DNA from: Halothiobacillus sp. | GTDB taxonomy: Bacteria > Pseudomonadota > Gammaproteobacteria > Halothiobacillales > Halothiobacillaceae | Length of the DNA: 64,000 bases | Assembly: GCA_016278265.1 (NCBI GenBank) | Contig: JADQCE010000001.1 | Location: forward strand, 806,001-870,000 | Direction of reading: 5' to 3' | Shown here: positions 1-64,000 of the stretch, in pieces | Numbering within the stretch: position 1 is the stretch's first letter | How the letters are laid out: each line of letters opens with the position of its first letter | The notes under the pieces: generated by a model | Database searches by the model: none | The model's input: only the letters and a program-made list of their open reading frames with translations | Told to the model about the DNA's origin: nothing | Position numbers and translations under genes: made by a program

Positions 1-257
1 GCCTGGATGCCGGTAAGGATCGCCGCCCCCTTGCCCCGGTTTGTTTCATGGTGGAGCACCTGCACCCGCTCGTATTCCGTGGCCAATTGGGCCAGTCGCT
101 CGCGGGTTGCCGGTTCGCTGCCATCATCGACCACCCAGACCGGGAGTCCATCTCCGTGCGCCAAGGCATCACGCACGGTGGTTTCGATCCGTGGGCCAGG
201 GTCGTAACACGGGATCAGGATCAGAGGTCGCAGGGAAGGGGTGGCGGATTCGTTCAT
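1..257 (-). CDS. Family 2 glycosyltransferase, N-terminal part (truncated by window edge)
   Basis: The leftward reading frame starts at ATG 257 and runs off the left edge, leaving about 85 residues. It shows the GT2 hallmarks: an IPCYDPG segment near residue 16, the nucleotide-binding VVDDGSEPATR segment near residue 45, and an NRGKGAAILTGIQ segment at the cut end. Dolichyl-phosphate-mannose-synthase-like GT2 enzymes are standard members of aryl-polyene clusters, where they are thought to glycosylate the polyene or its lipid anchor. The start codon overlaps the stop of the upstream acyltransferase gene (ATGA), so it belongs to the same leftward operon. The acceptor and donor cannot be read from this fragment. 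Confidence 0.85.
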   Translation of the reverse strand, partial: MNESATPSLRPLILIPCYDPGPRIETTVRDALAHGDGLPVWVVDDGSEPATRERLAQLATEYERVQVLHHETNRGKGAAILTGIQ

Positions 258-1018
258 GGCGTACCGAGTTGTCGTTCGAAGCAATGCTGCCAGTCAAGGG
301 CCGCCTGATGGGGGCTGTGATCCCGCGTTTCGTCTGGCAGGTTCGTGAGGGTGTCAACGTGCAAGTGGACGGGGAGTCGCGGCAGTTGCCACACCGGGAG
401 CGCCTTGGTTAGCAAGGGGCGATCGTAACGGAACACGAACGCGTGCAGCGGGACATGGGCTCGGCGGGCGAGCATGAACGGCGCCGGCTGAAACGGGCCG
501 GTCGCTTTGTCGGCACCGGTCGGACTGCGCGATCCCTCGGGGAACAGCAGTACGTGACAGCCGTTGCGGATGGCCTCGCGCGCACCGAGCATCATCTCGA
601 CCGGGCGGTCGTTGGGCAGGTAACCGGCCAGTCGAGCGGGCAGGGCGAACAACGGATTGCGCAACAGCCCGGCGCGCATCACACAGACGACATTGGGGGC
701 ATGCGAGAGGACGATCAGGGCATCGAGCAACGAGGGGTGGTTGGCCACGATCACCCCGGCGGGGGCCTCCCGCAGCGTGTCGAGCGCGCGGCTATCGACG
801 CGCAAGACGCCAATCAGTGTGAGCCACACCCGGTAAGCGTGCATGGCGTGGTGGATCAACCGGCGCGCCGCCGCTCTCCGAGCGGGCCGCGGAAGGAAGA
901 CGATGACCAGCGCGATCGGCAGCCAACCGATCAGCAGCAGTGCCAGTCCGCCGTGTCCCAACGGCCCGGCGAGGGTCCGATGCACCGCGCGCAACAAGCC
1001 TCTCAGTCGCGTGTTCAC
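254..1018 (-). CDS. PlsC-like 1-acyl-glycerol-phosphate acyltransferase of the polyene cluster
   Basis: 254 residues with an N-terminal hydrophobic segment (about residues 18-42). The acyltransferase motif I is NHPSLLD (an HX4D motif) and the downstream motif is PEGSRSPTG. Such LPLAT enzymes transfer acyl groups from acyl-ACP to a hydroxyl on a lipid or sugar; in aryl-polyene clusters they are believed to attach the polyene acyl chain to its carrier lipid at the inner membrane (inference from family and context). The start is GTG 1018, which overlaps the stop of the preceding chorismatase gene (GTGA), and the stop overlaps the glycosyltransferase start, so translation is probably coupled. The substrate is not determined. 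Confidence 0.85.
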   Translation of the reverse strand: MNTRLRGLLRAVHRTLAGPLGHGGLALLLIGWLPIALVIVFLPRPARRAAARRLIHHAMHAYRVWLTLIGVLRVDSRALDTLREAPAGVIVANHPSLLDALIVLSHAPNVVCVMRAGLLRNPLFALPARLAGYLPNDRPVEMMLGAREAIRNGCHVLLFPEGSRSPTGADKATGPFQPAPFMLARRAHVPLHAFVFRYDRPLLTKALPVWQLPRLPVHLHVDTLTNLPDETRDHSPHQAALDWQHCFERQLGTP

Positions 1019-2037
1019 AGTTCCGGCCAGGTGTCCCGGGTTGCCTCGGCCCCGTGCCGCGACTGGCGCAGGGTCGCCTCGATTTCCACCAACAGATCCT
1101 CGCGGCAGATATCGGCCTGCAGATAGACCCGTCTCGCGCGCCTATCGATCAAATCGTCGATCTGTTCACGAACGAGCAGCAGGTGCTCGGGATGGCGCAG
1201 GTAGATCCGCAGCAGGCTCGCCTCATCCCAGGCAAATCGGGGCTCACTTGTTTGCCGTTTGCCGTTGGCCTCTTGTAGCACGGCCTCGAGGTTCGCAATT
1301 GTCTCCCGGGTCTGCGTGACCACGTCACCGTGGTGACGGGTCTCGTGGCCGACGATCGAGGCGGTACCCGAGATGAACAACCAGTCATGCCGTTTGCCCC
1401 GGGCCAGCGCCGCTCGCGCGAACAGTGGGCTTTTCGGGCCGTAGCGTTCGGGGTAATCCCAGGCACTGATCTGGCGCGGGTTCTCGATCCGCTCGGCCGG
1501 GGTGTCGGCGGCGAGGTAGATCACGCGACCGGCAGTGCCGCTGGGGCTGCCCAGCGCACAGGCGGCCGGTGCGGACCGGGCGGGTCCCTGTTTGGCCCAT
1601 TCGAAGGCGTTTGCCCGGCCCTGGTTGAACAGGCGATAGCGCTCGAGGCCGGTGGTCGTGTCGATGGCGTTGATCGCGGGGATGTAGTGCCAGACCCGCC
1701 ACAGGTGGGGCGTTTTCTCGCCGTGCAGGCGGGCGAACAGTTGTCGGTAGGCGGTCTCGGTCCCCTGGGTGAGCCCGTCAGTTTCATCCAGTGGGATGCT
1801 GCCGAACAGCCAGCCTTCGGCGCGTGCCAGGCATTCGTCGGCGTGGTGTCGGGTGGTGACCGTCCCCGGGGCAAGGAATCCCTCCAGGAGGTCCTCGAGA
1901 TTGCCGTCAAGCACGGCCAGCGGCAAGGTCCCGAGGCATCCCCTTAACTCCTCCGGATGGCTGCCCGGCGTGCCAAGCGCCCCCAATCGTCGCTCGGGGG
2001 ACTCGGGTGGTATGGCGGATGTCGGTTGGTCGGCCAT
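1015..2037 (-). CDS. Chorismatase (FkbO/Hyg5/XanB2-like), hydroxybenzoate starter-unit synthase
   Basis: 340 residues resembling the XanB2/FkbO/Hyg5 chorismatase family, older name pteridine-dependent deoxygenase. Recognisable blocks are HLWRVWHYIPAIN, LFNQGRANAFEW and, near the C-terminus, an FISGTASIVGHETRHHGD segment followed by NLEAVL. XanB2 of Xanthomonas splits chorismate to 3- and 4-hydroxybenzoate, the former being the xanthomonadin head-group precursor. This is therefore the likely source of the aromatic starter here; which isomer is made cannot be read. I chose ATG 2037 because it lies 2 bases after the halogenase stop and gives a normal N-terminus. A longer open frame reaches 2097 but overlaps the halogenase. 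Confidence 0.88.
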   Translation of the reverse strand: MADQPTSAIPPESPERRLGALGTPGSHPEELRGCLGTLPLAVLDGNLEDLLEGFLAPGTVTTRHHADECLARAEGWLFGSIPLDETDGLTQGTETAYRQLFARLHGEKTPHLWRVWHYIPAINAIDTTTGLERYRLFNQGRANAFEWAKQGPARSAPAACALGSPSGTAGRVIYLAADTPAERIENPRQISAWDYPERYGPKSPLFARAALARGKRHDWLFISGTASIVGHETRHHGDVVTQTRETIANLEAVLQEANGKRQTSEPRFAWDEASLLRIYLRHPEHLLLVREQIDDLIDRRARRVYLQADICREDLLVEIEATLRQSRHGAEATRDTWPEL

Positions 2038-2039
2038 GA

Positions 2040-3497
2040 TCACCGCATGTCGGTTTCGTTGGTCAGTGGGCGAACCTTGCGGCGGTGGGCGCGCCAATCG
2101 GCCACGGCGCGGCGAAACCGCCCAAGCGAAGTGAGGTAGTAGATCACCTTGAGTATCCGGATCGAGCGCCAGATGGGGGTGCCCCGATGGATATCGGCCG
2201 CGAGCAGTGAGATCAGGGCTTCCTTGACGCGGAAAAAGTTGCGCGGCGCCATGAACAGGTCACGCATGACCGGCTTGGTGATGCGATAGATGAACCAGGA
2301 GAATTCCTTCGGTCCCCGGCGCACCTGGCGATCGTAACGGGCCAAGGCCTGCTCGGCCCGCGCCGGCTCGCGCAACACGGTGTCAATCGCCTCGCTGCCG
2401 AATACGCCGCTTTGCATGGCGAGAAACACGCCGCTGGAGAAGACCGGGTCGATGAACATGAAGGCATCGCCCACCAGGATGAATCGCTTGCCGTGGCTGC
2501 GATCGGCCGAGTAGGAGAAGTTGCCGGTCGCCTGCACGTCGCGCACCAGCGAGGCCTCCGACAGGCGGCGCTTGAGTTCCGGAACCGTGTCGATGTTATC
2601 GAACAGGAACTGCTCGAGCGAGCGCCCCTGGCGCGATTTCATGTGGTAAGGCCAGGTGACCATGCCCACGCTGGTGACGCCGCTTTTGAGCGGAATGAAC
2701 CAGAACCAGCCGTGGTCGAACCAGAACAGGGTGATGTTGCCCTCGGTCTGGCCCGGATTGCGCACGGCGTTGCGGAAATGGCCGAAAACAGCGGCGCTGT
2801 TGTGCTTGCGGCTGCGGCGCTTCCAGTCGTGGCGGTTGGCGAGGAAGGTGTCGCGCCCGGTGGCATCGGCAACGAAGGCCGTGTGCCATGTCTGCTTTGT
2901 GTCGGCGTCATCCTGGGTGGCCTGCGTAGTGATGGTCGCGTGGTACTCGCGTCCCTGATCGTCACTGCGCGCGGCATCGTGAAACTCGATGTCGACCACC
3001 TTGGTGCCCTCGAAGGTGCGCACCTGGTGGCGTTCGGCATTGCGGAACAGGATACGGTCGAATTCGGCGCGCTCGACCTCGTAGGCCTTGGGCATGGACT
3101 TGTCCCAAGCCTCGCCGAAATTGTAGTGCTGGGTGTGATCATGCGCCGGCGAGACGAACTCGGCCCCCCATTTGTCGATGCCGATCTCGGCGATCTCGTC
3201 GGCCACGCCCAGGGTTTCGAACAGCTCGAGGTTCGCCGGGAGGAGCGATTCGCCGATATGAAACCGCGGGTGGTGTTCCTTCTCGACCATGACGACGTCA
3301 TGTCCCTTGCGCGCCAGCAGGGTGGAGAGGGTCGAGCCGCCCGGTCCGCCGCCGACGACGAACACGTCGCAATAGCCACCCGTGGCGACCGCGTCGGCTT
3401 GATGGTCACCGCTCGGGGAGCGGGAGGGGGAGGAGGTAGCGTCCTGGGCGTGCATGCGGTCAGCCTTCGTGGCGGTGATCGGTGGTTTGGGGTTCAC
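2040..3497 (-). CDS. Flavin-dependent halogenase-like oxidoreductase
   Basis: 485 residues. A Rossmann FAD motif (GGGPGG) lies at residues 49-54 after a poorly conserved leader of about 40 residues; an alternative start at Met15 would shorten it. The halogenase signature WFWFIP (W-x-W-x-I-P) is at 264-269. FIDPVFSSG at 348-356 matches the F-x-x-P-x-x-S-x-G motif of flavin-dependent halogenases. FHIGESLLP near 79-87 and GIDKWGAEF around Lys109 resemble phenol/pyrrole-type halogenases, with Lys109 the candidate catalytic lysine (inference). Xanthomonadins are brominated aryl polyenes, so halogenation of the aryl head group or polyene is the natural role. It would need a flavin reductase from elsewhere. 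First gene of the leftward operon. Confidence 0.85.
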   Translation of the reverse strand: MNPKPPITATKADRMHAQDATSSPSRSPSGDHQADAVATGGYCDVFVVGGGPGGSTLSTLLARKGHDVVMVEKEHHPRFHIGESLLPANLELFETLGVADEIAEIGIDKWGAEFVSPAHDHTQHYNFGEAWDKSMPKAYEVERAEFDRILFRNAERHQVRTFEGTKVVDIEFHDAARSDDQGREYHATITTQATQDDADTKQTWHTAFVADATGRDTFLANRHDWKRRSRKHNSAAVFGHFRNAVRNPGQTEGNITLFWFDHGWFWFIPLKSGVTSVGMVTWPYHMKSRQGRSLEQFLFDNIDTVPELKRRLSEASLVRDVQATGNFSYSADRSHGKRFILVGDAFMFIDPVFSSGVFLAMQSGVFGSEAIDTVLREPARAEQALARYDRQVRRGPKEFSWFIYRITKPVMRDLFMAPRNFFRVKEALISLLAADIHRGTPIWRSIRILKVIYYLTSLGRFRRAVADWRAHRRKVRPLTNETDMR

Positions 3498-4008
3498 GCC
3501 GGCCGGTCACATCCTGACGGCCTTGGCAGCGGGTCGATATGATCGGAGTCCGGGCAGGTCGCGTCAACTTCGTTGCCGGGGCGAACCATTCGCGTGCCGG
3601 TGATGCCTATCGACCGGCTCGCCGGTTGGCGTTGCTTGAACGCCGAGGTCGGGCCGTGCGATAGTCGCGCGCTTGAGGAAACCCTGCACGATTCGATGGC
3701 GCCTCTGGCTCGCGGGTTTGTTCGCAACCAAGGCGCGGTGCCGAAGGCGGGCTCATTGCCCGGCGAGGGGCGGCAACGCCGAGTGCGGGCAAACCCGAGT
3801 GCGGGCAAACCCGCGAGCCCCTTTTGGGCGGGCCGCCAAGGACCCATTTGCGGCGTTGCAGTCCTTGTAAATGATCCCCGCCATTCACGGCGGAATGCGC
3901 CTTGTAACTGGGCCCTTGGCGGTCCCGCAGAGGCACTATCGAATCGTGCAGGGTTTCCTTTAGCAACGGTGGATCAACGGATCACCGAATAGACAAGGTG
4001 AAGTCAGG
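3498..4008. other. Divergent intergenic region between two polyene operons
   Basis: This 511-base spacer separates the leftward halogenase operon from the rightward PAP2-ketosynthase operon, so both promoters should lie here. I see no convincing protein-coding gene. More than half is taken up by the 284-bp inverted-repeat element described separately. About 180 bases remain upstream of the halogenase and about 50 upstream of the rightward operon. I could not pick clear -35/-10 boxes by eye. Confidence 0.8.
3676..3959. repeat. MITE-like non-coding element with 32-bp terminal inverted repeats
   Basis: Bases 3676-3707 and 3928-3959 are inverted copies of each other, identical at 30 of 32 positions (start AGGAAACCCTGCACGATTCG). 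Inside, 3708-3720 and 3806-3818 form a second, perfect 13-bp inverted pair. Bases 3781-3796 and 3797-3812 are a 16-bp tandem duplication. No transposase or other gene fits inside. This is the architecture of a miniature inverted-repeat element whose transcript could fold into nested hairpins. No perfect target-site duplication is visible. A degenerate copy of one end occurs at 63559-63597. Family assignment is unknown. Confidence 0.8.
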
Positions 4009-4764
4009 GTGGCATCGGAAGACAGAGGAGGTGGTAGCGCAGCGACGGGCCGGGACGCATGGTGGCGGGAACTCCTCCGGCGGTTCGCCTGCTGCTGGCT
4101 CCTGAAGGGGCTGGGCACCACCGTGCTGATGACCCTGTTCTTCATCGCCTACTTTTACCTGCTCAACGCGCCTCGGGATGAGCCCGTGGTCATGCCCGAA
4201 ACCTGGATCGACCATCAGGTCCTGTTCCAGCCCTACTTCTTCTACTTGTATGCCTCGCTGTGGGTATATGTCTCCCTCGTCCCGGCCCTGATGCCGGATC
4301 GGACGACATTGGTGCGTTACGGGGTGGCGATCAGTGTGCTGTGTCTGGCCGGCCTGGCGGTGTTTCTCGCCTTTCCCACCAGCATCGAGCGTGATCCGGG
4401 GCTGTGGGCGGGCGAACCGGCCTTTGCCTGGCTGGCCGCCGTCGACAGCGCCGGCAACGCGTTCCCCTCCCTGCATGTCGCCACGGCCCTGTTCAGTGCC
4501 TTCTGGATGGATCGCCTGATTCGCGCGATCGGCATGCCTGCCTTCTGGCGCGGACTTTCGGCGCTCTGGGCGCTGGGGATCGTGTATTCCACCCTGGCCA
4601 TCGGCCAGCACGTGGTCTGGGACGTGGTCGGCGGCGCGATGTTGGCCGCCGCCTTCGCCTGGATTTCCGCCAACCGGCTCTCGGTGCGACACCCGGTCGA
4701 GGCGCGATCCGAGCGAGGCACGAGCCTCTCCTCCATTGACCGATCGCCAGAGGTGGATCCATGA
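4009..4764 (+). CDS. PAP2-superfamily membrane phosphatase/phosphotransferase-like protein
   Basis: 251 residues with about five or six hydrophobic segments. It carries the PAP2 signature in two parts: NAFPSLHVATA (residues about 148-158) and GQHVVWDVVGG (about 200-210), with the Ser-His and His-x3-Asp residues expected for the phosphoryl-transfer site. PAP2 membrane enzymes dephosphorylate lipid or isoprenoid phosphates, or act as phosphotransferases (inositol-phosphorylceramide-synthase type). In this operon it may process the lipid carrier of the polyene (inference). The start is GTG 4009; the stop overlaps the next ATG (ATGA). It is the first gene of the rightward polyene block and lies about 50 bases from the inverted-repeat element. 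Confidence 0.75.
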   Translation: MASEDRGGGSAATGRDAWWRELLRRFACCWLLKGLGTTVLMTLFFIAYFYLLNAPRDEPVVMPETWIDHQVLFQPYFFYLYASLWVYVSLVPALMPDRTTLVRYGVAISVLCLAGLAVFLAFPTSIERDPGLWAGEPAFAWLAAVDSAGNAFPSLHVATALFSAFWMDRLIRAIGMPAFWRGLSALWALGIVYSTLAIGQHVVWDVVGGAMLAAAFAWISANRLSVRHPVEARSERGTSLSSIDRSPEVDP

Positions 4765-5993
4765 GCGTGCCGTCAGCCCGTCCGTCGTTGTCCCCGAGAT
4801 TGCCCCAACTCGGCATCACGGCCCTGACCGCCACCACGGCGGCCGGACCGGGGCAGGGGGCCTTGCTGGACGCGCTGCGTGACCGGCGCGGCGCGCTGGC
4901 GCCATGCGATTTCCTCGACGTCGATCTGCCGACCTGGATCGGCCGGGTGGCGGATCTCGAATCGGTCTCCCTCCCGAGTGACTTGGGCGACTATGACTGC
5001 CGCAACAACCGGCTCGCCGAACTGGGTCTGCAGCAGGACGGGTTTGCCGAGGCGGTGGCGGCGGCAGTCCAGCGCCACGGTGCCGAGCGGATCGGTGTGA
5101 TCCTCGGCACCAGCACCTCGGGGATACTGCATACCGAGTTGGCCTTTCGCGAGCGCGACCCGGAAACCGGCGCGCTGCCCAGCCCGCTGCACTACGCGAC
5201 CACGCACGAGTTGTCCTCCGCCCCCCGGTACGTGCGCGAACGCCTGGGCCTCAAGGGGCCGATCTATGCCGTGTCCACCGCCTGCTCGTCCAGCGGCAAG
5301 GTATTTGCCAGTGCGCAACGCCTGATTGCCACGGGACTGTGTGACGCGGTCGTGGTCGGTGGCGTCGACAGCCTCTGCCTGACGACTCTGTATGGGTTCG
5401 CCTCGCTCGAGTTGACCTCGACCGGCCCGTGTCGGCCGGGGGATGCGACCCGGGACGGCATCTCGATCGGCGAGGCGGCCGGGTTCGCCCTGGTCGAGGC
5501 CGACCGAGCTGAGGCAGCGCTCTGCCTGTTCGGTGTCGGCGAGAGTGTCGATGCCCATCACATGTCCACGCCGCACCCCGAGGGGCGGGGCGCGCAACTG
5601 GCGATGCAACGGGCCCTGGATGCCGCCTCGCTTGATCCGAAGTCAGTGGATTACGTCAATCTGCACGGCACGGCCAGCCGGGTGAACGATGCCGCCGAGG
5701 ACCGTGCGCTCGAGTCGGTGTTCGGGCCGGGGCAGGTCTGCTCGTCGACCAAGGGGTGGACGGGACACACGCTCGGCGCGGCCGGCATCACGGGGCTGGT
5801 AACGGGGGTGCTTGCCATCGAACATGGTTTTTTGCCCGGCACCCTCAACACCGAACAGCTCGACCCGACCTTCACGGCCGACTACCTGCTGGCCAATCGC
5901 GACAAGGGGCCGACACGGGTGATGACCAACTCGTTCGGGTTTGGCGGTAACAATTGCAGCCTGTTGTTCGGTCGGCCGGAGGAAAACGCATGA
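4761..5993 (+). CDS. Beta-ketoacyl-ACP synthase (aryl-polyene ketosynthase)
   Basis: 410 residues, a FabF-type thiolase-fold condensing enzyme with a complete triad: Cys175 in VSTACSSSGK, His302 in LHGTAS and His336 in KGWTGHTLGAAG. It catalyses decarboxylative condensation of malonyl-ACP with the growing chain. It is followed without a gap by a ketosynthase-like protein lacking the Cys, an arrangement resembling the ketosynthase/chain-length-factor pairs of aryl-polyene and type II polyketide systems. The start ATG overlaps the PAP2 gene stop. A second ketosynthase with its own triad is encoded at 15620-16885; how the two divide the starter and extension steps cannot be told from sequence. 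Confidence 0.9.
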   Translation: MSVPSARPSLSPRLPQLGITALTATTAAGPGQGALLDALRDRRGALAPCDFLDVDLPTWIGRVADLESVSLPSDLGDYDCRNNRLAELGLQQDGFAEAVAAAVQRHGAERIGVILGTSTSGILHTELAFRERDPETGALPSPLHYATTHELSSAPRYVRERLGLKGPIYAVSTACSSSGKVFASAQRLIATGLCDAVVVGGVDSLCLTTLYGFASLELTSTGPCRPGDATRDGISIGEAAGFALVEADRAEAALCLFGVGESVDAHHMSTPHPEGRGAQLAMQRALDAASLDPKSVDYVNLHGTASRVNDAAEDRALESVFGPGQVCSSTKGWTGHTLGAAGITGLVTGVLAIEHGFLPGTLNTEQLDPTFTADYLLANRDKGPTRVMTNSFGFGGNNCSLLFGRPEENA

Positions 5994-6796
5994 AGCTCTC
6001 GATAAGCGGAATCGGCTTTGTCGGCGCCGCGATGGCGGACTGGAGCGAGACGAGGGATGCCTTGCGAACTGGAGCCGAGCCGGGTCACATGCCGCTCGCC
6101 GAACTGGGGCGGGCGCTGAACGCCGACCGATTGCCGCGCACCGAGCGGCGGCGTGCCGGCAAGAGCACGCGCCTGGCGATGACGGCCTGCTGGCAAGCCG
6201 TCGAGGCCGCCGGGCTCGACCCGGCCACGTTGCCGATGGTGTTCGCCTCGTCGACCGGCGATACCGAGGTGCTGAGCCAGAGTTGCGCCTCGTTGGCCGA
6301 GCCGGAGCCCATGATCTCGCCGATTCGCTTCCATAATTCCGTGCATAACGCCGCCTCGGGCTATTGGTCGATTTCGGTGGGCGCGCAGGAACCCGCGACC
6401 GCGATTGCGGCCCACAACGAGACCGCCGCGGTCGGGCTGCTCGAGGCGGCGATGCAGGCCACCCTCGGGAACCGACCGGTGTTGCTGGTCGTCTACGACC
6501 TGCCGTTCCCCGAGCCGATGCATCAGGCCGAGCCGATCTCCGAGCCACTCGCCATCGCGTTGGTCATCCAGCCGGCACAGGATGGGGACGCCGACCAATT
6601 GACCCTCGAGCTGGCTGCCGAAACCGACCGAGGCGATCCCGGCATGGCCGACCCGGCCTGGGAACGACTGCGCCGGGAGGTGCCCGCCGGGCGGCTACTG
6701 CCATTGCTGGAGGCCATGGTCCGGGGTGAGCCATGCGAGTTTCCGCTGCCCCTCGATGAGACCCGTGGTCTCGACCTGAGCTATCAACCCAAGTGA
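5990..6796 (+). CDS. Ketosynthase-like chain-length-factor protein (no active-site Cys)
   Basis: 268 residues beginning MKLSISGIGFVGAAM, resembling the short beta-ketoacyl synthase-like proteins (Ketoacyl-synt_2 type) annotated as chain-length factors of aryl-polyene clusters. It has an FASSTGDTEVL block and a SPIRFHNSVHNAASGYWSI block where a ketosynthase would carry its nucleophilic elbow, but no Cys at that point, and it ends before the second half of a full ketosynthase. It is thus likely a non-catalytic partner shaping chain length (inference). ATG 5990 overlaps the preceding stop (ATGA). An upstream in-frame start at 5954 would overlap the ketosynthase by 40 bases and is less likely. 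Confidence 0.82.
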   Translation: MKLSISGIGFVGAAMADWSETRDALRTGAEPGHMPLAELGRALNADRLPRTERRRAGKSTRLAMTACWQAVEAAGLDPATLPMVFASSTGDTEVLSQSCASLAEPEPMISPIRFHNSVHNAASGYWSISVGAQEPATAIAAHNETAAVGLLEAAMQATLGNRPVLLVVYDLPFPEPMHQAEPISEPLAIALVIQPAQDGDADQLTLELAAETDRGDPGMADPAWERLRREVPAGRLLPLLEAMVRGEPCEFPLPLDETRGLDLSYQPK

Positions 6797-6809
6797 TGAA
6801 AGCAAGCCC

Positions 6810-7553
6810 ATGAATAACAAGGAAACGTCGCCAAGAAAACTGGCGCTGGTCACCGGGGCCAGCGGGGCGATCGGGGCGGCCATCGCCCGACGACTCGCCG
6901 CCGACGGATTCGACCTGCTGCTGCATGCCAACCGCAATGCCGAGCGGGTTGAGGGGCTGGCCGTGGAGTTGCGCGCCGCGGGAGGCAACGCCGACCCGGT
7001 GATCTTCGATGTGACCGACCCCGAGGCGGTCGAGGCGGCCTTGGCACCCATTCTTGCCGAGCGTCCGGTGCAGGTGCTGGTGAATAACGCCGGCATGCAC
7101 GACGACGGGCCGTTGGCGGGGATGTCCGCGGCGCGCTGGCGCGCGGTCGTGGATGTCTCGCTCAACGGCTTTCATCACGTGACCCAGCCGGTGCTGCTGC
7201 CCATGATCCGCACGCGCTGGGGCCGGGTGATCAATATCGCGTCGGTCAGCGGCCTGATCGGCAACCGCGGTCAGAGCAATTATTCGGCGGCCAAGGCGGG
7301 GCTGATCGGTGCGACCCGCGCGTTGTCGCGAGAGGTGGCCTCTCGGGGGGTGCTGGTCAACGCCGTTGCGCCCGGCCTGATCGAGTCGCCGATGAGCGAG
7401 GGCTCGGCGGCGGCCGATGCCGTCAAGGATCACATTCCCATGCGGCGCGCCGGTCGTCCGGAAGAGGTCGCCGAGGTGGTCGGTTTTCTGGCCGGCGAGG
7501 GCGCAGCCTATGTCACCGGGCAGGTGATCGCCGTCGATGGCGGCATGACGTGA
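6810..7553 (+). CDS. 3-oxoacyl-ACP reductase, FabG-like (SDR family)
   Basis: 247 residues, a classical short-chain dehydrogenase. The dinucleotide motif TGASGAIGAAIA lies near residues 15-26, NNAG near 91, the catalytic Ser in ASVSG and the Tyr-x3-Lys in NYSAAKAG. It ends with a typical FabG tail (GQVIAVDGGM). It should reduce the 3-keto group after each condensation with NADPH. The gene lies 13 bases after the chain-length-factor gene in the rightward block and is dedicated to the cluster by context; housekeeping fatty-acid genes are not nearby. Confidence 0.9.
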   Translation: MNNKETSPRKLALVTGASGAIGAAIARRLAADGFDLLLHANRNAERVEGLAVELRAAGGNADPVIFDVTDPEAVEAALAPILAERPVQVLVNNAGMHDDGPLAGMSAARWRAVVDVSLNGFHHVTQPVLLPMIRTRWGRVINIASVSGLIGNRGQSNYSAAKAGLIGATRALSREVASRGVLVNAVAPGLIESPMSEGSAAADAVKDHIPMRRAGRPEEVAEVVGFLAGEGAAYVTGQVIAVDGGMT

Positions 7554-7584
7554 TCCCCGGGGCGATTCACGCCATGATGTGGCC

Positions 7585-8307
7585 ATGAAGCCAATCAAGA
7601 GTAGGGCCGACGGCTATCCCGTCATGCTCAGTTTCGACGACGGCCCCCGGCCCGGCTCGACCGAGCGGGTACTCGAGGTGTTGGCCCGGCGTGGCCTCGA
7701 ACCGGACCGCCCATTGCGGGCGGCGTTCTTCACGCTCGCGCGCAACCCGGGCGGCTGGTGGGCCCGCCGTCTCTTGTTCGCCCCCTACGAGATCTGGACC
7801 GACAAGGGGAGCCTCGAGTGTTACCCGGACCTGGCGCGCCGGATTGTCGAGGAGGGGCATTGGCTGGGCAATCATGGCACCACTCACTTCTGGCCACGTT
7901 GGCCCTGGTATCGAAACCGACGGCGGGTGGTCGCACAACTACGGGGGTGGGAGCACGTGGCGGATGCCGTTGTGCCTGCATGGCGTGGCCAATCGGCATG
8001 CCTGGCGCGGGCACCCTACCTGATACGGACCTCGGCTTGGCGTGCGGCGACCGCGCAGACCGGTTTTGCCGACCTTGCCGGGCTGACCACGGGTGATGCC
8101 GACCCCCGCGCGGACTGCGACGATGTCCGTCGCACGCTATTGATGCGGCTGGCGCAGGAACATCGCCTCGCCGAGCAATCGGGCCGACCAGTGGTCCTGA
8201 TCTTCCACGACATCCGCGACCTGACCGCCGGGTGCCTCGATCAATGGCTCGATGCGATCAGCGCGGCGGGATATGCCCTGACCGACTTCGATCCCGACCG
8301 TCTCTGA
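7585..8307 (+). CDS. Polysaccharide deacetylase (NodB homology, CE4)-like protein
   Basis: 240 residues. The first CE4 motif SFDDGP at residues 16-21 supplies the catalytic base and metal Asp. An HGTTH segment (H-x3-H, the second and third metal ligands) follows near residue 97, and a late FHDIRDL segment gives the final histidine region. No signal peptide is obvious, so action on a cytoplasmic or membrane-inserted substrate is likely. CE4 enzymes remove N-acetyl groups from GlcNAc-type sugars. Its place as last gene of the rightward block suggests trimming of a sugar on the polyene lipid, perhaps one added by the GT2 (inference). GTG 7579 is an alternative start; no strong ribosome binding site decides. 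Confidence 0.75.
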   Translation: MKPIKSRADGYPVMLSFDDGPRPGSTERVLEVLARRGLEPDRPLRAAFFTLARNPGGWWARRLLFAPYEIWTDKGSLECYPDLARRIVEEGHWLGNHGTTHFWPRWPWYRNRRRVVAQLRGWEHVADAVVPAWRGQSACLARAPYLIRTSAWRAATAQTGFADLAGLTTGDADPRADCDDVRRTLLMRLAQEHRLAEQSGRPVVLIFHDIRDLTAGCLDQWLDAISAAGYALTDFDPDRL

Positions 8308-8331
8308 TCCCGACCGGCCCTGCTTCGTTCG

Positions 8332-8781
8332 TCAAACGCCATCCGTCAGCCAGACGGACAACCCGCCGGCGAGGATCACCGCGCCCTCGTGTGCCAGGGT
8401 GAACCCGTAGCGCGCCATCTCTCCCGCCTGCGCCTCGCAGGTCACTGCGATCCGTAGTGGGCCGGGCAGGTCGTCGAGTCGATCCACGTGCGGGGTCAGG
8501 CCATTGGCCCGTGTGATCATGCCTTGCCCGGCCGCCGCCTCGCCGTTGGACTGCAGCGCCAGGTGCAGGGCCATCGCCTGTCCCGCCATCTCCACGCCGG
8601 CAAATACGCCCAGTTGGCCGTCGAGGCGCAACGGGTTGTCGCGCCGCCGGTGGGCCCAGGTCTCGCCGACGAGGTGGGTTTCGTCAGCGCTCACGACCCG
8701 CTCGAGCTGGCAGACATCACCGTGATGCGGCAGGCGAGCGCAGATGGCCGGGCCATCGAGGGCGGTCAGATCGGTCGGCAA
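8332..8781 (-). CDS. ApeP-like 3-hydroxyacyl-ACP dehydratase (hotdog fold)
   Basis: 149 residues. LPHHGDVCQLERVV near residue 16 and a GVEMAGQAMALHLAL segment near residue 61 match the aryl-polyene dehydratase family (ApeP-type, predicted hotdog), which removes water from the 3-hydroxyacyl-ACP to make each conjugated double bond. It starts with TTG 8781, preceded by GAGG about 9 bases upstream and lying 12 bases beyond the MMPL stop; no in-frame ATG is available. Last gene of the long leftward block, ending convergently 24 bases from the deacetylase gene. A second hotdog protein is encoded at 12828-13178. Confidence 0.82.
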   Translation of the reverse strand: MPTDLTALDGPAICARLPHHGDVCQLERVVSADETHLVGETWAHRRRDNPLRLDGQLGVFAGVEMAGQAMALHLALQSNGEAAAGQGMITRANGLTPHVDRLDDLPGPLRIAVTCEAQAGEMARYGFTLAHEGAVILAGGLSVWLTDGV

Positions 8782-8792
8782 GGGGGCATACC

Positions 8793-11219
8793 TCAGGGTT
8801 GTTTCTTCATCGCCGGCACAGGGCGGGTGGACGGGTCGGCGAAGATCGCGGCCAGAAGCCAGGCGGCGAGCGCCCCCGGGGCCACCGTCGCCCCGATGGC
8901 CTGCAGCACGGGCACCGACGAGAACGCCAGCACACCGAAGGCGGTGACGGTGGTGGTCGTTGCCAGGGTCAACGAGGCCAGCGTGCGCGCATCCAGCCCG
9001 TTACCGCCGCCGTCGCCTGGCGGCTGGAAGAACAGGGCGTAGTTCGAGCCGATCGCCGCGACCAGCAGTAGACCGACCAGGTGCAGCAGGGTCAATTGCC
9101 CGCCGAAGAGCGCGTGCCCGGCCACCACCAGCAGGACCGCGAGTGTGATCGGCAGCAGGGTGCGCAACGTGCGCCGGGGGCTTGCCTGGACGAGCAGGAG
9201 CAACAGGATGATTGCCGCGGCGCCTGCCAAGGACACGGTCAGCGTGGTGTTGAGGTAGCGGGCGTAGAGTCGATTCGATTCCGTTAGCAAGTCAATCAGC
9301 ACGGCCGATTCGATCGGGGCAATCGCCTCGCGCAGCACGGCCAATTCCTGCGGGCCGGCGGTGTCGGTGTGCAAGGTGACAACCGCTACGGTTTGACTCC
9401 CGGTTGCATCGGATGGCAATTGCCCGGCAACCGCGAGCCAGAGGGGGGTTCCCTCCAGATCCGCCAGCTCGATCGCCGCCGCGTTTTTCTGCACTACGAC
9501 GTCATCGACGAAGCCTTGTAGCCGGTCGGGTGATACCGGCAGGCCGGCCAGTGCCTGGTCAAGGCGTTGCGCCAGTTCCTTGCCAGCCGGCAGGGCCGCC
9601 TGACGCGCGCGTTGGGTGGCCAACGAGGGCAGTGTCTCGGTCGGTGCACGATAGCCGGCGAGCAGGCCATCCTCGACCTGCTGGTCCAGTATCGCGGCAA
9701 CTCGCTCGGCCCCGCGTAGCGCGGCCTCGCGGTCTTCGCCCTTTATCACGATCAGGTGACGGGGACTCGGCTCGCCGAGTCCCTCACGCAGGCGCGAGTC
9801 GGCGGCTTCGAGCGTGGGGTTGATCGGGGCGAGCCCGGAAAGCGTGTCCCGCCAGAGCCCATCCTGCTGGAAAACAAGCACGATCACGGCCAGAGCGCCA
9901 AGCAACATGGCGACCGGTCGCAAGCGTCGCATCCCGGCCACCGGGCGCTCGAGCCAACGACCCAGCCCGGCGATGTCTCCGCGGGGCAATCGAGGTCCTA
10001 ATATCGGCAGCACGTAGCGCGTGACCAAGGCCGCGGTGAGCAGGCCGGTCATTGCATAAAGCCCGATCTGCATCAGCCCCGGAAAGCCGGAGAAGAGCAG
10101 GGCGGCGAAACCGATCAACGAGGTGACCAGGCCAAGGCGCACGGTGGGCCAGTAGTCCCGGAGCCAGGCACGTTGGCCGGCCCCGGGTTGCCCGGGTTGG
10201 TGACCTGGTTCGGCCTTGTTGACGCCTGCCTGCCGTGACTGGACGAAGTAGTAGATGCTGTAGTCGATCGCCTCACCCATCAGGGCAGTGCCAAAACCGA
10301 TCGTGATGCCATGTACCTGATCGAACCCCAATCCGACCGCCGCAATGCCGACAGCCACCCCGCTACCCACCGGCAATAGCCCGGCTAGCAGGACGGGCAG
10401 CGAGCGATAGGCGAGCAGCAGTACCAGCGCCACCAGGATCACGCTAATGGTCGTGAACAGGGTGACCTCGGCCTTGATGCGGTCCCGTGTCTCGATGGCG
10501 AACATCGGTGAGCCGGCCAGTACCAGGTTCAGGGACGGATCGATGTCGTGGCGGATCGTGTCGAAGGTGGCTTGAATGCGTTGAGCGGCCCGCGCCAGCC
10601 CGTCCATGTCGGAGCCAGACGCACTCGCCTGGGCGACCAGCAGCATGGTCGATTGATCGTCCGAGGACCAGACGCCACAGCACCGAGCCGGGCCAGCCGG
10701 GCCGGTGCTCGAATCGTGGCGGTCGAGCAGCGCCAGCATTTCACCGGTGGGATCGCGCGGGAAGAGCTCGCGGGTAATGTCTCCCAACGGCGAGTTGAGA
10801 TCGCTTATCGACTCGCCGATCGCCCGGGTCAGCCCCTCGACGGAGAACCGCTCGGGATCGATGGCCGGGCTCAACAGATAGCGGTGCTCGAACAGGAACT
10901 GCCGGGCCTGCTCATGGTGGGCCCGATCGCCGTTTTGTATCGCCGCGAAGCTGGGGTCATCGACCAGGTTGGCATGCAGTTGCCGGCTGGCCTCGGCCCG
11001 CTGCTCACCTGTGCCACCCTCGATTCCGACGAGGAAGGTGCGCGAGACCGCGCCTTGCTGGAGTTGATCCACCAGCAGTTGCTGCTCGGGGCTGGGCGAG
11101 GCCGGCAGGAAGGCGGACATGTCCGCCGTGAAGCGCGTCTGTGTGATCGAGTAGATGGCCAGCAGCACGACCGTCAGCCACAGACCGAGGACCAGGGCAT
11201 GATTGAGGCGTGGACTCAC
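8793..11219 (-). CDS. MMPL/RND-family exporter of the polyene cluster
   Basis: 808 residues with about twelve membrane segments in two halves, each opening with one helix followed by a large periplasmic loop (about 40-230 and 440-620), the RND/MMPL layout. A LMGEAIDYSIYYF segment in the middle and an IGSNYALFF segment near the C-terminus correspond to helix-4-type motifs with charged or polar residues. MMPL exporters of aryl-polyene clusters are believed to carry the polyene lipid across or out of the inner membrane, working with the neighbouring LolA-like carrier. The GTG start overlaps the LolA-like gene stop (GTGA). Confidence 0.88.
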   Translation of the reverse strand: MSPRLNHALVLGLWLTVVLLAIYSITQTRFTADMSAFLPASPSPEQQLLVDQLQQGAVSRTFLVGIEGGTGEQRAEASRQLHANLVDDPSFAAIQNGDRAHHEQARQFLFEHRYLLSPAIDPERFSVEGLTRAIGESISDLNSPLGDITRELFPRDPTGEMLALLDRHDSSTGPAGPARCCGVWSSDDQSTMLLVAQASASGSDMDGLARAAQRIQATFDTIRHDIDPSLNLVLAGSPMFAIETRDRIKAEVTLFTTISVILVALVLLLAYRSLPVLLAGLLPVGSGVAVGIAAVGLGFDQVHGITIGFGTALMGEAIDYSIYYFVQSRQAGVNKAEPGHQPGQPGAGQRAWLRDYWPTVRLGLVTSLIGFAALLFSGFPGLMQIGLYAMTGLLTAALVTRYVLPILGPRLPRGDIAGLGRWLERPVAGMRRLRPVAMLLGALAVIVLVFQQDGLWRDTLSGLAPINPTLEAADSRLREGLGEPSPRHLIVIKGEDREAALRGAERVAAILDQQVEDGLLAGYRAPTETLPSLATQRARQAALPAGKELAQRLDQALAGLPVSPDRLQGFVDDVVVQKNAAAIELADLEGTPLWLAVAGQLPSDATGSQTVAVVTLHTDTAGPQELAVLREAIAPIESAVLIDLLTESNRLYARYLNTTLTVSLAGAAAIILLLLLVQASPRRTLRTLLPITLAVLLVVAGHALFGGQLTLLHLVGLLLVAAIGSNYALFFQPPGDGGGNGLDARTLASLTLATTTTVTAFGVLAFSSVPVLQAIGATVAPGALAAWLLAAIFADPSTRPVPAMKKQP

Positions 11220-11833
11220 GGTGACGTGGACCCGTCATCCTGCAGGGGTTTCCCATGCTGGCCGAGTTGCATCACGCTGCGGTCGCCGTTGGCGAATTCC
11301 AGCGTCAATCGCTCGACATCGGCCACACCAGCCTCGATCTGTCCGATCACCTCGATGCGCCGAATACGCTCGGCCAGTTCATCGCGTAGTGGCAACAGGT
11401 TCAATCGCCAACCATCGCCCGGGCGTTCGCTCAGGACCAGCTCGTAGTCCTCGCGCAGCACGTCGATCCGACCGTTAAGGATGCCGCGCAGGCTGTCGGC
11501 GAACGCGGCGCCCTCGGGCGAATCATCCAGTTGCACGACCCGTCGGCGACCGTCGCTCTCGAACGTCAGTTGCTCGCCGTCGAGCGTGAGGGTGCGTGCC
11601 TCGGGCTCACGTTGTGCCTGAACGAGGCGATCGGGGGGCTCGAAGGAGAGCCGGCCACTGGATTCGAGTGGCTCGTCCAGAATGCCGAGATAGCGCGTCT
11701 GCTGGTAGTCCGTGCTGTCCGCGCCACGATCGGCCAGCGCGGTGGCGAGCTCCTCAATGTCCATGGCGTACGTCGGGAGGGGCAGCATCAACGGGAGCAA
11801 GACGGCGAAACGTCGGCAGATCGACAGGGTCAT
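11216..11833 (-). CDS. LolA-like outer-membrane lipid carrier protein
   Basis: 205 residues. A signal peptide spans about residues 1-23 (MTLSICRRFAVLLPLMLPL then TYA, cleaving before MDIEEL). The mature part has a LolA-like pattern: an early QTRYLGILDEPLESSGRLSF strand pair, then DRLVQAQREP and RTLTLDGEQLTF strands. LolA-like proteins of these clusters probably ferry the polyene lipid through the periplasm. The start is decided by the ribosome binding site: AAGGAG lies 5 bases before ATG 11833, while the upstream in-frame GTG 11839 would overlap it. The stop overlaps the exporter start. Confidence 0.85.
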   Translation of the reverse strand: MTLSICRRFAVLLPLMLPLPTYAMDIEELATALADRGADSTDYQQTRYLGILDEPLESSGRLSFEPPDRLVQAQREPEARTLTLDGEQLTFESDGRRRVVQLDDSPEGAAFADSLRGILNGRIDVLREDYELVLSERPGDGWRLNLLPLRDELAERIRRIEVIGQIEAGVADVERLTLEFANGDRSVMQLGQHGKPLQDDGSTSP

Positions 11834-11835
11834 GA

Positions 11836-12831
11836 TCACTCCTTGGGTGAGGCCTTGGTGGACGGGGACTCGTCTGAGTCACTCGTCGGGGACACGTTTC
11901 CCTGCGAGTTGGTTTCCCGTCCCGGGTCGTCCCGGGCGCCTGCCCAGAAGTCGAAGAAATTGAACCAGTTGTCGGGATGCTCGCGCACCAGCACCTCAAG
12001 GCGTTCGACGTAGCGATCCATGGCGGCCTCGACGGCCATCGAGCGCTCACGTCGAGACACCTCGCGAAAATCGGCCAATGGCTCGAAGTGAATCCGGTAG
12101 CGGTTGTCGCCAAGGTAGATGCCCGCCATCAACAGCAGGCGCTGGCGGAGGATCGCGGCCATGCGAAAGGGGCCGACGGCAAAACCCGCCGGGCGCCCGA
12201 GAAACGGGCGGGTGCCCATCGGGTCGTCGCCCAGGCTGCGGTCGGCAAGCATGCCGATCAGTTCCCCCTGGTCGAGGCGAGCGCTGGCTTCGAGCATCGA
12301 GTCGATTTGCCCGAGTGGAATGATGTCACGCGCCCGCTCCGGGTTGATGGCCGCCAACACGCGCTGAATCTTTTGGGCGTTCTCCGGGTACATCATCATG
12401 CTGATGGACAGATCGCGCTCGACACGACCCATGGCCCGCAGGACGTCGAAGCTTCCGAAATGCGCCCCGACGAGGATCGCCGACTCGGGTGGTTCGAAAT
12501 GCTCACCGCCTTCCACCTCGATCTCGAACGCATCGAAGCGTCCGCTGAGAAAGAACACCCGGTCGTGGATGGTGCTGGCAAACGCATGGAAATGACGGTA
12601 GATCTCGCCCAGGCGCGGCGGTCGGCCATGAACTTGATGCAGAAAGTCCCGACTGGCGCGTCGGGCGGCCGGGACAAACAACAGGAAGTAGAGGCTGATG
12701 GGAGTGAGCAGCAGACGACTGATCCGTCGACCGACGCGCAGCGAAAGGAACACCATCAACCGGATCAGCGCAGTGTGCCCCCGTTCCCGGCGTGCATGCC
12801 ACTGGGGGGATTCTGAATCGGGCTGGCTCAC
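11836..12831 (-). CDS. LpxL/HtrB-like acyltransferase of the polyene cluster
   Basis: 331 residues with one N-terminal membrane anchor (about residues 33-53). It has the HX4D motif of lipid A late acyltransferases in GAHFGSFDVLRAM (about residue 121) and a later GELIGMLADRSLGDDP segment typical of the family. LpxL-type enzymes move an acyl chain from ACP onto a lipid hydroxyl; the cluster member likely esterifies the finished polyene to its membrane anchor (inference), in addition to the PlsC-like enzyme at 254-1018. The GTG start overlaps the dehydratase stop. The C-terminal 30 residues are Ser/Thr/Asp-rich and look disordered. Confidence 0.85.
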   Translation of the reverse strand: MSQPDSESPQWHARRERGHTALIRLMVFLSLRVGRRISRLLLTPISLYFLLFVPAARRASRDFLHQVHGRPPRLGEIYRHFHAFASTIHDRVFFLSGRFDAFEIEVEGGEHFEPPESAILVGAHFGSFDVLRAMGRVERDLSISMMMYPENAQKIQRVLAAINPERARDIIPLGQIDSMLEASARLDQGELIGMLADRSLGDDPMGTRPFLGRPAGFAVGPFRMAAILRQRLLLMAGIYLGDNRYRIHFEPLADFREVSRRERSMAVEAAMDRYVERLEVLVREHPDNWFNFFDFWAGARDDPGRETNSQGNVSPTSDSDESPSTKASPKE

Positions 12832-13178
12832 GGCCCCACCTCTTCGGCATCGCGACGGGGTGGGTCGAGCAGCACGTCCAGCACGACGTAAGGCTCACCG
12901 TTGGCGGGCATTGCCATGACCTGCAAACGCGTGCGGTCGCGCCGGGCGGGCTGATGCTCCAGTCGAAGCGGCACATCCGGGCGCGCGGGCGCCAGAAAGC
13001 GTGCCTGTCGCAGGCTGCAATCCGAGACACGGCGATGATTCGCGTGGGCGTACGCGGATACGGCCCAATCGAGGAGCATGCTGCCGGGCAGCAGGGGGTT
13101 GCCCGGGAAATGCCCGGCGAACAGGGGTGTCTGCGCTGACGGGGTCCACTCGGCCAAGAAGGTGCTGGGCGCGTTCAT
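12828..13178 (-). CDS. ApeI/FabZ-like 3-hydroxyacyl-ACP dehydratase
   Basis: 116 residues. The FabZ/FabA hotdog signature GHFPGNPLLPGSMLLDWA lies at about residues 22-39, with the catalytic His in GHFPG. It belongs to the ApeI-type dehydratases, which with the ApeP-type protein dehydrate the growing polyene. The start ATG overlaps the AMP-ligase stop by one base (TGATG). Two dehydratases per cluster is the usual aryl-polyene arrangement. Confidence 0.87.
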   Translation of the reverse strand: MNAPSTFLAEWTPSAQTPLFAGHFPGNPLLPGSMLLDWAVSAYAHANHRRVSDCSLRQARFLAPARPDVPLRLEHQPARRDRTRLQVMAMPANGEPYVVLDVLLDPPRRDAEEVGP

Positions 13179-14626
13179 CAGCTCGCATCCCGTTGTTGGA
13201 GGTCGGAATCGTTGCTGTCGGTCACCAGGGCGTCCAGCGCATCCCGCGTGACTTTGCCGGTGGCGTTGACCGGCATCTGCTCGACGAGCAACAGGGGGCG
13301 GGGCAGAAAGACCGGGTCGAGTCGTTCACGCAGGGCGCGGCGAATGGATTCAGCGGACAGTCCCGGACCACATACCACCGCAGCCAATCGCTCCGGCTGG
13401 CGGCCCTCGGCATTGGTCGAGCGTGGACGAAAGAAAAAGCCGTCCTTCACACCGTCGATCGCCCGCAGGGTGGCGTTCAGATACTCGATCGAACTGCGTT
13501 TCCCGGCAATGTTGACCTGATTGGCAAGCCGGCCGATCAGCCGGAAGTGGCGCTCATCCACTCGTTCGAGGCAGTCGCCCAGACACACGGGATGTTCGAT
13601 ATGGCCTCCAGAGGCAATCACCACGCCACCGGCCTTCGCCTCGAGGTGAATGCCCTCCATCAATTGCCAGTCGGCGCCTTGGGTGGGTTGGCGCACGGCG
13701 ATCTGGCCCGTCTCGGTGGAGCCGTAGATTTCCTGGAGCACCCCGCCCAGCGTCTGCTCGGCGTGGGTGGCAAGTGTGAGCTCGAGCGGTGCCGTGGCAC
13801 ACAGAATATGCTCGCAGGGCGGCAGGGCACATTCCGAGGCGAGCAGGTGATGCAGGTGGTAGGGCGTGGTCACCAGCATGCGCGGCGATGGCAATTCGGC
13901 CAGCGAGGCGGCGATATCCCCGGGGAAGAAGGGTTGGTCGACGGATAAAGTTGCACCACCGCAGAGTGCGGCAAGGATCAGCGACTCGAACCCGTACATG
14001 TGCTGGGAGGGCACCGTCCCGAGGAGGTGAATACCGTCAAGTGGGCCGCGCTGGGCCTTGCTCGTGATCCGTTGGTGCGCGGTCAGGGCGTCGGCGGCGA
14101 CCCGGGCGTTCGCGACCAGTCGTCCCCAGTGCTTGTCATGGCCCTTGGGTTTGCCGGTGGTGCCCGAGGTGAATACCCGTGCGATGAGCTGGCTGGTGGG
14201 AATCCGGGGAACCTGGGAAACGCACTCGCCTTGCGATTTCGCCCGGCGCAAGGGCGGGATGGCCAGGTGTGGACCGCAGGCGGCCAGGGTTGGTTCGAGC
14301 GGCGCGTCGTTGTCGTGGAGTATGACGGTATCGGGGTGATCTGCGAGCAGGTCCTGAATGGCACCACGGCCGCGGGTCGAGGGCATGAGACTGACCTGTG
14401 CCCCGAGAATGCCGGCCACCAGGCCCACCAGAAACTGGTCGCGCCGGCCGGCAAGATTGACCAGGTGCCTGACCGGGGTGGGCAGGGCGTCGAGTGCCTG
14501 CTGCAATTCCTGGGCGCTGGCCAGCACGTCGGCAACGGTCCAGTGGTTCTCACCGTCCAGGAGCAGCACCCGGTCGAGATTGCCGTCGGGTACCAGCGGG
14601 ATGCAGTCGGCCATGGCGTCGCTCAT
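13178..14626 (-). CDS. Adenylate-forming acyl/aryl-ACP ligase (ANL superfamily)
   Basis: 482 residues. The ANL P-loop-like motif FTSGTTGKPKG is near residue 163, QEIYGSTETG near 310, and the adenylate-ribose Asp is in VCLGDCLERV near 365. RLIGRLANQVNIAGKRSS forms the hinge, and the C-terminal lysine motif is VNATGKVTR. In aryl-polyene clusters this enzyme activates the hydroxybenzoate starter and loads it on ACP, linking the chorismatase to the polyketide-like cycle. I chose ATG 14626 because it overlaps the COG4648-like gene stop (ATGA). The frame stays open to 15328, but that stretch lies over two other genes of the operon and shows no ANL homology. Confidence 0.88.
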   Translation of the reverse strand: MSDAMADCIPLVPDGNLDRVLLLDGENHWTVADVLASAQELQQALDALPTPVRHLVNLAGRRDQFLVGLVAGILGAQVSLMPSTRGRGAIQDLLADHPDTVILHDNDAPLEPTLAACGPHLAIPPLRRAKSQGECVSQVPRIPTSQLIARVFTSGTTGKPKGHDKHWGRLVANARVAADALTAHQRITSKAQRGPLDGIHLLGTVPSQHMYGFESLILAALCGGATLSVDQPFFPGDIAASLAELPSPRMLVTTPYHLHHLLASECALPPCEHILCATAPLELTLATHAEQTLGGVLQEIYGSTETGQIAVRQPTQGADWQLMEGIHLEAKAGGVVIASGGHIEHPVCLGDCLERVDERHFRLIGRLANQVNIAGKRSSIEYLNATLRAIDGVKDGFFFRPRSTNAEGRQPERLAAVVCGPGLSAESIRRALRERLDPVFLPRPLLLVEQMPVNATGKVTRDALDALVTDSNDSDLQQRDAS

Positions 14627-15321
14627 GGCTGACTCCGTCGTTCGGCGGCTTCGCGGACGTGGCGGCGGTAGGCGATCACCGCACTCCAGGGGCTGGAGAG
14701 ATCCTCGCGTGGCAAGACCTGCAGTCGTACCAGGTACTCGAGTACGAACATCAGCGCGACGAGCGGGAAGGTGGCATAGACGGCGTAATCGGCCCAGATG
14801 GCGGGGCCGGCAAGCGCCATCAGGGCCACCGAAAAAGTGCCGTTGAGGACAAAAAACAGTCCCCAAGCCCAGGTAACCTGGCGGGTGTAGTGGTTCAGCG
14901 CCGGGGACATGGAGTCGTGCACCTGTTCGGCGAAACGCGTGCAGGCGGGCATTCGTCCCGCCCGCAGGCTGGCCAGGAAAAAGGCGGCGAGCGCGATGTG
15001 GACCGCCAGATGTTCCAGCAGGTAAAGCAGCGAGACACGGTCGTGCAGGATGATTGCGATGCCCAGCACCAGCAGCGAAAGCCCGATCAGGGCAATCAGG
15101 CGGCCAAGTGGGTTCGAATGCGGAAGGATCAGGATCAGGACGACGATCCCCAGCGGTGTGACCGCCAGTGCCGCCTGGCCGAGCGAGACCTGATCCAGCC
15201 CGGCAAAGAAATGGGCGAACACGACGTTGAGCGCCACCATGGCGCCGATCAGCCAGCCACGGAGTTGCGTGCCGGTGGAATCGCCGGTTACTTGGTCCGG
15301 TTCTCGGCGATGAAGCGGCAT
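14623..15321 (-). CDS. COG4648-type integral membrane protein of the polyene cluster
   Basis: 232 residues with about six hydrophobic segments (near residues 23-43, 50-67, 75-92, 100-118, 150-170 and 180-200). It resembles the COG4648 membrane proteins found beside the ACP and ligase in aryl-polyene clusters, whose biochemical role is unknown. The start at 15321 overlaps the upstream ACP gene by 34 bases. A later start would still keep all membrane segments, so the exact start is uncertain. The stop is coupled to the AMP-ligase start. Confidence 0.75.
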   Translation of the reverse strand: MPLHRREPDQVTGDSTGTQLRGWLIGAMVALNVVFAHFFAGLDQVSLGQAALAVTPLGIVVLILILPHSNPLGRLIALIGLSLLVLGIAIILHDRVSLLYLLEHLAVHIALAAFFLASLRAGRMPACTRFAEQVHDSMSPALNHYTRQVTWAWGLFFVLNGTFSVALMALAGPAIWADYAVYATFPLVALMFVLEYLVRLQVLPREDLSSPWSAVIAYRRHVREAAERRSQP

Positions 15322-15569
15322 AGGTCACGTAGCGAGGCGAAGATCTGCTCGTTTCGGTCGTCGTCGGAACGCAGGTTCAAACCGTAGCGCCGCGAAACGA
15401 CCAGGGCGATTTCCAGCACGTCGATGGAGTCCAGACCCAATCCGTCACCGAACAATGGTTCGTCCGGATCAATTTCCTCGGGGGTCTCGTCGAGGTTCAG
15501 GGCCTCCACCAGTTCGGCGGCAACCTCGGGGATCAGGGCATCGATGGTGTTGTCGTGGCTTTCGGTCAT
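15288..15569 (-). CDS. Acyl carrier protein (second in the cluster)
   Basis: 93 residues, acidic. The 4'-phosphopantetheine attachment Ser is in GLGLDSIDVLE (residue about 52). The family's usual length is about 80 residues. It would carry the starter or the growing polyene between the ligase, ketosynthases, reductase and dehydratases. It needs a phosphopantetheinyl transferase, for which the acpS gene at 31454 is the only candidate in this window. It begins 50 bases after the ketosynthase stop. Confidence 0.9.
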   Translation of the reverse strand: MTESHDNTIDALIPEVAAELVEALNLDETPEEIDPDEPLFGDGLGLDSIDVLEIALVVSRRYGLNLRSDDDRNEQIFASLRDLCRFIAENRTK

Positions 15570-15619
15570 CGTTTGAGTTGGTCTATCGGTGTGTCAGTGG
15601 ATAAGGGGGGGGCGGCAAG

Positions 15620-16885
15620 TCAAGCGTCGGTGCGCGTGAAGGCCAGTACGGCATTGCTGCCGCCGAATGCGAACGAGTTCGACAGCGCCGCTCGGATATC
15701 CGGGGCCGGGCGTGCCTCGTGCCGCACGTGGTCGACCCCCTCGCAGGCCGGATCGAGCCGATCGAGATGCGCGGTGGGCGGGAGTTTACCCTGTTGTAGT
15801 GCCAGGACGGTCAGGGCCGCCTCGATTGCACCGGTCGCGCCCATCGCATGACCATGGACGGCCTTGGTGGCGCTGACGGGCAGCCGTTCGGCCCGGGTGT
15901 CACCGAAGGCCTCGCGGATGGCGCGGACCTCGATGGCATCGCCCTCCGTCGTCGCGGTGCCGTGCGCGTTGATATAACCGATGGCATCGTGGGCAAGCTT
16001 GGCATCGGTCAGCGCGGCTTGAATGGCTCGTACCTGTCCGCGCTGGTCCGGCCGGACGACGTGGTTGGCGTCGTTGGAGGCGCCGTAGCCGGCCAGTTCA
16101 GCCAGGATGGGCGCGCCGCGGCGCTGGGCGTGTTCCAGTGATTCGAGCACCAGGCAGGCCGCGCCCTCGGCTAGCACCAGCCCGCGGCGATCCGGGTGGA
16201 ATGGCCGGCAGGCCCCGTGGGCACTGCCCTCGTCGCCCGGGGCGAGCATGTGCATCGCATCCCAGGCTCGCAGCACCCCGACCCCGAGAGGCAGGTCCGA
16301 GCCGCCGGCGACCATCAGGTCCATCTCGCCGTCGCGGATGCGCTCGTAGGCCTCGCCGATGGCGATGGCGGCCGAGGCACAGGCGACGCTGTGGGTCACG
16401 GACCGCCCGCCCAGCCCGTAGCGGATACCGATCTGCGAGGCGGCGGCGTTGTTCATGCCCATGACCACGGACATCGGCGAGAGTCGCTTGCGTCCCTCCT
16501 TCCAGAAGGCGCGGTAACCGTTCTCGAAGGTGTTGATGCCCCCGAGCGCGGTGCCCCAGTGGACCCCGGCACGCGGGTCGGGTTCCTTGGCCGGTCGCGT
16601 CAATTGCGCCTGTTGCCAGGCCTCGTCGGTGGCCAGCAGGGCTAGGCGTGCGAAAGGGTCGGTACTGCGGCAGGTTGCCTTACCGAGTCGCGTCTCGAAG
16701 TCGATCGGGGCGAAGTAAACGGCAGGCGTGCAGCCGCCGATCGTCTCGTCACCGTAGCGAAACAGGCGGACACTGGATTGGCCGGCCGCGGCGCGTTCGA
16801 ATACCGCGTTCGTGTCACCGCCGAGCGGGTCGAGAATCGAAAGGCCGGTCACGACCACCCGTGATTGGCGACGGGATTCAGCCAT
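15620..16885 (-). CDS. Beta-ketoacyl-ACP synthase II-like ketosynthase
   Basis: 421 residues, FabF-like, with Cys169 in SVACASAAIAIGEAY, His308 in INAHGTATTEGDA and His346 in KAVHGHAMGATGA forming the complete catalytic triad. It begins inside the preceding ACP gene (8-base overlap) and is one of two intact ketosynthases in the cluster. Length and motifs fit the FabF-type aryl-polyene enzymes. Housekeeping FabF is less likely given the operon, but the sequence alone cannot separate the two. Confidence 0.9.
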   Translation of the reverse strand: MAESRRQSRVVVTGLSILDPLGGDTNAVFERAAAGQSSVRLFRYGDETIGGCTPAVYFAPIDFETRLGKATCRSTDPFARLALLATDEAWQQAQLTRPAKEPDPRAGVHWGTALGGINTFENGYRAFWKEGRKRLSPMSVVMGMNNAAASQIGIRYGLGGRSVTHSVACASAAIAIGEAYERIRDGEMDLMVAGGSDLPLGVGVLRAWDAMHMLAPGDEGSAHGACRPFHPDRRGLVLAEGAACLVLESLEHAQRRGAPILAELAGYGASNDANHVVRPDQRGQVRAIQAALTDAKLAHDAIGYINAHGTATTEGDAIEVRAIREAFGDTRAERLPVSATKAVHGHAMGATGAIEAALTVLALQQGKLPPTAHLDRLDPACEGVDHVRHEARPAPDIRAALSNSFAFGGSNAVLAFTRTDA

Positions 16886-17114
16886 CGGTGGGCAAATGGG
16901 GCTGGAGGATGTCGATCAGGTCCTGGACCGTTTCCGGCGTACCGACGTCGCTTCCCAGTTCAATTTCCATTCGTTCCTCGAGCGTGAAGATCAGTTCGAG
17001 CAGGGTGAACGAGTCGATGCCGAGCTCATCGAGCCGGCTGGCGGGGGCCACGGCGGCGGGGTTAATGTCCGTGTTTTCGGCAATGCCGGTGCGGATGAGT
17101 TCCAGTGCCTGCAT
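16878..17114 (-). CDS. Acyl carrier protein (first gene of the long polyene operon)
   Basis: 78 residues. The phosphopantetheine Ser is in ELGIDSFTLLELIF (about residue 39). The start is ATG 17114, with AGGAAGG centred about 8 bases upstream. The same frame stays open upstream to 17354 but there it runs through the tRNA-Ser gene, which is not real coding. This is the promoter-proximal gene of the ten-gene leftward block, so its promoter should lie between 17115 and the tRNA terminator near 17206. Confidence 0.88.
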   Translation of the reverse strand: MQALELIRTGIAENTDINPAAVAPASRLDELGIDSFTLLELIFTLEERMEIELGSDVGTPETVQDLIDILQPHLPTDG

Positions 17115-17205
17115 GCATTCCTTCCTGTAAGCGCACCGTTGTCGAGCATGTTTCGATCCAATCCCTGGAACGAGACCCACCGACGGTGGCGGCGTGGGCT
17201 GGCTC

Positions 17206-17237
17206 AAAAACAAAAAAGACACCCGGAGGTGTCTCAT
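17206..17237 (-). terminator. Rho-independent terminator of the tRNA-Ser gene
   Basis: Read leftward, an 18-base hairpin at 17234-17217 (AGACACC, loop, GGTGTCT) is followed by a T-rich run at 17216-17206. It directly follows the tRNA-Ser gene and insulates it from the polyene operon. Confidence 0.85.
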
Positions 17238-17250
17238 TTGACCGATCTGG

Positions 17251-17341
17251 TGGCGGAGGGTCAGGGATTCGAACCCTGGAAGGGCTATTAACCCTTGCCG
17301 GTTTTCAAGACCGGTGCATTCAACCGCTCTGCCAACCCTCC
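17251..17341 (-). tRNA. tRNA-Ser (anticodon UGA)
   Basis: Read leftward, a 91-base gene with a 7-bp acceptor stem (GGAGGGT with ACCCTCC), the D-arm segment GGCAGAGCGGTT, the anticodon loop CTTGAAA giving UGA, a long class II variable arm, the T-arm GGTTCGAATCC, discriminator G and an encoded CCA at 17253-17251. UGA reads UCN serine codons. A terminator follows immediately. Confidence 0.96.
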
Positions 17342-17578
17342 GAAGCCCGCGCATCTTCCGCGATCGGGCCGGCTGGTGTCAAGCCGGGATCCGTTGTTGC
17401 TGATATGCAACATGTTGTGTGGCGTTCAAGCAAAAAAGCCCACCTGTTTCGGGAACCGGGTTGCCATATGCTAGTCACACCGCAGCAACCTGACACGGTT
17501 CTGGTGGTCGGGTGCTGTGATACTGTTTTCTCAGTCTCGTGTTGATTTTAAGTATTCCAAATTCAAGGAGATCGAATT

Positions 17579-18106
17579 ATGCGTTGGTCCTATCTAGCTT
17601 CTGTCGGTGCGCTGGCCGTGGTTCTGTCGGCGTGTAGCTCCACGCCGGATTCTGGGCCGGGTGCTGGCGGTGACGCTGGAGCCGACTCCGCTTCGGCCGA
17701 TGGTGCACAAAGCACCGGCATGTATGGCGCTGGTGGTATGAGCGAGTCGGAGCTGTACGAAGGTCAGCCGGTCGAGCGTGAGCGTGTGGTCTATTTCGGC
17801 TTCGATGAGTACTCGGTTGCCGGCCAGTATCAGCCTATGCTGCAAGCCAATGCCGACTTCCTCAAGGAAAACGGCAACCGCGAAGTGGTGGTCGAAGGTC
17901 ACACCGACGAGCGCGGCAGCCGTGAGTACAACATCGCGCTGGGTGAGAAGCGTGCCAATGCCGTTCGTGACGTGCTGCTCTCCTACGGCGTCTCTTCAAG
18001 CCAGATCGACACCGTCAGCTACGGTGAAGAGAGCCCGGCCGTAGATGGCAGTGGTGAATCCGCTTGGGCGAAGAACCGCCGTGCGGTAATCGAATACGGC
18101 CAATAG
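17579..18106 (+). CDS. pal: Peptidoglycan-associated lipoprotein (Pal-like, OmpA C-terminal domain)
   Basis: 175 residues. A lipoprotein signal peptide ends in the lipobox LSAC with Cys19 as the lipidated residue. A Gly/Ser/Ala-rich linker (20-60) is followed by an OmpA-like domain (about 70-173) with VYFGFDEYSV, VEGHTDERGSREYN and the C-terminal WAKNRRAVIEY. These bind diaminopimelate of peptidoglycan and anchor the outer membrane. AAGGAG lies 8 bases before the ATG. No tol or ybgF genes adjoin it, so a Pal paralogue or another OmpA-like lipoprotein is possible. Followed by its own terminator. Confidence 0.83.
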   Translation: MRWSYLASVGALAVVLSACSSTPDSGPGAGGDAGADSASADGAQSTGMYGAGGMSESELYEGQPVERERVVYFGFDEYSVAGQYQPMLQANADFLKENGNREVVVEGHTDERGSREYNIALGEKRANAVRDVLLSYGVSSSQIDTVSYGEESPAVDGSGESAWAKNRRAVIEYGQ

Positions 18107-18151
18107 GCCATTCGATCTGTCAGGTCGGGACAAGCCCGGCCAGAAACATGA

Positions 18152-18181
18152 AAGCCAGGCACACTAGCCTGGCTTTTTTTG
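18152..18181 (+). terminator. Rho-independent terminator after the Pal-like gene
   Basis: An AGCCAGGC stem, 6-base loop and GCCTGGCT, followed by a run of seven T. It lies about 45 bases after the stop and just before the convergent nadB end. Confidence 0.92.
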
Positions 18182-18192
18182 TTGGACTCCGC

Positions 18193-19863
18193 TCAGCCTT
18201 GCAGCGGTGTGCGGCGGTCGCGATCGCGGACGTTGGGATAGGGCCGAGCCGGTGGTGGGATGAGCACCGTGTTGAAGTGCTCGGCTCGGGGGTTGGTCTC
18301 CGGGAAGTCCTTGCTGTAATGCAATCCGCGGCTTTCGTGGCGCGTGAGCGCCGAGCGCACGATCAAATCGGCGACTTCGACCAGGTTGCGCAGCTCGATC
18401 AGGTTATTGCTGACGCGGAAATGAGCGTAGTAGTCATGGATCTCGCGGCGCAGCAGATTGATACGGTCGCGGGCGCGGTACAGGCGCTTGGTGGTGCGCA
18501 CGATGCCGACATAGCTCCACATGCTGCGGCGCAATTCATCCCAGTTGTGCGTGACCACGACGGCCTCGTCCGGATCGGTGACCTGGCTTTCGTCCCACGC
18601 CGGTATGACCGGGTGCTCGTAAGTCGATGCATCCGGGTGCTCGGCGATGCGTTCGGCGGCGGCCTGGGCAAAGACGAGACACTCGAGCAGCGAGTTGCTG
18701 GCGAGTCGGTTGGCTCCGTGCAGGCCGGTGTGGGCGGTTTCGCCAATGGCGTAGAGGTTGTCGATGTCGGTACGGCCGTGCTCGTCGACCATCACCCCGC
18801 CACAGGTATAGTGGGCGGCCGGGACGACCGGCAGCGGCTCGCGGGTCATGTCGTAGCCGAACTCCAGGCAGCGGGCGTGGATCATCGGGAAGTGGGTTTC
18901 GATGAACTCGCGCCCCTTGAAGCTGATGTCCAGGTAGACGCAATCGATGCCGAGGCGCTTGATTTCGGCATCGATGGCACGGGCGACGATGTCACGCGGT
19001 GCCAGTTCGGCGTCGGGGTGGTGCTCGGGCATGAAGCGGGTGCCGTCCGGTCGCAGCAGCACTCCGCCTTCGCCGCGAACCGCCTCGCTGATCAGGAAGG
19101 ATTTTGCGCGCGGCTCGTACAGGCAGGTGGGGTGGAACTGGATGAACTCCATGTTCGATACCCGGCAGCCGGCGCGCCAGCCCATTGCGATGCCGTCACC
19201 GGTTGCGCCATCGGGGTTGGTCGTGAACAGGTAGGCCTTGGCCGCTCCTCCCGTGGCGAGTGCCGTGTGTCGTGCTCGCACGGTGATGACCTGGTCATTC
19301 GTGATGTCCAGCACGTAGGCGCCCAGGCAGGCATCGCGGGTCTCGCCCAGCCGGCGAGCCGTGATCAGGTCGACGGCGTTGTGGTGCTCGAGCACGGTGA
19401 CGTTCTTGCGCGCCCGGACGGCGCTTACCAATGTTTCGATCAATGAACGGCCGGTGTGATCGGCGGCATGGGCAACCCGACGTTGGCTGTGGCCGCCTTC
19501 GCGGGTCAGATGGAGGCGTTCAGGATCATTACGGTCGTGACTGAAGGGCATTTCGAGCGATTTCAGCCACTCAATCTGCTCCGGGCCGGCACGCACCACC
19601 CGTTCGACCACCTCACGGTCGGGCAGGCCGGCACCTGCCTTGATGGTGTCCTCGATGTGTTGCTCGATGTCCTGGTTGCCCCCAAGGGCGGCGGCGATCC
19701 CGCCCTGGGCCCAGGGAGTGCTGCCGCCGACCAGTTCGGCCTTGCTGAGCACCAAAACCCGCAGATGGGTGGGAAGCCGCAGGGCCATTGCCAGCCCGGC
19801 GGCCCCTGAGCCGATGATCAGGATGTCGCTCTGAAGGGTGCTGCTGTCGTTCCGGTCGTTCAT
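18193..19863 (-). CDS. nadB: L-aspartate oxidase
   Basis: 556 residues, an FAD enzyme oxidising L-aspartate to iminoaspartate, the first step of de novo NAD synthesis. The FAD motif is IIGSGAAGLAMALRL near residues 16-30, with SGGSTPWAQGGIAAA-type sequence near 46. The family motifs MEFIQFHPT (about 223), HYTCGGV (about 356) and GLHGANRLASNSLLECLVF (about 378-396) are present, with a succinate-dehydrogenase-like C-terminal helical domain. Length matches the family (about 540). It stands beside the sigma-E operon, divergently transcribed, as in several gammaproteobacteria including E. coli. Confidence 0.96.
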   Translation of the reverse strand: MNDRNDSSTLQSDILIIGSGAAGLAMALRLPTHLRVLVLSKAELVGGSTPWAQGGIAAALGGNQDIEQHIEDTIKAGAGLPDREVVERVVRAGPEQIEWLKSLEMPFSHDRNDPERLHLTREGGHSQRRVAHAADHTGRSLIETLVSAVRARKNVTVLEHHNAVDLITARRLGETRDACLGAYVLDITNDQVITVRARHTALATGGAAKAYLFTTNPDGATGDGIAMGWRAGCRVSNMEFIQFHPTCLYEPRAKSFLISEAVRGEGGVLLRPDGTRFMPEHHPDAELAPRDIVARAIDAEIKRLGIDCVYLDISFKGREFIETHFPMIHARCLEFGYDMTREPLPVVPAAHYTCGGVMVDEHGRTDIDNLYAIGETAHTGLHGANRLASNSLLECLVFAQAAAERIAEHPDASTYEHPVIPAWDESQVTDPDEAVVVTHNWDELRRSMWSYVGIVRTTKRLYRARDRINLLRREIHDYYAHFRVSNNLIELRNLVEVADLIVRSALTRHESRGLHYSKDFPETNPRAEHFNTVLIPPPARPYPNVRDRDRRTPLQG

Positions 19864-20126
19864 GAAGGCTTACAAATCCTCGTGCAGTCGGTCGCACAGA
19901 TACGGCGTCCGATATATGTCTCAAACGCGGGTTTTCGATACACTGACGTCCAGCGAGTATACGTGCTTGGAGGGCTTGGCACGGGGATCGGGCCTTGCCT
20001 GGTCTGACGTTGGGCTATCAAGGCGGCCGGGGTTGGCTGACAAGCCGATCCAGCGGGTCGTCCAAGGTCGGCGCAAACCTCACCTTTTTATTAACGATTT
20101 GTACGCAGGCAGGACCAGACACGGAA

Positions 20127-20717
20127 ATGAGCGCCGAGGAGAACGACAAGGCCCTGGTGGCCCGCGCGCGCAAAGGCGACCGGCGAGCCTTCGATCTTCT
20201 GGTCCTCAAATATCAGCATCGCGTGCAGCGCCTGATCGCGCGGTACATCCGTGATCCCGAGCTCGTGTTTGATCTGGCGCAGGAAACCTTCATTAAAGCC
20301 TACCGGGCGTTGGAGCGCTTTCGGGGCGACAGCGCGTTCTACACTTGGGTCTACCGCATCGCCGTCAATACCGCCAAGAACCAGCTTGCCTCGGATGCGC
20401 GGGGCGGCTACATGGTGTCATTGAACTCCGGCGGGTCGGACGAGTCAGACGAACCAATGATGGAGCCCGAGGCGTTGCGCGATGGCGGAACGCCGGAGGC
20501 AATCGCAGCGACCGAGGAACTCAAGACGGCCATTGATAGGGCGATTTCGGATCTGCCCGAGGATTTGCGCACGGCCTTGACGCTGCGAGAGATGGAAGGG
20601 CTGAGCTACGACGAGATCGCGGCGGTCATGGACTGCCCGATCGGGACGGTACGGTCGAGGATCTTCCGCGCCCGTGAAGCGATTGAGCAGTCGATTGAGC
20701 CGTTCAAAGGCGATTAA
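20127..20717 (+). CDS. rpoE: RNA polymerase sigma-E factor (RpoE/AlgU)
   Basis: 196 residues, an ECF sigma factor. Region 2 covers about 10-90 with DLAQETFIKAYRAL and TWVYRIAVNTAKN. Region 4 covers about 130-185 with LPEDLRTALTLREMEGLSYDEIA and a CPIGTVRSRIFRAREAI helix. It directs the envelope-stress regulon and is held by RseA, encoded next. ATG 20127 gives the family's normal N-terminus (MSAEENDKALV); the open frame further upstream to 19995 is not conserved-looking. First gene of rpoE-rseA-rseB-rseC-mucD. I could not see a clear sigma-E-type promoter in the 263-base upstream gap. Confidence 0.95.
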   Translation: MSAEENDKALVARARKGDRRAFDLLVLKYQHRVQRLIARYIRDPELVFDLAQETFIKAYRALERFRGDSAFYTWVYRIAVNTAKNQLASDARGGYMVSLNSGGSDESDEPMMEPEALRDGGTPEAIAATEELKTAIDRAISDLPEDLRTALTLREMEGLSYDEIAAVMDCPIGTVRSRIFRAREAIEQSIEPFKGD

Positions 20718-20734
20718 TTTAGGTGGCATCTGTG

Positions 20735-21424
20735 ATGAAGCAACGGCAGGCAAACGAACCAACAATCCTTCGGGACACCATTTCGGATTGGTGGGACGAT
20801 GAATGGCAGGCGGACGAGCGAGAAGTCGACGCCCTGTTGGCCGATGTCGATGGCGTTCGTGCGCGTACCCGAAGCTACGATCTCATCGGTGGCCGGCTGC
20901 GCGGTGAGCCGCTGGCCACGCGTGATTTGCTCGATTCGATCAATGCCCGCCTCGACGAGATTCCGGATGCCGAGCGTCCGGGCGGCGGCAAGGTGGTCGC
21001 TTTGTCGAGCGCTCGCAACTGGCAGAATCGGCGTGTCTGGCAGGGAGCCATGGCGGCGTCTCTGTTCGCCGCGGTCACGGCCGTTGGCCTGACCCTGTCA
21101 ACCGGGGACCGCACGGCAGTCAATGGGGAAGCGCCCATGCAGGCCGAGGGGCCAACCGACAACGACCGCGCCGTCATGGCATCGCTCAACGCTCAGAAAA
21201 TGCCCGAAAATGCCTCGCCGGCAGCGATTGCGGCCACGACGCAGCAAGGTCGTGTCATTCAGGCCTCCACGATATCGAACAACGCACGCAAGCTGCCGGA
21301 CTGGGCGACGGGGCGAAGCGACGCCGGCCCGGATCCCTACGTGGTGACGCATTACCGCATGGCGTCGCCCGAATTCGGTACCACCGGCCCCGAGGCGCGG
21401 GCCGCGACTTTTGACGGGAAATAA
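20735..21424 (+). CDS. rseA: Sigma-E anti-sigma factor RseA/MucA
   Basis: 229 residues. The N-terminal cytoplasmic sigma-binding domain has the pattern LRDTISDWWDDEWQADE followed by YDLIGGRLRGE. One membrane segment lies at about residues 100-120 (AMAASLFAAVTAVGLTL), then a low-complexity periplasmic domain. RseA holds RpoE inactive until regulated proteolysis by DegS and RseP-type proteases. Starts at GTG 20723, GTG 20732 and ATG 20735 are all possible; AGGTGG at 20721-20726 best fits 20732 or 20735. The C-terminal half is poorly conserved, as usual in this family. Confidence 0.87.
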   Translation: MKQRQANEPTILRDTISDWWDDEWQADEREVDALLADVDGVRARTRSYDLIGGRLRGEPLATRDLLDSINARLDEIPDAERPGGGKVVALSSARNWQNRRVWQGAMAASLFAAVTAVGLTLSTGDRTAVNGEAPMQAEGPTDNDRAVMASLNAQKMPENASPAAIAATTQQGRVIQASTISNNARKLPDWATGRSDAGPDPYVVTHYRMASPEFGTTGPEARAATFDGK

Positions 21425-21434
21425 GCGAGGCGTG

Positions 21435-22562
21435 ATGCGAGCATTGCGGTTGCCTTTTCGTAAGCCATTCTGGATGGCCACTCTCGCCTTGGCGGGGGTG
21501 GCCTTCTGCTGTGCGCCCGTCAGGGCCGAACCGCTGCTCGAGGCGCTGCCGGCCGAACCGGAAGAACCAAGCAGCCTGGAAACCCCGGCGGACAGCCCCG
21601 GCCAAACGGGCACGGAAGCCATGCGAGAACGGATTCGCGCGATGGTCGTGGCCATGGCCAGCCGTAGCTATGGTGGACGGTTCATCCACATGCGGGGTGA
21701 TCAGATCGACCTGATGCGGGTGGTGCATCGCCAGATCGATGGCAAGCGTGTCGAATTGCTGGTTGCCGAGAACGGCGAGGTGAGGGAGATCCGTCGACTG
21801 GGTGATCGGTGTGCCTGTCTTTGGCCGGAGCGCCGCCAGGTGATGCTCGGCTACTACCCCAACATCAACAGCCGGCTTTCCGGCGAACGCTTTGAATCCA
21901 TCGATGAGCTCGAGGACGATTACCGCCTGATCGACTTGGGTGGCAGTCGCGTAGCCGGCGAGAGCTGCAACCTGATGGCTGTCGTCCCGCGTGACGATTA
22001 TCGCTACGGCTACAAGCTCTGTATTGGTGACCAGGAACCGTTGTTGCTGCGCATGAGCATCTACGATGAGCGCGGTCGCCCGATCGAGCACAACCAATTC
22101 ACCCAGGTCGAACCGCTGGAGTCGGTGGAGCTGACGTTCCAGGATGAATTGCTTGAGGGTCTCGAGGCAGATTTCGAGCAGACAGAGTTGGGGGGCGAGC
22201 CCGTGGAACAGGCGCCTATCCGCCAGAGTGGCTGGATTGTTGACCCGTTGCCGGCCGGATTTGAGATCAGCTCAAGTAGTTGGCGGCGTAATCCGGTGAC
22301 CGGCCAGTATTTCGAGCACATGGTGATTACCGACGGGTTGGCAACGGCTTCCGTTTTCGTGGAAAAGCGCGATGGAGACGCCGCACGTCAGGTTACCCAC
22401 ACCGATCAGGGGATGACGATCGCGGCGCGTAATGTCGACCACGTGCGGATTACGGCCATTGGCGACGTCCCTGTCGCGACGGTCGAATTTCTGGTCGAAA
22501 ACACGGTGCGTGACGAGGTCGCGACGGACACGGAACAGGCTGAGAGCCGCCGGGGCGACTAA
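21435..22562 (+). CDS. rseB: Sigma-E regulatory protein RseB/MucB
   Basis: 375 residues with a signal peptide (about 1-31, ending APVRA). A MucB/RseB N-terminal LolA-like domain has SYGGRFIHMRGDQIDLMRVVHR near 75-95 and GDRCACLWPE near 128. A C-terminal domain (about 245-360) includes WIVDPLPAGFEI and HMVITDGLATASVFVEKR. RseB binds the periplasmic part of RseA, shields it from cleavage, and senses misplaced outer-membrane lipids or lipoproteins. ATG 21435 was chosen over GTG 21432 and the distant TTG 21411. Its stop overlaps the rseC start by one base. Confidence 0.93.
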   Translation: MRALRLPFRKPFWMATLALAGVAFCCAPVRAEPLLEALPAEPEEPSSLETPADSPGQTGTEAMRERIRAMVVAMASRSYGGRFIHMRGDQIDLMRVVHRQIDGKRVELLVAENGEVREIRRLGDRCACLWPERRQVMLGYYPNINSRLSGERFESIDELEDDYRLIDLGGSRVAGESCNLMAVVPRDDYRYGYKLCIGDQEPLLLRMSIYDERGRPIEHNQFTQVEPLESVELTFQDELLEGLEADFEQTELGGEPVEQAPIRQSGWIVDPLPAGFEISSSSWRRNPVTGQYFEHMVITDGLATASVFVEKRDGDAARQVTHTDQGMTIAARNVDHVRITAIGDVPVATVEFLVENTVRDEVATDTEQAESRRGD

Positions 22563-23068
22563 TGAACCAGGAACGGGCGACAATCGATCAGCCGGTCCTT
22601 GAAACGGCGCGGGTCGTCGCCGTGGAGGCGGAGGGGGCCTGGCTCGAATCGGAAGGTCAGAGTGGCTGCACTAACTGCCGCGAAGGCCGTGGCTGTGGGG
22701 TCAGTGTGTTCCAGCGGCTCTTTCGCCTGCCGCGTCATCGGCTTTACCTGCCCACCCATGAGTCATTAACGGTGGGTGATCACGTGGTTATCGCGCTTTC
22801 GCAACGAGCGGTCTTGGTGGCTTCTCTGTGGCTGTATCTCGCACCATTGGTGGGGTTGCTCACCGGTGCGCTGGTGGTAGAGGCGCTTTTTGCTCGTGAA
22901 TGGTTGACGGTTCTGGGTGGCCTCGCCGGACTGGCCGGCGCCTTGCTCTTCGTGCATGGTCGCCAACAACGTCAGGCCCGTTCCGGGGCGTTCTTCCCCG
23001 TGCTGCATGAAATCACGCTTCGTCAGGCCGGCGATCCGTCCCACGAGTCGTCACACGAGTCTTTGTAA
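22562..23068 (+). CDS. rseC: RseC/MucC-family protein (SoxR-reducing-system type)
   Basis: 168 residues. An N-terminal Cys cluster (Cys36, Cys39, Cys45 in GCTNCREGRGCG) suggests redox or metal-cluster binding, followed by two membrane helices (about 82-100 and 105-125) and a basic tail. RseC proteins are inner-membrane accessory factors of the sigma-E operon; relatives serve the SoxR-reducing complex and thiamine synthesis in other bacteria. The start ATG overlaps the rseB stop (TAATG). Confidence 0.9.
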   Translation: MNQERATIDQPVLETARVVAVEAEGAWLESEGQSGCTNCREGRGCGVSVFQRLFRLPRHRLYLPTHESLTVGDHVVIALSQRAVLVASLWLYLAPLVGLLTGALVVEALFAREWLTVLGGLAGLAGALLFVHGRQQRQARSGAFFPVLHEITLRQAGDPSHESSHESL

Positions 23069-23180
23069 CAGGTTGATTTTTCTGGACGTCGATTGGGAGT
23101 AAGCTTTAGCATGCGCCTTGGTGTTTGGCTGGCGTGCTGCCCTCGAATCCCGTTTTTCACGTTTCCCCGGTCGTTTCCCG

Positions 23181-24671
23181 ATGCGTTCACCCCGAATGGT
23201 CTTTCCACGCCTCGAAAGCTTCCCTCAGGCGCTCGTTACATTGTTCCTTGTCGTGCTGCTCTCGGCGGGCTGTACCGATCCCGAGGATCAACTCCCTGCC
23301 GTGCAGGTGACCGGCTTGCCGGACTTCACGAAATTGGTGGAAACCAATGCCTCGTCGGTCGTCAACATTACCGGCGTCAGCAGCCTGCCTTCGCTGGGCG
23401 AACAGGGCGAGGGCGGTGACAGTCGGCACGATTGGATGCGCGGGTTGTTCGGTGAACGCGCGGATGAACTGCCCGGTCCGCTGCTACCCCAGGAAAACGA
23501 TGGGTCGGGCTTTATCCTCAGCGAGGACGGCTACGTCGTCACCAACGCGCATGTGATTGAAGGGGCGAGCAAGGTATTCGTGCGCCTGATCGACGGGCGC
23601 GAACTGGTGGCCGACGTGGTGGGTATCGACGGGATTGGCGACATCGCGTTGCTTAAGGTGGAGGCCGACGGGTTGCCATCGGTGTCGCTCGGCGATTCGG
23701 ATGGGGTTAGGCCGGGGCAGTGGGCGCTCGCGATCGGCTCGCCCTACGGCTTCGATCAGACCGTTACCGCTGGCATCATTAGTGGTTTGGGGCGGCATCT
23801 CCCGGGTCAATCGAACCAGCCATACGTGCCTTTCATTCAGAGCGATGTGGCCATCAATCCGGGCAATTCGGGCGGCCCGTTGTTCAACACGGCGGGTCAG
23901 GTGGTCGGGATCAACGCCCAGATATTCACCGAATCCGGCGCCTTCAATGGCATCTCCTTCGCCATTCCGATCAACTACGTCGTCGACGTGATCCGGCAGA
24001 TCAAACAGAACGGCGCGGTCAAGCGGGGCTTTCTCGGCGTGGAGGTGCGTGGCGTGAATAGGCAGCTTGCCGACCGCCTGGGCCTGGAGGCCGCCCGGGG
24101 TGCCGAGGTGGTGCGAATCGTCGAAGGCTCTCCGGCGGCCGATCTGTCGATCGGTGTAGGGGACATCATCCTCAGCGTCAATGGTATCCAGATGGCCGAT
24201 GGCGCCGATCTGACCGAGGCATTGGGTTCGTTGCCGCCGGGTGCCGACGCGAGCCTGGAGATTTGGGCTGGTGGGGAAACCCGTCATGTCGAGATCACGC
24301 TGGCCTCGCTTCCCGAGCGGGAGAAACCCCGGGCGGATACGAGCATCCCCGAGTCCTCGGAGGAGCCCGAGCTGGTCGTGATCGAGACCCTCGGTATGAT
24401 CCTGCGGCCGCTGGAAGCTGGCGGGGTGCGCATTGGCGAGCTCGATCCAACCGGTCCAGCCACCTTGGCCGGCCTGATGCCGGGGGATCGGCTGATCTCG
24501 ATCGATCGTCAGCCGGTGGACACCTTGACCGAGGCGTATCGTGAAATTGCTCGCATCGCCCACAATCGGGGCAGGAAGGGCAACGACCTGGTGCTGTTCC
24601 TGGTCGAGCGTGACGGCGAGCAACGATTCTTCATGCCCGCCTTTTCCGGCAACCCGCACAAGTCGTCCTGA
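23181..24671 (+). CDS. mucD: Do-like periplasmic serine endoprotease (MucD/DegP)
   Basis: 496 residues. The trypsin-like domain has the triad His124 (VTNAHVIEG), Asp154 (GDIALLK) and Ser230 (NPGNSGGP). Two PDZ domains follow (about 290-375 and 405-490, with GSPAADLSIGVGDIILSVNG and GPATLAGLMPGDRLISIDRQ). It degrades or refolds damaged envelope proteins and closes the sigma-E operon, the typical mucD position. The leader ends in VVLLSAGC with Cys31, so this copy may be an anchored lipoprotein rather than a free periplasmic enzyme, although Ser at the -3 position is atypical. ATG 23181 is the chosen start. Confidence 0.92.
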   Translation: MRSPRMVFPRLESFPQALVTLFLVVLLSAGCTDPEDQLPAVQVTGLPDFTKLVETNASSVVNITGVSSLPSLGEQGEGGDSRHDWMRGLFGERADELPGPLLPQENDGSGFILSEDGYVVTNAHVIEGASKVFVRLIDGRELVADVVGIDGIGDIALLKVEADGLPSVSLGDSDGVRPGQWALAIGSPYGFDQTVTAGIISGLGRHLPGQSNQPYVPFIQSDVAINPGNSGGPLFNTAGQVVGINAQIFTESGAFNGISFAIPINYVVDVIRQIKQNGAVKRGFLGVEVRGVNRQLADRLGLEAARGAEVVRIVEGSPAADLSIGVGDIILSVNGIQMADGADLTEALGSLPPGADASLEIWAGGETRHVEITLASLPEREKPRADTSIPESSEEPELVVIETLGMILRPLEAGGVRIGELDPTGPATLAGLMPGDRLISIDRQPVDTLTEAYREIARIAHNRGRKGNDLVLFLVERDGEQRFFMPAFSGNPHKSS

Positions 24672-25039
24672 CTTTTCGAGCCGCCGGGAAGGGGTTGCAC
24701 TGATCCGATGCCAGTCTGACCCGGCGAGTCATGCGTGATCAAGGCACGATGTCGCCAGCGAACCGGTAGCCATGCCGAGAGGTCGCAGCGCAGCGCACGG
24801 TCGACTCGTGAGGCCGCGGCTGGGCGTGTCTTTCACCAGGTATCTGGTGTGTTCCCGTCCTTGGAAAGAAAATAACTCATCCTCAGCGGGCGGACGTCTT
24901 GCACCTGCCCGGCGCGAGACGCGCCGAGTGGCATCGGATCCGTGCAGCCCCTTCCCTGGCCCTATATACTGTGCGGCTCTTCTCGCGGCGTATTCCCGTT
25001 AGCCGCGGGGCTTTCCCACCAACCGAAAGTTAAACCCCT
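24672..25039 (+). other. Intergenic region upstream of lepA
   Basis: A 368-base gap between mucD and lepA with no convincing gene. A TATACT hexamer at 24965-24970 is a possible -10 box for lepA-lepB, but I see no good -35 partner. No hairpin with a T-run follows mucD. Confidence 0.5.
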
Positions 25040-26851
<1,812 letters not shown>

Positions 26852-26894
26852 TTGTCGCCAGGCGCGACCCGATTGACCCAACACGGAGCACGTC

Positions 26895-27734
26895 GTGGAT
26901 TTTGAACTTCTCTTGGTGGTTGCCACTTTCGTCAGTGGCCTGATCTGGCTGATCGATCGTCTGGTCTTTCGGCCCAAACGCCGTGCGCGGCTGTCTTCCG
27001 AGGCGCAACAACTGGGTGCCGAGGCGGGTGTCGATGGCGGGGCGGACAAGGATCACGAGCCATTGCTGGTCGACTACGCCAAGTCGTTCTTTCCCATTCT
27101 GCTGGCAGTGTTGGTGATCCGCTCGTTCCTGTTCGAGCCGTTCCGTATCCCGTCGGGATCGATGATGCCGACGTTGCTGATCGGTGATTTCATCATGGTC
27201 AACAAGTTCACCTACGGCCTGCGCCTGCCGGTGGTCAATACCAAGGTGGTGCCGATTGGCGAGCCCGAGCGGGGTGATGTGGCCGTCTTTCGCTATCCCG
27301 AACAGCCCGACGTGGATTACATCAAGCGGATCGTGGGTCTGCCGGGGGATACGGTGCGCGTCGACAACGAGCGGCTGTGGATCAACGACGAACCAGTACC
27401 GCTCGAGACGACCGGTCGGTACGAGGGCGATGCCAATCTCAAGCATGCCGGCCTGACGATGGCGGTCGAGACATTGCCGGACGGCGGTCCGCACCAGATT
27501 CTCATCGACACCGATCGCCGACTGGGCGAGGGGCAATGGACGGTACCCGAGGGGCATTACTTCGTGATGGGGGACAACCGCAATCACAGTAACGACAGCC
27601 GCTTCTGGGGCTTCGTACCCGAATCGAATCTGGTGGGCAAAGCGGTTATGATCTGGCTGCACTGGAACTGGCAGGACGGTGGGTTCGACACCGGCCGGAT
27701 CGGCCGCTCGATCGACACCATCGATACCGATTGA
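26895..27734 (+). CDS. lepB: Signal peptidase I
   Basis: 279 residues. There are two N-terminal membrane segments (about 3-20 and 62-79), then the catalytic Ser89 in RIPSGSMMPTL and the general-base Lys144 in YIKRIVGLPGD. The late box GHYFVMGDNRNHSNDSRFWG is complete. It cleaves signal peptides of exported proteins at the outer face of the inner membrane. The GTG 26895 start has CGGAG 6 bases upstream. Lies 43 bases after lepA, as in E. coli. Confidence 0.96.
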   Translation: MDFELLLVVATFVSGLIWLIDRLVFRPKRRARLSSEAQQLGAEAGVDGGADKDHEPLLVDYAKSFFPILLAVLVIRSFLFEPFRIPSGSMMPTLLIGDFIMVNKFTYGLRLPVVNTKVVPIGEPERGDVAVFRYPEQPDVDYIKRIVGLPGDTVRVDNERLWINDEPVPLETTGRYEGDANLKHAGLTMAVETLPDGGPHQILIDTDRRLGEGQWTVPEGHYFVMGDNRNHSNDSRFWGFVPESNLVGKAVMIWLHWNWQDGGFDTGRIGRSIDTIDTD

Positions 27735-27780
27735 CGTCAAACGAGGGAATGCCCCGTTCGTACCGGCGGGCAAGCTGAGG

Positions 27781-28206
27781 ATGAAGGAAATGGACAACAG
27801 CGTTTCGAAGGGACAATTCGGCGGGCAGTTGAACGGCCAAGCGCTTGGTGCGACCCGCCAAGGCGGCATGTCGCTGGTGGGGTTGATCATCGCGGCAATC
27901 GTGCTGGGATTCGCGGCCCTGGTCGTGATGCAGGTCGTACCGCTTTACATCGCCGACCAGAAGCTGACCAGTATCTTCGCGAGTCTCGAGGAAGAGGCTG
28001 CCGGCAGCCCGGCGGAGATCCGTCGCAAGATCGACAAACAGCTGGACATCAACGAAGCCGACGATCGCTTCGACTCCAAGGAATTCGAGATTCGTCCGGT
28101 CACGGGCGGATACAGCGTCACCTACAATTACGACGGGCGCGCCACGTTGTTCGGCAACCTCTCGCTCGTCGCCGAGTTCAAACATCAGGCCCGTGTCCAT
28201 AACTAA
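27781..28206 (+). CDS. DUF4845-family small membrane protein
   Basis: 141 residues with one N-terminal membrane helix (about residues 30-50, GMSLVGLIIAAIVLGFAALVV, in two steps a type IV pilin-like segment) and a small soluble domain with LYIADQKLTSIFASL and FEIRPVTGGYSVTYNYD. DUF4845 proteins are regularly encoded between lepB and rnc in gammaproteobacteria and betaproteobacteria; the function is unknown. The start is either ATG 27781 or ATG 27790; no spacing clearly decides. It overlaps rnc by 14 bases. Confidence 0.8.
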   Translation: MKEMDNSVSKGQFGGQLNGQALGATRQGGMSLVGLIIAAIVLGFAALVVMQVVPLYIADQKLTSIFASLEEEAAGSPAEIRRKIDKQLDINEADDRFDSKEFEIRPVTGGYSVTYNYDGRATLFGNLSLVAEFKHQARVHN

Positions 28207-28936
28207 AAGCAGCAATCCGCTGATTCGTGATCCAGACGCCCTGGCGCAATCGTTGGGGTTGGCGTTCCATAATGCCGACCTGCTTGCGCAGGCGCTGCGT
28301 CATCGCTCGTCCGGGAAACTCAACAACGAACGCCTGGAATTCCTGGGCGATTCGATCCTCAACCTCGCCATCTCGGACTACCTTTACCGCCACAAGCCGG
28401 AAGCCACCGAGGGGGCGCTTTCCCGCCTGCGTGCCTCGGTGGTCCGTGAAGAGACCCTGGCCCAGGTCGCTCGCCGCATCGGGCTGGGCGACTACCTGAT
28501 CATGGGGTCCGGCGAATTGAAGAGTGGCGGCCATCGCCGTGATTCGATCCTTGCCGACGCGCTGGAAGCGATCATCGGGGCCTTGTACCTCGACCAGGGG
28601 TTTATGCCGGCCCATGATTGGGTACAGGCGTTGTTCAATGACGAATTGATCTCGTTGCCGGATGCCCAGCAGCTCAAGGACGCCAAGACGCAGTTGCAGG
28701 AATACCTGCAACGCGACCGACAGGCCCTGCCGGAATACGAGGTGCTCGAACAGATCGGGCAGGCGCACAAGCAGACCTTCGAGGTTGCCTGTCGGGTCAA
28801 TGTTCGCAACGAACCATTCGCGACTCGCGCGAGCGGGTCGTCTCGTCGTCGCGCCGAGCAGACGGCTGCACGACGGATGCTCAAGACGCTCAAGCAGCGC
28901 TACGACAACCACTCCCCATCGGAGAGCCAGGCATGA
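28193..28936 (+). CDS. rnc: Ribonuclease III
   Basis: 247 residues. The RNase III domain has the signature NERLEFLGDSILNLAIS (about 44-60) and the metal-binding DALEAIIGALYLDQG (about 122-136). A C-terminal double-stranded RNA-binding domain follows (about 158-240, with PEYEVLEQIGQAHKQTFEV and RRRAEQTAARRML). It processes rRNA precursors and double-stranded RNA. The GTG start lies inside the end of the DUF4845 gene, and the stop overlaps the era start (ATGA). Confidence 0.96.
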   Translation: MSITKSSNPLIRDPDALAQSLGLAFHNADLLAQALRHRSSGKLNNERLEFLGDSILNLAISDYLYRHKPEATEGALSRLRASVVREETLAQVARRIGLGDYLIMGSGELKSGGHRRDSILADALEAIIGALYLDQGFMPAHDWVQALFNDELISLPDAQQLKDAKTQLQEYLQRDRQALPEYEVLEQIGQAHKQTFEVACRVNVRNEPFATRASGSSRRRAEQTAARRMLKTLKQRYDNHSPSESQA

Positions 28937-29832
28937 CCCCATCGCCCCGTTTCGGTCACGTGGCGATCGTCGGTCGCCCTAACGTCGGCAAATCCACTCT
29001 GGTCAACCGGTTGGTGGGCCAGAAGGTCTCGATCACCGCGCCCAAACCGCAAACGACTCGTCACCGGATCACCGGCATTATCACCGAGCCACGTGGTCAA
29101 ATCGTTCTGATCGACACGCCCGGGCTTCACGAGGGTGGCCGGGATGCCCTTAACCGTCAGCTCAATCGCACGGCGCGCAGCGCGCTTGAGGGCGTCGACC
29201 TGATTCTGTTCATGGTTCAGGCGGGACAGTTCGGTGCCGAGGACGAGGCCGTACTGCGTCTGCTTTCGCATGTCGAAGCGCCGGTGGTGCTGGTAGTGAA
29301 CAAGGTCGACCTGGTCAACGACAAGACCGAGCTATTGCCATTTTTGGCGAAGGTCGGCGACAAGGGCAATTTCGCCGAGATCTACCCGATGAGCGCCCGG
29401 CGTCGACGTGGCCTCGATGGCCTATTGGATCTGGTGTTCTCGTACTTGCCGGAAGGGCCGATTGGTTACGACGCCGACCAGGTCACCACTGCACCCGTGC
29501 GTTTCATGACCGCCGAGATCATTCGCGAGAAGCTGGCTCGCTCGTTGCACGACGAGTTGCCTTATCAGACCACCGTGATGATCGAGCGCTTCGAGGAAAC
29601 CGATAACCTGGTCACCATCGGCGCGGTCATTTACGTCGCGCGCACCGGCCAGAAGGGCATCGTGATCGGCAACAAGGGGTCACGCCTGAAGATCGTGGGA
29701 CAACAGGCGCGCGAGGCGATCGAACACCTGATCCAAAAGCGCGTGATGCTCGATCTCTGGGTCAAGGTGGCCGACGACTGGGCGGACGACGAACGTTCCG
29801 TCGCCGCACTCGGATACCAGTTGCCCGAATGA
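28933..29832 (+). CDS. era: GTPase Era
   Basis: 299 residues. G1 is GRPNVGKSTL (about 15-24), G3 is DTPGLHEGG and G4 is NKVDLV. The C-terminal KH domain (about 205-290) holds TVMIERFEE, KGIVIGNKGSRLKIVG and MLDLWVKV. It binds the 3' end of 16S rRNA and helps 30S subunit maturation. Coupled to rnc by a 4-base overlap. Confidence 0.97.
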   Translation: MTPSPRFGHVAIVGRPNVGKSTLVNRLVGQKVSITAPKPQTTRHRITGIITEPRGQIVLIDTPGLHEGGRDALNRQLNRTARSALEGVDLILFMVQAGQFGAEDEAVLRLLSHVEAPVVLVVNKVDLVNDKTELLPFLAKVGDKGNFAEIYPMSARRRRGLDGLLDLVFSYLPEGPIGYDADQVTTAPVRFMTAEIIREKLARSLHDELPYQTTVMIERFEETDNLVTIGAVIYVARTGQKGIVIGNKGSRLKIVGQQAREAIEHLIQKRVMLDLWVKVADDWADDERSVAALGYQLPE

Positions 29833-29847
29833 CGCCGACCGGGTCCG

Positions 29848-30591
29848 TTGGCAAGGGCCGGTGACGTAGTGCGCGGTTTTTTGCTCCACGCACGACCGTT
29901 CAAGGAACACGGCCTGCTGCTCGACTGGTTGACCGACACTCGCGGCTGGGTACGCATGCGCCAGAACGGCGGGCGTCGGGTCAAGAAACGGGGCAGTCAT
30001 CGTCCGCCCAACTTCGTCTGTCTGGAGGTGGAGACAGCCGGACGAGGGGGGTGGCCGATACTGACCGGGGCCGAGCCGGTCGAGGGACTGCGTTTTCTGC
30101 ACGGTCAATCGCTGGCCGCGGCCTTCTATCTGCATGAGCTTATTCTGCGGGCACTGCGCCCCGAAGAGTCGGTGCCGGGCCTGTTTCTCGACTACTGGAA
30201 AAGCCTGGCCATGCTCGATTCACCCGAGATGCCGGTCTCCGTTGTGGTGCGTCGCTTCGAGCGTCGTTTGCTGGAACACCTCGGCGCCGGTCTGGATTGG
30301 GAACGGGCGTCCGATGGCCTGCCGATCGAGCCGGATCGGCAATATCGCGTTGGCCGCCAGGGCGGTATCGTGTCCAGCAACGGAGCGAATGCCGTGTCGG
30401 GCCGCCTGTTGCTCTCGATTGCGCGCGACGAGGTGCTGGATGGGGCCGACGATCGCCGTCGGGCACGGGACCTGATGCAGGGCTTGTTGGCCCCTCACGT
30501 CGGCTCGGCGCCCTTCCTGTCGCGAAGGCTGTGGCCCAGCGCCAAGGATTCGACTCGGGGCCCCGATGCAGACGACCCTCCCAGGCCCTAG
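29848..30591 (+). CDS. recO: DNA repair protein RecO
   Basis: 247 residues. The OB-fold N-terminus has the RecO pattern GFLLHARPFKEHGLLLDWLT, WVRMRQNGGRRVKK and LRFLHGQSLAAAFYLHELILRAL. The helical part has VVRRFERRLLEHLGAGLDWERA, and the C-terminus ends HVGSAPFLSRRLWP. It loads RecA on SSB-coated DNA with RecR. The gene lacks a usable ATG: the best start is TTG 29848, 15 bases after era, or possibly a GTG 21 bases further in. No zinc-binding cysteines are seen, as in E. coli RecO. Confidence 0.88.
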   Translation: MARAGDVVRGFLLHARPFKEHGLLLDWLTDTRGWVRMRQNGGRRVKKRGSHRPPNFVCLEVETAGRGGWPILTGAEPVEGLRFLHGQSLAAAFYLHELILRALRPEESVPGLFLDYWKSLAMLDSPEMPVSVVVRRFERRLLEHLGAGLDWERASDGLPIEPDRQYRVGRQGGIVSSNGANAVSGRLLLSIARDEVLDGADDRRRARDLMQGLLAPHVGSAPFLSRRLWPSAKDSTRGPDADDPPRP

Positions 30592-30663
30592 ACTGTTCGC
30601 CCCAGATATTGAATCGTTTATTGGATCGATCAACGCTCACACTGACTCCGGAAGCCGAAGACC

Positions 30664-31428
30664 ATGACCAATCGCGTCACCGCCCAGTATCCCTTGCTCG
30701 GTCTGAATATCGATCACGTCGCGACCCTGCGTCAGGCGCGCGGCACGCGCTACCCGGATCCGGTGCACGCCGCCTTGCTCGCCGAGCAGTCGGGGGCCGA
30801 CAGCATCACCTTGCATCTGCGCGAGGACCGTCGACATATCCAGGATCGCGACGTGGCTGTCCTGCGCGATCTGCTGCAAACCCGCATGAACCTCGAGATG
30901 GCGGCAACCGACGAGATGATCGAGTTGGCCTGCCTGCTCCGCCCGCACGATGTCTGTCTGGTGCCGGAGCGCCGCGAGGAACTGACCACCGAGGGTGGTC
31001 TGGACGTGGCCGGTCAGATCGACCGCATCCACGCGGCCTGTGATCGCATGGGCGAGGCCGGCATTCGCGTGTCGCTGTTCGTCGATGCGGATCCGCGGCA
31101 GATCGATGCCGCCGTGGCTTGCGAGGCGCCGGTAATCGAGATCCACACCGGCCACTACGCCGATGCCACCGACGATCACGCGGCCCAGGAGCAACTCGAC
31201 CTGATCCGACAATGCGCGCGGGATGCCGCCGACGTGGGACTGGCCGTCAATGCCGGTCATGGGCTGCATTATCACAACGTGGCGGCCATCGCGGCGATCG
31301 AGCAGATCGAGGAACTCAATATCGGGCACGCGATCATTGCCCAGTCGGTCTTCTCCGGTCTGCCGGCCGCCGTGCGCGAGATGAAGACGCTGATGCACGC
31401 GGCCCGCTTCGGTCGCACGGCAGACTGA
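30664..31428 (+). CDS. pdxJ: Pyridoxine 5'-phosphate synthase
   Basis: 254 residues. Family motifs: [17 protein letters not shown] near residue 13, [16 protein letters not shown] near 43, [10 protein letters not shown] near 78, [17 protein letters not shown] near 97 and [12 protein letters not shown] near 192. It condenses 1-deoxyxylulose 5-phosphate with 3-amino-2-oxopropyl phosphate to form pyridoxine 5'-phosphate. Placed between recO and acpS as in E. coli. It supplies the PLP used by alr and the decarboxylase encoded further along. Confidence 0.97.
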
Positions 31429-31453
31429 CCGGTTTCGGCCGGACGTCGCCTGC

Positions 31454-31828
31454 ATGATTCTGGGTATCGGCACCGACCTGGTCGAGATTGCACGCATCGA
31501 GGCGGCGCTCGATCGTCATGGCGCGCGCCTGGTCGAGCGCGTCCTGGGTCCGGTGGAGCGTGAGCGCTTGCCAGAACGCAAACCAGCCCCCTGGATCGCC
31601 AAGCGCTTTGCGACCAAGGAGGCCGTGGCCAAGGCCCTGGGTACCGGATTTCGGGATGGGTTGCGGTTGGTTGATATCCAGACCGGACATGATGATTACG
31701 GTCGCCCGAGTATCTTGCTTGATGGCAAGGCTCAGGAGCGCTTCGAACGGATGGGCGGGGTGTCGATTGATCTGTCGGTCAGCGACGAGCGCGCCTACGC
31801 ACTCGCCTTTGTCGTGATCAGCCGCTGA
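31454..31828 (+). CDS. acpS: Holo-[acyl-carrier-protein] synthase
   Basis: 124 residues. The N-terminal GIGTDLVEIARIE supplies the metal-binding Asp, and WIAKRFATKEAVAKALGTGF supplies the Glu/Lys active-site block; both are diagnostic of AcpS. It transfers 4'-phosphopantetheine from CoA to ACP and is the only such enzyme seen in the window, so it may also serve the polyene ACPs. It ends convergently and overlaps the YoaK-like gene end by 11 bases. Confidence 0.96.
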   Translation: MILGIGTDLVEIARIEAALDRHGARLVERVLGPVERERLPERKPAPWIAKRFATKEAVAKALGTGFRDGLRLVDIQTGHDDYGRPSILLDGKAQERFERMGGVSIDLSVSDERAYALAFVVISR

Positions 31829-32513
31829 TCGTTTTCCGTCGCTGGCGCTGATAGAGGGCGTCTAGAACGGCGATGGTGGCGGTGGCGGCGGTGGGAATGA
31901 GCAGGTTGTTGGTCGTGCCCACCAGCCCCTGGACAAATGCCGCCATGCTTCCACCCATGACATACCCTCCGAGCAAGGTGAGCAATAGCCATCCCTGCCA
32001 TGACCAGGCTCGTCGACGAATCAGTCGTGCTAGGTACACGCCGAGATCGGTGGCGATGCCGGTGACATGAGTGGTGCGTATCAGCAGGCCTCGGTAGCTG
32101 GCTACCAACGCGTTCTGCAGGCCACAGGCAATCGCGGCGGCCGCCAAAGCACCGATCGCCTGGCCAAGAACGACGCAGATAACAGCCGCGGCCAGAAGCA
32201 GCGACTCGAGTCCGAGGGCCCAGGCATAGCGTGAGCTTTCCGGGAACGGCCGCCGTCCGATCAGCAGTCCCGACAGGGTGGCGCCACCGATGAATCCGGT
32301 CAGGATGATCACGGCGGTGATCACCACCATCGGGTTGGCCAACGCCATCCCTTCACTCAGGTGGGACGCCATGCCGGTCATCTGACTGACCGGTAGGCCG
32401 AAGGCCATCAGCATGACGCTATTTATGTGACCGGCGAGCCCGGCCATCACGAAGGCGATCAGAAATGCCTTGGCGGAGGCGGAGTTGTCGGTCGCGCGTG
32501 GCGGGTAGGGCAT
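31818..32513 (-). CDS. YoaK/DUF1275-family membrane protein
   Basis: 231 residues with about six hydrophobic segments and the DUF1275 pattern: AGLAGHINSVMLMAFGLPVSQMTGMASHLSEG near residue 25, ACGLQNALVASYRGLLIRTTHVTGIATDLGVYLA near 135, and an LLGGYVMGG helix near 185. The function is unknown; the family is sometimes proposed to be a transporter. ATG 32513 fits the family start; an open frame further upstream to 32672 overlaps the rpsF promoter region and is not conserved-looking. Confidence 0.82.
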   Translation of the reverse strand: MPYPPRATDNSASAKAFLIAFVMAGLAGHINSVMLMAFGLPVSQMTGMASHLSEGMALANPMVVITAVIILTGFIGGATLSGLLIGRRPFPESSRYAWALGLESLLLAAAVICVVLGQAIGALAAAAIACGLQNALVASYRGLLIRTTHVTGIATDLGVYLARLIRRRAWSWQGWLLLTLLGGYVMGGSMAAFVQGLVGTTNNLLIPTAATATIAVLDALYQRQRRKTISG

Positions 32514-32670
32514 GTTGCTTGCTGTCTCATGTGGGTGTTGGGATACCGAGGGTAATTGGATGATAGCCCTTGATGTGGCCGTGGAATGGCCGTAGAATCC
32601 GCCGCTTGTTTCTCCTGCCTGACCGTTCCGCATGCGGCAGGCTGCCTTCCATCCACAGGAGTTTTGATCC

Positions 32671-33078
32671 ATGCGTCATTACGAAATCGTCTTCATGGTC
32701 CATCCGGACCAGAGCGACCAGGTCCCGGCCATGATCGAGCGCTACCGCGGCATCATCGAAGCCGCGCAGGGCACGGTCCATCGCCTCGAGGACTGGGGTC
32801 GCCGTCAACTGGCCTACCCGATCAAGAAACTGGTCAAGGCGCACTACGTCATGCTGAACGTCGAGACCGACCAGGCTGCTCTGGCCGAACTCGAGGAAGC
32901 GTTCAAGTTCAACGACGCCGTGCTGCGCCACATGACCATCCGTTGCGACGAGGCCTACACCGAAGCCTCCCCGATGATGCAGGAGCGCGAAGCCGAGCGC
33001 CGTCCGCGTCGTGACGATGACAACAAGCGCGAAGAGCGTCGTGACGAAGAAAAGAAGTCCGACGACTCCAGCGAATAA
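32671..33078 (+). CDS. rpsF: 30S ribosomal protein S6
   Basis: 135 residues. It opens [18 protein letters not shown] and contains [17 protein letters not shown], both S6 hallmarks, and has the usual charged C-terminal tail (Glu/Arg/Asp-rich) targeted by RimK in enterics. CAGGAG is placed 10 bases before the ATG. First gene of rpsF-rpsR-rplI. S6 binds S18 in the platform of the small subunit. Confidence 0.97.
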
Positions 33079-33097
33079 GTTTCAAGAGGTTTGATCC

Positions 33098-33322
33098 ATG
33101 GCCCGTTTTTTCCGTCGCAAGCGTTTTTGCCGTTTCACCGCCGAAGGCGTGAAGCATATCGACTACAAGGACATTGACACCCTGCGTCAGTACGTCACCG
33201 AAACCGGCAAGATCGTGCCGAGTCGTGTGACCGGTACCAACGCCCGTTATCAGCGTCAGCTGCAGACCGCCATCAAGCGTGCGCGCTTTTTGGCCCTGCT
33301 GTCGTACACCGACCGTCACTGA
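33098..33322 (+). CDS. rpsR: 30S ribosomal protein S18
   Basis: 74 residues, highly basic. Core segments are [38 protein letters not shown] and [20 protein letters not shown]. Forms a dimer with S6 on the 30S platform. Lies 19 bases after rpsF with AAGAGG ahead of the ATG. Confidence 0.97.
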
Positions 33323-33357
33323 TCGCGTCCGTCCCGAGCGTCTAGGAGTCAATATCC

Positions 33358-33813
33358 ATGCAAGTAATTCTGTTGAGTAAGGTCGAGAACCTCGGCTCGC
33401 TGGGCGACGTGGTTCGCGTCCGCCCGGGTTATGCCCGTAATTTCCTGATCCCGTACGGCAAGGCCAAGCCGGCCACCAAAGCCAACATGGAAGAGTTCGA
33501 AGCGCGTCGCGCCGATCTCGAGAAGAAGGCCGCCGAAGAGCTGGCTGCCGCCCAGGCTCGTGCCGAAAAGATCGGTGAAGAAGCCAGCGTCACCATCCCG
33601 GTCAAGGCCGGCGCCGAAGGCAAGCTGTTCGGCTCGGTCGGTACCGACGAGGTGGCCGCAGCGGTCAACGAGGCATTCGGTGTCGAGATGGAGAAGCGCG
33701 AAGTGCGGATGCCGGAAGGTGCCCTGCGTGCACTGGGCGAGTTCCCGATCCAGCTGCACCTGCACTCGGAAGTCGACGTCGAGATCAACGTCGTGGTCGT
33801 TCCGGAGCAGTAA
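33358..33813 (+). CDS. rplI: 50S ribosomal protein L9
   Basis: 151 residues. The N-terminal domain [36 protein letters not shown] is diagnostic. A long connecting helix (about 40-75) and a C-terminal domain follow, with [16 protein letters not shown] and [19 protein letters not shown]. Binds 23S rRNA near the L1 stalk. Last gene of the operon and followed by a strong terminator. Confidence 0.97.
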
Positions 33814-33872
33814 TCGCGTCGATCGGTCCTCGCGGGCGCCTGGCGCTCTGTGAGAACCACCGACAGCACGGC

Positions 33873-33911
33873 AAGGCCCGCTTCTCGCTGAGAAGCGGGC
33901 CTTTCTTTTGC
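33873..33911 (+). terminator. Rho-independent terminator of the rpsF-rpsR-rplI operon
   Basis: A GC-rich 13-bp stem (AGGCCCGCTTCTC with GAGAAGCGGGCCT) and a 3-base loop are followed by TTCTTTT. It lies about 60 bases after rplI. Confidence 0.93.
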
Positions 33912-34089
33912 GCCTAGGAAAGAGAAAGTTTCCCGCTTTGGGATCAGGGAACCGGCCTCAATTCGCGTGGTCAACGTCGGGCGCAGGGCGTATCATCGAC
34001 GCTTCTATCGGGGAGTCCCAACCGGCCACCATTGACGACCGTGGTCGGACGTCCCCTTGCGCCGTCACACCTTCTGGTACACGAGATTC

Positions 34090-35514
34090 ATGTCACTCCC
34101 GGACTACGATTCCGACAAGCCCAAACCTCGTCGCAGCGCGAATGCCACCGTCGGCTCACCGCTGGCATTGCGGGTGCCGCCGCATTCCCAGGAGGCCGAG
34201 CAGGCCGTGCTCGGCGGGCTGATGCTCGATCCGCTCGCCTTTGAGCAGGTGGGGGACAAGCTCACTGCCCCGGATTTCTACTTCCACGATCATCGGTTGG
34301 TCTTCCAGGTCATTAGTGAGCTTGCCGAGCGCAGCCAGCCTTTCGACGCGATGGTGGTCTCCGAGCGGCTCAAGACCCTGGAGAAGCTCGAGGATATCGG
34401 TGGTAACGATTACCTGGGAGCCCTGGTCGATTCGGTCCCCAGTGCAGCCAATATTGCCGCGTACGCCGAGATCATCCGAGAGCACTCGCTGCTGCGTCAG
34501 CTGATCGAGGTGGGTACCGAGATTTCCCGCAAGAGCTACCAGACCGAGGGGCAGACGGCCTACGACGTGCTGGAGTTGGCGGAAAAGCAGATCTTCGCCA
34601 TTGCCGACGAGGGGTCTCGTACCCGGCGCGGCTTCCAGAGCATTACCGATCTGTTGACCGTTGCCATGGACCGTATCGCCGAGCTCTACGAGAACAAGGG
34701 CGAGGTGACCGGGCTGGGCACCGGTTTCAGCGACCTCGACGACATGACTACCGGGTTGGGCAAGGGAGATCTGGTGATCGTTGCCGGGCGCCCCTCGATG
34801 GGCAAGACCACCTTCGCTATGAACATCGCCGAGAACGTCGCCCTTTACAGCAAGAAGGCCGTCGCCGTGTTCTCGATGGAAATGCCGGGTGACCAGCTTG
34901 CCGTGCGGATGCTGTCGTCACTGGGGCGGATCGATCAAACCAAGGTGCGTACCGGCCGACTGGAAGACAGCGACTGGCACCGCATCTCGGGGGCAGTGGG
35001 CCAACTGAGCCAGACGAAGATCTTTATCGACGATACCCCGGCACTCTCGCCCTCCGATCTGCGCTCCCGTGCTCGACGCCTCGCGCGGGAAGAGGATCTG
35101 GGCCTGATCGTGGTCGACTATCTCCAGCTGATGCAGGTGCCGGGTTCCAAGGAGAACCGCACCAACGAGATTTCCGAGATCTCGCGCTCGCTCAAGGCGG
35201 TGGCCAAGGAACTGAATGTGCCGGTTATCGCGCTCTCCCAGCTCAACCGCTCGCTCGAGCAGCGGCCCAACAAGCGGCCGGTGATGTCCGATTTGCGCGA
35301 GTCGGGCGCCATCGAGCAGGACGCCGACATCATCATGTTTATCTACCGGGAAGAGGTCTACGAGCCGGATACCGAGAAAAAGGGCATGGCGGAAATCATC
35401 ATCGGCAAGCAGCGTAATGGCCCGGTGGGCACGGTGCCGATGACCTTCCGCGGTCAGAACACCCGGTTCGAGGACTTCATCAGCCCCGAGAGTGTTCCGG
35501 AAGCCTACCGGTGA
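34090..35514 (+). CDS. dnaB: Replicative DNA helicase DnaB
   Basis: 474 residues, the family's usual length. The N-terminal domain (about 30-160) begins VPPHSQEAEQAVLGGLMLDP. The RecA-like helicase domain has Walker A GRPSMGKTTFAMN near 230, Walker B LIVVDYLQLM near 337, the arginine/glutamine motif IALSQLNRSLEQRPNKRPVMSDLRESGAIEQDAD and a C-terminal GPVGTVPMTF. Unwinds DNA at the replication fork. No intein is present. ATG 34090 was chosen; the frame is open 33 bases further upstream. Stop overlaps the alr start. Confidence 0.97.
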   Translation: MSLPDYDSDKPKPRRSANATVGSPLALRVPPHSQEAEQAVLGGLMLDPLAFEQVGDKLTAPDFYFHDHRLVFQVISELAERSQPFDAMVVSERLKTLEKLEDIGGNDYLGALVDSVPSAANIAAYAEIIREHSLLRQLIEVGTEISRKSYQTEGQTAYDVLELAEKQIFAIADEGSRTRRGFQSITDLLTVAMDRIAELYENKGEVTGLGTGFSDLDDMTTGLGKGDLVIVAGRPSMGKTTFAMNIAENVALYSKKAVAVFSMEMPGDQLAVRMLSSLGRIDQTKVRTGRLEDSDWHRISGAVGQLSQTKIFIDDTPALSPSDLRSRARRLAREEDLGLIVVDYLQLMQVPGSKENRTNEISEISRSLKAVAKELNVPVIALSQLNRSLEQRPNKRPVMSDLRESGAIEQDADIIMFIYREEVYEPDTEKKGMAEIIIGKQRNGPVGTVPMTFRGQNTRFEDFISPESVPEAYR

Positions 35515-36608
35515 TGCGGCGAGCGCGTTTGCTGATCGATACCGGGGCGATGCGCCACAACCTTGGTGTGGCCCGGGAAGCTGCCGGTACTCGGTTGATC
35601 TTCGCTGCGGTCAAGGCCGACGGCTACGGTCACGGACTGCTCACGGCGGCGCGGGCCTTTTCGAAGGCGCAAGCCGACGGGCTGGCCGTGGCGACGCCGG
35701 GTGAGGGCATCGCTCTGCGTGAGGCGGGCTTGTCCGAACGGATTCTGGTCCTTCAAGGGGCACTGACCACCGAAGAACTGGAATACGCCGCAGATCGATC
35801 GCTCGATCTGGTCTTCCACGAGCTGGATCAACTGGACGTTTTAGAACGCCACGGCGCGGCGCTGCCGGCTGGGCGCATTCGCGCCTGGATCAAGGTGGAC
35901 ACCGGTATGCATCGCGAGGGCTTGGTGCCCGAACAGGTGCAATCTGCCCGCGAACGTTTGGCGGCGTGTCCGGCAGTCGCAGGAAGCATCGGGCTGATGA
36001 CCCATTTTGCGCGGGCCGACGAGCCGGATGGTACGTCCACCGAACAACAGATCGAGACGTTTCGCGCCATCGCGCGGGATTGGTCGGGTGAGACGAGTCT
36101 GTGCAATTCCGCCGCTTTGCTGGGAGCTAGCGAGGCGGGTGGTGACTGGGTGCGTCCGGGTATCATGCTCTATGGCGGCAACCCGTTCATTTTCGGTGAC
36201 GCGGCCCAGCTTCGTCTGCAGGCCGCCATGACCCTCAAGACGGTACTGGTGGCCGTGCGCCAAGTCCCGCGCGGCGAACCGGTTGGCTATGGAGGGCGTT
36301 TCGTGGCCCCGGAGACGATGCCGGTGGGACTGGCGTCGGTCGGTTATGGAGATGGCTATCCGCGGCACGCGCCCGATGGCACACCGATCCTGGTCAATGG
36401 TCAGCGCAGCCAGGTAATCGGGCGGGTCTCGATGGATCTGGTCACGGTGGATTTGCGCGGCATCAAGGCGCAGGTCGGTGACGAGGTGGAGTGTTGGGGC
36501 AATGGGTTGCCGATCGACCAGGTGGCTCAGGCCGCCGGCACCATTAGCTATGAGTTGATGTGCCAGGTCAGTTGTCAGCTGCGCGCCGAGGCGACGATTC
36601 TCGACTAG
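35514..36608 (+). CDS. alr: Alanine racemase
   Basis: 364 residues, a fold-type III PLP enzyme. The PLP lysine is Lys34 in FAAVKADGYGHG, the catalytic Tyr lies in SVGYGDGYPRHAPDG (about residue 280), and GRVSMDLVTVDL is the substrate-site block. It converts L- to D-alanine for peptidoglycan. ATG 35514 overlaps the dnaB stop by one base; GTG 35511 is the alternative. The dnaB-alr order is common in gammaproteobacteria. Confidence 0.96.
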   Translation: MRRARLLIDTGAMRHNLGVAREAAGTRLIFAAVKADGYGHGLLTAARAFSKAQADGLAVATPGEGIALREAGLSERILVLQGALTTEELEYAADRSLDLVFHELDQLDVLERHGAALPAGRIRAWIKVDTGMHREGLVPEQVQSARERLAACPAVAGSIGLMTHFARADEPDGTSTEQQIETFRAIARDWSGETSLCNSAALLGASEAGGDWVRPGIMLYGGNPFIFGDAAQLRLQAAMTLKTVLVAVRQVPRGEPVGYGGRFVAPETMPVGLASVGYGDGYPRHAPDGTPILVNGQRSQVIGRVSMDLVTVDLRGIKAQVGDEVECWGNGLPIDQVAQAAGTISYELMCQVSCQLRAEATILD

Positions 36609-36687
36609 CCAGCCGCGGCAGGAACGCCCGCGTGGCCAACCTGCGTCGAGGTGGCATGGTGCCGGCAGGCAATCACCGTGCCCGGCT

Positions 36688-37239
36688 TCAACCCAGGTCC
36701 TGTTCACGCTGAGTGAGGGCGACGAGGGTGCGTTCGATCAATCCGGTCTGGGCGTTCGCGTGGCTCTCGAGGAGGGAGTCAAGGCGCCGTTCGCCTTCCA
36801 CGATGGCAACGAAGGCATGGGCCGTTGAACCGGGAATGCCGGCTGCCTGCGCCGCTTCGCGCATCTCGTTCAAGGCCTCCAGGGCCTCGCGCTCCCCCCA
36901 GGTGGCGGCGAGGATCAAGGCGGCAATCTGCTCGGCGGCCTCGACTTCCGCCTGCTCGGCGACGCTGTGCAACCACTGTGGCTCCTTTGCCGCCCGGTCG
37001 ACCGCCGCAAGGATCATCTGGTCTTCATCATCGAGCCTTGAGTTGTCGACGGTCCGTCCCGCCAACTGGCTCTTGAGTGCCTCGGCCAGATCGTTCCAGC
37101 CATCCTCCCGGTAACGGTCGATCGCTAGCATCGCGGCGGCGCGAGCCGTCGGGGTGGGTTCGGGCGAGGCAATCGCGGCGCTCACGGTCTCGATCAACTC
37201 GAGGTGCGCGGCGGCGACCTGACTGGAAACGTGTGTCAT
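36688..37239 (-). CDS. Uncharacterised helical protein
   Basis: 183 residues I do not recognise. It is almost wholly predicted helical, very rich in Ala and Glu, with no signal peptide, no membrane segment and no Cys. Two loosely similar halves each contain an AxAxLAIDRYR- or EALNEMREAA-type amphipathic helix. It stands alone between alr (convergent) and the aldo/keto reductase (divergent). Codon use looks like its neighbours, and the opposite strand offers no better gene, so it is probably real. Confidence 0.6.
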   Translation of the reverse strand: MTHVSSQVAAAHLELIETVSAAIASPEPTPTARAAAMLAIDRYREDGWNDLAEALKSQLAGRTVDNSRLDDEDQMILAAVDRAAKEPQWLHSVAEQAEVEAAEQIAALILAATWGEREALEALNEMREAAQAAGIPGSTAHAFVAIVEGERRLDSLLESHANAQTGLIERTLVALTQREQDLG

Positions 37240-37360
37240 CTCGGCTACTCTTTTGGGCTACATGTGCCGGGCCCGTTTGGCCGGGCTTGAGCGACATGTC
37301 TTGATTGTATGCGTCCGCTCCGCTTGAGCGGCATCACAGACTAAATCGCGTGGAGTAATG

Positions 37361-38401
37361 ATGGAATACCGACGACTGGGCAACAGTGACCTCAAGGTAA
37401 GCGAGATCTGTCTCGGCACCATGACCTTTGGCGAGCAGAACACGGAGGCCGAGGCCCACGAGCAGCTCGACCATGCGGTCGCTTCGGGGATCAACTTCAT
37501 CGATACCGCCGAGATGTATCCGGTGCCCCCACGCGCCGAGACCCAGGGGCGGACGGAACAGCACGTCGGTTCCTGGCTGCGCAAGCAACGGCGCGACGAA
37601 CTGATCATTGCCACCAAGATTACCGGGGCAGGGCGCTCCAGTCTCAACCACGTGCGTGGCGGTCCCCGCGTGACACGCGAGCAGGTCCGGCAGGCCATCG
37701 ATGACAGCCTGCAGCGGCTGCAGACGGACTACGTCGATCTTTACCAGATTCATTGGCCGGATCGGTACGTGCCGAAGTTCGGCCAGGTCTATTACGATCC
37801 CGATGAACGTTGGGAGAGCGAATCGATTGATGACCAGTTGCGGGCACTGGGTGAACAGGTCGAGGCTGGCAAGGTCCGGTACCTGGGATTGTCGAACGAG
37901 ACGCCTTATGGCGTGATGGCCTTCGTCGAGGCGGCACGGCGGCATGGTTTGCCCGTGGTCACTTCGGTGCAGAACGCCTACCACCTGATGAACCGCAGCT
38001 TCGAGACCGGGGGCCTGGCCGAGGTCTGCAACGAGATGGACGTGGCGTTGTTGCCCTACAGTCCGCTGGCATTTGGCCATCTGACCGGCAAGTACCTGGA
38101 CGATCAGTCCGCCCCGGGGCGGATCACGCGCTTCCCGGATTTCGGCCAGCGTTACGAAAAGCCCAACGCCGCCGCGGCGACGCGTGCCTACGTCGATCTG
38201 GCCCGCGAGCACGGGCTGTCACCGGCACAGATGGCAATTGCCTTCACCCTGCGTCGGCCCGAAGTGGCCGCGACCATCATCGGTGCGACGACGATGCGCC
38301 AACTGGAGGAGAACATTGGTGCGGCCGATGTTTCACTCTCGTCGGAAATGCTGGATGCGATCGACGTGATCGATGCCCGCTATCCGAACCCCACGGTCTG
38401 A
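37361..38401 (+). CDS. Aldo/keto reductase (Tas-like)
   Basis: 346 residues, an NADPH-dependent (beta/alpha)8 enzyme. It begins MEYRRLGNSDLKVSEICLGTMTFG and has the catalytic Asp-Tyr pair in NFIDTAEMYPVPP, a Lys in LIIATKITG and a His in YQIHWPDR. SNETPYGVMAF and PYSPLAFGHLTGKY follow. The length and the TQGRTEQHVGSWL stretch match the Tas group of E. coli. The physiological substrate is unknown. GGAG lies 5 bases before ATG 37361; ATG 37358 is too close to it. It is followed 12 bases later by gabD. Confidence 0.9.
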   Translation: MEYRRLGNSDLKVSEICLGTMTFGEQNTEAEAHEQLDHAVASGINFIDTAEMYPVPPRAETQGRTEQHVGSWLRKQRRDELIIATKITGAGRSSLNHVRGGPRVTREQVRQAIDDSLQRLQTDYVDLYQIHWPDRYVPKFGQVYYDPDERWESESIDDQLRALGEQVEAGKVRYLGLSNETPYGVMAFVEAARRHGLPVVTSVQNAYHLMNRSFETGGLAEVCNEMDVALLPYSPLAFGHLTGKYLDDQSAPGRITRFPDFGQRYEKPNAAAATRAYVDLAREHGLSPAQMAIAFTLRRPEVAATIIGATTMRQLEENIGAADVSLSSEMLDAIDVIDARYPNPTV

Positions 38402-38413
38402 AGGGAGAGTCGC

Positions 38414-39877
38414 ATGAGCGAGGATCTGATCGCATCGATCGGCAGCAGTCCATTGTTCCGCGAGGCCTGTTTTATCGACGGGCAGTGGGTTTCGCCCGAA
38501 GATGTGGAACGTCAGGCAGTGACCAATCCGGCCAATGGTGCACCGATTGGCGCAGTCCCGCGGTTGGGGCGCGACCATACCCGGCAAGCGATCGAGGCGG
38601 CCAACCGAGGCTGGCCGGCGTGGCGAAATCTGACGGCCGAGGCGCGGGGGGCGATCCTGTACCGTTGGTACGAATTGATGCTCGAGCACGAACAGGCCCT
38701 GGCGCGAATCATGACGATCGAGCAGGGCAAGCCGCTGGCCGAATCGGCCGGCGAGATCCGCTACGCGGCCTCGTTTCTCAAGTGGTTCGCGGAAGAGGCC
38801 CGGCGTGCCTATGGTCGGACCATCCCGCCGGCCAACACGGGGCAGAAAATCGTGGTGATGCGCCAACCGATCGGCGTTTGTGCGGCGATCACGCCATGGA
38901 ACTTCCCTTCCTCGATGATCACCCGCAAGGCTGCCGCGGCGCTCGCGGCCGGTTGCCCGATCGTGGTCAAGCCGGCCAGCGCCACGCCGTTTTCGGCACT
39001 GGCATTGGCGGTGCTCTCGGAAGAGGCAGGGGTGCCGGCCGGGGTGTTCAACGTGTTGACCGGTTCGGCCCGCGAGATTGCAACCGAGATGACGGCCAAC
39101 CCGACCGTGCGCAAGATTTCGTTCACGGGGTCGACCGAGGTGGGTAGCACCCTGATGCGCCAGGCTGCCGGGAACGTGCAGAAGATTTCCCTGGAACTGG
39201 GGGGCAACGCACCGTTCATCGTCTTCGACGATGCCGATCTCGACGCCGCCGTGGAGGGCGCGATTGCCGCCAAATTCCGTAACACCGGCCAGACCTGTGT
39301 GTGCGTCAACCGCTTCTACGTTCAGGACGGGGTATACGACGCGTTCGTCGGCCGGCTCAAGGACCGCATCGAGGGCCTGCAGCTGGGTGACGGCATGCAC
39401 CCGGATTCCGACGTAACCCCGCTGATCGACAAGGCTGCCGCCGACAAGGTGTTGGCGCAGGTCGAGGATGCTACCGGGCAGGGCGCCACGCTGATCACCG
39501 GAGGGCGGCGCGATCCGCGTGGCGAGAATTACGTGCTGCCGACGTTGCTGACGGAAGTTCGCCAATCGATGCAAGTAATGCACGAGGAGACCTTCGGCCC
39601 GCTGGTGGCCGTGTCACGCTTTACCGACGAATCCCAGGCGATCGAGATGGCCAACGACACGCCCTTTGGTTTGGCGGCGTATTTCTACAGCGAGAACGTG
39701 CACCGGGTCTGGCGGGTCGCCGAGGCCATCGAGGCGGGCATGATTGGGATCAACTCGGGACTTGTGTCCAACGCCGCCGCCCCCTTTGGTGGCGTCAAGG
39801 CGTCGGGCCTGGGTCGAGAGGGGGCGACTGAGGGGTTGGACGAGTACCTGGAGACCAAATACCTGCTGATGGGCTGA
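38414..39877 (+). CDS. gabD: Succinate-semialdehyde dehydrogenase (NADP+)-like aldehyde dehydrogenase
   Basis: 487 residues. Aldehyde dehydrogenase motifs: TPWNFPSSMITRKAAAAL near 160, FTGSTEVG near 237, catalytic Glu in LELGGNAPF near 262 and catalytic Cys in FRNTGQTCVCVNRF near 296. It ends PFGGVKASGLGREG. The C-V-C pair with Cys spacing of two is typical of GabD, which oxidises succinate semialdehyde to succinate. Probably co-transcribed with the aldo/keto reductase, 12 bases upstream. No gabT is in the window. Confidence 0.9.
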   Translation: MSEDLIASIGSSPLFREACFIDGQWVSPEDVERQAVTNPANGAPIGAVPRLGRDHTRQAIEAANRGWPAWRNLTAEARGAILYRWYELMLEHEQALARIMTIEQGKPLAESAGEIRYAASFLKWFAEEARRAYGRTIPPANTGQKIVVMRQPIGVCAAITPWNFPSSMITRKAAAALAAGCPIVVKPASATPFSALALAVLSEEAGVPAGVFNVLTGSAREIATEMTANPTVRKISFTGSTEVGSTLMRQAAGNVQKISLELGGNAPFIVFDDADLDAAVEGAIAAKFRNTGQTCVCVNRFYVQDGVYDAFVGRLKDRIEGLQLGDGMHPDSDVTPLIDKAAADKVLAQVEDATGQGATLITGGRRDPRGENYVLPTLLTEVRQSMQVMHEETFGPLVAVSRFTDESQAIEMANDTPFGLAAYFYSENVHRVWRVAEAIEAGMIGINSGLVSNAAAPFGGVKASGLGREGATEGLDEYLETKYLLMG

Positions 39878-39953
39878 GGTCGTTGATTTCGTTGTCGGAT
39901 TGCTTCGGCGTCGAGTCAGGTCGGGAGTACTCGGATCGTCTATTGGGGCAGGT

Positions 39954-40613
39954 TTATGCCATGGCGTTGAGGTTCGATCCGGCGGCCGCTTGGTCGGCCG
40001 TACGTCGATAGGCGGTGGCCGCGTCGCCGGACTCGGTGCTCGCGGATGAGCGGTCATCGTCGCCTTTGGCATCGGCCCCAGTACGTGGCTCGGCCTGGGC
40101 ACGGTTACGTTCGGCCGTGGCCTGCGCAGCCACGGCGAGGTCGGTGGGTGAGGGCTTGGCCGGGGCCAGCGCCGCGCGGATGACCTGCGCCATCTTGTCC
40201 GCGGTGGCGCGCGGATCGTCCGGGACGGACGTGGTGTCGATCTGGACATCACCGCCAATCGCGTAGCGTTTCCCGTCCGGTCCCTGTTGGTAGTCGTAGG
40301 AGCCACTGCGCACGAGATCGCCACCGGCGGCGCGATGGGCGCTCTCATGGGCACGCACCTCACGATCGCGGACCTTGAGGTCGGTGAGCATGCGTTGCTC
40401 TTCGATCGAGGCCGCGTCGGTCGCCGCGGGCGATCGCCCAGACCGCTCCTCTTCGCTTGTCTCACGCGTCCCGGAACGGACTTCGGTGGCTGCCGTTGGG
40501 GCGTGTTGCCGGGAGGCTGGCCCCATGTCGGCTGCCACCACAGCAGCCGTCCCGCCCGGCACGAAGGGCGGGGCAGGAGGCAGGCTGGACAAGGAAACAG
40601 CGATGGTCGTCAT
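39954..40613 (-). CDS. SprA-related putative metallopeptidase
   Basis: 219 residues. A low-complexity N-terminus (1-75) leads to LKVRDREVRAHESAHRAAGGDL, whose HESAH at 89-93 is an HEXXH-type zinc motif, then SYDYQQGPDGKRYAIGGDVQID. This is the pattern of the SprA-related putative metalloprotease family (PF12118). The C-terminal 70 residues are Ala-rich and charged. No signal peptide. The role is unknown. ATG 40613 gives the natural start; the frame is open much further upstream but there it lies antisense to the YqjD-like genes and is not homologous to anything. Confidence 0.78.
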   Translation of the reverse strand: MTTIAVSLSSLPPAPPFVPGGTAAVVAADMGPASRQHAPTAATEVRSGTRETSEEERSGRSPAATDAASIEEQRMLTDLKVRDREVRAHESAHRAAGGDLVRSGSYDYQQGPDGKRYAIGGDVQIDTTSVPDDPRATADKMAQVIRAALAPAKPSPTDLAVAAQATAERNRAQAEPRTGADAKGDDDRSSASTESGDAATAYRRTADQAAAGSNLNAMA

Positions 40614-40862
40614 GGGCGGCGCAGGAGTCTCTATTGAGATCAACTGGTTATATCGCCTTTTTCGCTGATCTGCAATGTTTGATTGCGGCGACGGTTCGTG
40701 GTGGTCTCGCGCAGGCGAACGGTTCCCTGGGAGGCAACGGAACCACGTGATGCGCGCATTGTCTTTTAATTGGGCCGAGGTGAGCGCGGCTTGGATTCGT
40801 ACCAATGGACAACTACGCTCTGTGGTAGACGTTTCTATTTTTTCATCATGAGGATTACGGAC

Positions 40863-41204
40863 ATGGCACAGGCACCACAGAAAGACAGCAACGCCGAACT
40901 GGAAGCGGTCAAGGCCGACCTGGCCCAGTTGCGTGGCGACATGGGCGACCTGCTCAAGGCCGTCAAGGAACAGGGTGAGTCCCGTGTGCGGCAAGGCGCC
41001 GACAGAGCGCGGCATGAAGTGAAGGACGCCTTCGATGAAGGACTGGACACACTGAATCGGGGTTATGAGCATGCGCGCCAGTACGGCGATAAGCGCGTTG
41101 AGGAGGCCGAGCAACTGGTCGGTCGCCACCCATTGACCTCGGTGGTCGCCGCTTTCGGTGTCGGGTTTGTCATCGCCAAGCTGATTGACGGAGGCCGACA
41201 CTGA
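40863..41204 (+). CDS. YqjD/ElaB-like DUF883 ribosome-associated membrane protein
   Basis: 113 residues. A coiled-coil-forming charged helix (about 8-90) contains ELEAVKADLAQLRGDMGDL and RVEEAEQLV, and a C-terminal membrane segment has HPLTSVVAAFGVGFVIAKLI. This is the DUF883 layout; in E. coli the relatives YqjD, ElaB and YgaM tether ribosomes to the inner membrane in stationary phase. ATG 40863 is preceded by AGGA; ATG 40848 is the alternative. First gene of a yqjD-yqjE-like set. Confidence 0.85.
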   Translation: MAQAPQKDSNAELEAVKADLAQLRGDMGDLLKAVKEQGESRVRQGADRARHEVKDAFDEGLDTLNRGYEHARQYGDKRVEEAEQLVGRHPLTSVVAAFGVGFVIAKLIDGGRH

Positions 41205-41476
41205 AAGCACTGACCGATTACGTCCTCGCCTTGACCAATCTGGTCGAGGCCGAGGGTCGCGTGCTTCGCCAGCAAGTCGGTCGCGTTGCGATGGCCGTCG
41301 TGTTGCTGGGTGTCGTTGGGCTGCTGGCGCTGACCGCGGTTGGGTTGGCGCTCGCTGCGATATACCACTGGGTCGCCCCATTCTGGGGAGCCGCCGGTGG
41401 TTTTGCCGTGATCGCGTCCCTGAGCCTGGCGGTGGCTGCCTTGTTGGGTTATTGGGCCTATCGGTGGCTGCGGTGA
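41201..41476 (+). CDS. YqjE-like phage-holin-family (DUF1469-type) membrane protein, probable CTG start
   Basis: 91 residues if started at CTG 41201: an amphipathic N-terminus LTDYVLALTNLVEAEGRVLRQ, then two membrane helices (about 29-49 and 58-78). It is the usual partner downstream of DUF883 genes (YqjE in E. coli). A GGAGG at 41190-41194 sits 6 bases before CTG 41201, which also overlaps the previous stop (CTGA) in the same way other genes here overlap (ATGA, GTGA). The next candidate, TTG 41231, has no ribosome binding site and would cut off the conserved N-terminal helix. The CTG start is inference. Confidence 0.75.
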   Translation: MKALTDYVLALTNLVEAEGRVLRQQVGRVAMAVVLLGVVGLLALTAVGLALAAIYHWVAPFWGAAGGFAVIASLSLAVAALLGYWAYRWLR

Positions 41477-41808
41477 CTTCCGAGGCGTGGCGGCTAGAAC
41501 AGCGCGCTCGTCGGCCCCGGGCGCAAGCGGTCTCGGTAACTTGGCGCGACGTATCTCCCTCACAGGACCTGCAACAGGCCAAATTGGCGTTGCAAGACAG
41601 CAGCCGACGGCTGCAAGGCGATGCCGAGGTGATTTGGCTCCCGGTTGCGGCCGGCATGCAGGAGCATCCCTGGAGAACGCTCGGCATGGTCGTGGCGGCC
41701 GGCGCGGCCTTTGGCTGGGTCGATGATGCTACGCACGGCGCGCTTAGCCGCCTGACCTGGCGCGCCCTGCGAACCCGAATTCTCGCGAGTGGTCTCAGGT
41801 TGCCGTAA
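41473..41808 (+). CDS. YqjK-like small protein
   Basis: 111 residues. A basic N-terminal helix (WRLEQRARRPRAQAV), a central helix with SPSQDLQQAKLALQDSSRRLQ, and one weak hydrophobic segment near the C-terminus (HPWRTLGMVVAAGAAFGWVD). By position (third after DUF883 and YqjE genes) it matches the yqjK slot of E. coli, but I see no clear sequence signature. GTG 41473 overlaps the preceding stop (GTGA); GTG 41464 is possible. Confidence 0.6.
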   Translation: MTSEAWRLEQRARRPRAQAVSVTWRDVSPSQDLQQAKLALQDSSRRLQGDAEVIWLPVAAGMQEHPWRTLGMVVAAGAAFGWVDDATHGALSRLTWRALRTRILASGLRLP

Positions 41809-41844
41809 CCACGCCATTACGACGGGCCATCACGAGGTATGTCG

Positions 41845-42480
41845 ATGCGGCAGGATGAAGACCGACCGCAACCGGGTCAGGTAGTGGCAGTCAACGAGGC
41901 GCCGCGCAACCTGGGCGACCTCTTGCAGCGGATCGCCGAGGCGGCATCCGGCCGGAACGAGGTGTATTTCTCCACGATTATGGACGCACTGGGTACCCGT
42001 TCGTTCGGCCCGGTGCTTCTCTTGATTGGCGTGATCCTGGTTTCACCCCTGAGTGGGCTGCCGGGCATGCCGACCCTCATGGGGGTGGGGCTGGCGCTGA
42101 TCTCGTTGCAATTGCTCATGGGGCGCGAGGCGTTTTGGTTGCCTGGCTGGTTGCTGAATCGGAACGTGCCCGGAAAACGCCTGCAACGGGCCTTGCGATG
42201 GCTGGATCGCCCCGCGCGTTTCATCGACTGGTGGCTGCGGCCCCGACTGTCCATGTTGGCCTCCGACCGTGGTGCGATTGTCATTGCCGTGGTCTGCCTG
42301 CTGTTGGCTCTGGCCATGCCGGTGATGGAACTGGTGCCGTTCTCGGCAACAGCCGCGGGGCTTGCCGTCGTTTGCTTCGGGCTGGCGCTGGTAGCCATCG
42401 ATGGCCTGTTCGTTTTGCTGGGATTGTTCTACCTGCTTGCCGTCGCCTCGTTGGCCATAACCGGGCTGTTAGCGACTTGA
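41845..42480 (+). CDS. ExoD-family membrane protein (first copy)
   Basis: 211 residues from ATG 41845, or 213 from ATG 41839; CGAGG at about 41832-41836 suits the later start better. The ExoD signature is clear: NLGDLLQRIAEAA, MDALGTRSFGPVLLLIGVILVSPLSGLPGMPTLMG, LQLLMGREAFWLPGWLL, then two C-terminal membrane helices with PVMELVPFSATAAGLAV. ExoD influences exopolysaccharide production in rhizobia but its biochemistry is unknown. A second copy of identical length lies at 45042-45677 on the other side of the decarboxylase. Confidence 0.88.
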   Translation: MRQDEDRPQPGQVVAVNEAPRNLGDLLQRIAEAASGRNEVYFSTIMDALGTRSFGPVLLLIGVILVSPLSGLPGMPTLMGVGLALISLQLLMGREAFWLPGWLLNRNVPGKRLQRALRWLDRPARFIDWWLRPRLSMLASDRGAIVIAVVCLLLALAMPVMELVPFSATAAGLAVVCFGLALVAIDGLFVLLGLFYLLAVASLAITGLLAT

Positions 42481-42514
42481 GGTGGCTACTCACCCGACTC
42501 GCCAATCCCTCGAG

Positions 42515-44776
42515 TCAGTCGTCCCGCACGCAGTCGATGAAGTAGCGCAGACCCTCTTCGGTTTCCGCGGCGACCAGCCCGTGCACATCGGTTTCGAACC
42601 CCGGCACCTGTTTATTGAAGTGGCGAACGAACTTCAGGTATTCGACGATGCGGGCATTGAAGCGCTCCCCTGGCACCAAGAGAGGGATCCCCGGCGGGTA
42701 GGGTGTCACCAATGAGGCGGTGATCCGTCCCTCCAATTCGTCGATGGGTACACGGTCGATCTGTTTTCTCGCCATCTTCGACCAGGCATCCGCCGGACGC
42801 ATCGCCGGCTGGATATCGGAGAGGTACATCTCCGTGGTCAGTTTGGCGACGTCGTGCTCGCGGTAGACCGCATGGAGTTTTTCGCAGAGATCGCGCAGGC
42901 CGACCCGCTCGTAGCGTGGGTGCTTGTTGACGAACTCGGGCATGATCCGCCACAGCGGCTGGTTGCGTTGATGCTCGTCCTTGAACTGCTGCAGGGCGGT
43001 CAGCAGCGTGTTCCAGCGGCCCTTGGTGATGCCGATGGTGAACATGATGAAAAAGCTGTAGAGGCCCGCCTTCTCCACTACCACGCCATGTTCGGCGAGA
43101 TAGCGCGTCACGATGGCCGCGGGGATGCCCCAGTCGTGGAAATCCCCGTCGACATCCAGCCCCGGGGTGATGATGGTCGCCTTGATCGGGTCGAGCATGT
43201 TGAACCCGGTCGGTACCTGACCGAAGCCGTGCCAGCGGTCGTCCTCGTGCAGCATCCAGTCGTCGCGCGTGCCGATGCCTTCCTCGGGGATAGAATCCGG
43301 TCCCCAGACCTTGAACCACCAGTCGTCGCCGTACTCGGCGTCCACCTTTTTCATGGCCCGCCGGAAGTCCATCGCCTCGAAGATCGACTCCTCGACCAGT
43401 GCGGTGCCGCCTGGTGGTTCCATCATCGAGGCCGCCACGTCGCAGGAAGCGATGATCGCGTACTGAGGCGAGGTTGAGGAGTGCATCAGGTAGGCCTCGT
43501 TGAAGACGTCCTGATCGAAACGCTCCTTCTTGCAGTCCTGCACCAGGACCTGGGATGCCTGCGACAGGCCCGCGAGGAGCTTGTGGGTCGATTGGGTCGA
43601 ATAGATCACCGAGTCTTCGCAGCGGCGCCGATCAGCGCCGATAGCGTGGTAGTCGCCGTAGAAGTCGTGGAAGGCCGCATGCGGCAGCCAGGCCTCGTCA
43701 AAGTGCAGGCACTCGACGAACCCATCGAGCTCGTCCTTGATTTCCTCGACGTTGTAGAGGATGCCGTCGTAAGTCGACTGGGTAATGGTCAGGATCTTGG
43801 GTTGCTGATCCTCGACCTGTCCGGCGAACGGGTGTTCGGCAATCTTCTTCTTGATGTTCTCTTTGGAGAACTCGCTGCGCGGAATCGGGCCGATAATGCC
43901 GTAGTGGTTGCGCGTCGGCATCAGGAAGACCGGGATCGCCCCGGTGAGGATGATCGCGTGCAGGATCGACTTGTGGCAGTTGCGGTCCACCACGACCACG
44001 TCACCCGGCGCGACGTTCGAATTCCACACCATGCGATTCGAGGTGGACGTGCCATTGGTGACGAAGAACAGGTGATCGGCGTTGAAGATGCGCGCGGCAT
44101 TGCGCTCCGAGGCGGCGACCGGCCCGGTGTGATCGAGCAGCTGACCCAGTTCCTCGACGGCATTGCAGACATCGGCGCGCAGCAGGTTTTCACCAAAGAA
44201 CTGGTGGAACATCTGCCCCACCGGACTCTTTAGGAACGCGACCCCTCCGGAGTGACCCGGGCAATGCCAGGAGTACGAGCCGTCGGCAGCGTAGCCGGTC
44301 AGGGCGCGGAAGAAGGGCGGGGCGAGCGAGTTGAGATAACTGCGCGCCTCACGGATGACGTGGCGAGCAACGAATTCGGGCGTGTCCTCGAACATGTGGA
44401 TGAAGCCGTGCAGCTCTTTCAACACGTCGTTGGGCAGGTGCCGGCTGGTACGCGTCTCGCCGTAGAGGAAGATCGGGATGTCCGCGTTGCGAAAGCGGAT
44501 CTCCTGGATGAAATTCCGGAGCTGGACGATGACCTCGAGCGACTCATCCACCGACGCATTGCCACCATGGAATTCCTCGTCATCGATCGAGATGACGAAT
44601 GCCGACACGCGTGCCTGTTGCTGCGCAAAAGCGGCCAGGTCCACGTAGCTGGTGACACCCAATACCTCCTCGCCCTCGGCACGGATCGCCTCGGCGAGCG
44701 AGCGGATGCCCAGGCCGGAAACGTTTTCGGAGCGAAAATCCTCGTCGATAATGACGATGGGAAAGCGGAAGATCAT
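42515..44776 (-). CDS. Arginine/lysine/ornithine decarboxylase (PLP, fold type I)
   Basis: 753 residues, the size of the inducible acid-stress decarboxylases. A wing/linker domain spans about 1-130. The PLP domain has HCPGHSGGVAF near 171, FFVTNGTSTSNRMV near 237, FDEAWLPHAAFHDFYGDYHA near 359 and the Schiff-base Lys399 in STQSTHKLLAGLSQASQ. A C-terminal domain follows from about 600. It decarboxylates a basic amino acid, consuming a proton. Arginine is the most likely substrate by size and relatives, but lysine cannot be ruled out, and no antiporter gene is adjacent. A strong hairpin lies in its leader. Confidence 0.85.
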   Translation of the reverse strand: MIFRFPIVIIDEDFRSENVSGLGIRSLAEAIRAEGEEVLGVTSYVDLAAFAQQQARVSAFVISIDDEEFHGGNASVDESLEVIVQLRNFIQEIRFRNADIPIFLYGETRTSRHLPNDVLKELHGFIHMFEDTPEFVARHVIREARSYLNSLAPPFFRALTGYAADGSYSWHCPGHSGGVAFLKSPVGQMFHQFFGENLLRADVCNAVEELGQLLDHTGPVAASERNAARIFNADHLFFVTNGTSTSNRMVWNSNVAPGDVVVVDRNCHKSILHAIILTGAIPVFLMPTRNHYGIIGPIPRSEFSKENIKKKIAEHPFAGQVEDQQPKILTITQSTYDGILYNVEEIKDELDGFVECLHFDEAWLPHAAFHDFYGDYHAIGADRRRCEDSVIYSTQSTHKLLAGLSQASQVLVQDCKKERFDQDVFNEAYLMHSSTSPQYAIIASCDVAASMMEPPGGTALVEESIFEAMDFRRAMKKVDAEYGDDWWFKVWGPDSIPEEGIGTRDDWMLHEDDRWHGFGQVPTGFNMLDPIKATIITPGLDVDGDFHDWGIPAAIVTRYLAEHGVVVEKAGLYSFFIMFTIGITKGRWNTLLTALQQFKDEHQRNQPLWRIMPEFVNKHPRYERVGLRDLCEKLHAVYREHDVAKLTTEMYLSDIQPAMRPADAWSKMARKQIDRVPIDELEGRITASLVTPYPPGIPLLVPGERFNARIVEYLKFVRHFNKQVPGFETDVHGLVAAETEEGLRYFIDCVRDD

Positions 44777-44867
44777 GGATGGTCAACCTCGGGATCCGCG
44801 GGTGGTCGTCTCGGCGAAACCAAAGCCCGTTCTTCGGGTCGGAAAACAATGGCGCGCCAATCGCAAA

Positions 44868-44888
44868 ACCCGGGGCTGGGCCCCGGGT
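44868..44888 (-). promoter_or_regulatory. Strong hairpin in the decarboxylase leader
   Basis: A perfect 9-bp GC-rich stem with a 3-base loop (ACCCGGGGC, TGG, GCCCCGGGT). Read leftward it is followed by a short TTTT and lies about 90 bases before the decarboxylase start. It could be a weak terminator or attenuator, or just a stable leader structure. No gene precedes it on that strand within the gap, so it is not a terminator of another gene. Confidence 0.5.
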
Positions 44889-44956
44889 GAAAAGATGGTA
44901 TCGAGTTTACAACAATTGCCCGCTGTCGCTGTGTCTTGCCGGTGTGATCGGCAGTC

Positions 44957-44984
44957 CGGCCATCCATGGTTTCCCGGATGGCCG
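44957..44984 (+). repeat. Inverted repeat upstream of the second ExoD gene
   Basis: CGGCCATCC at 44957-44965 and GGATGGCCG at 44976-44984 are perfect inverted 9-mers around a 10-base loop, between the divergent decarboxylase and ExoD genes. It may be an operator or a leader hairpin; nothing further supports either. Confidence 0.45.
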
Positions 44985-45041
44985 AGGCGCCATGAGAGTG
45001 GCAGGAAGCGTTCCCACGCGGTCCATAAAAGGTTAGGAACG

Positions 45042-45677
45042 ATGTCCAATCCATCTCAGCACGAATCGGAGGCAGGGGACACGGATATCGTGGCCAAGGA
45101 GCCCGAGGGACTTGTCGAGCTTTTGCAGTTGCTGGCCAATACTCACGAGGATGGCGACTCGATTCGGTTGCGCACGGTGCTGGATGTGATCGGCCGTCGA
45201 TCGTTCGGTCCGATGCTTTTGTTGGCCGGATTGGTGACAGTCGCGCCGCTGATCGGCGACATCCCGGGCGTGCCGACATTGATCGGCATATTCGTGTTTC
45301 TCATTGCGCTGCAGTTGCTGCTGGGCCGTGATCACTTCTGGTTGCCGGCGTTTTTGCTTCAACGGCAGATCCGGCAACAAACGCTGCACAAGGTGGTCGT
45401 CTGGATGATGCCCGCGGCGCGTTTCACGGACCGTTTCCTGCGTCCTCGATTGTCGTTCCTGATCAACGGCGGGGCACGCTACGGCGTGGCCGTCCTGGCC
45501 TTGCTGGTTTCCTTGCTCATGCCGATGATGGAGTTCATTCCGTTCTCGGCCAACGCCGCTGGGCTGACGCTGACCGTGTTCGGGCTCGCGCTGATCACCC
45601 GTGATGGTCTGCTCGCCCTGATCGCGTTCGGGCTGACCGGGCTCAGTGTGGGAGTAATCATTTGGGCGTTGTTATGA
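45042..45677 (+). CDS. ExoD-family membrane protein (second copy)
   Basis: 211 residues, the same length and layout as the copy at 41845. It has a hydrophilic N-terminus, VLDVIGRRSFGPMLLLAGLVTVAPLIGDIPGVPTLIG, LQLLLGRDHFWLPAFLLQRQI and a C-terminal MPMMEFIPFSANAAGLTLTVFGLALITRDG. AGGA is placed 5 bases before ATG 45042. It is transcribed away from the decarboxylase and ends convergently, overlapping the MFS gene end by 6 bases. Function as for ExoD is unknown. Confidence 0.87.
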   Translation: MSNPSQHESEAGDTDIVAKEPEGLVELLQLLANTHEDGDSIRLRTVLDVIGRRSFGPMLLLAGLVTVAPLIGDIPGVPTLIGIFVFLIALQLLLGRDHFWLPAFLLQRQIRQQTLHKVVVWMMPAARFTDRFLRPRLSFLINGGARYGVAVLALLVSLLMPMMEFIPFSANAAGLTLTVFGLALITRDGLLALIAFGLTGLSVGVIIWALL

Positions 45678-46847
45678 CGATTCGATGGTGACAGGCGATC
45701 TTGCTCGGAGTAACGGATACATCGCCACGACGCCCAGCACGGCACCGGGTAACAGCAGCCAGCTCACCTGGGCACCCAGGTCTTGCCACAGGCTGGTGGT
45801 GATCGGAATGGCCAGTGCGCTCAAGCCAAAACCAATGCTGTTCATGATCGCCAGCGCGCTGGCAACCCCGTCGGCTGGCGTATGGCGGCTGGCGAGTGCC
45901 GAGAATTGGGCCGAGTCGGCGATGACCGTGACACCCCAGATCAATAATGCGATCAGGGCCAGCTCGGCAGACAGTTCGACGAGCCAGGGGTAGAGCAGGC
46001 AGAGGCTGCCGGAGATGGCCAGGGCGCCCACCGCGACCCGGGCGCTACCGAGCCGTCGGCTCAGTCGGCCCGCCCACACACAACCGATCGCGCCGACACC
46101 GATGACCACGAAGGCGAGCAGGGAAAGGGTGGTCGTCGAGGCTAACGGGTAAAGCCCGGCGATGAACAGCGGCACCAGCACCCAGAAGGCGTATAACTCC
46201 CACATGTGGCCAAAATAGCCCAGCGCGGCGGCCCGAAAGCCCGGTTGCCGGAAAGAATGGAAGACGCCACCCCATTGCAATCGTGGCGATCGGTTCAGGT
46301 GGGGGCCGTCCCCGAGCCATGCGATCAATGTTCCACCCAGCAGTGCCAGCCCCGAGGCAAACGTGACCACCCAGGGCCACCCAGGCGCCAGGCTCAACCC
46401 TTGCAAGAGGTGTGGTGTGGCCGTCCCCAGCGTCAGCATGCCCACCAACCAGGCCAATGCCTCGCCGCGTCGTTCGGGCGCCCAACTCACGATCAGCTTC
46501 ATGCCAACGGGGTAGATCCCCGCCAGGGCAAAACCCGTGAGGAACCGGTAGGCCGTTGCCGTCGCCAGATCCTGAGCAAGCCAGGCGAGCGCCAGATTGG
46601 CGGTTGCCCCCGTGATTGCCGAGAACAGGAACACCCGGCTCGCGGCGAAACGGTCGGCAAGACCGGAGATCGCGAAGAGCAGGGTCCCCAGGATGAACCC
46701 CAACTGTACGGAGGCCGTGAGCGTGCCGATGTCATGTGGCGTTAGGCCCCAATCACGCATCAGGGCATCGCCTACGCCATTGGCGCTGAACCAGAGCGAG
46801 GTGCCGAATAATTGGGCGAGGACGATGAGAGGGACGGGGCGGATCAT
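45672..46847 (-). CDS. Major facilitator superfamily transporter
   Basis: 391 residues with about twelve membrane segments. It starts MIRPVPLIVLAQLFGTSLWFSANGVGDAL and has the MFS motif between helices 2 and 3 as SGLADRFAASRVF. A central loop near 185-205 separates the halves. No substrate signature is visible. A start 45 bases upstream at ATG 46892 is possible; neither has a good ribosome binding site, and 46847 gives the shorter, more usual N-terminus. Downstream of, and separated by a terminator from, the cold-shock gene. Confidence 0.85.
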   Translation of the reverse strand: MIRPVPLIVLAQLFGTSLWFSANGVGDALMRDWGLTPHDIGTLTASVQLGFILGTLLFAISGLADRFAASRVFLFSAITGATANLALAWLAQDLATATAYRFLTGFALAGIYPVGMKLIVSWAPERRGEALAWLVGMLTLGTATPHLLQGLSLAPGWPWVVTFASGLALLGGTLIAWLGDGPHLNRSPRLQWGGVFHSFRQPGFRAAALGYFGHMWELYAFWVLVPLFIAGLYPLASTTTLSLLAFVVIGVGAIGCVWAGRLSRRLGSARVAVGALAISGSLCLLYPWLVELSAELALIALLIWGVTVIADSAQFSALASRHTPADGVASALAIMNSIGFGLSALAIPITTSLWQDLGAQVSWLLLPGAVLGVVAMYPLLRARSPVTIESS

Positions 46848-46914
46848 GGGCGGTATCGTAACGGCAAGCCGCTGGCTGCGGCGGTTGAGCATGCCAAAAT
46901 TTTGCGCCGGACAA

Positions 46915-46945
46915 CGAAAAAACCCCGCACTAGGCGGGGTTTTGC
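46915..46945 (-). terminator. Rho-independent terminator of the cold-shock gene
   Basis: Read leftward, ACCCCGC, a short loop and GCGGGGT form the stem, flanked by A-run and T-run (AAAA before, TTTTTT after). It lies about 25 bases beyond the cold-shock gene stop. Confidence 0.9.
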
Positions 46946-46967
46946 TGTCGACCGGGTTAGGTCCAGA

Positions 46968-47168
46968 TTAGATCTGGACGTTTACCGCGGCCGGACCCTT
47001 CTGGCCTTGCTCGACTTCGAAGGTGACGGTCTGGCCTTCAGCCAGCGACTTGAAGCCGCCGCCCTGAATGGCGCTGTGATGGACGAATACGTCCTTGGAG
47101 CCGTCTGAAGGAGCGATAAAGCCAAAGCCTTTCTCGTCACTAAACCATTTAACGGTGCCTGTAGCCAT
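46968..47168 (-). CDS. CspA-family cold-shock protein
   Basis: 66 residues, a single cold-shock domain: [20 protein letters not shown] contains RNP1 (KGFGFI), VFVHHSAI is RNP2, and the end is GPAAVNVQI. It binds single-stranded RNA and DNA and melts RNA secondary structure. AGAGGTATCC lies before the ATG. The 5' region up to about 47430 is AT-richer than its surroundings, consistent with the long leader usual for such genes. Confidence 0.95.
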
Positions 47169-47866
47169 GATGGATACCTCTGATGCTATGCATATGCATA
47201 AAATTGAATGAAAAACGAGGGGTGCTGAAGGACTGCAAAAGCGTCAGAGAACTGCAAATCGTAGCGGGTCATACAAACTGGATAATTCAATCTGTGGTCC
47301 TGCGGGGTTCGAGCCTGGTGCAATTGAGGAGTCCTTAACTGATTCCTCTCGGGGAAACGTTGTTTCGTTTTCCCGGAACGCATTATCCCCCGTTCCGCCC
47401 CATAAGCCATAGTTTTTTTAAAAAACATTGGATCCTCACGGCGTTACGATGCTTGCCAACAGAGACGTAGGTGGACGTAGACGTCGTGTTTGCCGACGTA
47501 CCGGGGATATGAGCACTTTTTTCCGCAGCGGATGTTTTTGCATCGAGTCACCCGAGCGCATCGTTCCCTGGCGTCGAGGTCGCAATTGTTGCCGTTTTGG
47601 TGGGCAAGAAGTCGTCTCAGGCGACTTGTCCGAGTGGCTTGGTGTCCCAAATCGGGCGAGATGAGGACGAGATGAAGCTGCCGCCGTTGGTCACATCAAG
47701 ATGGTGAGACAACAAACGACCACCGGAGCTTCAGTTTGAGCGGGGCTTTGGGGGTTCACGTTCCAGCAAGCGGAAACGCCTCTTCCCACGAGGGTTAGAG
47801 CTGGCCTATGCCTGCACCCTCCAGCCAAAACGCATGGTGAGCTGGAGCCGGGTGACGCGACCGACG
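47169..47866. other. Long non-coding stretch upstream of the cold-shock gene
   Basis: About 700 bases with no gene I can support. The part next to the cold-shock gene (47169-47430) is comparatively AT-rich, with runs such as TTTTTTTAAAAAAC near 47413, and probably holds its promoter and leader. The part from 47430 to 47866 shows only weak structure: AAGTCG/CGACTT arms at 47609-47627 and imperfect arms near 47673 and 47733. Short open frames there look random. Confidence 0.6.
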
Positions 47867-48745
47867 TCACACGTCAGCGATGGTGTTCTCGGTTCGTATC
47901 GTGGCGGACAAGGTGTGGCGCTCGCCGGGCCGGAGCGTGTAACCGTTATCGATGGCGTTCGCGGTCTCCACGCAGAGCATGTCGCGCCAGGCATCATCGG
48001 GTATGTCATCAAAACCCAACACCCCGTCAGGTCCGGGGTTCCAGACCACAGTGGTGGCACTCCCCGCCTTGTCGAGATGGATGCGTCGTCGTGGGCCGTT
48101 GATTACCGCCTCACCCAGATGATCGAAGTACACCCGGTCGATGGGTGGACGAACTTGCAGTGCGCTCGACTGCCTACCGCGAATGCCGCCTTGCTGCTTG
48201 TCCCAGTAGGTCAAGCCTTCCAGGCCGTCGACACGGCTGTCGCAGGCATCGTCAACGTGGAAATAGCTGTGCAGGGCCTCGGAGACGTGCCACTCGTCTT
48301 TGCTGCGGTTTTCCGCGGTCAGCTCGATGTGAAGCCGATCGTTCAGGGTGACCGTGAGCGTCAGGCGAAAGGGGTGCGGCCAGATGCGGCGTGTGGTTTC
48401 ATCATCGCGGATGGTGAGCACGGCGATGGCCTGATCCCCGTCGTGGCTGAGTCGTTCGACTTGCCACGTCTTGTGTCGGACAAAACCGTGGGCACCCAGG
48501 CTGGGGTCGGTGGGGTGGGCTCCGAACCAGGGCCAGCACACCGGAACGCCACCGCGAATTGGGCGATTGCCATCCAGTCGGGAGCTCGGGCTCACCCACA
48601 GCACCTCGTCACCCGCGGCATCCCGGTAATCGACCACCGTCGCGCCGAGGCAGGCGACGGTAGCCCGTCCGTGGGGAGAGACCAGGTCGATCGTTTCGAG
48701 CCCACCGAGGTGGGAAGGGCAGGCAGACGTGAGGGCAGTGGTCAT
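47867..48745 (-). CDS. D-hexose-6-phosphate mutarotase (YeaD-like)
   Basis: 292 residues of the galactose-mutarotase-like fold. Key blocks are GATVVDYRDAAGDEVLWVSP, the substrate-binding RGGVPVCWPWFGAHP near 76, GAHGFVRHKTWQVE near 96 with the catalytic His region, ALHSYFHVDD near 168 and DMLCVETANAI near 258. It interconverts anomers of hexose 6-phosphates. ATG 48745 is the family-like start. It is encoded just downstream of the GGDEF protein gene in the same direction, 22 bases apart. Confidence 0.87.
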   Translation of the reverse strand: MTTALTSACPSHLGGLETIDLVSPHGRATVACLGATVVDYRDAAGDEVLWVSPSSRLDGNRPIRGGVPVCWPWFGAHPTDPSLGAHGFVRHKTWQVERLSHDGDQAIAVLTIRDDETTRRIWPHPFRLTLTVTLNDRLHIELTAENRSKDEWHVSEALHSYFHVDDACDSRVDGLEGLTYWDKQQGGIRGRQSSALQVRPPIDRVYFDHLGEAVINGPRRRIHLDKAGSATTVVWNPGPDGVLGFDDIPDDAWRDMLCVETANAIDNGYTLRPGERHTLSATIRTENTIADV

Positions 48746-48767
48746 GGGACGGATCTCGCGTGATCGA

Positions 48768-50030
48768 TCAGTTGCTGTTTGAGCCGACCACACGATCGCG
48801 CCCCTGTTGCTTGGCCGCGTAAAGTCGCTGATCGACCAGGTACACCGTTTGTTCCGGTGTTGCATCCATTGCCAAAGCGGCTACTCCGAAACTTGCCGTG
48901 ACATGCCCAGTTTCGGGAAATTCAGTGTCGTGCACCAGTCGGCGCAGTTTCTCGGCCAAGGCCCTTGCGGCGGGTTCATCGGTGTTGGGCGTGATCAGCA
49001 TGAACTCCTCGCCGCCCCAGCGAGCGAAACTGTCCGCGGCACGGATGTTATCGCTTACCAGGCGAGCGAAGCGCGTCAACACGGCGTCGCCGCAGGGGTG
49101 ACCGAAATCGTCGTTGATCTGCTTGAAGTGATCGATGTCGATCATGATCAGTGCGGCCGGGTGGCCGTAACGCTGCATCCGTTCGTGCTCGTGGCCGAGG
49201 ATCTTCTCAAAATGCATCCGGTTGATCAGTCCGGTGAGCATGTCGGTGGTGGCAAGGCGCTTGAGCTCGTTTTCCGCGTTAACACGCTCCGTGATGTCCT
49301 TGCCGATGGAGACGTAACCCGTCAACTCGCCGTGCTCGTTCCTGACCGGTGTGATGGTCTCTTCCATGTGAAGTAGTTGGCCGTTCTTCTGCCGGTCGAT
49401 GAACGTATCCCGGAACACATTGCCCTGGTCGAGGGTGTCCCACATGCGTTGATAGAAGCTGCGGTCATGCAGGCCGGACTGGATAACGTTGGGATTCTTG
49501 CCGCGCACCTCCTGGCGGCTATAGCCGGTGTGCTTCTCGAACGCGCTATTGACGTCGAGAATGCGGTTGTCCCGATCGGTGATCACCACGCTGTCACTGC
49601 TGGCATCGAGCGCATAAACGAGCATCTGACCGCGCTCGTGTTCGCGTGTCTCCGCCGTCATGTCACGCTGGACCGAGACGAAGTGAGTGATGCCGCCAGC
49701 CTCGTCGCGCACCGGCGAAATGCTCCATTCGACGTCGTAGGGCGTGCCGTCCTTGCGATAGTTGACGGTTTGTGCCGAGAAACCGTTGCCCGCCTCCAAC
49801 GCCGTCCGCAGTCGATCAAGCATCGGCCGGTTGGTGGCCTCGCCCTGGAACAGCCGCGGCGTCTCGCCGAGGACCTCTTCCAGTCGATAGCCGGTCATCG
49901 ACAGGAAGGCCGGGTTGGCGTAGACGATCTCTGGGCCGGGGCGGTCGAGCTCGGCCGTGGTGATCACCACGGCGTCGAACGACTGTTCCACGGCGGCCTG
50001 AAGCAATCTCAAATACTCGAGATCGTGCAT
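48768..50030 (-). CDS. PAS-PAS-GGDEF diguanylate cyclase
   Basis: 420 residues. PAS domain 1 spans about 10-125 and PAS domain 2 about 135-248; each ends in a PAC-type block (SPVRDEAGGITHFVSVQRDMT; TPVRNEHGELTGYVSIGKDIT). The GGDEF domain (about 255-415) has DMLTGLINR, an active site GGEEF at 339-343 and a product-inhibition I-site RAAD at 330-333, so it should be an active, feedback-controlled diguanylate cyclase. PAS 1 carries GETPRLFQG at 55-63, aligned with the LOV motif GxNCRFLQG but without the flavin-binding Cys. No membrane segment, so it is cytoplasmic. Confidence 0.92.
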   Translation of the reverse strand: MHDLEYLRLLQAAVEQSFDAVVITTAELDRPGPEIVYANPAFLSMTGYRLEEVLGETPRLFQGEATNRPMLDRLRTALEAGNGFSAQTVNYRKDGTPYDVEWSISPVRDEAGGITHFVSVQRDMTAETREHERGQMLVYALDASSDSVVITDRDNRILDVNSAFEKHTGYSRQEVRGKNPNVIQSGLHDRSFYQRMWDTLDQGNVFRDTFIDRQKNGQLLHMEETITPVRNEHGELTGYVSIGKDITERVNAENELKRLATTDMLTGLINRMHFEKILGHEHERMQRYGHPAALIMIDIDHFKQINDDFGHPCGDAVLTRFARLVSDNIRAADSFARWGGEEFMLITPNTDEPAARALAEKLRRLVHDTEFPETGHVTASFGVAALAMDATPEQTVYLVDQRLYAAKQQGRDRVVGSNSN

Positions 50031-50226
50031 GGTGGCGATTAGCTCAGCGTGTAAATGGGAGGCCGGGGCCGAGGGTCATCACAATTGCGGTCGGGGTATC
50101 CACGACCAGCCTCGTCGCACTAGTGGTCTAGCGCCCGTCAAGCTTAGGGCTGCTGGGCGGGAATGGCCAATGTCCCAAGCGCGCCCAGACGTCCGGCTGG
50201 TGCTCGGCTCGTTGAGGGATTTCATG

Positions 50227-50706
50227 TCAGTCGTAGCGGATATCGACGATTTCCCAGGCCAGCAGACCCTTGTCTTCCCCGGCGGGCAATCGCACCACGT
50301 CACCGGGGCGTCGACCAATCAACTTGCGGGCGACTGGGGAGTCGATGCTGATCCAGCCGCGCGACGGTTCAAGCTCGTCCGGACCGACCAGGCGCAGGGT
50401 GCGTTGGAGTGCCTGGCTCTCGCATTCCATCCCGACGTAGGCGGCGAAGTACACCTTGTCGGTGTCGTCGGGGACGCGGTCGACGACCTTGAGGTTCGGC
50501 AGGCGCTTTTGCAGGTAGCGGATGCGACGGTCGATCTCGCGCAGCCGCTTCTTGCCGTAGATGTATTCGGCGTTCTCCGACCGATCACCCAGCGCGGCGG
50601 CCTCGGAAACCGCTTGGACCACCTCGCGTCGTTCGACGCGCCAAAGCCGATCCAGCTCGGCCTCGAGGGCCAAAAAGCCGGGTCGGGTGATGATCGGCGT
50701 GCTCAT
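50227..50706 (-). CDS. greB: Transcription elongation factor GreB
   Basis: 159 residues. The N-terminal coiled coil (about 8-78) ends in the acidic tip LGDRSENAEYIYGKKRLREID. The C-terminal FKBP-like domain has DKVYFAAYVGME, ISIDSPVARKLIGRRPGDVV and ends AWEIVDIRY. It enters the RNA polymerase secondary channel and stimulates cleavage of backtracked RNA. LREIDRRIRYLQKRL and the LRLVGPDE block are GreB-type. Its ATG overlaps the DHH phosphoesterase stop (ATGA). Confidence 0.94.
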   Translation of the reverse strand: MSTPIITRPGFLALEAELDRLWRVERREVVQAVSEAAALGDRSENAEYIYGKKRLREIDRRIRYLQKRLPNLKVVDRVPDDTDKVYFAAYVGMECESQALQRTLRLVGPDELEPSRGWISIDSPVARKLIGRRPGDVVRLPAGEDKGLLAWEIVDIRYD

Positions 50707-51776
50707 CGCTCGCCGGCAGCGAGCGTCTTCTGGATGGCGCTGACTGCGTGGGCGAGATCCCGCAGGCGGTTATCCTTGAGCTCACCGCCGGCCGCACCCG
50801 GATGACCGCCACCGCCGAAGTAGCGTGCGGAAATCTCACCGGCGTTGACGCCCGGGTTGGCGCGCAGTGACAGGCGGCCATTCCCGCGTATGCCCATCGC
50901 CATGTCGATCTGACCGCGCACTTCCATCATGTCCATGATCACGCCGCGCCAGACATCGTGCGGCCAGTTGAAGAATACGCCCGTACGCACGCCTTCGATC
51001 TCGAGCACCGGGACGAAATCTTCATCCAGTACCGAGGCCGACAGCATGTGGAACTTGTCGTTGAGCGGCAGGTTCTCGTCGTTGAAGATACGCTTTTCCA
51101 CCCGCCCCTTGAGGAAGCCCTTGCGCGCGTCGAACAGCTGTCGCTCGAACGCCTCCAGCGTTTCGCCCGACTCGTGGGACCGGAAGAATGCTTCCATCAC
51201 GTGGAAGCGGTACGCACGCTTCAAGTCCTTGAGTGGCGGGGCAAGGTGATCGTCCTGCATCACGAGACCGATCAGGTAGATCGCCCGGCGGAAATCGTCG
51301 TGGTCGCGCAGCCAGCGATCGCCCACGTCGATGAACTCGGCGCGCTGGCGCATCAGCTCACGCTTGGACTCGTCGAGGTGTTCGGCCACCGCCTCGAAGG
51401 TCAACAGGCTCGCACAGCGGTCGGTGTCGAGGTAGTACCAGGGATAAGCCTCGGCACAGTCCGCTCCGGTGGCGTGATGGTCGAGCAATTGCAGCTCGAC
51501 CGGCACCTTCATCTTCGAGATCCGCTTGTCGAGCGCCTTGGCCTGATCCAGCGTCAGGTTGAGGTCGGTGATCAGCAGACCTGCCGGTTCGCCGGCCTTG
51601 AGGATGCGAGCGACGATGTCGTCGATGGCGTTGTTGATGTCGCGGTAATCGGCGTTGAAGAAATGGCAGCGCTGATCGGTCTGGTCGACCATGTACTGCG
51701 CGCCATAGCCGTCAAGGTCGGTGTGCGAAAGGTGATATAGCCAGCCTTCGGGACGGATGATATTCGGAGTGCTCAT
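50703..51776 (-). CDS. DHH-family phosphoesterase
   Basis: 357 residues. The DHH domain has SHTDLDGYGAQYM near residue 18, LLITDLNLT near 66 and the LLDHHATGADC signature near 97. The C-terminal DHHA1 domain has GRLSLRANPGVNAGEISARYFGGGGHPGAAGG. These residues bind two Mn ions. Relatives cleave nano-RNA, pAp or cyclic dinucleotides; which applies here is unknown. It is co-transcribed with greB, whose start overlaps its stop. Confidence 0.86.
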   Translation of the reverse strand: MSTPNIIRPEGWLYHLSHTDLDGYGAQYMVDQTDQRCHFFNADYRDINNAIDDIVARILKAGEPAGLLITDLNLTLDQAKALDKRISKMKVPVELQLLDHHATGADCAEAYPWYYLDTDRCASLLTFEAVAEHLDESKRELMRQRAEFIDVGDRWLRDHDDFRRAIYLIGLVMQDDHLAPPLKDLKRAYRFHVMEAFFRSHESGETLEAFERQLFDARKGFLKGRVEKRIFNDENLPLNDKFHMLSASVLDEDFVPVLEIEGVRTGVFFNWPHDVWRGVIMDMMEVRGQIDMAMGIRGNGRLSLRANPGVNAGEISARYFGGGGHPGAAGGELKDNRLRDLAHAVSAIQKTLAAGER

Positions 51777-51893
51777 GGATGCTCGCTGACAGCGGCCGCC
51801 GCAAGGGGCAGCCGTGGATGAATAAGAGTGTTTAAGTTATTGATGGACCGGGGAACTGCAAGTGTTTTCCGGTAGTCGGTGATTGGCAATGGG

Positions 51894-53282
51894 CTATTGG
51901 CGGCGCCAGGTCGTGCCTTGCGGGCCATCCTCGAGGGTGATGCCGTTGTCGAGCAACAGGTCGCGGATGCGATCGGATTCCCCAAAGTTGCGCGAAGCGC
52001 GGGCCTCGGCGCGCTGGGCGATCAGCTGGTTGATCTCGGCATCGTCGAGGGTATCTTCGCGCTCGGCTTCGGCACTCCAGTGAAGGAAGGCATCCGGGTC
52101 GAGCTGACCCAGATTGAGGATCGCGCCCATGGCGTTGATGGTGGCCGCGTGCGGGGCCGCGGCTTCCTTGTCGGACTCGCCGATCTTGTGCACCAGGCTG
52201 AGTTGCTCGTGGATCAGGGCGATGGCCTTGGGGGTGTTGAAGTCGTCGTCCATGGCGTCATGGAAGGCATCCATTACCTCGGCGATGGGCTCGACGTTGG
52301 CCGGGACCTTCTTTAGCGCGCTGTACCAGCGCGACAGGCTGGCCTGCGCGGCATCCAGCTGGTGGTCGGAGTAGTTGAGCGGGCTGCGATAGTGGCTCGA
52401 AAGGATAAACAGGCGGACCACCTCGGGGTGGTAGCGCTGGGTCACGTCTTCGATGGTAAAGAAGTTGCCCAGCGACTTGGACATCTTCTCGTCGTCGACC
52501 CGAACAAAGCCGTTATGCATCCAGTAGTTGACGAAGTGGCAGCCGGTGGCGCATTCGCTCTGCGCGATCTCGTTCTCGTGATGCGGGAACATCAGGTCAT
52601 GGCCGCCACCGTGGATATCGAAGGTGGTGCCCAGTGCCTCGGTGGACATCGCCGAGCATTCAATGTGCCAGCCCGGCCGGCCCGCGCCGAAGGGCGCCTC
52701 CCACGTCGGCTCGTCGGGCTTGGCGTGCTTCCAAAGCACGAAGTCGAGCGGGTCGTCCTTGGCCTCATCGACGGCGACGCGCGACCCGGCGCGCAAATCC
52801 TCCGGGTCGCGTCCGGAGAGCGTGCCGTAGCGCGCGAAGGTCGAGACGTCGAAATAGACATCACCATTATCGGCGCGATAGGCATTGCCACGGTCGATCA
52901 GCGTCGTGATCATCGCGATCATCTCGTCGACATTCTCGGTCGCGCGTGGTTGCGAGGTCGGCGGCAGGCAACCCAACGCCTCGGCGTCGCGGTGCATCAG
53001 CTCGATGAAACGGTTGGTCAGCGATTCGATGGTTTCGGCATTCTCGGCAGCGCGGGCAATGATCTTGTCGTCGATGTCGGTGATGTTTCGGACGTAGTTG
53101 ACGTCGAAACCGCGCTCCTTGAGGTAGCGCACCACCATGTCGAACACGACCAGCACCCGGGCATGACCGATGTGGCAGCGATCGTAGACCGTCATCCCGC
53201 ACACGTAGATCCCGACCTGGCCGGGACGGATGGGGGTGAACTCGCGCTTGGCGCGGGCGGCGCTGTCATAGATTGTGAGCAT
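51894..53282 (-). CDS. cysS: Cysteinyl-tRNA synthetase
   Basis: 462 residues, class I synthetase. Cys28 in [10 protein letters not shown] is the first zinc ligand, followed by HIGH at 37-40 ([13 protein letters not shown]). The remaining zinc ligands are in [10 protein letters not shown] and in the [15 protein letters not shown] block, and KMSKS is in [12 protein letters not shown]. The C-terminal part has the usual DALR helical bundle and ends with a short extension. Loads Cys on tRNA-Cys. The divergent ppiB gene starts 123 bases away, as in E. coli. Confidence 0.97.
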
Positions 53283-53405
53283 GTTGGCTACGATTCCGGG
53301 TCGAAGGTCGTTAGACTGTTCCGCATTGGAAATGACGTATTTCCTGAAAGCGATGCTTTTGGGAAAGGCGGTAGTTTAACGGCCCCGACAGACGAGATAA
53401 AACGC

Positions 53406-53918
53406 ATGAGTGACATCAAGAGCAAGATCCGCTTCTCCACGCGACTGGGAGACATCGAGATCGGCCTCTACGACGACAAGGCCCCCAAGACGGTGGAAAA
53501 CATCCTTGCCTATGTCGACGCAGGCCATTTCGCGGGCACGATCTTCCACCGTGTCATCCCGGGCTTCGTCGTCCAGGGTGGCGGCCTGACGCCGGAAATG
53601 GAGCAAAAGCCCACCCGCGCACCGATCGAGAACGAGGCCAACAACGGCCTGAAAAACAAGCGTGGCACGCTGTCGATGGCACGTACCCCCGATCCGAATT
53701 CGGCCACCAGCCAGTTCTTCATCAACCTGGCCGACAACGCCTTTCTCGATTTCTCCTCCGAGACTCCGCAGGGTTGGGGCTACGCCGTGTTCGGTGAGGT
53801 TGTGAGCGGCATGGACGTGGTCGACAAGATGGCCACGCTGCAGACGGGCTCGCGCTACGGTCACCAGGATGTGCCGGTCGATGACGTGCTGATCGACAAG
53901 GCCGAGCGCATCGACTGA
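53406..53918 (+). CDS. ppiB: Peptidyl-prolyl cis-trans isomerase B (cyclophilin)
   Basis: 170 residues, cytoplasmic cyclophilin. [26 protein letters not shown], the catalytic [14 protein letters not shown] near 50, [21 protein letters not shown] near 95 and [18 protein letters not shown] near 133 are all present. No signal peptide. ATG 53406 follows ACGC without a strong ribosome binding site. It is divergent from cysS, a conserved arrangement. Confidence 0.95.
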
Positions 53919-53987
53919 TCAACTCGACCCGACTGACACCACTCGACTGACCACCCCGACTGACCACCTTGGGAGACGTGCCCGGTC

Positions 53988-54746
53988 ATGGCCGAAACGC
54001 TGATCATCGCTGACCTGCACCTGGCGAGGCCAGAGCCCCGCACGCTGGCGCTGCTGGACACCTTTCTCGAACGCGCCGAGCATGCCGAGGCGGTCTATCT
54101 GCTCGGTGATCTGTTCGATTACTGGATTGGCGACGACCAGCCGATCGATCCCGAGATTGCCGAGCGACTGGAGCGTTTTGCCGACCTGACCGCCACGGTG
54201 TATTTCCAGCCGGGCAATCGGGATTTCCTGGTCGGCCGGCAGCTGCTCGCACGACTTGGCGCCAAGCAATTGCCCGATCAGACCGTGCTCGAGCAGGGTG
54301 GGCGTCGCTGGTTGCTCACCCACGGCGACGAGCTCTGCATCGACGATGCGGCTTACCAGGCCATGCGGGCGAAACTGCGTGATCCGGGCTTCGTGCGAGA
54401 CTTTCTCGCACGGTCCTTGCCCGAGCGCATCGCGATTGCCGAGGACCTGCGCAACAAGAGTCGCACCGCCTCGTCGAGCAAACCCGAGGACATCATGGAC
54501 GTGAATGTGGCGGCAGTCGACGAGATCCTCGAACGGACCGGCACCGACGGCTTGATCCACGGCCATACCCATCGTCCCGCGGTCCATCGGCTGAGCGACG
54601 GTCGCCCGCGGGTGGTGACCGGTGATTGGGGCGAGGCCGGCTGGCTGGTCTCGCTCGAGGGCGACGAACTGGCCCTTGAGCGATTCACGCCGGAGTCAAG
54701 CGAGGTCATCGCGACCTGGCCACCGCGCCGGGAGGCGATTGCATGA
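53988..54746 (+). CDS. lpxH: UDP-2,3-diacylglucosamine diphosphatase
   Basis: 252 residues, a calcineurin-like metallophosphoesterase. Metal ligands: IIADLHL near 6, YLLGDLFDYWIGDD near 36, PGNRDFLVG near 75, LTHGDELCIDD near 109 and LIHGHTHRPAVH near 189. It removes UMP from UDP-2,3-diacylglucosamine to give lipid X in lipid A synthesis. It begins 69 bases after ppiB and overlaps pgsA by 4 bases. Confidence 0.95.
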   Translation: MAETLIIADLHLARPEPRTLALLDTFLERAEHAEAVYLLGDLFDYWIGDDQPIDPEIAERLERFADLTATVYFQPGNRDFLVGRQLLARLGAKQLPDQTVLEQGGRRWLLTHGDELCIDDAAYQAMRAKLRDPGFVRDFLARSLPERIAIAEDLRNKSRTASSSKPEDIMDVNVAAVDEILERTGTDGLIHGHTHRPAVHRLSDGRPRVVTGDWGEAGWLVSLEGDELALERFTPESSEVIATWPPRREAIA

Positions 54747-55321
54747 ATTTACCGATGATGCTCACTTGGCTGCGGATCGCCGCCATTCCGTTGATGGTGG
54801 TCGTGTTCCTGTTCACCCCGACCGAGTTCGCGCGACCCGCGTCCGCCTGGATCTTCGGTCTGGCCTCGTTGACCGACTTTCTCGATGGCTACCTTGCCCG
54901 TCGATGGAACCAGCAATCGGCCTTCGGTGCGTTTCTCGATCCCGTGGCGGACAAGCTGATTGTGGCTGTGGCGCTAGTCCTCCTGGTGTTCAGCGATGGC
55001 GATCTGCCGATCGTTATTGCCACGGCCGTGATCATCGGCCGTGAAGTCTTCGTCTCGGCCCTGCGCGAGTGGATGGCGAGCCGCGGTATCAGTGCGGCGG
55101 TCAAGGTGTCGTCCCTGGGCAAGCTCAAGACGACGGCACAGATGTTCGCGATCCTGTTTCTGCTCTATTACTTCCCGCTGTTCGGCGTGATCGACGTCTA
55201 TCTCATCGGCTATTGGTTATTGATGATCGCCGCCCTCCTGACATTCGTTTCCGGCGCCCAGTACGCGCAAGCAGCCGTCGCGGCCGTTGCCCGTGCCGAG
55301 GCCGAAGGGCCGGAGCACTGA
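54743..55321 (+). CDS. pgsA: CDP-diacylglycerol--glycerol-3-phosphate 3-phosphatidyltransferase
   Basis: 192 residues with four or five membrane segments. The CDP-alcohol phosphotransferase motif D-G-x2-A-R-x8-G-x3-D-x3-D is seen as DFLDGYLARRWNQQSAFGAFLDPVADK (near 47-73). NLPMMLTWLRIAAIPLMV is the typical start. Makes phosphatidylglycerol phosphate at the inner membrane. Start overlaps lpxH (ATGA). Confidence 0.95.
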   Translation: MNLPMMLTWLRIAAIPLMVVVFLFTPTEFARPASAWIFGLASLTDFLDGYLARRWNQQSAFGAFLDPVADKLIVAVALVLLVFSDGDLPIVIATAVIIGREVFVSALREWMASRGISAAVKVSSLGKLKTTAQMFAILFLLYYFPLFGVIDVYLIGYWLLMIAALLTFVSGAQYAQAAVAAVARAEAEGPEH

Positions 55322-55328
55322 CGTTGGC

Positions 55329-56096
55329 ATGAGGCGCTTCCTGCGTGGATTGACTCGAGGAGTTCGGCTGCTGGTCTATTTTGTCGCGGGCCTTTGGTTA
55401 ACCCGCCGATTTGCCCGACTGGACGAAGCGGTTCGCTTTGAGCAGGCCAGGGCGTGGCTGGAGGGCGCATCCCGGGTGCTTGGGGTGCGCGTTCGCGTAC
55501 AGGGCTTGGACCGGCTGTCCGACTTGCCGCCCGGTGGCAGCCTATGGCTCCCCAATCACGTCAGCTGGCTCGATATTCCATTGCTGGGCGGGCTCTGTGG
55601 CGGGGCGGTATTTGTTGCCAAGAGCGAGATTCGTCGCTGGCCCGTGATTGGTCGGCTGGCAAGGCTCAGCGGCACGGAATTCATCGAGCGTGGTCGGGGG
55701 AGTGAGGCGGCCACCGAGGCGGTGGCAAGGGGTCTCGAGCACGGTCGTCAGATGCTGGTGTTTGCCGAAGGCACGACCACTGATGGTCATATGGTGCGAC
55801 GCTTTCACGCCCGTTTGCTTGGTCCGGCCGTCCAGATGGAACGCCCGGTGGTGCCGATTGCCCTGCGTTACTACGACTCGCAGGGTAAGCGCACGACCGC
55901 GCCGGCATTCATCGGCAAGGAAAGCCTGTGGCCGTCATTGTGGCGGGTGCTTTCCTCGAAGGGACTCGAGGCACGCATCGACGTGCTCGAACCGATCTAT
56001 CCGACATCAGACGACAATCGCAGCGAAATTGCACGGCGTGCCCACCATGCCGTCGCCGCCCGGATCGCCACGCAAGACTATCCAGACCCCGACTGA
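55329..56096 (+). CDS. 1-acyl-sn-glycerol-3-phosphate acyltransferase-like (PlsC family)
   Basis: 255 residues. One N-terminal hydrophobic segment (about 10-25), HX4D motif in LPNHVSWLDIPLLGG near 75, GTEFIERGRG near 115, and an FAEGTTTDG block near 142 (the EGT motif). Such enzymes acylate lysophosphatidic acid or related lysolipids. Being next to pgsA suggests a role in phospholipid synthesis, perhaps as a second PlsC paralogue. ATG 55329 lies 7 bases after the pgsA stop. Confidence 0.87.
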   Translation: MRRFLRGLTRGVRLLVYFVAGLWLTRRFARLDEAVRFEQARAWLEGASRVLGVRVRVQGLDRLSDLPPGGSLWLPNHVSWLDIPLLGGLCGGAVFVAKSEIRRWPVIGRLARLSGTEFIERGRGSEAATEAVARGLEHGRQMLVFAEGTTTDGHMVRRFHARLLGPAVQMERPVVPIALRYYDSQGKRTTAPAFIGKESLWPSLWRVLSSKGLEARIDVLEPIYPTSDDNRSEIARRAHHAVAARIATQDYPDPD

Positions 56097-56166
56097 ATGT
56101 CGGGTGACATGACGAGATCGATCGTTGTTGCTTTCTGGGCGATGTCTGGTCGGCGCTAACCTTCCG

Positions 56167-56874
56167 TCAGTTACCCATCACCCCACGCATCAGCTGCTGC
56201 AGATCCAGCGGCTTGCTCGGCATGGCAAACCGGGCATCGGGTTGAGGGGTGTCCGAAATGGACTCGAGGCGAAAGTCGTCACCAAAGCGCAGCACCGCGA
56301 GTCCGCGACGGTTGAGCTCCTGTTCTGCGCCCTCATGACCACTCACACCGGTTCCACTGGCAATTGCTCGGGTCATGCCGCCCAGCAGGGCATCCTGCAT
56401 TTCCCTGACCAGAGGGTCGTCGGTCAGTATCGCCTCGTCGAAGCGGGCTTTGCCTGCACTGTCGACCCAACTCACCCGGTAGCGCTCGCCGTCGACGCCG
56501 GCAACCGTCTCGCGTTGCCCGGTCGCCTCCAGTGACGTGATCTGACTGGGAACCACGGCGTCTGGTCCGAGCCGCGCCAAGGCGTTGTGCTGCCCAAGTA
56601 GCGCCGCCAACTGGTCGAGATCCATGGTTACCGGGTGACCGGCGACCTTCGCCACGCCCCAGGCCTTGCCGTCGATAGCCAGCACGTGGGCGGTTTCGTT
56701 GGGCGTATCCAGGCGGCTTCGTTCGGGTGTTTGCCAACTGAACGTCAGCGACGGCACGGACCGGTCGGCGGTCTGGAAACGGGCCTGACCCTCGGCGAGG
56801 GCCGCCGACGCGAGGGTGGTGCCCAAGCCGACGGAAAGGCCCACGCGCAGTATCGAGCAGATCAATGATTTCAA
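56167..56874 (-). CDS. Uncharacterised secreted protein
   Basis: 235 residues. A signal peptide of about 28 residues ends LASAALA, and the mature protein is soluble with DLDQLAALLGQHNAL, SLEATGQRETVAGVDGERYRVSW and a C-terminal PLDLQQLMRGVMGN. It resembles proteins with a lipoprotein-like or DUF4412-type beta fold, but I cannot name it with confidence. The start TTG 56874 has GGGAG 6 bases upstream and gives a compact signal peptide. ATG 56925 would add a 17-residue charged extension before it. It is convergent with the PlsC-like gene. Confidence 0.7.
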   Translation of the reverse strand: MKSLICSILRVGLSVGLGTTLASAALAEGQARFQTADRSVPSLTFSWQTPERSRLDTPNETAHVLAIDGKAWGVAKVAGHPVTMDLDQLAALLGQHNALARLGPDAVVPSQITSLEATGQRETVAGVDGERYRVSWVDSAGKARFDEAILTDDPLVREMQDALLGGMTRAIASGTGVSGHEGAEQELNRRGLAVLRFGDDFRLESISDTPQPDARFAMPSKPLDLQQLMRGVMGN

Positions 56875-56958
56875 ACGTGGCTCCCGGGTATGGCAATGGT
56901 CTTGGGTTGGTTCGACCGTTTCCATGGGTGGGAATTCCCCGCCGCGTTCCGGTGGTAT

Positions 56959-57918
56959 CTATCGCACCCAGGCCGGGATGAGGCGGGTAAAGGCGATCAG
57001 GCCGACGAGCTCGATCAGCGATTGCAGGATGATCACGGTCACCACCGGTTGCAGGGAGGCCGGCAAGGCCAGCGCAATCGGCAAGATCATGAAGGAGTTT
57101 CGACTGGCGGCACTGAAGGCGATGGTGCGACGGGCGGCGGCGGGCAGGCCGCCCATTCGCCCGGCCGCGTCGGCGATCCAGGGGGCGAGCAGAAGATAAA
57201 GCACGAACACCAGGGCGACCGACCATAGCGTGCCAAGTTCTGCGACCACCTGCGGTGCGTGCGACAGCATGATGGCAAAAAGGACGACAGCGAGCAGCGG
57301 TACGGGCAGCCATGCCATGGTCTCCGTCCAGCGTTGCAGCGCACCGTACCGTCGTCCGCCGAGGTCGGTCAGCCAGGCTGCGATCAACGGGAGCAGGATG
57401 ATCAGCACGAACGCCATGATCATCGATGCGGGTTGCCACTGGGTCCAGAGGTCACCGGCGGTAAACAACCATAGGTAAAGAGGCAACAACAGGATCTGGA
57501 CGATCAGGAGGATCGGGGTGGCGGCGAGCGCGCGCGGCACGTCCGCCCGGCCCAGTTGGGAGAAGGTCACGAACCAGTCGGTGCATGGGACCAGCAGGAC
57601 CAGGAACACCCCCAAGGCAAGGACGGGATCGTCCACGAACAGACATGTCAGCAGCCAGACAAGGGCGGGCGCCAGCAGGAAATTGACCACCAATATCACC
57701 GCGAGAAAGCGCCGATCTGCCAATGCCGCGCCCATGGCGCCCAGGTGCGTTTGGGTGAAAGTCACGTAAAGCAGGGCGCCGAGAAGGGGCCAGATAAGCC
57801 ACTCTAGCCACCCTTCGCTTGGCGGTGCGATCAGACCGATCGCAAGTCCTACCGAGATCGCCAACAGGTAGACCACCACCTGATACTTCTCGAGCGTGAG
57901 TCGGGGGTTAATGGGCAA
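56959..57918 (-). CDS. BASS-superfamily transporter (arsenite/Acr3-like)
   Basis: 319 residues with about ten membrane segments. The segment LLVPCTDWFVTFSQLGRADVPRAL near 110-135 resembles the Acr3-type Cys-containing helix of arsenic-resistance permeases; the rest has a bile-acid-symporter (BASS) pattern. No arsR or arsC is adjacent, so arsenite as substrate is inference. TTG 57918 is the start, one base after the znuB stop, and there is no in-frame ATG near it. It may be the last gene of the znu transcription unit. Confidence 0.75.
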   Translation of the reverse strand: MPINPRLTLEKYQVVVYLLAISVGLAIGLIAPPSEGWLEWLIWPLLGALLYVTFTQTHLGAMGAALADRRFLAVILVVNFLLAPALVWLLTCLFVDDPVLALGVFLVLLVPCTDWFVTFSQLGRADVPRALAATPILLIVQILLLPLYLWLFTAGDLWTQWQPASMIMAFVLIILLPLIAAWLTDLGGRRYGALQRWTETMAWLPVPLLAVVLFAIMLSHAPQVVAELGTLWSVALVFVLYLLLAPWIADAAGRMGGLPAAARRTIAFSAASRNSFMILPIALALPASLQPVVTVIILQSLIELVGLIAFTRLIPAWVR

Positions 57919-57919
57919 C

Positions 57920-58741
57920 TCAGCGTCTTGACGCGCGGAGAAGTCGCTCGATACCCACGACGACGAGATATATCACGCAGGCCGTGGCGATGATGGCCGG
58001 CCCCGAGCCGAGATTGAACCAGTAACTTGCGTACAGGCCCGCCAGGCAGAACAACAAGCTGAAGGCGGCCGAGAGTACCATCATGCCGCCCAGCGTGCGG
58101 GTGTAGCGCTGGGCCAGATAGGGCGGCAGGGTCAGCAGCGCGATCACCAGTAGCAGGCCGACGACCTGGATCATCATGACCACCGTCTCGGCTACCAATA
58201 GCAGCAGCATGAAATACAGCCCCGTAACTGGAATGCCGCGGGTGCGCGCGTAGACGGGATCGAAGGAAAACGAGAGCAGGTCGCGGTAGAAATAGAGCGC
58301 CAGTCCCAGGATGACGGCATCGATGCCAGCCATCAGCCAGAGATCGACGGTGGCGACGGTGAGAATCGAGCCGAACAGGTAGGTCATTAGCCCGGCCTGG
58401 TAGCCCGGCGTGAGTTCGACCAGGATCAGGCCGAACGCCATGCCCGCGGCCCAGATCACCCCGATCAACGTGTCGGTACGTTCTCGCCGCCGCCGGGTGA
58501 GCGCCCCGAGCAAGAGTGCTGCGCCCGCGGTGAACAGGCCGGTGACCGGCAGTACCGGCAGGCCGAGGAAGATGGCGGTACCCACTCCGCCATAGGCGGT
58601 ATGGGCGATGCCGCCGGTCATGAATACCAGCCGATTGACTACCACGAGCGCTCCGACGATGCCGGCCGCAATGCTGACCAGCAACGCGGCGATCAGCGCA
58701 TGCTGGACGAAGCCGTGTCCGAGCAGGTCCATCAGGCTCAT
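57920..58741 (-). CDS. znuB: Zinc ABC transporter permease ZnuB
   Basis: 273 residues with about eight membrane segments, ABC-3 family. Typical segments are FVQHALIAALLVSIAAGIVGALVV at the start, GGIAHTAYGGVGTAIFLG near 40 (Gly-rich, in place of the usual S-H-A) and LVAETVVMMIQVVGLLLVIALLTLPP near 175. It forms the membrane channel for zinc with ZnuC. ATG 58741 overlaps the znuC stop (ATGA). Confidence 0.93.
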   Translation of the reverse strand: MSLMDLLGHGFVQHALIAALLVSIAAGIVGALVVVNRLVFMTGGIAHTAYGGVGTAIFLGLPVLPVTGLFTAGAALLLGALTRRRRERTDTLIGVIWAAGMAFGLILVELTPGYQAGLMTYLFGSILTVATVDLWLMAGIDAVILGLALYFYRDLLSFSFDPVYARTRGIPVTGLYFMLLLLVAETVVMMIQVVGLLLVIALLTLPPYLAQRYTRTLGGMMVLSAAFSLLFCLAGLYASYWFNLGSGPAIIATACVIYLVVVGIERLLRASRR

Positions 58742-59544
58742 TGCGGACCCCTGTCCTGAGCGGCGTGTGCGTGTTGGGAGGGCAGGTGCGCGTTGAGGGC
58801 GGCATGTCCCATCGGGCAGTCCGCACCGTGCTGGCCGTACATCAGGCCCAGCATTTCCTCGGTGATGGCCGGCCCCTCGCCACTGACCAGCCAGCGATTG
58901 ACCGCGATCACCTGCGAGACGGCCTGCCGGGTAATGCCGAGATCATGGCTGACCATCACCCGGGTGAGCGTGCCGCCGAGGTCTTCAAGGGTCTCGTGGA
59001 TGCAGGCGCGCCCGTAGGGATCGATGTTGGAAAAGGGCTCGTCGAGCAGCAATAGCTCCGGTTCGGTGATCAGGGCGCGCGCGATCAACACGCGTTGCCG
59101 TTGCCCACCGGAGAGCGATCCGAATGGACGTTGCGCCAGTTCCTGGATCCCGGTGCGCTCCAGCGCCTGCCGGGCGCATTCCCGCTCGTCGGCGTGAAAA
59201 CCGGGCCCGTGGCGGCGGCCGTGCGGCAGCCCCATCAGGACCACCTGTTCCACGGTGGCGGGGAACCCCGGCGCGAGGTTGCCGTGCTGCGGCACGTAAC
59301 CGATTCGTTCCGGATGCCGGCCGGGCTTGTCGCCGAAAACGCGTACCGAGCCGGCATCCGGCCGGTAAAGGCCGAGTATCAGATGAAGAAGGGTCGTCTT
59401 GCCGCCACCGTTGGGCCCCACGATCACGGTGAACGCGCCGTGCGGGATCACCAGATCGATCGCCTCGAGGATGGGCTCGCGTTCGAAACGGAAACTCACG
59501 TTTTCCAGGACGATCGCGGCGGAATCAGGATCGGATGCCGTCAT
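58738..59544 (-). CDS. znuC: Zinc ABC transporter ATP-binding protein ZnuC
   Basis: 268 residues. Walker A GPNGGGKTTLL near 40, signature LSGGQRQRVLIARAL near 144, Walker B LLLLDEPFSNID near 163 and the switch His in VMVSHDLG near 197. A C-terminal tail with HAALNAHLPSQHAHAAQD is His-rich, as in other ZnuC proteins, and may bind zinc. Powers ZnuB. Lies between znuA and znuB. Confidence 0.94.
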   Translation of the reverse strand: MTASDPDSAAIVLENVSFRFEREPILEAIDLVIPHGAFTVIVGPNGGGKTTLLHLILGLYRPDAGSVRVFGDKPGRHPERIGYVPQHGNLAPGFPATVEQVVLMGLPHGRRHGPGFHADERECARQALERTGIQELAQRPFGSLSGGQRQRVLIARALITEPELLLLDEPFSNIDPYGRACIHETLEDLGGTLTRVMVSHDLGITRQAVSQVIAVNRWLVSGEGPAITEEMLGLMYGQHGADCPMGHAALNAHLPSQHAHAAQDRGPQ

Positions 59545-59552
59545 GGAGAGGA

Positions 59553-60530
59553 TCAGTGCTCGTCTTCGTGGTTGGTATCGGTCGCCGGCGTTGACGGTTC
59601 GAGCGCCTCGGCAAGCGTTGCGGCAATCGCCCGCATGCCCGCGGGCCAGTCGCGTGCCAGGGGGTCGAGTGTCAGCACCTCGCCGTCGATCTCGCGGGCA
59701 ATGGTACGGGCCGCCCCCTGGGCGAACTGGGGTTCGATGAAGATTACCCGAATGTGATGGTCGCGCGCCTGCTCGATGATGCGCGCCAGTTCCCTCGGGG
59801 CGGGTTCCTTGCCCTCGACCTCGATCGGCATCTGCTCAAGCCCGTAACTCGCGCCGAAATAGCCGAAGGCTGGATGGAACACCAGGAACCGCCGCGTCGC
59901 CGGATCCATGCCGGTCAGGGCATCGAGAATAGCGCTGTCCAGGGTGTTGATCTGCTCGGCGAGTCGGCGAAAACCACGATGGAAGTCGGCGGCCCGCTCT
60001 GGCACGGCCTCGATCAACGCATCACGAATCGTCTCGGCTTGCAGCCGCACCAAGGGCGGGGATAGCCAGACGTGAGGATCACGGGCCGCGTCATCGGGGG
60101 CCGCATCGTGGTCGTTTTCGCCATGATCGTGTCCCGCGTGGGCGATCATCGCCCGTCGCTGGATGGTTGCCACGGTGTCGATGACGCTCATCTCTGGGTT
60201 GGCCGATCGAAAGCGCGGCAGCCAACCCTTCTCGAAGGGCACTCCGATGGAGAAATACAGTTCGGCACGCGACAGTGCCGCCATCTGTCGTGGCGTCGGC
60301 TCGTAGGTGACCGGCTCGGCGTTGGCCGGGACCATGACCTGCACGTCGACATGCTCACCGCCGATGGTCTCGACGAAATACGCCTGCGGCGGGATCGAGA
60401 CGGCCACGTCCAGGGTGGCCGCGCGCGCATTCAGGGCCAAGATCATGAGGACCATGCCGGCGAGGGCGAGACCCGTGGCGCCGAGTCGAGGCGCCAACAG
60501 GCGAGGAAGCGGCGAACGGTCGAGGATCAT
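59553..60530 (-). CDS. znuA: Periplasmic zinc-binding protein ZnuA
   Basis: 325 residues. A signal peptide (about 1-38, ending LNARAA) is followed by the cluster A-I domain with VSIPPQAYFVETIGG, EPVTYEPTPRQM and a His/Asp-rich metal loop (HAGHDHGENDHDAA at about 132-145). The zinc-ligand blocks DPHVWLSP, FHPAFGYF and IFIEPQF follow. The charged loop is diagnostic of ZnuA rather than manganese-binding relatives. A Zur-type operator lies 40 bases upstream, so zinc starvation should induce the operon. Confidence 0.94.
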   Translation of the reverse strand: MILDRSPLPRLLAPRLGATGLALAGMVLMILALNARAATLDVAVSIPPQAYFVETIGGEHVDVQVMVPANAEPVTYEPTPRQMAALSRAELYFSIGVPFEKGWLPRFRSANPEMSVIDTVATIQRRAMIAHAGHDHGENDHDAAPDDAARDPHVWLSPPLVRLQAETIRDALIEAVPERAADFHRGFRRLAEQINTLDSAILDALTGMDPATRRFLVFHPAFGYFGASYGLEQMPIEVEGKEPAPRELARIIEQARDHHIRVIFIEPQFAQGAARTIAREIDGEVLTLDPLARDWPAGMRAIAATLAEALEPSTPATDTNHEDEH

Positions 60531-60569
60531 GGGGCGGCTCTCCCGGGGGAATCGGTGCTAGGGCAAAAC

Positions 60570-60582
60570 GTTATTGTATAAC
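60570..60582 (-). promoter_or_regulatory. Zur-type operator upstream of znuA
   Basis: GTTATTGTATAAC is a 5-3-5 palindrome (GTTAT, TGT, ATAAC) set in an AT-rich patch, 40 bases before the znuA start. The known Zur box core GTTATAATATAAC differs only in the central three bases. Zinc-loaded Zur would repress znuA-znuC-znuB. No zur gene is in this window. Confidence 0.8.
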
Positions 60583-60628
60583 ACCAAGGCTAGGGTAGGT
60601 GCCAGTCCTGGTGCTGACCGACCGAGTT

Positions 60629-62617
60629 TCATGCCCGCCGCATCGGCCATCGTCCGCGCCAGAACAGTCGCCGATGCAGGTTGGCCAGTCGCGTCGTCAA
60701 CAGGGCTGACTGGCGTCGACTCGGTGAGCGCGCGTAGCGGGTCGCTTCCAGCAACTGACCGACTCGACGCAGATCTTCGGTGGCAAAGGGCAGGGCCACT
60801 GCCGCACGGCGCAGTAGCGCGCGCTCGGATTCCGGGTTGTCACGGTGAATGCCCAGTCGCGCCAGGTCATCCTGGAGTCGCATCCAGAGGTATTCGGCCT
60901 CGCTGCCTGCCTGCCGTCGGCGTTCACGACGCGCGATAAGTACGAGCAGCCCCCACCAGGTCAGCACCGCCACACCCAATGCCCACAGCGCCGCCCAGAC
61001 GGGATGATTCATCGCTAGCCCCAGTTTGCCGAGCCATTCGTGCTGCAGCCGTCCGTCATAGCCGAGCACGTACTGGTTCCAGCGATTGTCCATCTGTTCG
61101 GCCAGTAATCGCATCTGTCGGCCGAACGACCCCTCCGCCCGGCGAACGGTGGCCGGCAGGTTGGCATCGTCGGCCATCGAGCGGGCAATGCCCTCCTGGA
61201 TGCGTTCGGGCGCGACCGCCGCGGTGGGATCGACACGTTGCCAGCCATCGTCTGCGGTCCACACCTCGGCCCAGGCATGCGCATCGGACTGGCGCACCAC
61301 CAGGTAGTCGCCGTTGAATTCACCGCCCTGATAGCCGGTCACCACCCGGGCCGGCACGTCGGCGGCACGCATGAGGCGGACGAACGCATCGGCGTAGTCC
61401 GCGCAGTAACCCCGTTGTGTCTCGAACAGGAAGGTGTCGGCCCGATCCGCGCCCTCCCGTCGCCCGGGGGAGCGGCTGTACTCGAAGTTCTGTTCGCGGA
61501 AATAGCTGAGGGCCAGCTCGATACGTTCAGCCGGTGGTCGATCGCGCCAGTCTTGGGCCAGATCGGCGAGCAAGGGGTTGAGTCCGCCCAGCGCGAGGTA
61601 CTGTTGTCGCCGAAAGCGCGGCAGGCCACCGACGTCGAGTCGGTAGTCGAGTGCCGAGGTCAGTTGGTATCGCAGTCGATCGTCGATCGGGCGTTCGCGT
61701 TGGACGACAAGATTGCCGTCGACCCGGCTTCCGGCCGGTGTGTCGATGGCGGCGGCAAGGCTGGGCAATTGACGGGCGTCTGTCGGCTCCAAGGTGATCT
61801 CGTAGGTTACTCGCGAGTCGTCCAGTGTTTCCAGCCGCGGCGTACCGGCCACCGGATCGGCAATCCAGCTCTCCGGGTCGTCCTCGGCAAAACCGCTCAT
61901 CACGAACACGCGCCAGTAGCGCTGTTCGGGAGGAATCGGTGAGCCGTCGAAACGTACCCGGAACGCAGGGCTCGGATCTTCGGCGAGTTCGTCGAATTGC
62001 CCCGGGCGCATTTGTTCGGACAGTCCGGTCTGCGCCTGACCACCCGGCTGTTCAACGCCCCAAAGGGCACCCGGTGGGCGGGGGAACAGGGCAAAGAGGA
62101 TCAGGGTGAATGGCAGGCCGAGCAGCAGCAGGCGCCCGGCCTCCCGCAGGCGTTGTCCGAGGTGGTGTGCCGTCGGTGCGGTCGGCTGGCTGATTCCCAT
62201 CCAGGCACCCACCAGCAGCCAGAACAGGACCATGACCAGGGCGAAAATAACGATCGCCTGATCGAACAACAGCACGCTGATTAGCAGGAAGAACGCCAGC
62301 AGCAGCACGCCGTACTGGTCGCGGGTCTCGTGGGTTTCCAGCAACTTGAAGCCGGCGGCGACGACCAGCAGGGCCACCCCGGCATCCCGGCCCCACAGCG
62401 CATGGAAATGCAGGGCGACCACCGCGGTGCTGGCCGTGGCAAGGAGCAGCAACAACCAGCGGGGCGGCAAGGGAAAGCCGCTGACCTCATGTACACGCCG
62501 CCAGGTGAATGCGGCGATGACGATCGGCAGCACCGCCCAGGGCAGGTGGGGCAGCAATAGCCCGACCGAGCCGACCAGCACCAGCCAGAGCAACGGATCG
62601 AGTCGTGCCACTGCCAT
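60629..62617 (-). CDS. TgpA-like transglutaminase-domain membrane protein
   Basis: 662 residues. Six N-terminal membrane segments (about 10-180, DUF3488) are followed by a periplasmic part with a transglutaminase-like domain at about 390-490: GYCADYADAFVRLMR (Cys), SDAHAWAEVW (His) and RVDPTAA (Asp), the full triad. A last membrane helix lies near 545-565 (VWAALWALGVAVLTWWGLLVL), then a cytoplasmic DUF4129-type tail. TgpA of Pseudomonas is essential; its substrate is unknown. The ATG overlaps the DUF58 gene stop (TGATG). Confidence 0.9.
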   Translation of the reverse strand: MAVARLDPLLWLVLVGSVGLLLPHLPWAVLPIVIAAFTWRRVHEVSGFPLPPRWLLLLLATASTAVVALHFHALWGRDAGVALLVVAAGFKLLETHETRDQYGVLLLAFFLLISVLLFDQAIVIFALVMVLFWLLVGAWMGISQPTAPTAHHLGQRLREAGRLLLLGLPFTLILFALFPRPPGALWGVEQPGGQAQTGLSEQMRPGQFDELAEDPSPAFRVRFDGSPIPPEQRYWRVFVMSGFAEDDPESWIADPVAGTPRLETLDDSRVTYEITLEPTDARQLPSLAAAIDTPAGSRVDGNLVVQRERPIDDRLRYQLTSALDYRLDVGGLPRFRRQQYLALGGLNPLLADLAQDWRDRPPAERIELALSYFREQNFEYSRSPGRREGADRADTFLFETQRGYCADYADAFVRLMRAADVPARVVTGYQGGEFNGDYLVVRQSDAHAWAEVWTADDGWQRVDPTAAVAPERIQEGIARSMADDANLPATVRRAEGSFGRQMRLLAEQMDNRWNQYVLGYDGRLQHEWLGKLGLAMNHPVWAALWALGVAVLTWWGLLVLIARRERRRQAGSEAEYLWMRLQDDLARLGIHRDNPESERALLRRAAVALPFATEDLRRVGQLLEATRYARSPSRRQSALLTTRLANLHRRLFWRGRWPMRRA

Positions 62618-63555
62618 CAGTACGGATCCCCAGGGGCCACGTGGTCGAATCCCTGGTCATCGCGCTGACGGCCGAAACGGGCCAATCGCTGCAGGGCGGT
62701 CTGGTATCGCTGGGCGGGGTTCGTGGTGGCCGATGCGTCCAGGTCATCCTCGCCAGGCAGGCGCAGCACCCAGGGCCGTTGCGCGCGTTTGAGGTCCATC
62801 AGGCGTTCGGTCATAGCCGAAAGGCGCGTTTCGCGTGGCCCGACGAATGCCTCGTAGTCGACGAGTTCGGGATCGGGCCGTTCGCTGTCCGCCTCCGGGT
62901 GACGGGTCAGCAGTTGGCCCGTTTTGGCGTAGTGACGGAAGACGACATGGCGGATCGGATCGCCGGGGTGATAGCTGCGCAGGCGCGTCGGGTCGCCCTC
63001 CAGGCTCGCCTGGTCGCCCGGGTCGTCGCTTTCTGTCCGTTGGCCCTGGTCGATCCCTTCGATCGGGGCGGGATGAACCCACTGACCGATCCCCGGAGAG
63101 AACCGCCGCCGGACCGTCCAGAGCCCGAGCGGATAGGGCGTCTCGAGGGTGATTTCCGGGAGAGGCAAATAGCCGCGCGGTTCGCCGGGCAGGGTCATCG
63201 AGGCGATCGTGGAACCCGGCGGGGAAAGGGCGGTATGTTCGACGGTTTCCTCGAGGCCGGCATCGACCCGCAGCGGCGGCACGGTCGCGTGGCTGGTGAA
63301 CTCGATGGAGACCGTGCCGGCCTCCCCGGCGGCACGCATGCCGGGCGGAATAACACGGACTCGCACCGCGGACAGGGCGCGCCAGCCCTGCCAGGCGCTG
63401 TTGATCATCAGGGCGATCATCATGAAGGCGATCAGGAAGATGAGGTTGTTGCCGTAGTTGATCGCCGCGAGCAGCATGGCCACCGTGATGATCGCCAGGC
63501 CCAGGCCGAATCGGCGCGGACGGATCTGCAGGGGTGAGAGCGTCTGCTGGGGCAC
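62617..63555 (-). CDS. DUF58-family protein
   Basis: 312 residues. Two N-terminal membrane helices lie at about 14-30 and 32-52, and the DUF58 block DPTRLRSYHPGDPIRHVVFRHYAKTGQLLTR near 212 has its diagnostic arginine and histidine residues. DUF58 proteins have a von Willebrand factor A-like fold and regularly pair with MoxR ATPases and TgpA-like proteins. The GTG start at 63555 follows the repeat remnant at 63559-63597, which fills the gap to the MoxR gene. Confidence 0.87.
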   Translation of the reverse strand: MPQQTLSPLQIRPRRFGLGLAIITVAMLLAAINYGNNLIFLIAFMMIALMINSAWQGWRALSAVRVRVIPPGMRAAGEAGTVSIEFTSHATVPPLRVDAGLEETVEHTALSPPGSTIASMTLPGEPRGYLPLPEITLETPYPLGLWTVRRRFSPGIGQWVHPAPIEGIDQGQRTESDDPGDQASLEGDPTRLRSYHPGDPIRHVVFRHYAKTGQLLTRHPEADSERPDPELVDYEAFVGPRETRLSAMTERLMDLKRAQRPWVLRLPGEDDLDASATTNPAQRYQTALQRLARFGRQRDDQGFDHVAPGDPY

Positions 63556-63558
63556 AGT

Positions 63559-63597
63559 GGAACCTCTGCACGTTTCGATGGTGCCTCTGCGGGACCG
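63559..63597 (+). repeat. Remnant of the inverted-repeat element end
   Basis: 39 bases here match the reverse complement of the right end of the 3676-3959 element at 35 positions: GGAACCTCTGCACGTTTCGA against GGAAACCCTGCACGATTCGA, then GTGCCTCTGCGGGACCG shared. It occupies nearly the whole 51-base gap between moxR-like and DUF58 genes. No second arm is nearby, so it is a solo end or fragment. Confidence 0.72.
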
Positions 63598-63606
63598 AGG
63601 GTGGGG

Positions 63607-64000
63607 CTACGGTGTCGGCACGCGCTCCAGCAACAGATCGGCCGCATCGCGTCCGTCGTGCCCGTCCATCCCGACCCGGTGGTTGACCAGGTCCGGCAAC
63701 ACCGCCTGCACGTCATCGGGCAGGACGTGATCTCGCTGGTCGATCAGGGCCCAGGCCCGGGCGAGACTCAGCAACGTCAAACCGGCACGTGGTGAGAGCC
63801 CCACGCGGAACTCGGGCGCCTCGCGGCTGGCGGCCAACAGTGACTGCACGTAGCCGGCAATCCGCGTGGCGACGTGCACGCGCGCCGCCTCCGCTCGCAG
63901 TCGCTGCAGCCCCTCGGCATCGACGATCGGTTCGACCTCGGCAAGGTGTGCCCGTCCACCGCCGGAAAGCAACATTTCGCGTTCGGTGTCTGCATCCGGG
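63607..64000 (-). CDS. MoxR-family AAA+ ATPase, C-terminal part (truncated by window edge)
   Basis: About 130 C-terminal residues. The MoxR-type lid-domain blocks VHVATRIAGYVQSLLAASR, GLSPRAGLTLLSLARAWALIDQRDHVLPDDVQAVLPDLVNHR are clear. The ATPase core with Walker motifs lies beyond the window. MoxR ATPases act as chaperones for metal-cofactor or membrane assembly and pair with DUF58 proteins. The reading frame runs to the window edge without a start. Confidence 0.9.
   Translation of the reverse strand, partial: PDADTEREMLLSGGGRAHLAEVEPIVDAEGLQRLRAEAARVHVATRIAGYVQSLLAASREAPEFRVGLSPRAGLTLLSLARAWALIDQRDHVLPDDVQAVLPDLVNHRVGMDGHDGRDAADLLLERVPTP

Follow-up and report, generated by a model that had tools for sequence, protein, structure and literature searches.

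MITEPsy1 of Pseudomonas syringae carries the end GGAAGGTCTGAAAAAGCC and uses CTAG or YTAA as 4-nt targets; in the available portion of that report its authors derive it from ISPsy2, a member of the IS5 family, and record its transposition (PMC3189936). The accessible text on IS5 gives YTAR as the target motif (PMC10359306). In Neisseria, a Correia element lies just past the mtrCDE promoter, and the part of the report at hand describes RNase III cleavage at its terminal inverted repeats (TIRs), an IHF site and the inversion of Correia elements (PMC10969869). The 64,000-nt stretch of DNA analysed here (the window) contains a non-coding element between two divergent operons (Table 1). We consider it very probable that this element is a MITE moved in trans by an IS5-type transposase, that its family has spread in Guyparkeria, and that the copy in the window lies in the leader of a PAP2/ketosynthase operon, where its most likely effect would be post-transcriptional.

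Table 1. Features of the element and its surroundings, in window coordinates
Feature	Position	Strand	Remarks
FAD-dependent halogenase-like gene, first of leftward operon	2040..3497	-	
Promoter-like site TTGACG-17-GATCAT facing leftward operon	3539..3567	-	sigma-70 scan
Promoter-like motif TTGAAC-18-GATAGT, TGC before -10	3636..3665	+	8/12 consensus bases, below scan threshold
Left target flank TTGA, imperfect duplication	3673..3676	.	4-bp register taken from family
MITE copy GGAA...TTCC, 282 bp	3677..3958	+	commonest length in family is 266 bp
Left terminal inverted repeat, 31 bp	3677..3707	+	
Hairpin arm 1	3707..3819	+	outer stem 3707-3726 / 3800-3819
Hairpin arm 1 core CAAGGCGC...GCAACGCCG			enlarged in window copy by 16-bp duplication
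16-bp tandem duplication, two units CGAGTGCGGGCAAACC	3780..3811	+	
Hairpin arm 2	3828..3927	+	main stem 3830-3849 / 3906-3925
Hairpin arm 2 core			similar to arm 1 core, opposite orientation
Right terminal inverted repeat, 31 bp	3928..3958	-	
Right target flank TTTA	3959..3962	.	4-bp register taken from family
PAP2-family gene, first of rightward operon	4009..4764	+	start codon (GTG) assumed
Solo end fragment, same MITE family	63559..63597	+	BLASTN and end-pattern search

A preliminary description of this DNA had placed an element at 3676-3959. An element is indeed there, and its limits were corrected by removing one flank base from each side. The nested inverted repeats that it had reported were confirmed far beyond chance: the outer repeat has 37-nt arms (3671-3707 / 3928-3964) that are 89% complementary, and the inner repeats are 90% complementary in arm 1 and 85% in arm 2. 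Allowing up to 3 mismatches, the end pattern matched three times in the window, with an expectation of 0 from shuffles. The predicted DNA fold of 3660-3975 had a free energy of -109.6 kcal/mol (z -10.5), and 0 of 100 shuffled sequences folded as well. The tandem duplication is also real, and it is private to this copy (one of 75 aligned full-length copies). An origin of one arm as an inverted duplicate of the other was rejected, as their local similarity was not significant (270 of 2000 shuffles were as good). The absence of a gene inside the element was upheld: none of the four ORFs that cross it had a Pfam match at E<=0.01, and no reading frame was open in all 75 copies, the best being open in 55. 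The length was 266 nt in 46 of the 75 copies, and the rest vary by indels whose lengths are in many cases not divisible by 3. The covariance models of Rfam 15 had no match at E<=1 within 3400-4200. The family is also represented by a solo end fragment close to the window's right edge.

The leftward operon starts with genes for a halogenase-like FAD enzyme, a chorismatase-like protein and an acyltransferase, and the rightward operon with genes for PAP2, two ketosynthase-like proteins and a short-chain reductase; a gene for an MMPL transporter is nearby. This gene content, as predicted from sequence, fits a putative polyene cluster, and the rightward operon is probably the pigment operon. The motif TTGAAY-17/18-GATAGT with TGC before the -10, which was picked by eye from the sequences and counted afterwards, is found ahead of the rightward operon in all seven genus genomes with the PAP2 gene and only once in the window. 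A sigma-70 scan of 3400-4120 gave two sites instead of this motif, one leftward (3567-3539) and one rightward and farther upstream than the motif (3514-3543). Both are outside the element, and the suggestion that it could carry promoters is not supported. The element starts 11 nt past the -10-like box of the rightward motif and therefore should be transcribed within the leader, which would be about 335 nt long if transcription is assumed to begin at about 3672 and the GTG at 4009 is the start codon. In genome G007, which has no element at this site, the corresponding GTG is about 40 nt after the -10. An RNA folding prediction, which the preliminary description had proposed as a check, found a strong fold for the leader (3672-4020; -204.4 kcal/mol, z -10.4), and 0 of 100 shuffles were as good. 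The preliminary description put the element inside the divergent promoter. Its location is indeed intergenic, yet not between the promoters: the conserved rightward motif is upstream of it, and so is the leftward site. This arrangement is suggestive of a position in the leader of the rightward operon.

BLASTN of 3660-3975 against its own genome (G000; 2.73 Mb, 23 contigs) found 30 loci at E<=2.2e-7. These represent at least 27 distinct places after the pairs L014/L022, L023/L024 and L005/L029 were merged, and the number is a lower bound because 40 of 48 candidates were scored. The ends of the family occur there 20 times in forward and 19 times in reverse orientation at up to 3 mismatches, and a reversed-pattern control gave 0. 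Matches at E<=1e-5 were found in 11 of 30 related genomes. Within the genus, taken as Guyparkeria, 10 of 11 genomes matched, the exception being G003 (64% complete); beyond it, the only match among 19 genomes was in G015, which is probably H. neapolitanus, judging from its REP-dimer elements. The expectation that the element is inserted and repetitive was thus borne out in its own genome and in relatives, its ends recur elsewhere in the genome, and it is not a single-copy region.

The end 16-mer was found in 9 of 274 genomes of the class. Outside the genus, the end-arm-arm-end architecture was seen in G164 only, a member of another family, and it is shared by the four copies there of which both ends could be read (L133, L134, L135 and L150); further stretches of G164 are cut by contig ends, truncated or without the architecture (L149). 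The element is multi-copy in G164 and is often at contig ends (L133-L135, L144-L148, L150). These copies hint at horizontal transfer between families. The architecture was absent from the stretches read in G138, G168, G188, G210 and G230. The 16-mer occurred in 90 stretches of viral contigs, of which 80 (L217-L296) were examined for a partner end. Weak ones (3-4 mismatches of 16) turned up in 16 of these, which were not taken as elements. Plasmid and phage collections gave no element match at E<=0.01. From 94 candidate stretches, 89 had two ends (L020, L026, L028, L029 and L030 did not), and removal of two duplicates left 87 copies. The length of 77 of them is 258-283 bp, and 75 were aligned after omission of L191 and L200, which are orthologues of L183. 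Two-ended copies of the window's own genome are intergenic in 22 of 23 cases by our own gene caller, which tolerates overlaps of up to 60 bp. Their neighbouring genes are arranged as -/- (8), -/+ (7), +/+ (6) and +/- (1). Extra small palindromes are present inside an arm of L019, L023, L025, L134, L135, L209 and L214, and the longest copy is 351 bp, as if the arms grew by hairpin insertion or duplication.

Identical 4-bp flanks were found at 26 of the 87 two-ended copies (shuffled mean 7.9, maximum 18 in 2000), although the GGAA boundary was chosen after the flanks had been inspected and the copies are not all independent because some of them are orthologous. With registers of 2, 3 and 5-9 bp the counts were within the shuffles. 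The targets are CTAG, CTTG, TTAA, TTAG and similar sequences of YTAR type, and CTAG is the commonest flank (23 left, 21 right). The duplication of the window copy itself is imperfect (TTGA/TTTA). Copies of the family start with GGAAACTCTG, GGAAGGTCTG or GGAACCTCTG, several of them with GGAAGGTCTG, and resemblance to known IS5-type ends is confined to the outermost 10 bp or so. TIRs, dispersed and mostly intergenic copies, lack of a gene, target duplication at the family level and an empty orthologous locus characterise the family as MITEs.

No insertion sequence with the 31-bp ends of the family was found in the genus, related or other-family genomes, the plasmids or the viral contigs searched. 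The single PF01609 ORF of the window's own genome was rejected as a parent since it has different ends; it is the only such case among the 11 genus genomes. PF05598 matched at E<=0.1 in 5 of 17 chosen genomes (over the cut-off in 4), and in the genus solely as a stop-containing stretch in G003. At 14 transposase loci of G138, G168, G188 and G210, none had the 16-bp end at up to 3 mismatches. Two IS5-group elements of 1279 bp, identical to each other and with GGGCACCTCGAAAAACC-type ends, are present in G015. GGG[A/C]NCCTC-like ends are found on these elements and at four of five plasmid IS5 loci, the fifth (L308) having no clear ends. In G164, the IS5 remnant next to a truncated copy apparently has its own end sequence, TTCGAGGCACCC. 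Because searches of the genus genomes yielded no parental IS5, the family is probably old in Guyparkeria.

We propose that an IS5-type transposase recognised the 31-bp ends in trans, and that insertion would have taken place at a YTAR-like tetranucleotide with duplication of those 4 bp. The family would then have spread through Guyparkeria. At the site studied here the element would be transcribed as most of the leader, forming one outer stem and two hairpin arms. By analogy with the Correia element past the mtrCDE promoter, the double-stranded leader might be cut by RNase III or hinder ribosomes, so that the rightward operon would most likely be affected after transcription.

The same site was compared in the seven genus genomes that have the PAP2 gene; a PAP2 match was not found in G003, G004, G006 and G008. 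Four genomes have the element at this spot, one has another copy further on and two have none. Besides the window copy, the element is present in G002 in the same orientation, in G001 in the opposite orientation, and in G009 as a 108-bp internally deleted remnant in the opposite orientation, with the right flank as in the window. The copy in G010 is about 45 bp further on and may be inside the first codons of the PAP2 gene rather than in the leader. The comparison with strains lacking the element, which had been suggested earlier, was provided by G005 and G007, where the site is empty and the flanks are too diverged for the exact pre-insertion target to be read. Three genomes of another genus with a PAP2 match (G013, G015 and G017) have no element at the site. 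Exact insertion points may differ by 1-2 bases between the pairs G000/G009 and G001/G002. In a tree from which the G009 remnant was omitted, the window copy belongs to one subfamily (97/92) and the G001 and G002 copies to another (92/94, below the 95 mark); this split implies independent insertions or conversion. The proposal of a recent insertion is not supported, given occupancy in four of seven genomes, though the subfamilies point to more than one event of insertion or conversion. Independent insertions might also have been favoured at this leader, an explanation that is possible but doubtful. The displaced copy of G010 and the two subfamilies would fit with it. A single insertion followed by inversion and by conversion from other copies would be an alternative, however, and a local target hot spot would suffice. 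Moreover, the site was not a random choice, and the G010 element may not be in the leader at all.

Orientation was also compared across orthologous sites. Flank matching among the 87 copies gave eight orthologous-site groups, of which L007/L206 and L162/L167 were matched by one flank only, and three of the eight have mixed orientation. One of these three is the polyene site. The other two are L168/L171 and L192/L186. In the first, the flipped L168 has its orthologue L171 as its clear nearest neighbour (0.921; clade 99/91). In the second, the copy nearest to L192 is the orthologue L186 (0.970), yet further members of the subfamily are almost as near (0.962-0.966), and L186 itself is nearer to L190 and L198 (0.977) than to L192; insertion points and flanks agree. 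The simplest reading of these sequences is that inversion in place occurred at two of the three mixed sites. The matching ends probably allow such an inversion occasionally by recombination, a mechanism that we infer from the flipped orthologues. These changes argue against an orientation-specific role. It would be possible to go further and regard the element as an invertible leader switch, which flips within a population, folds differently as RNA in each orientation and sets expression of the pigment operon, its repeated capture reflecting selection; we consider this very unlikely.

Flipping at three of eight orthologous sites also speaks against the explanation that the element is a selected structured RNA (a cis-regulatory leader, an mRNA stabiliser or a small RNA) and that transposition is a mere means of its spread. 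RNAalifold of the 75 full-length copies predicted an outer end stem and two arms with 89 pairs, of which 41 had at least one two-sided compensatory change. Shuffled alignments gave a mean of 15.1 and none of 500 reached 41, although these counts are not probabilities because the sequences are related; sliding the partner by 1-3 columns gave 13-22. The end stem accounts for 19 of the covarying pairs, and one transposase reading both ends could produce them. The other 22 are in both arms, beyond the ends (helices 2-6, 9, 10, 12 and 13), where recognition by a transposase does not explain them, but self-correction of palindromes could mimic compensatory change. Conservation of 90% or more extends over much of the internal sequence, and in 57 of the 75 copies the given strand forms the more stable RNA of the two strands (mean difference -4.1, sd 6.6 kcal/mol), both of which would suit selection on an RNA. 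So would occupancy of the region upstream of PAP2 in five of seven genomes by at least two separate insertions. G.U cells outnumber A.C cells by 552 to 131, but this excess is inflated because the structure prediction allowed G.U, and in the end stem the two are even (64 to 63 in the rows printed). The lack of an Rfam match and the varied gene arrangements around 22 copies also count against a selected RNA, which we regard as unlikely. The element might instead be a REP/BIME-type palindrome moved by a RAYT or another single-strand transposase. It is intergenic with two hairpins per unit, and in the available text CGTC-1 REP dimers of H. neapolitanus are in 41-bp palindromes (PMC3733652); elements that fit these are present in G015. 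However, in the same text REPs measure 20-40 bp and have GTAG or CGTC tags (PMC3733652), and the element has 31-bp TIRs, a length of 266-282 bp and a 4-bp target duplication. This origin is hardly credible, and a MITE of IS5 type is preferred.

Our study adds an abundant and apparently unnamed MITE family of sulfur-oxidising bacteria, with covarying arms and flipped orthologous copies. The kind of element is known. No description of the family was found in the literature covered on repeats of Guyparkeria and Halothiobacillus, most subscription papers and preprints lying outside that coverage. The accessible text of the Guyparkeria pangenome paper does not mention transposition, insertion sequences or mobile elements, and uses 'repeat' for CRISPR only (PMC9032823). 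The locus offers a natural comparison in which the same promoter motif is followed by the element present, flipped, shortened or absent across related species, and this bears on the effect of a hairpin leader of about 280 nt on a bacterial operon.

Three described systems are close to this family. The CGTC-1 REP dimers of H. neapolitanus come from the same bacterial family and likewise have IS5-like ends (GGGAAGCTCGAAAAACCC... in most rows read) around two hairpins. In G015, 11 elements (L336-L346) were read; they are about 110 bp long, except for the shorter L343, and have IS5-like ends around two short hairpins. Their ends are like those of the two identical IS5-group elements there, and they fit the CGTC-1 REP dimers as far as the available text describes these (PMC3733652), which suggests that the dimers ride as IS5 MITEs. 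Unlike the present MITE, the G015 elements are about 110 bp long, with short hairpins and a different end sequence, and no relationship of these hairpins to the present arms was noticed. A shortened copy of the MITE (L348) adjoins one such IS5-like REP-dimer element in G015. The resemblance to MITEPsy1, in the part of the report available, is in the GGAAGGTCTG-type end, the 4-nt target CTAG or YTAA and the lack of coding sequence (PMC3189936). MITEPsy1 is 100 bp long with 18-nt repeats and had six copies in the strain described there (PMC3189936), whereas copies of the present family measure 266-282 bp, end in 31-bp repeats and contain two internal arms; they occupy at least 27 places in one genome, and no parent IS was found. 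The Correia elements resemble the window copy in their reported position directly downstream of a promoter, here a promoter-like motif, and in their reported inversion; promoters and an IHF site are reported for them in the accessible text (PMC10969869), whereas no sigma-70-like site was found in the window copy.
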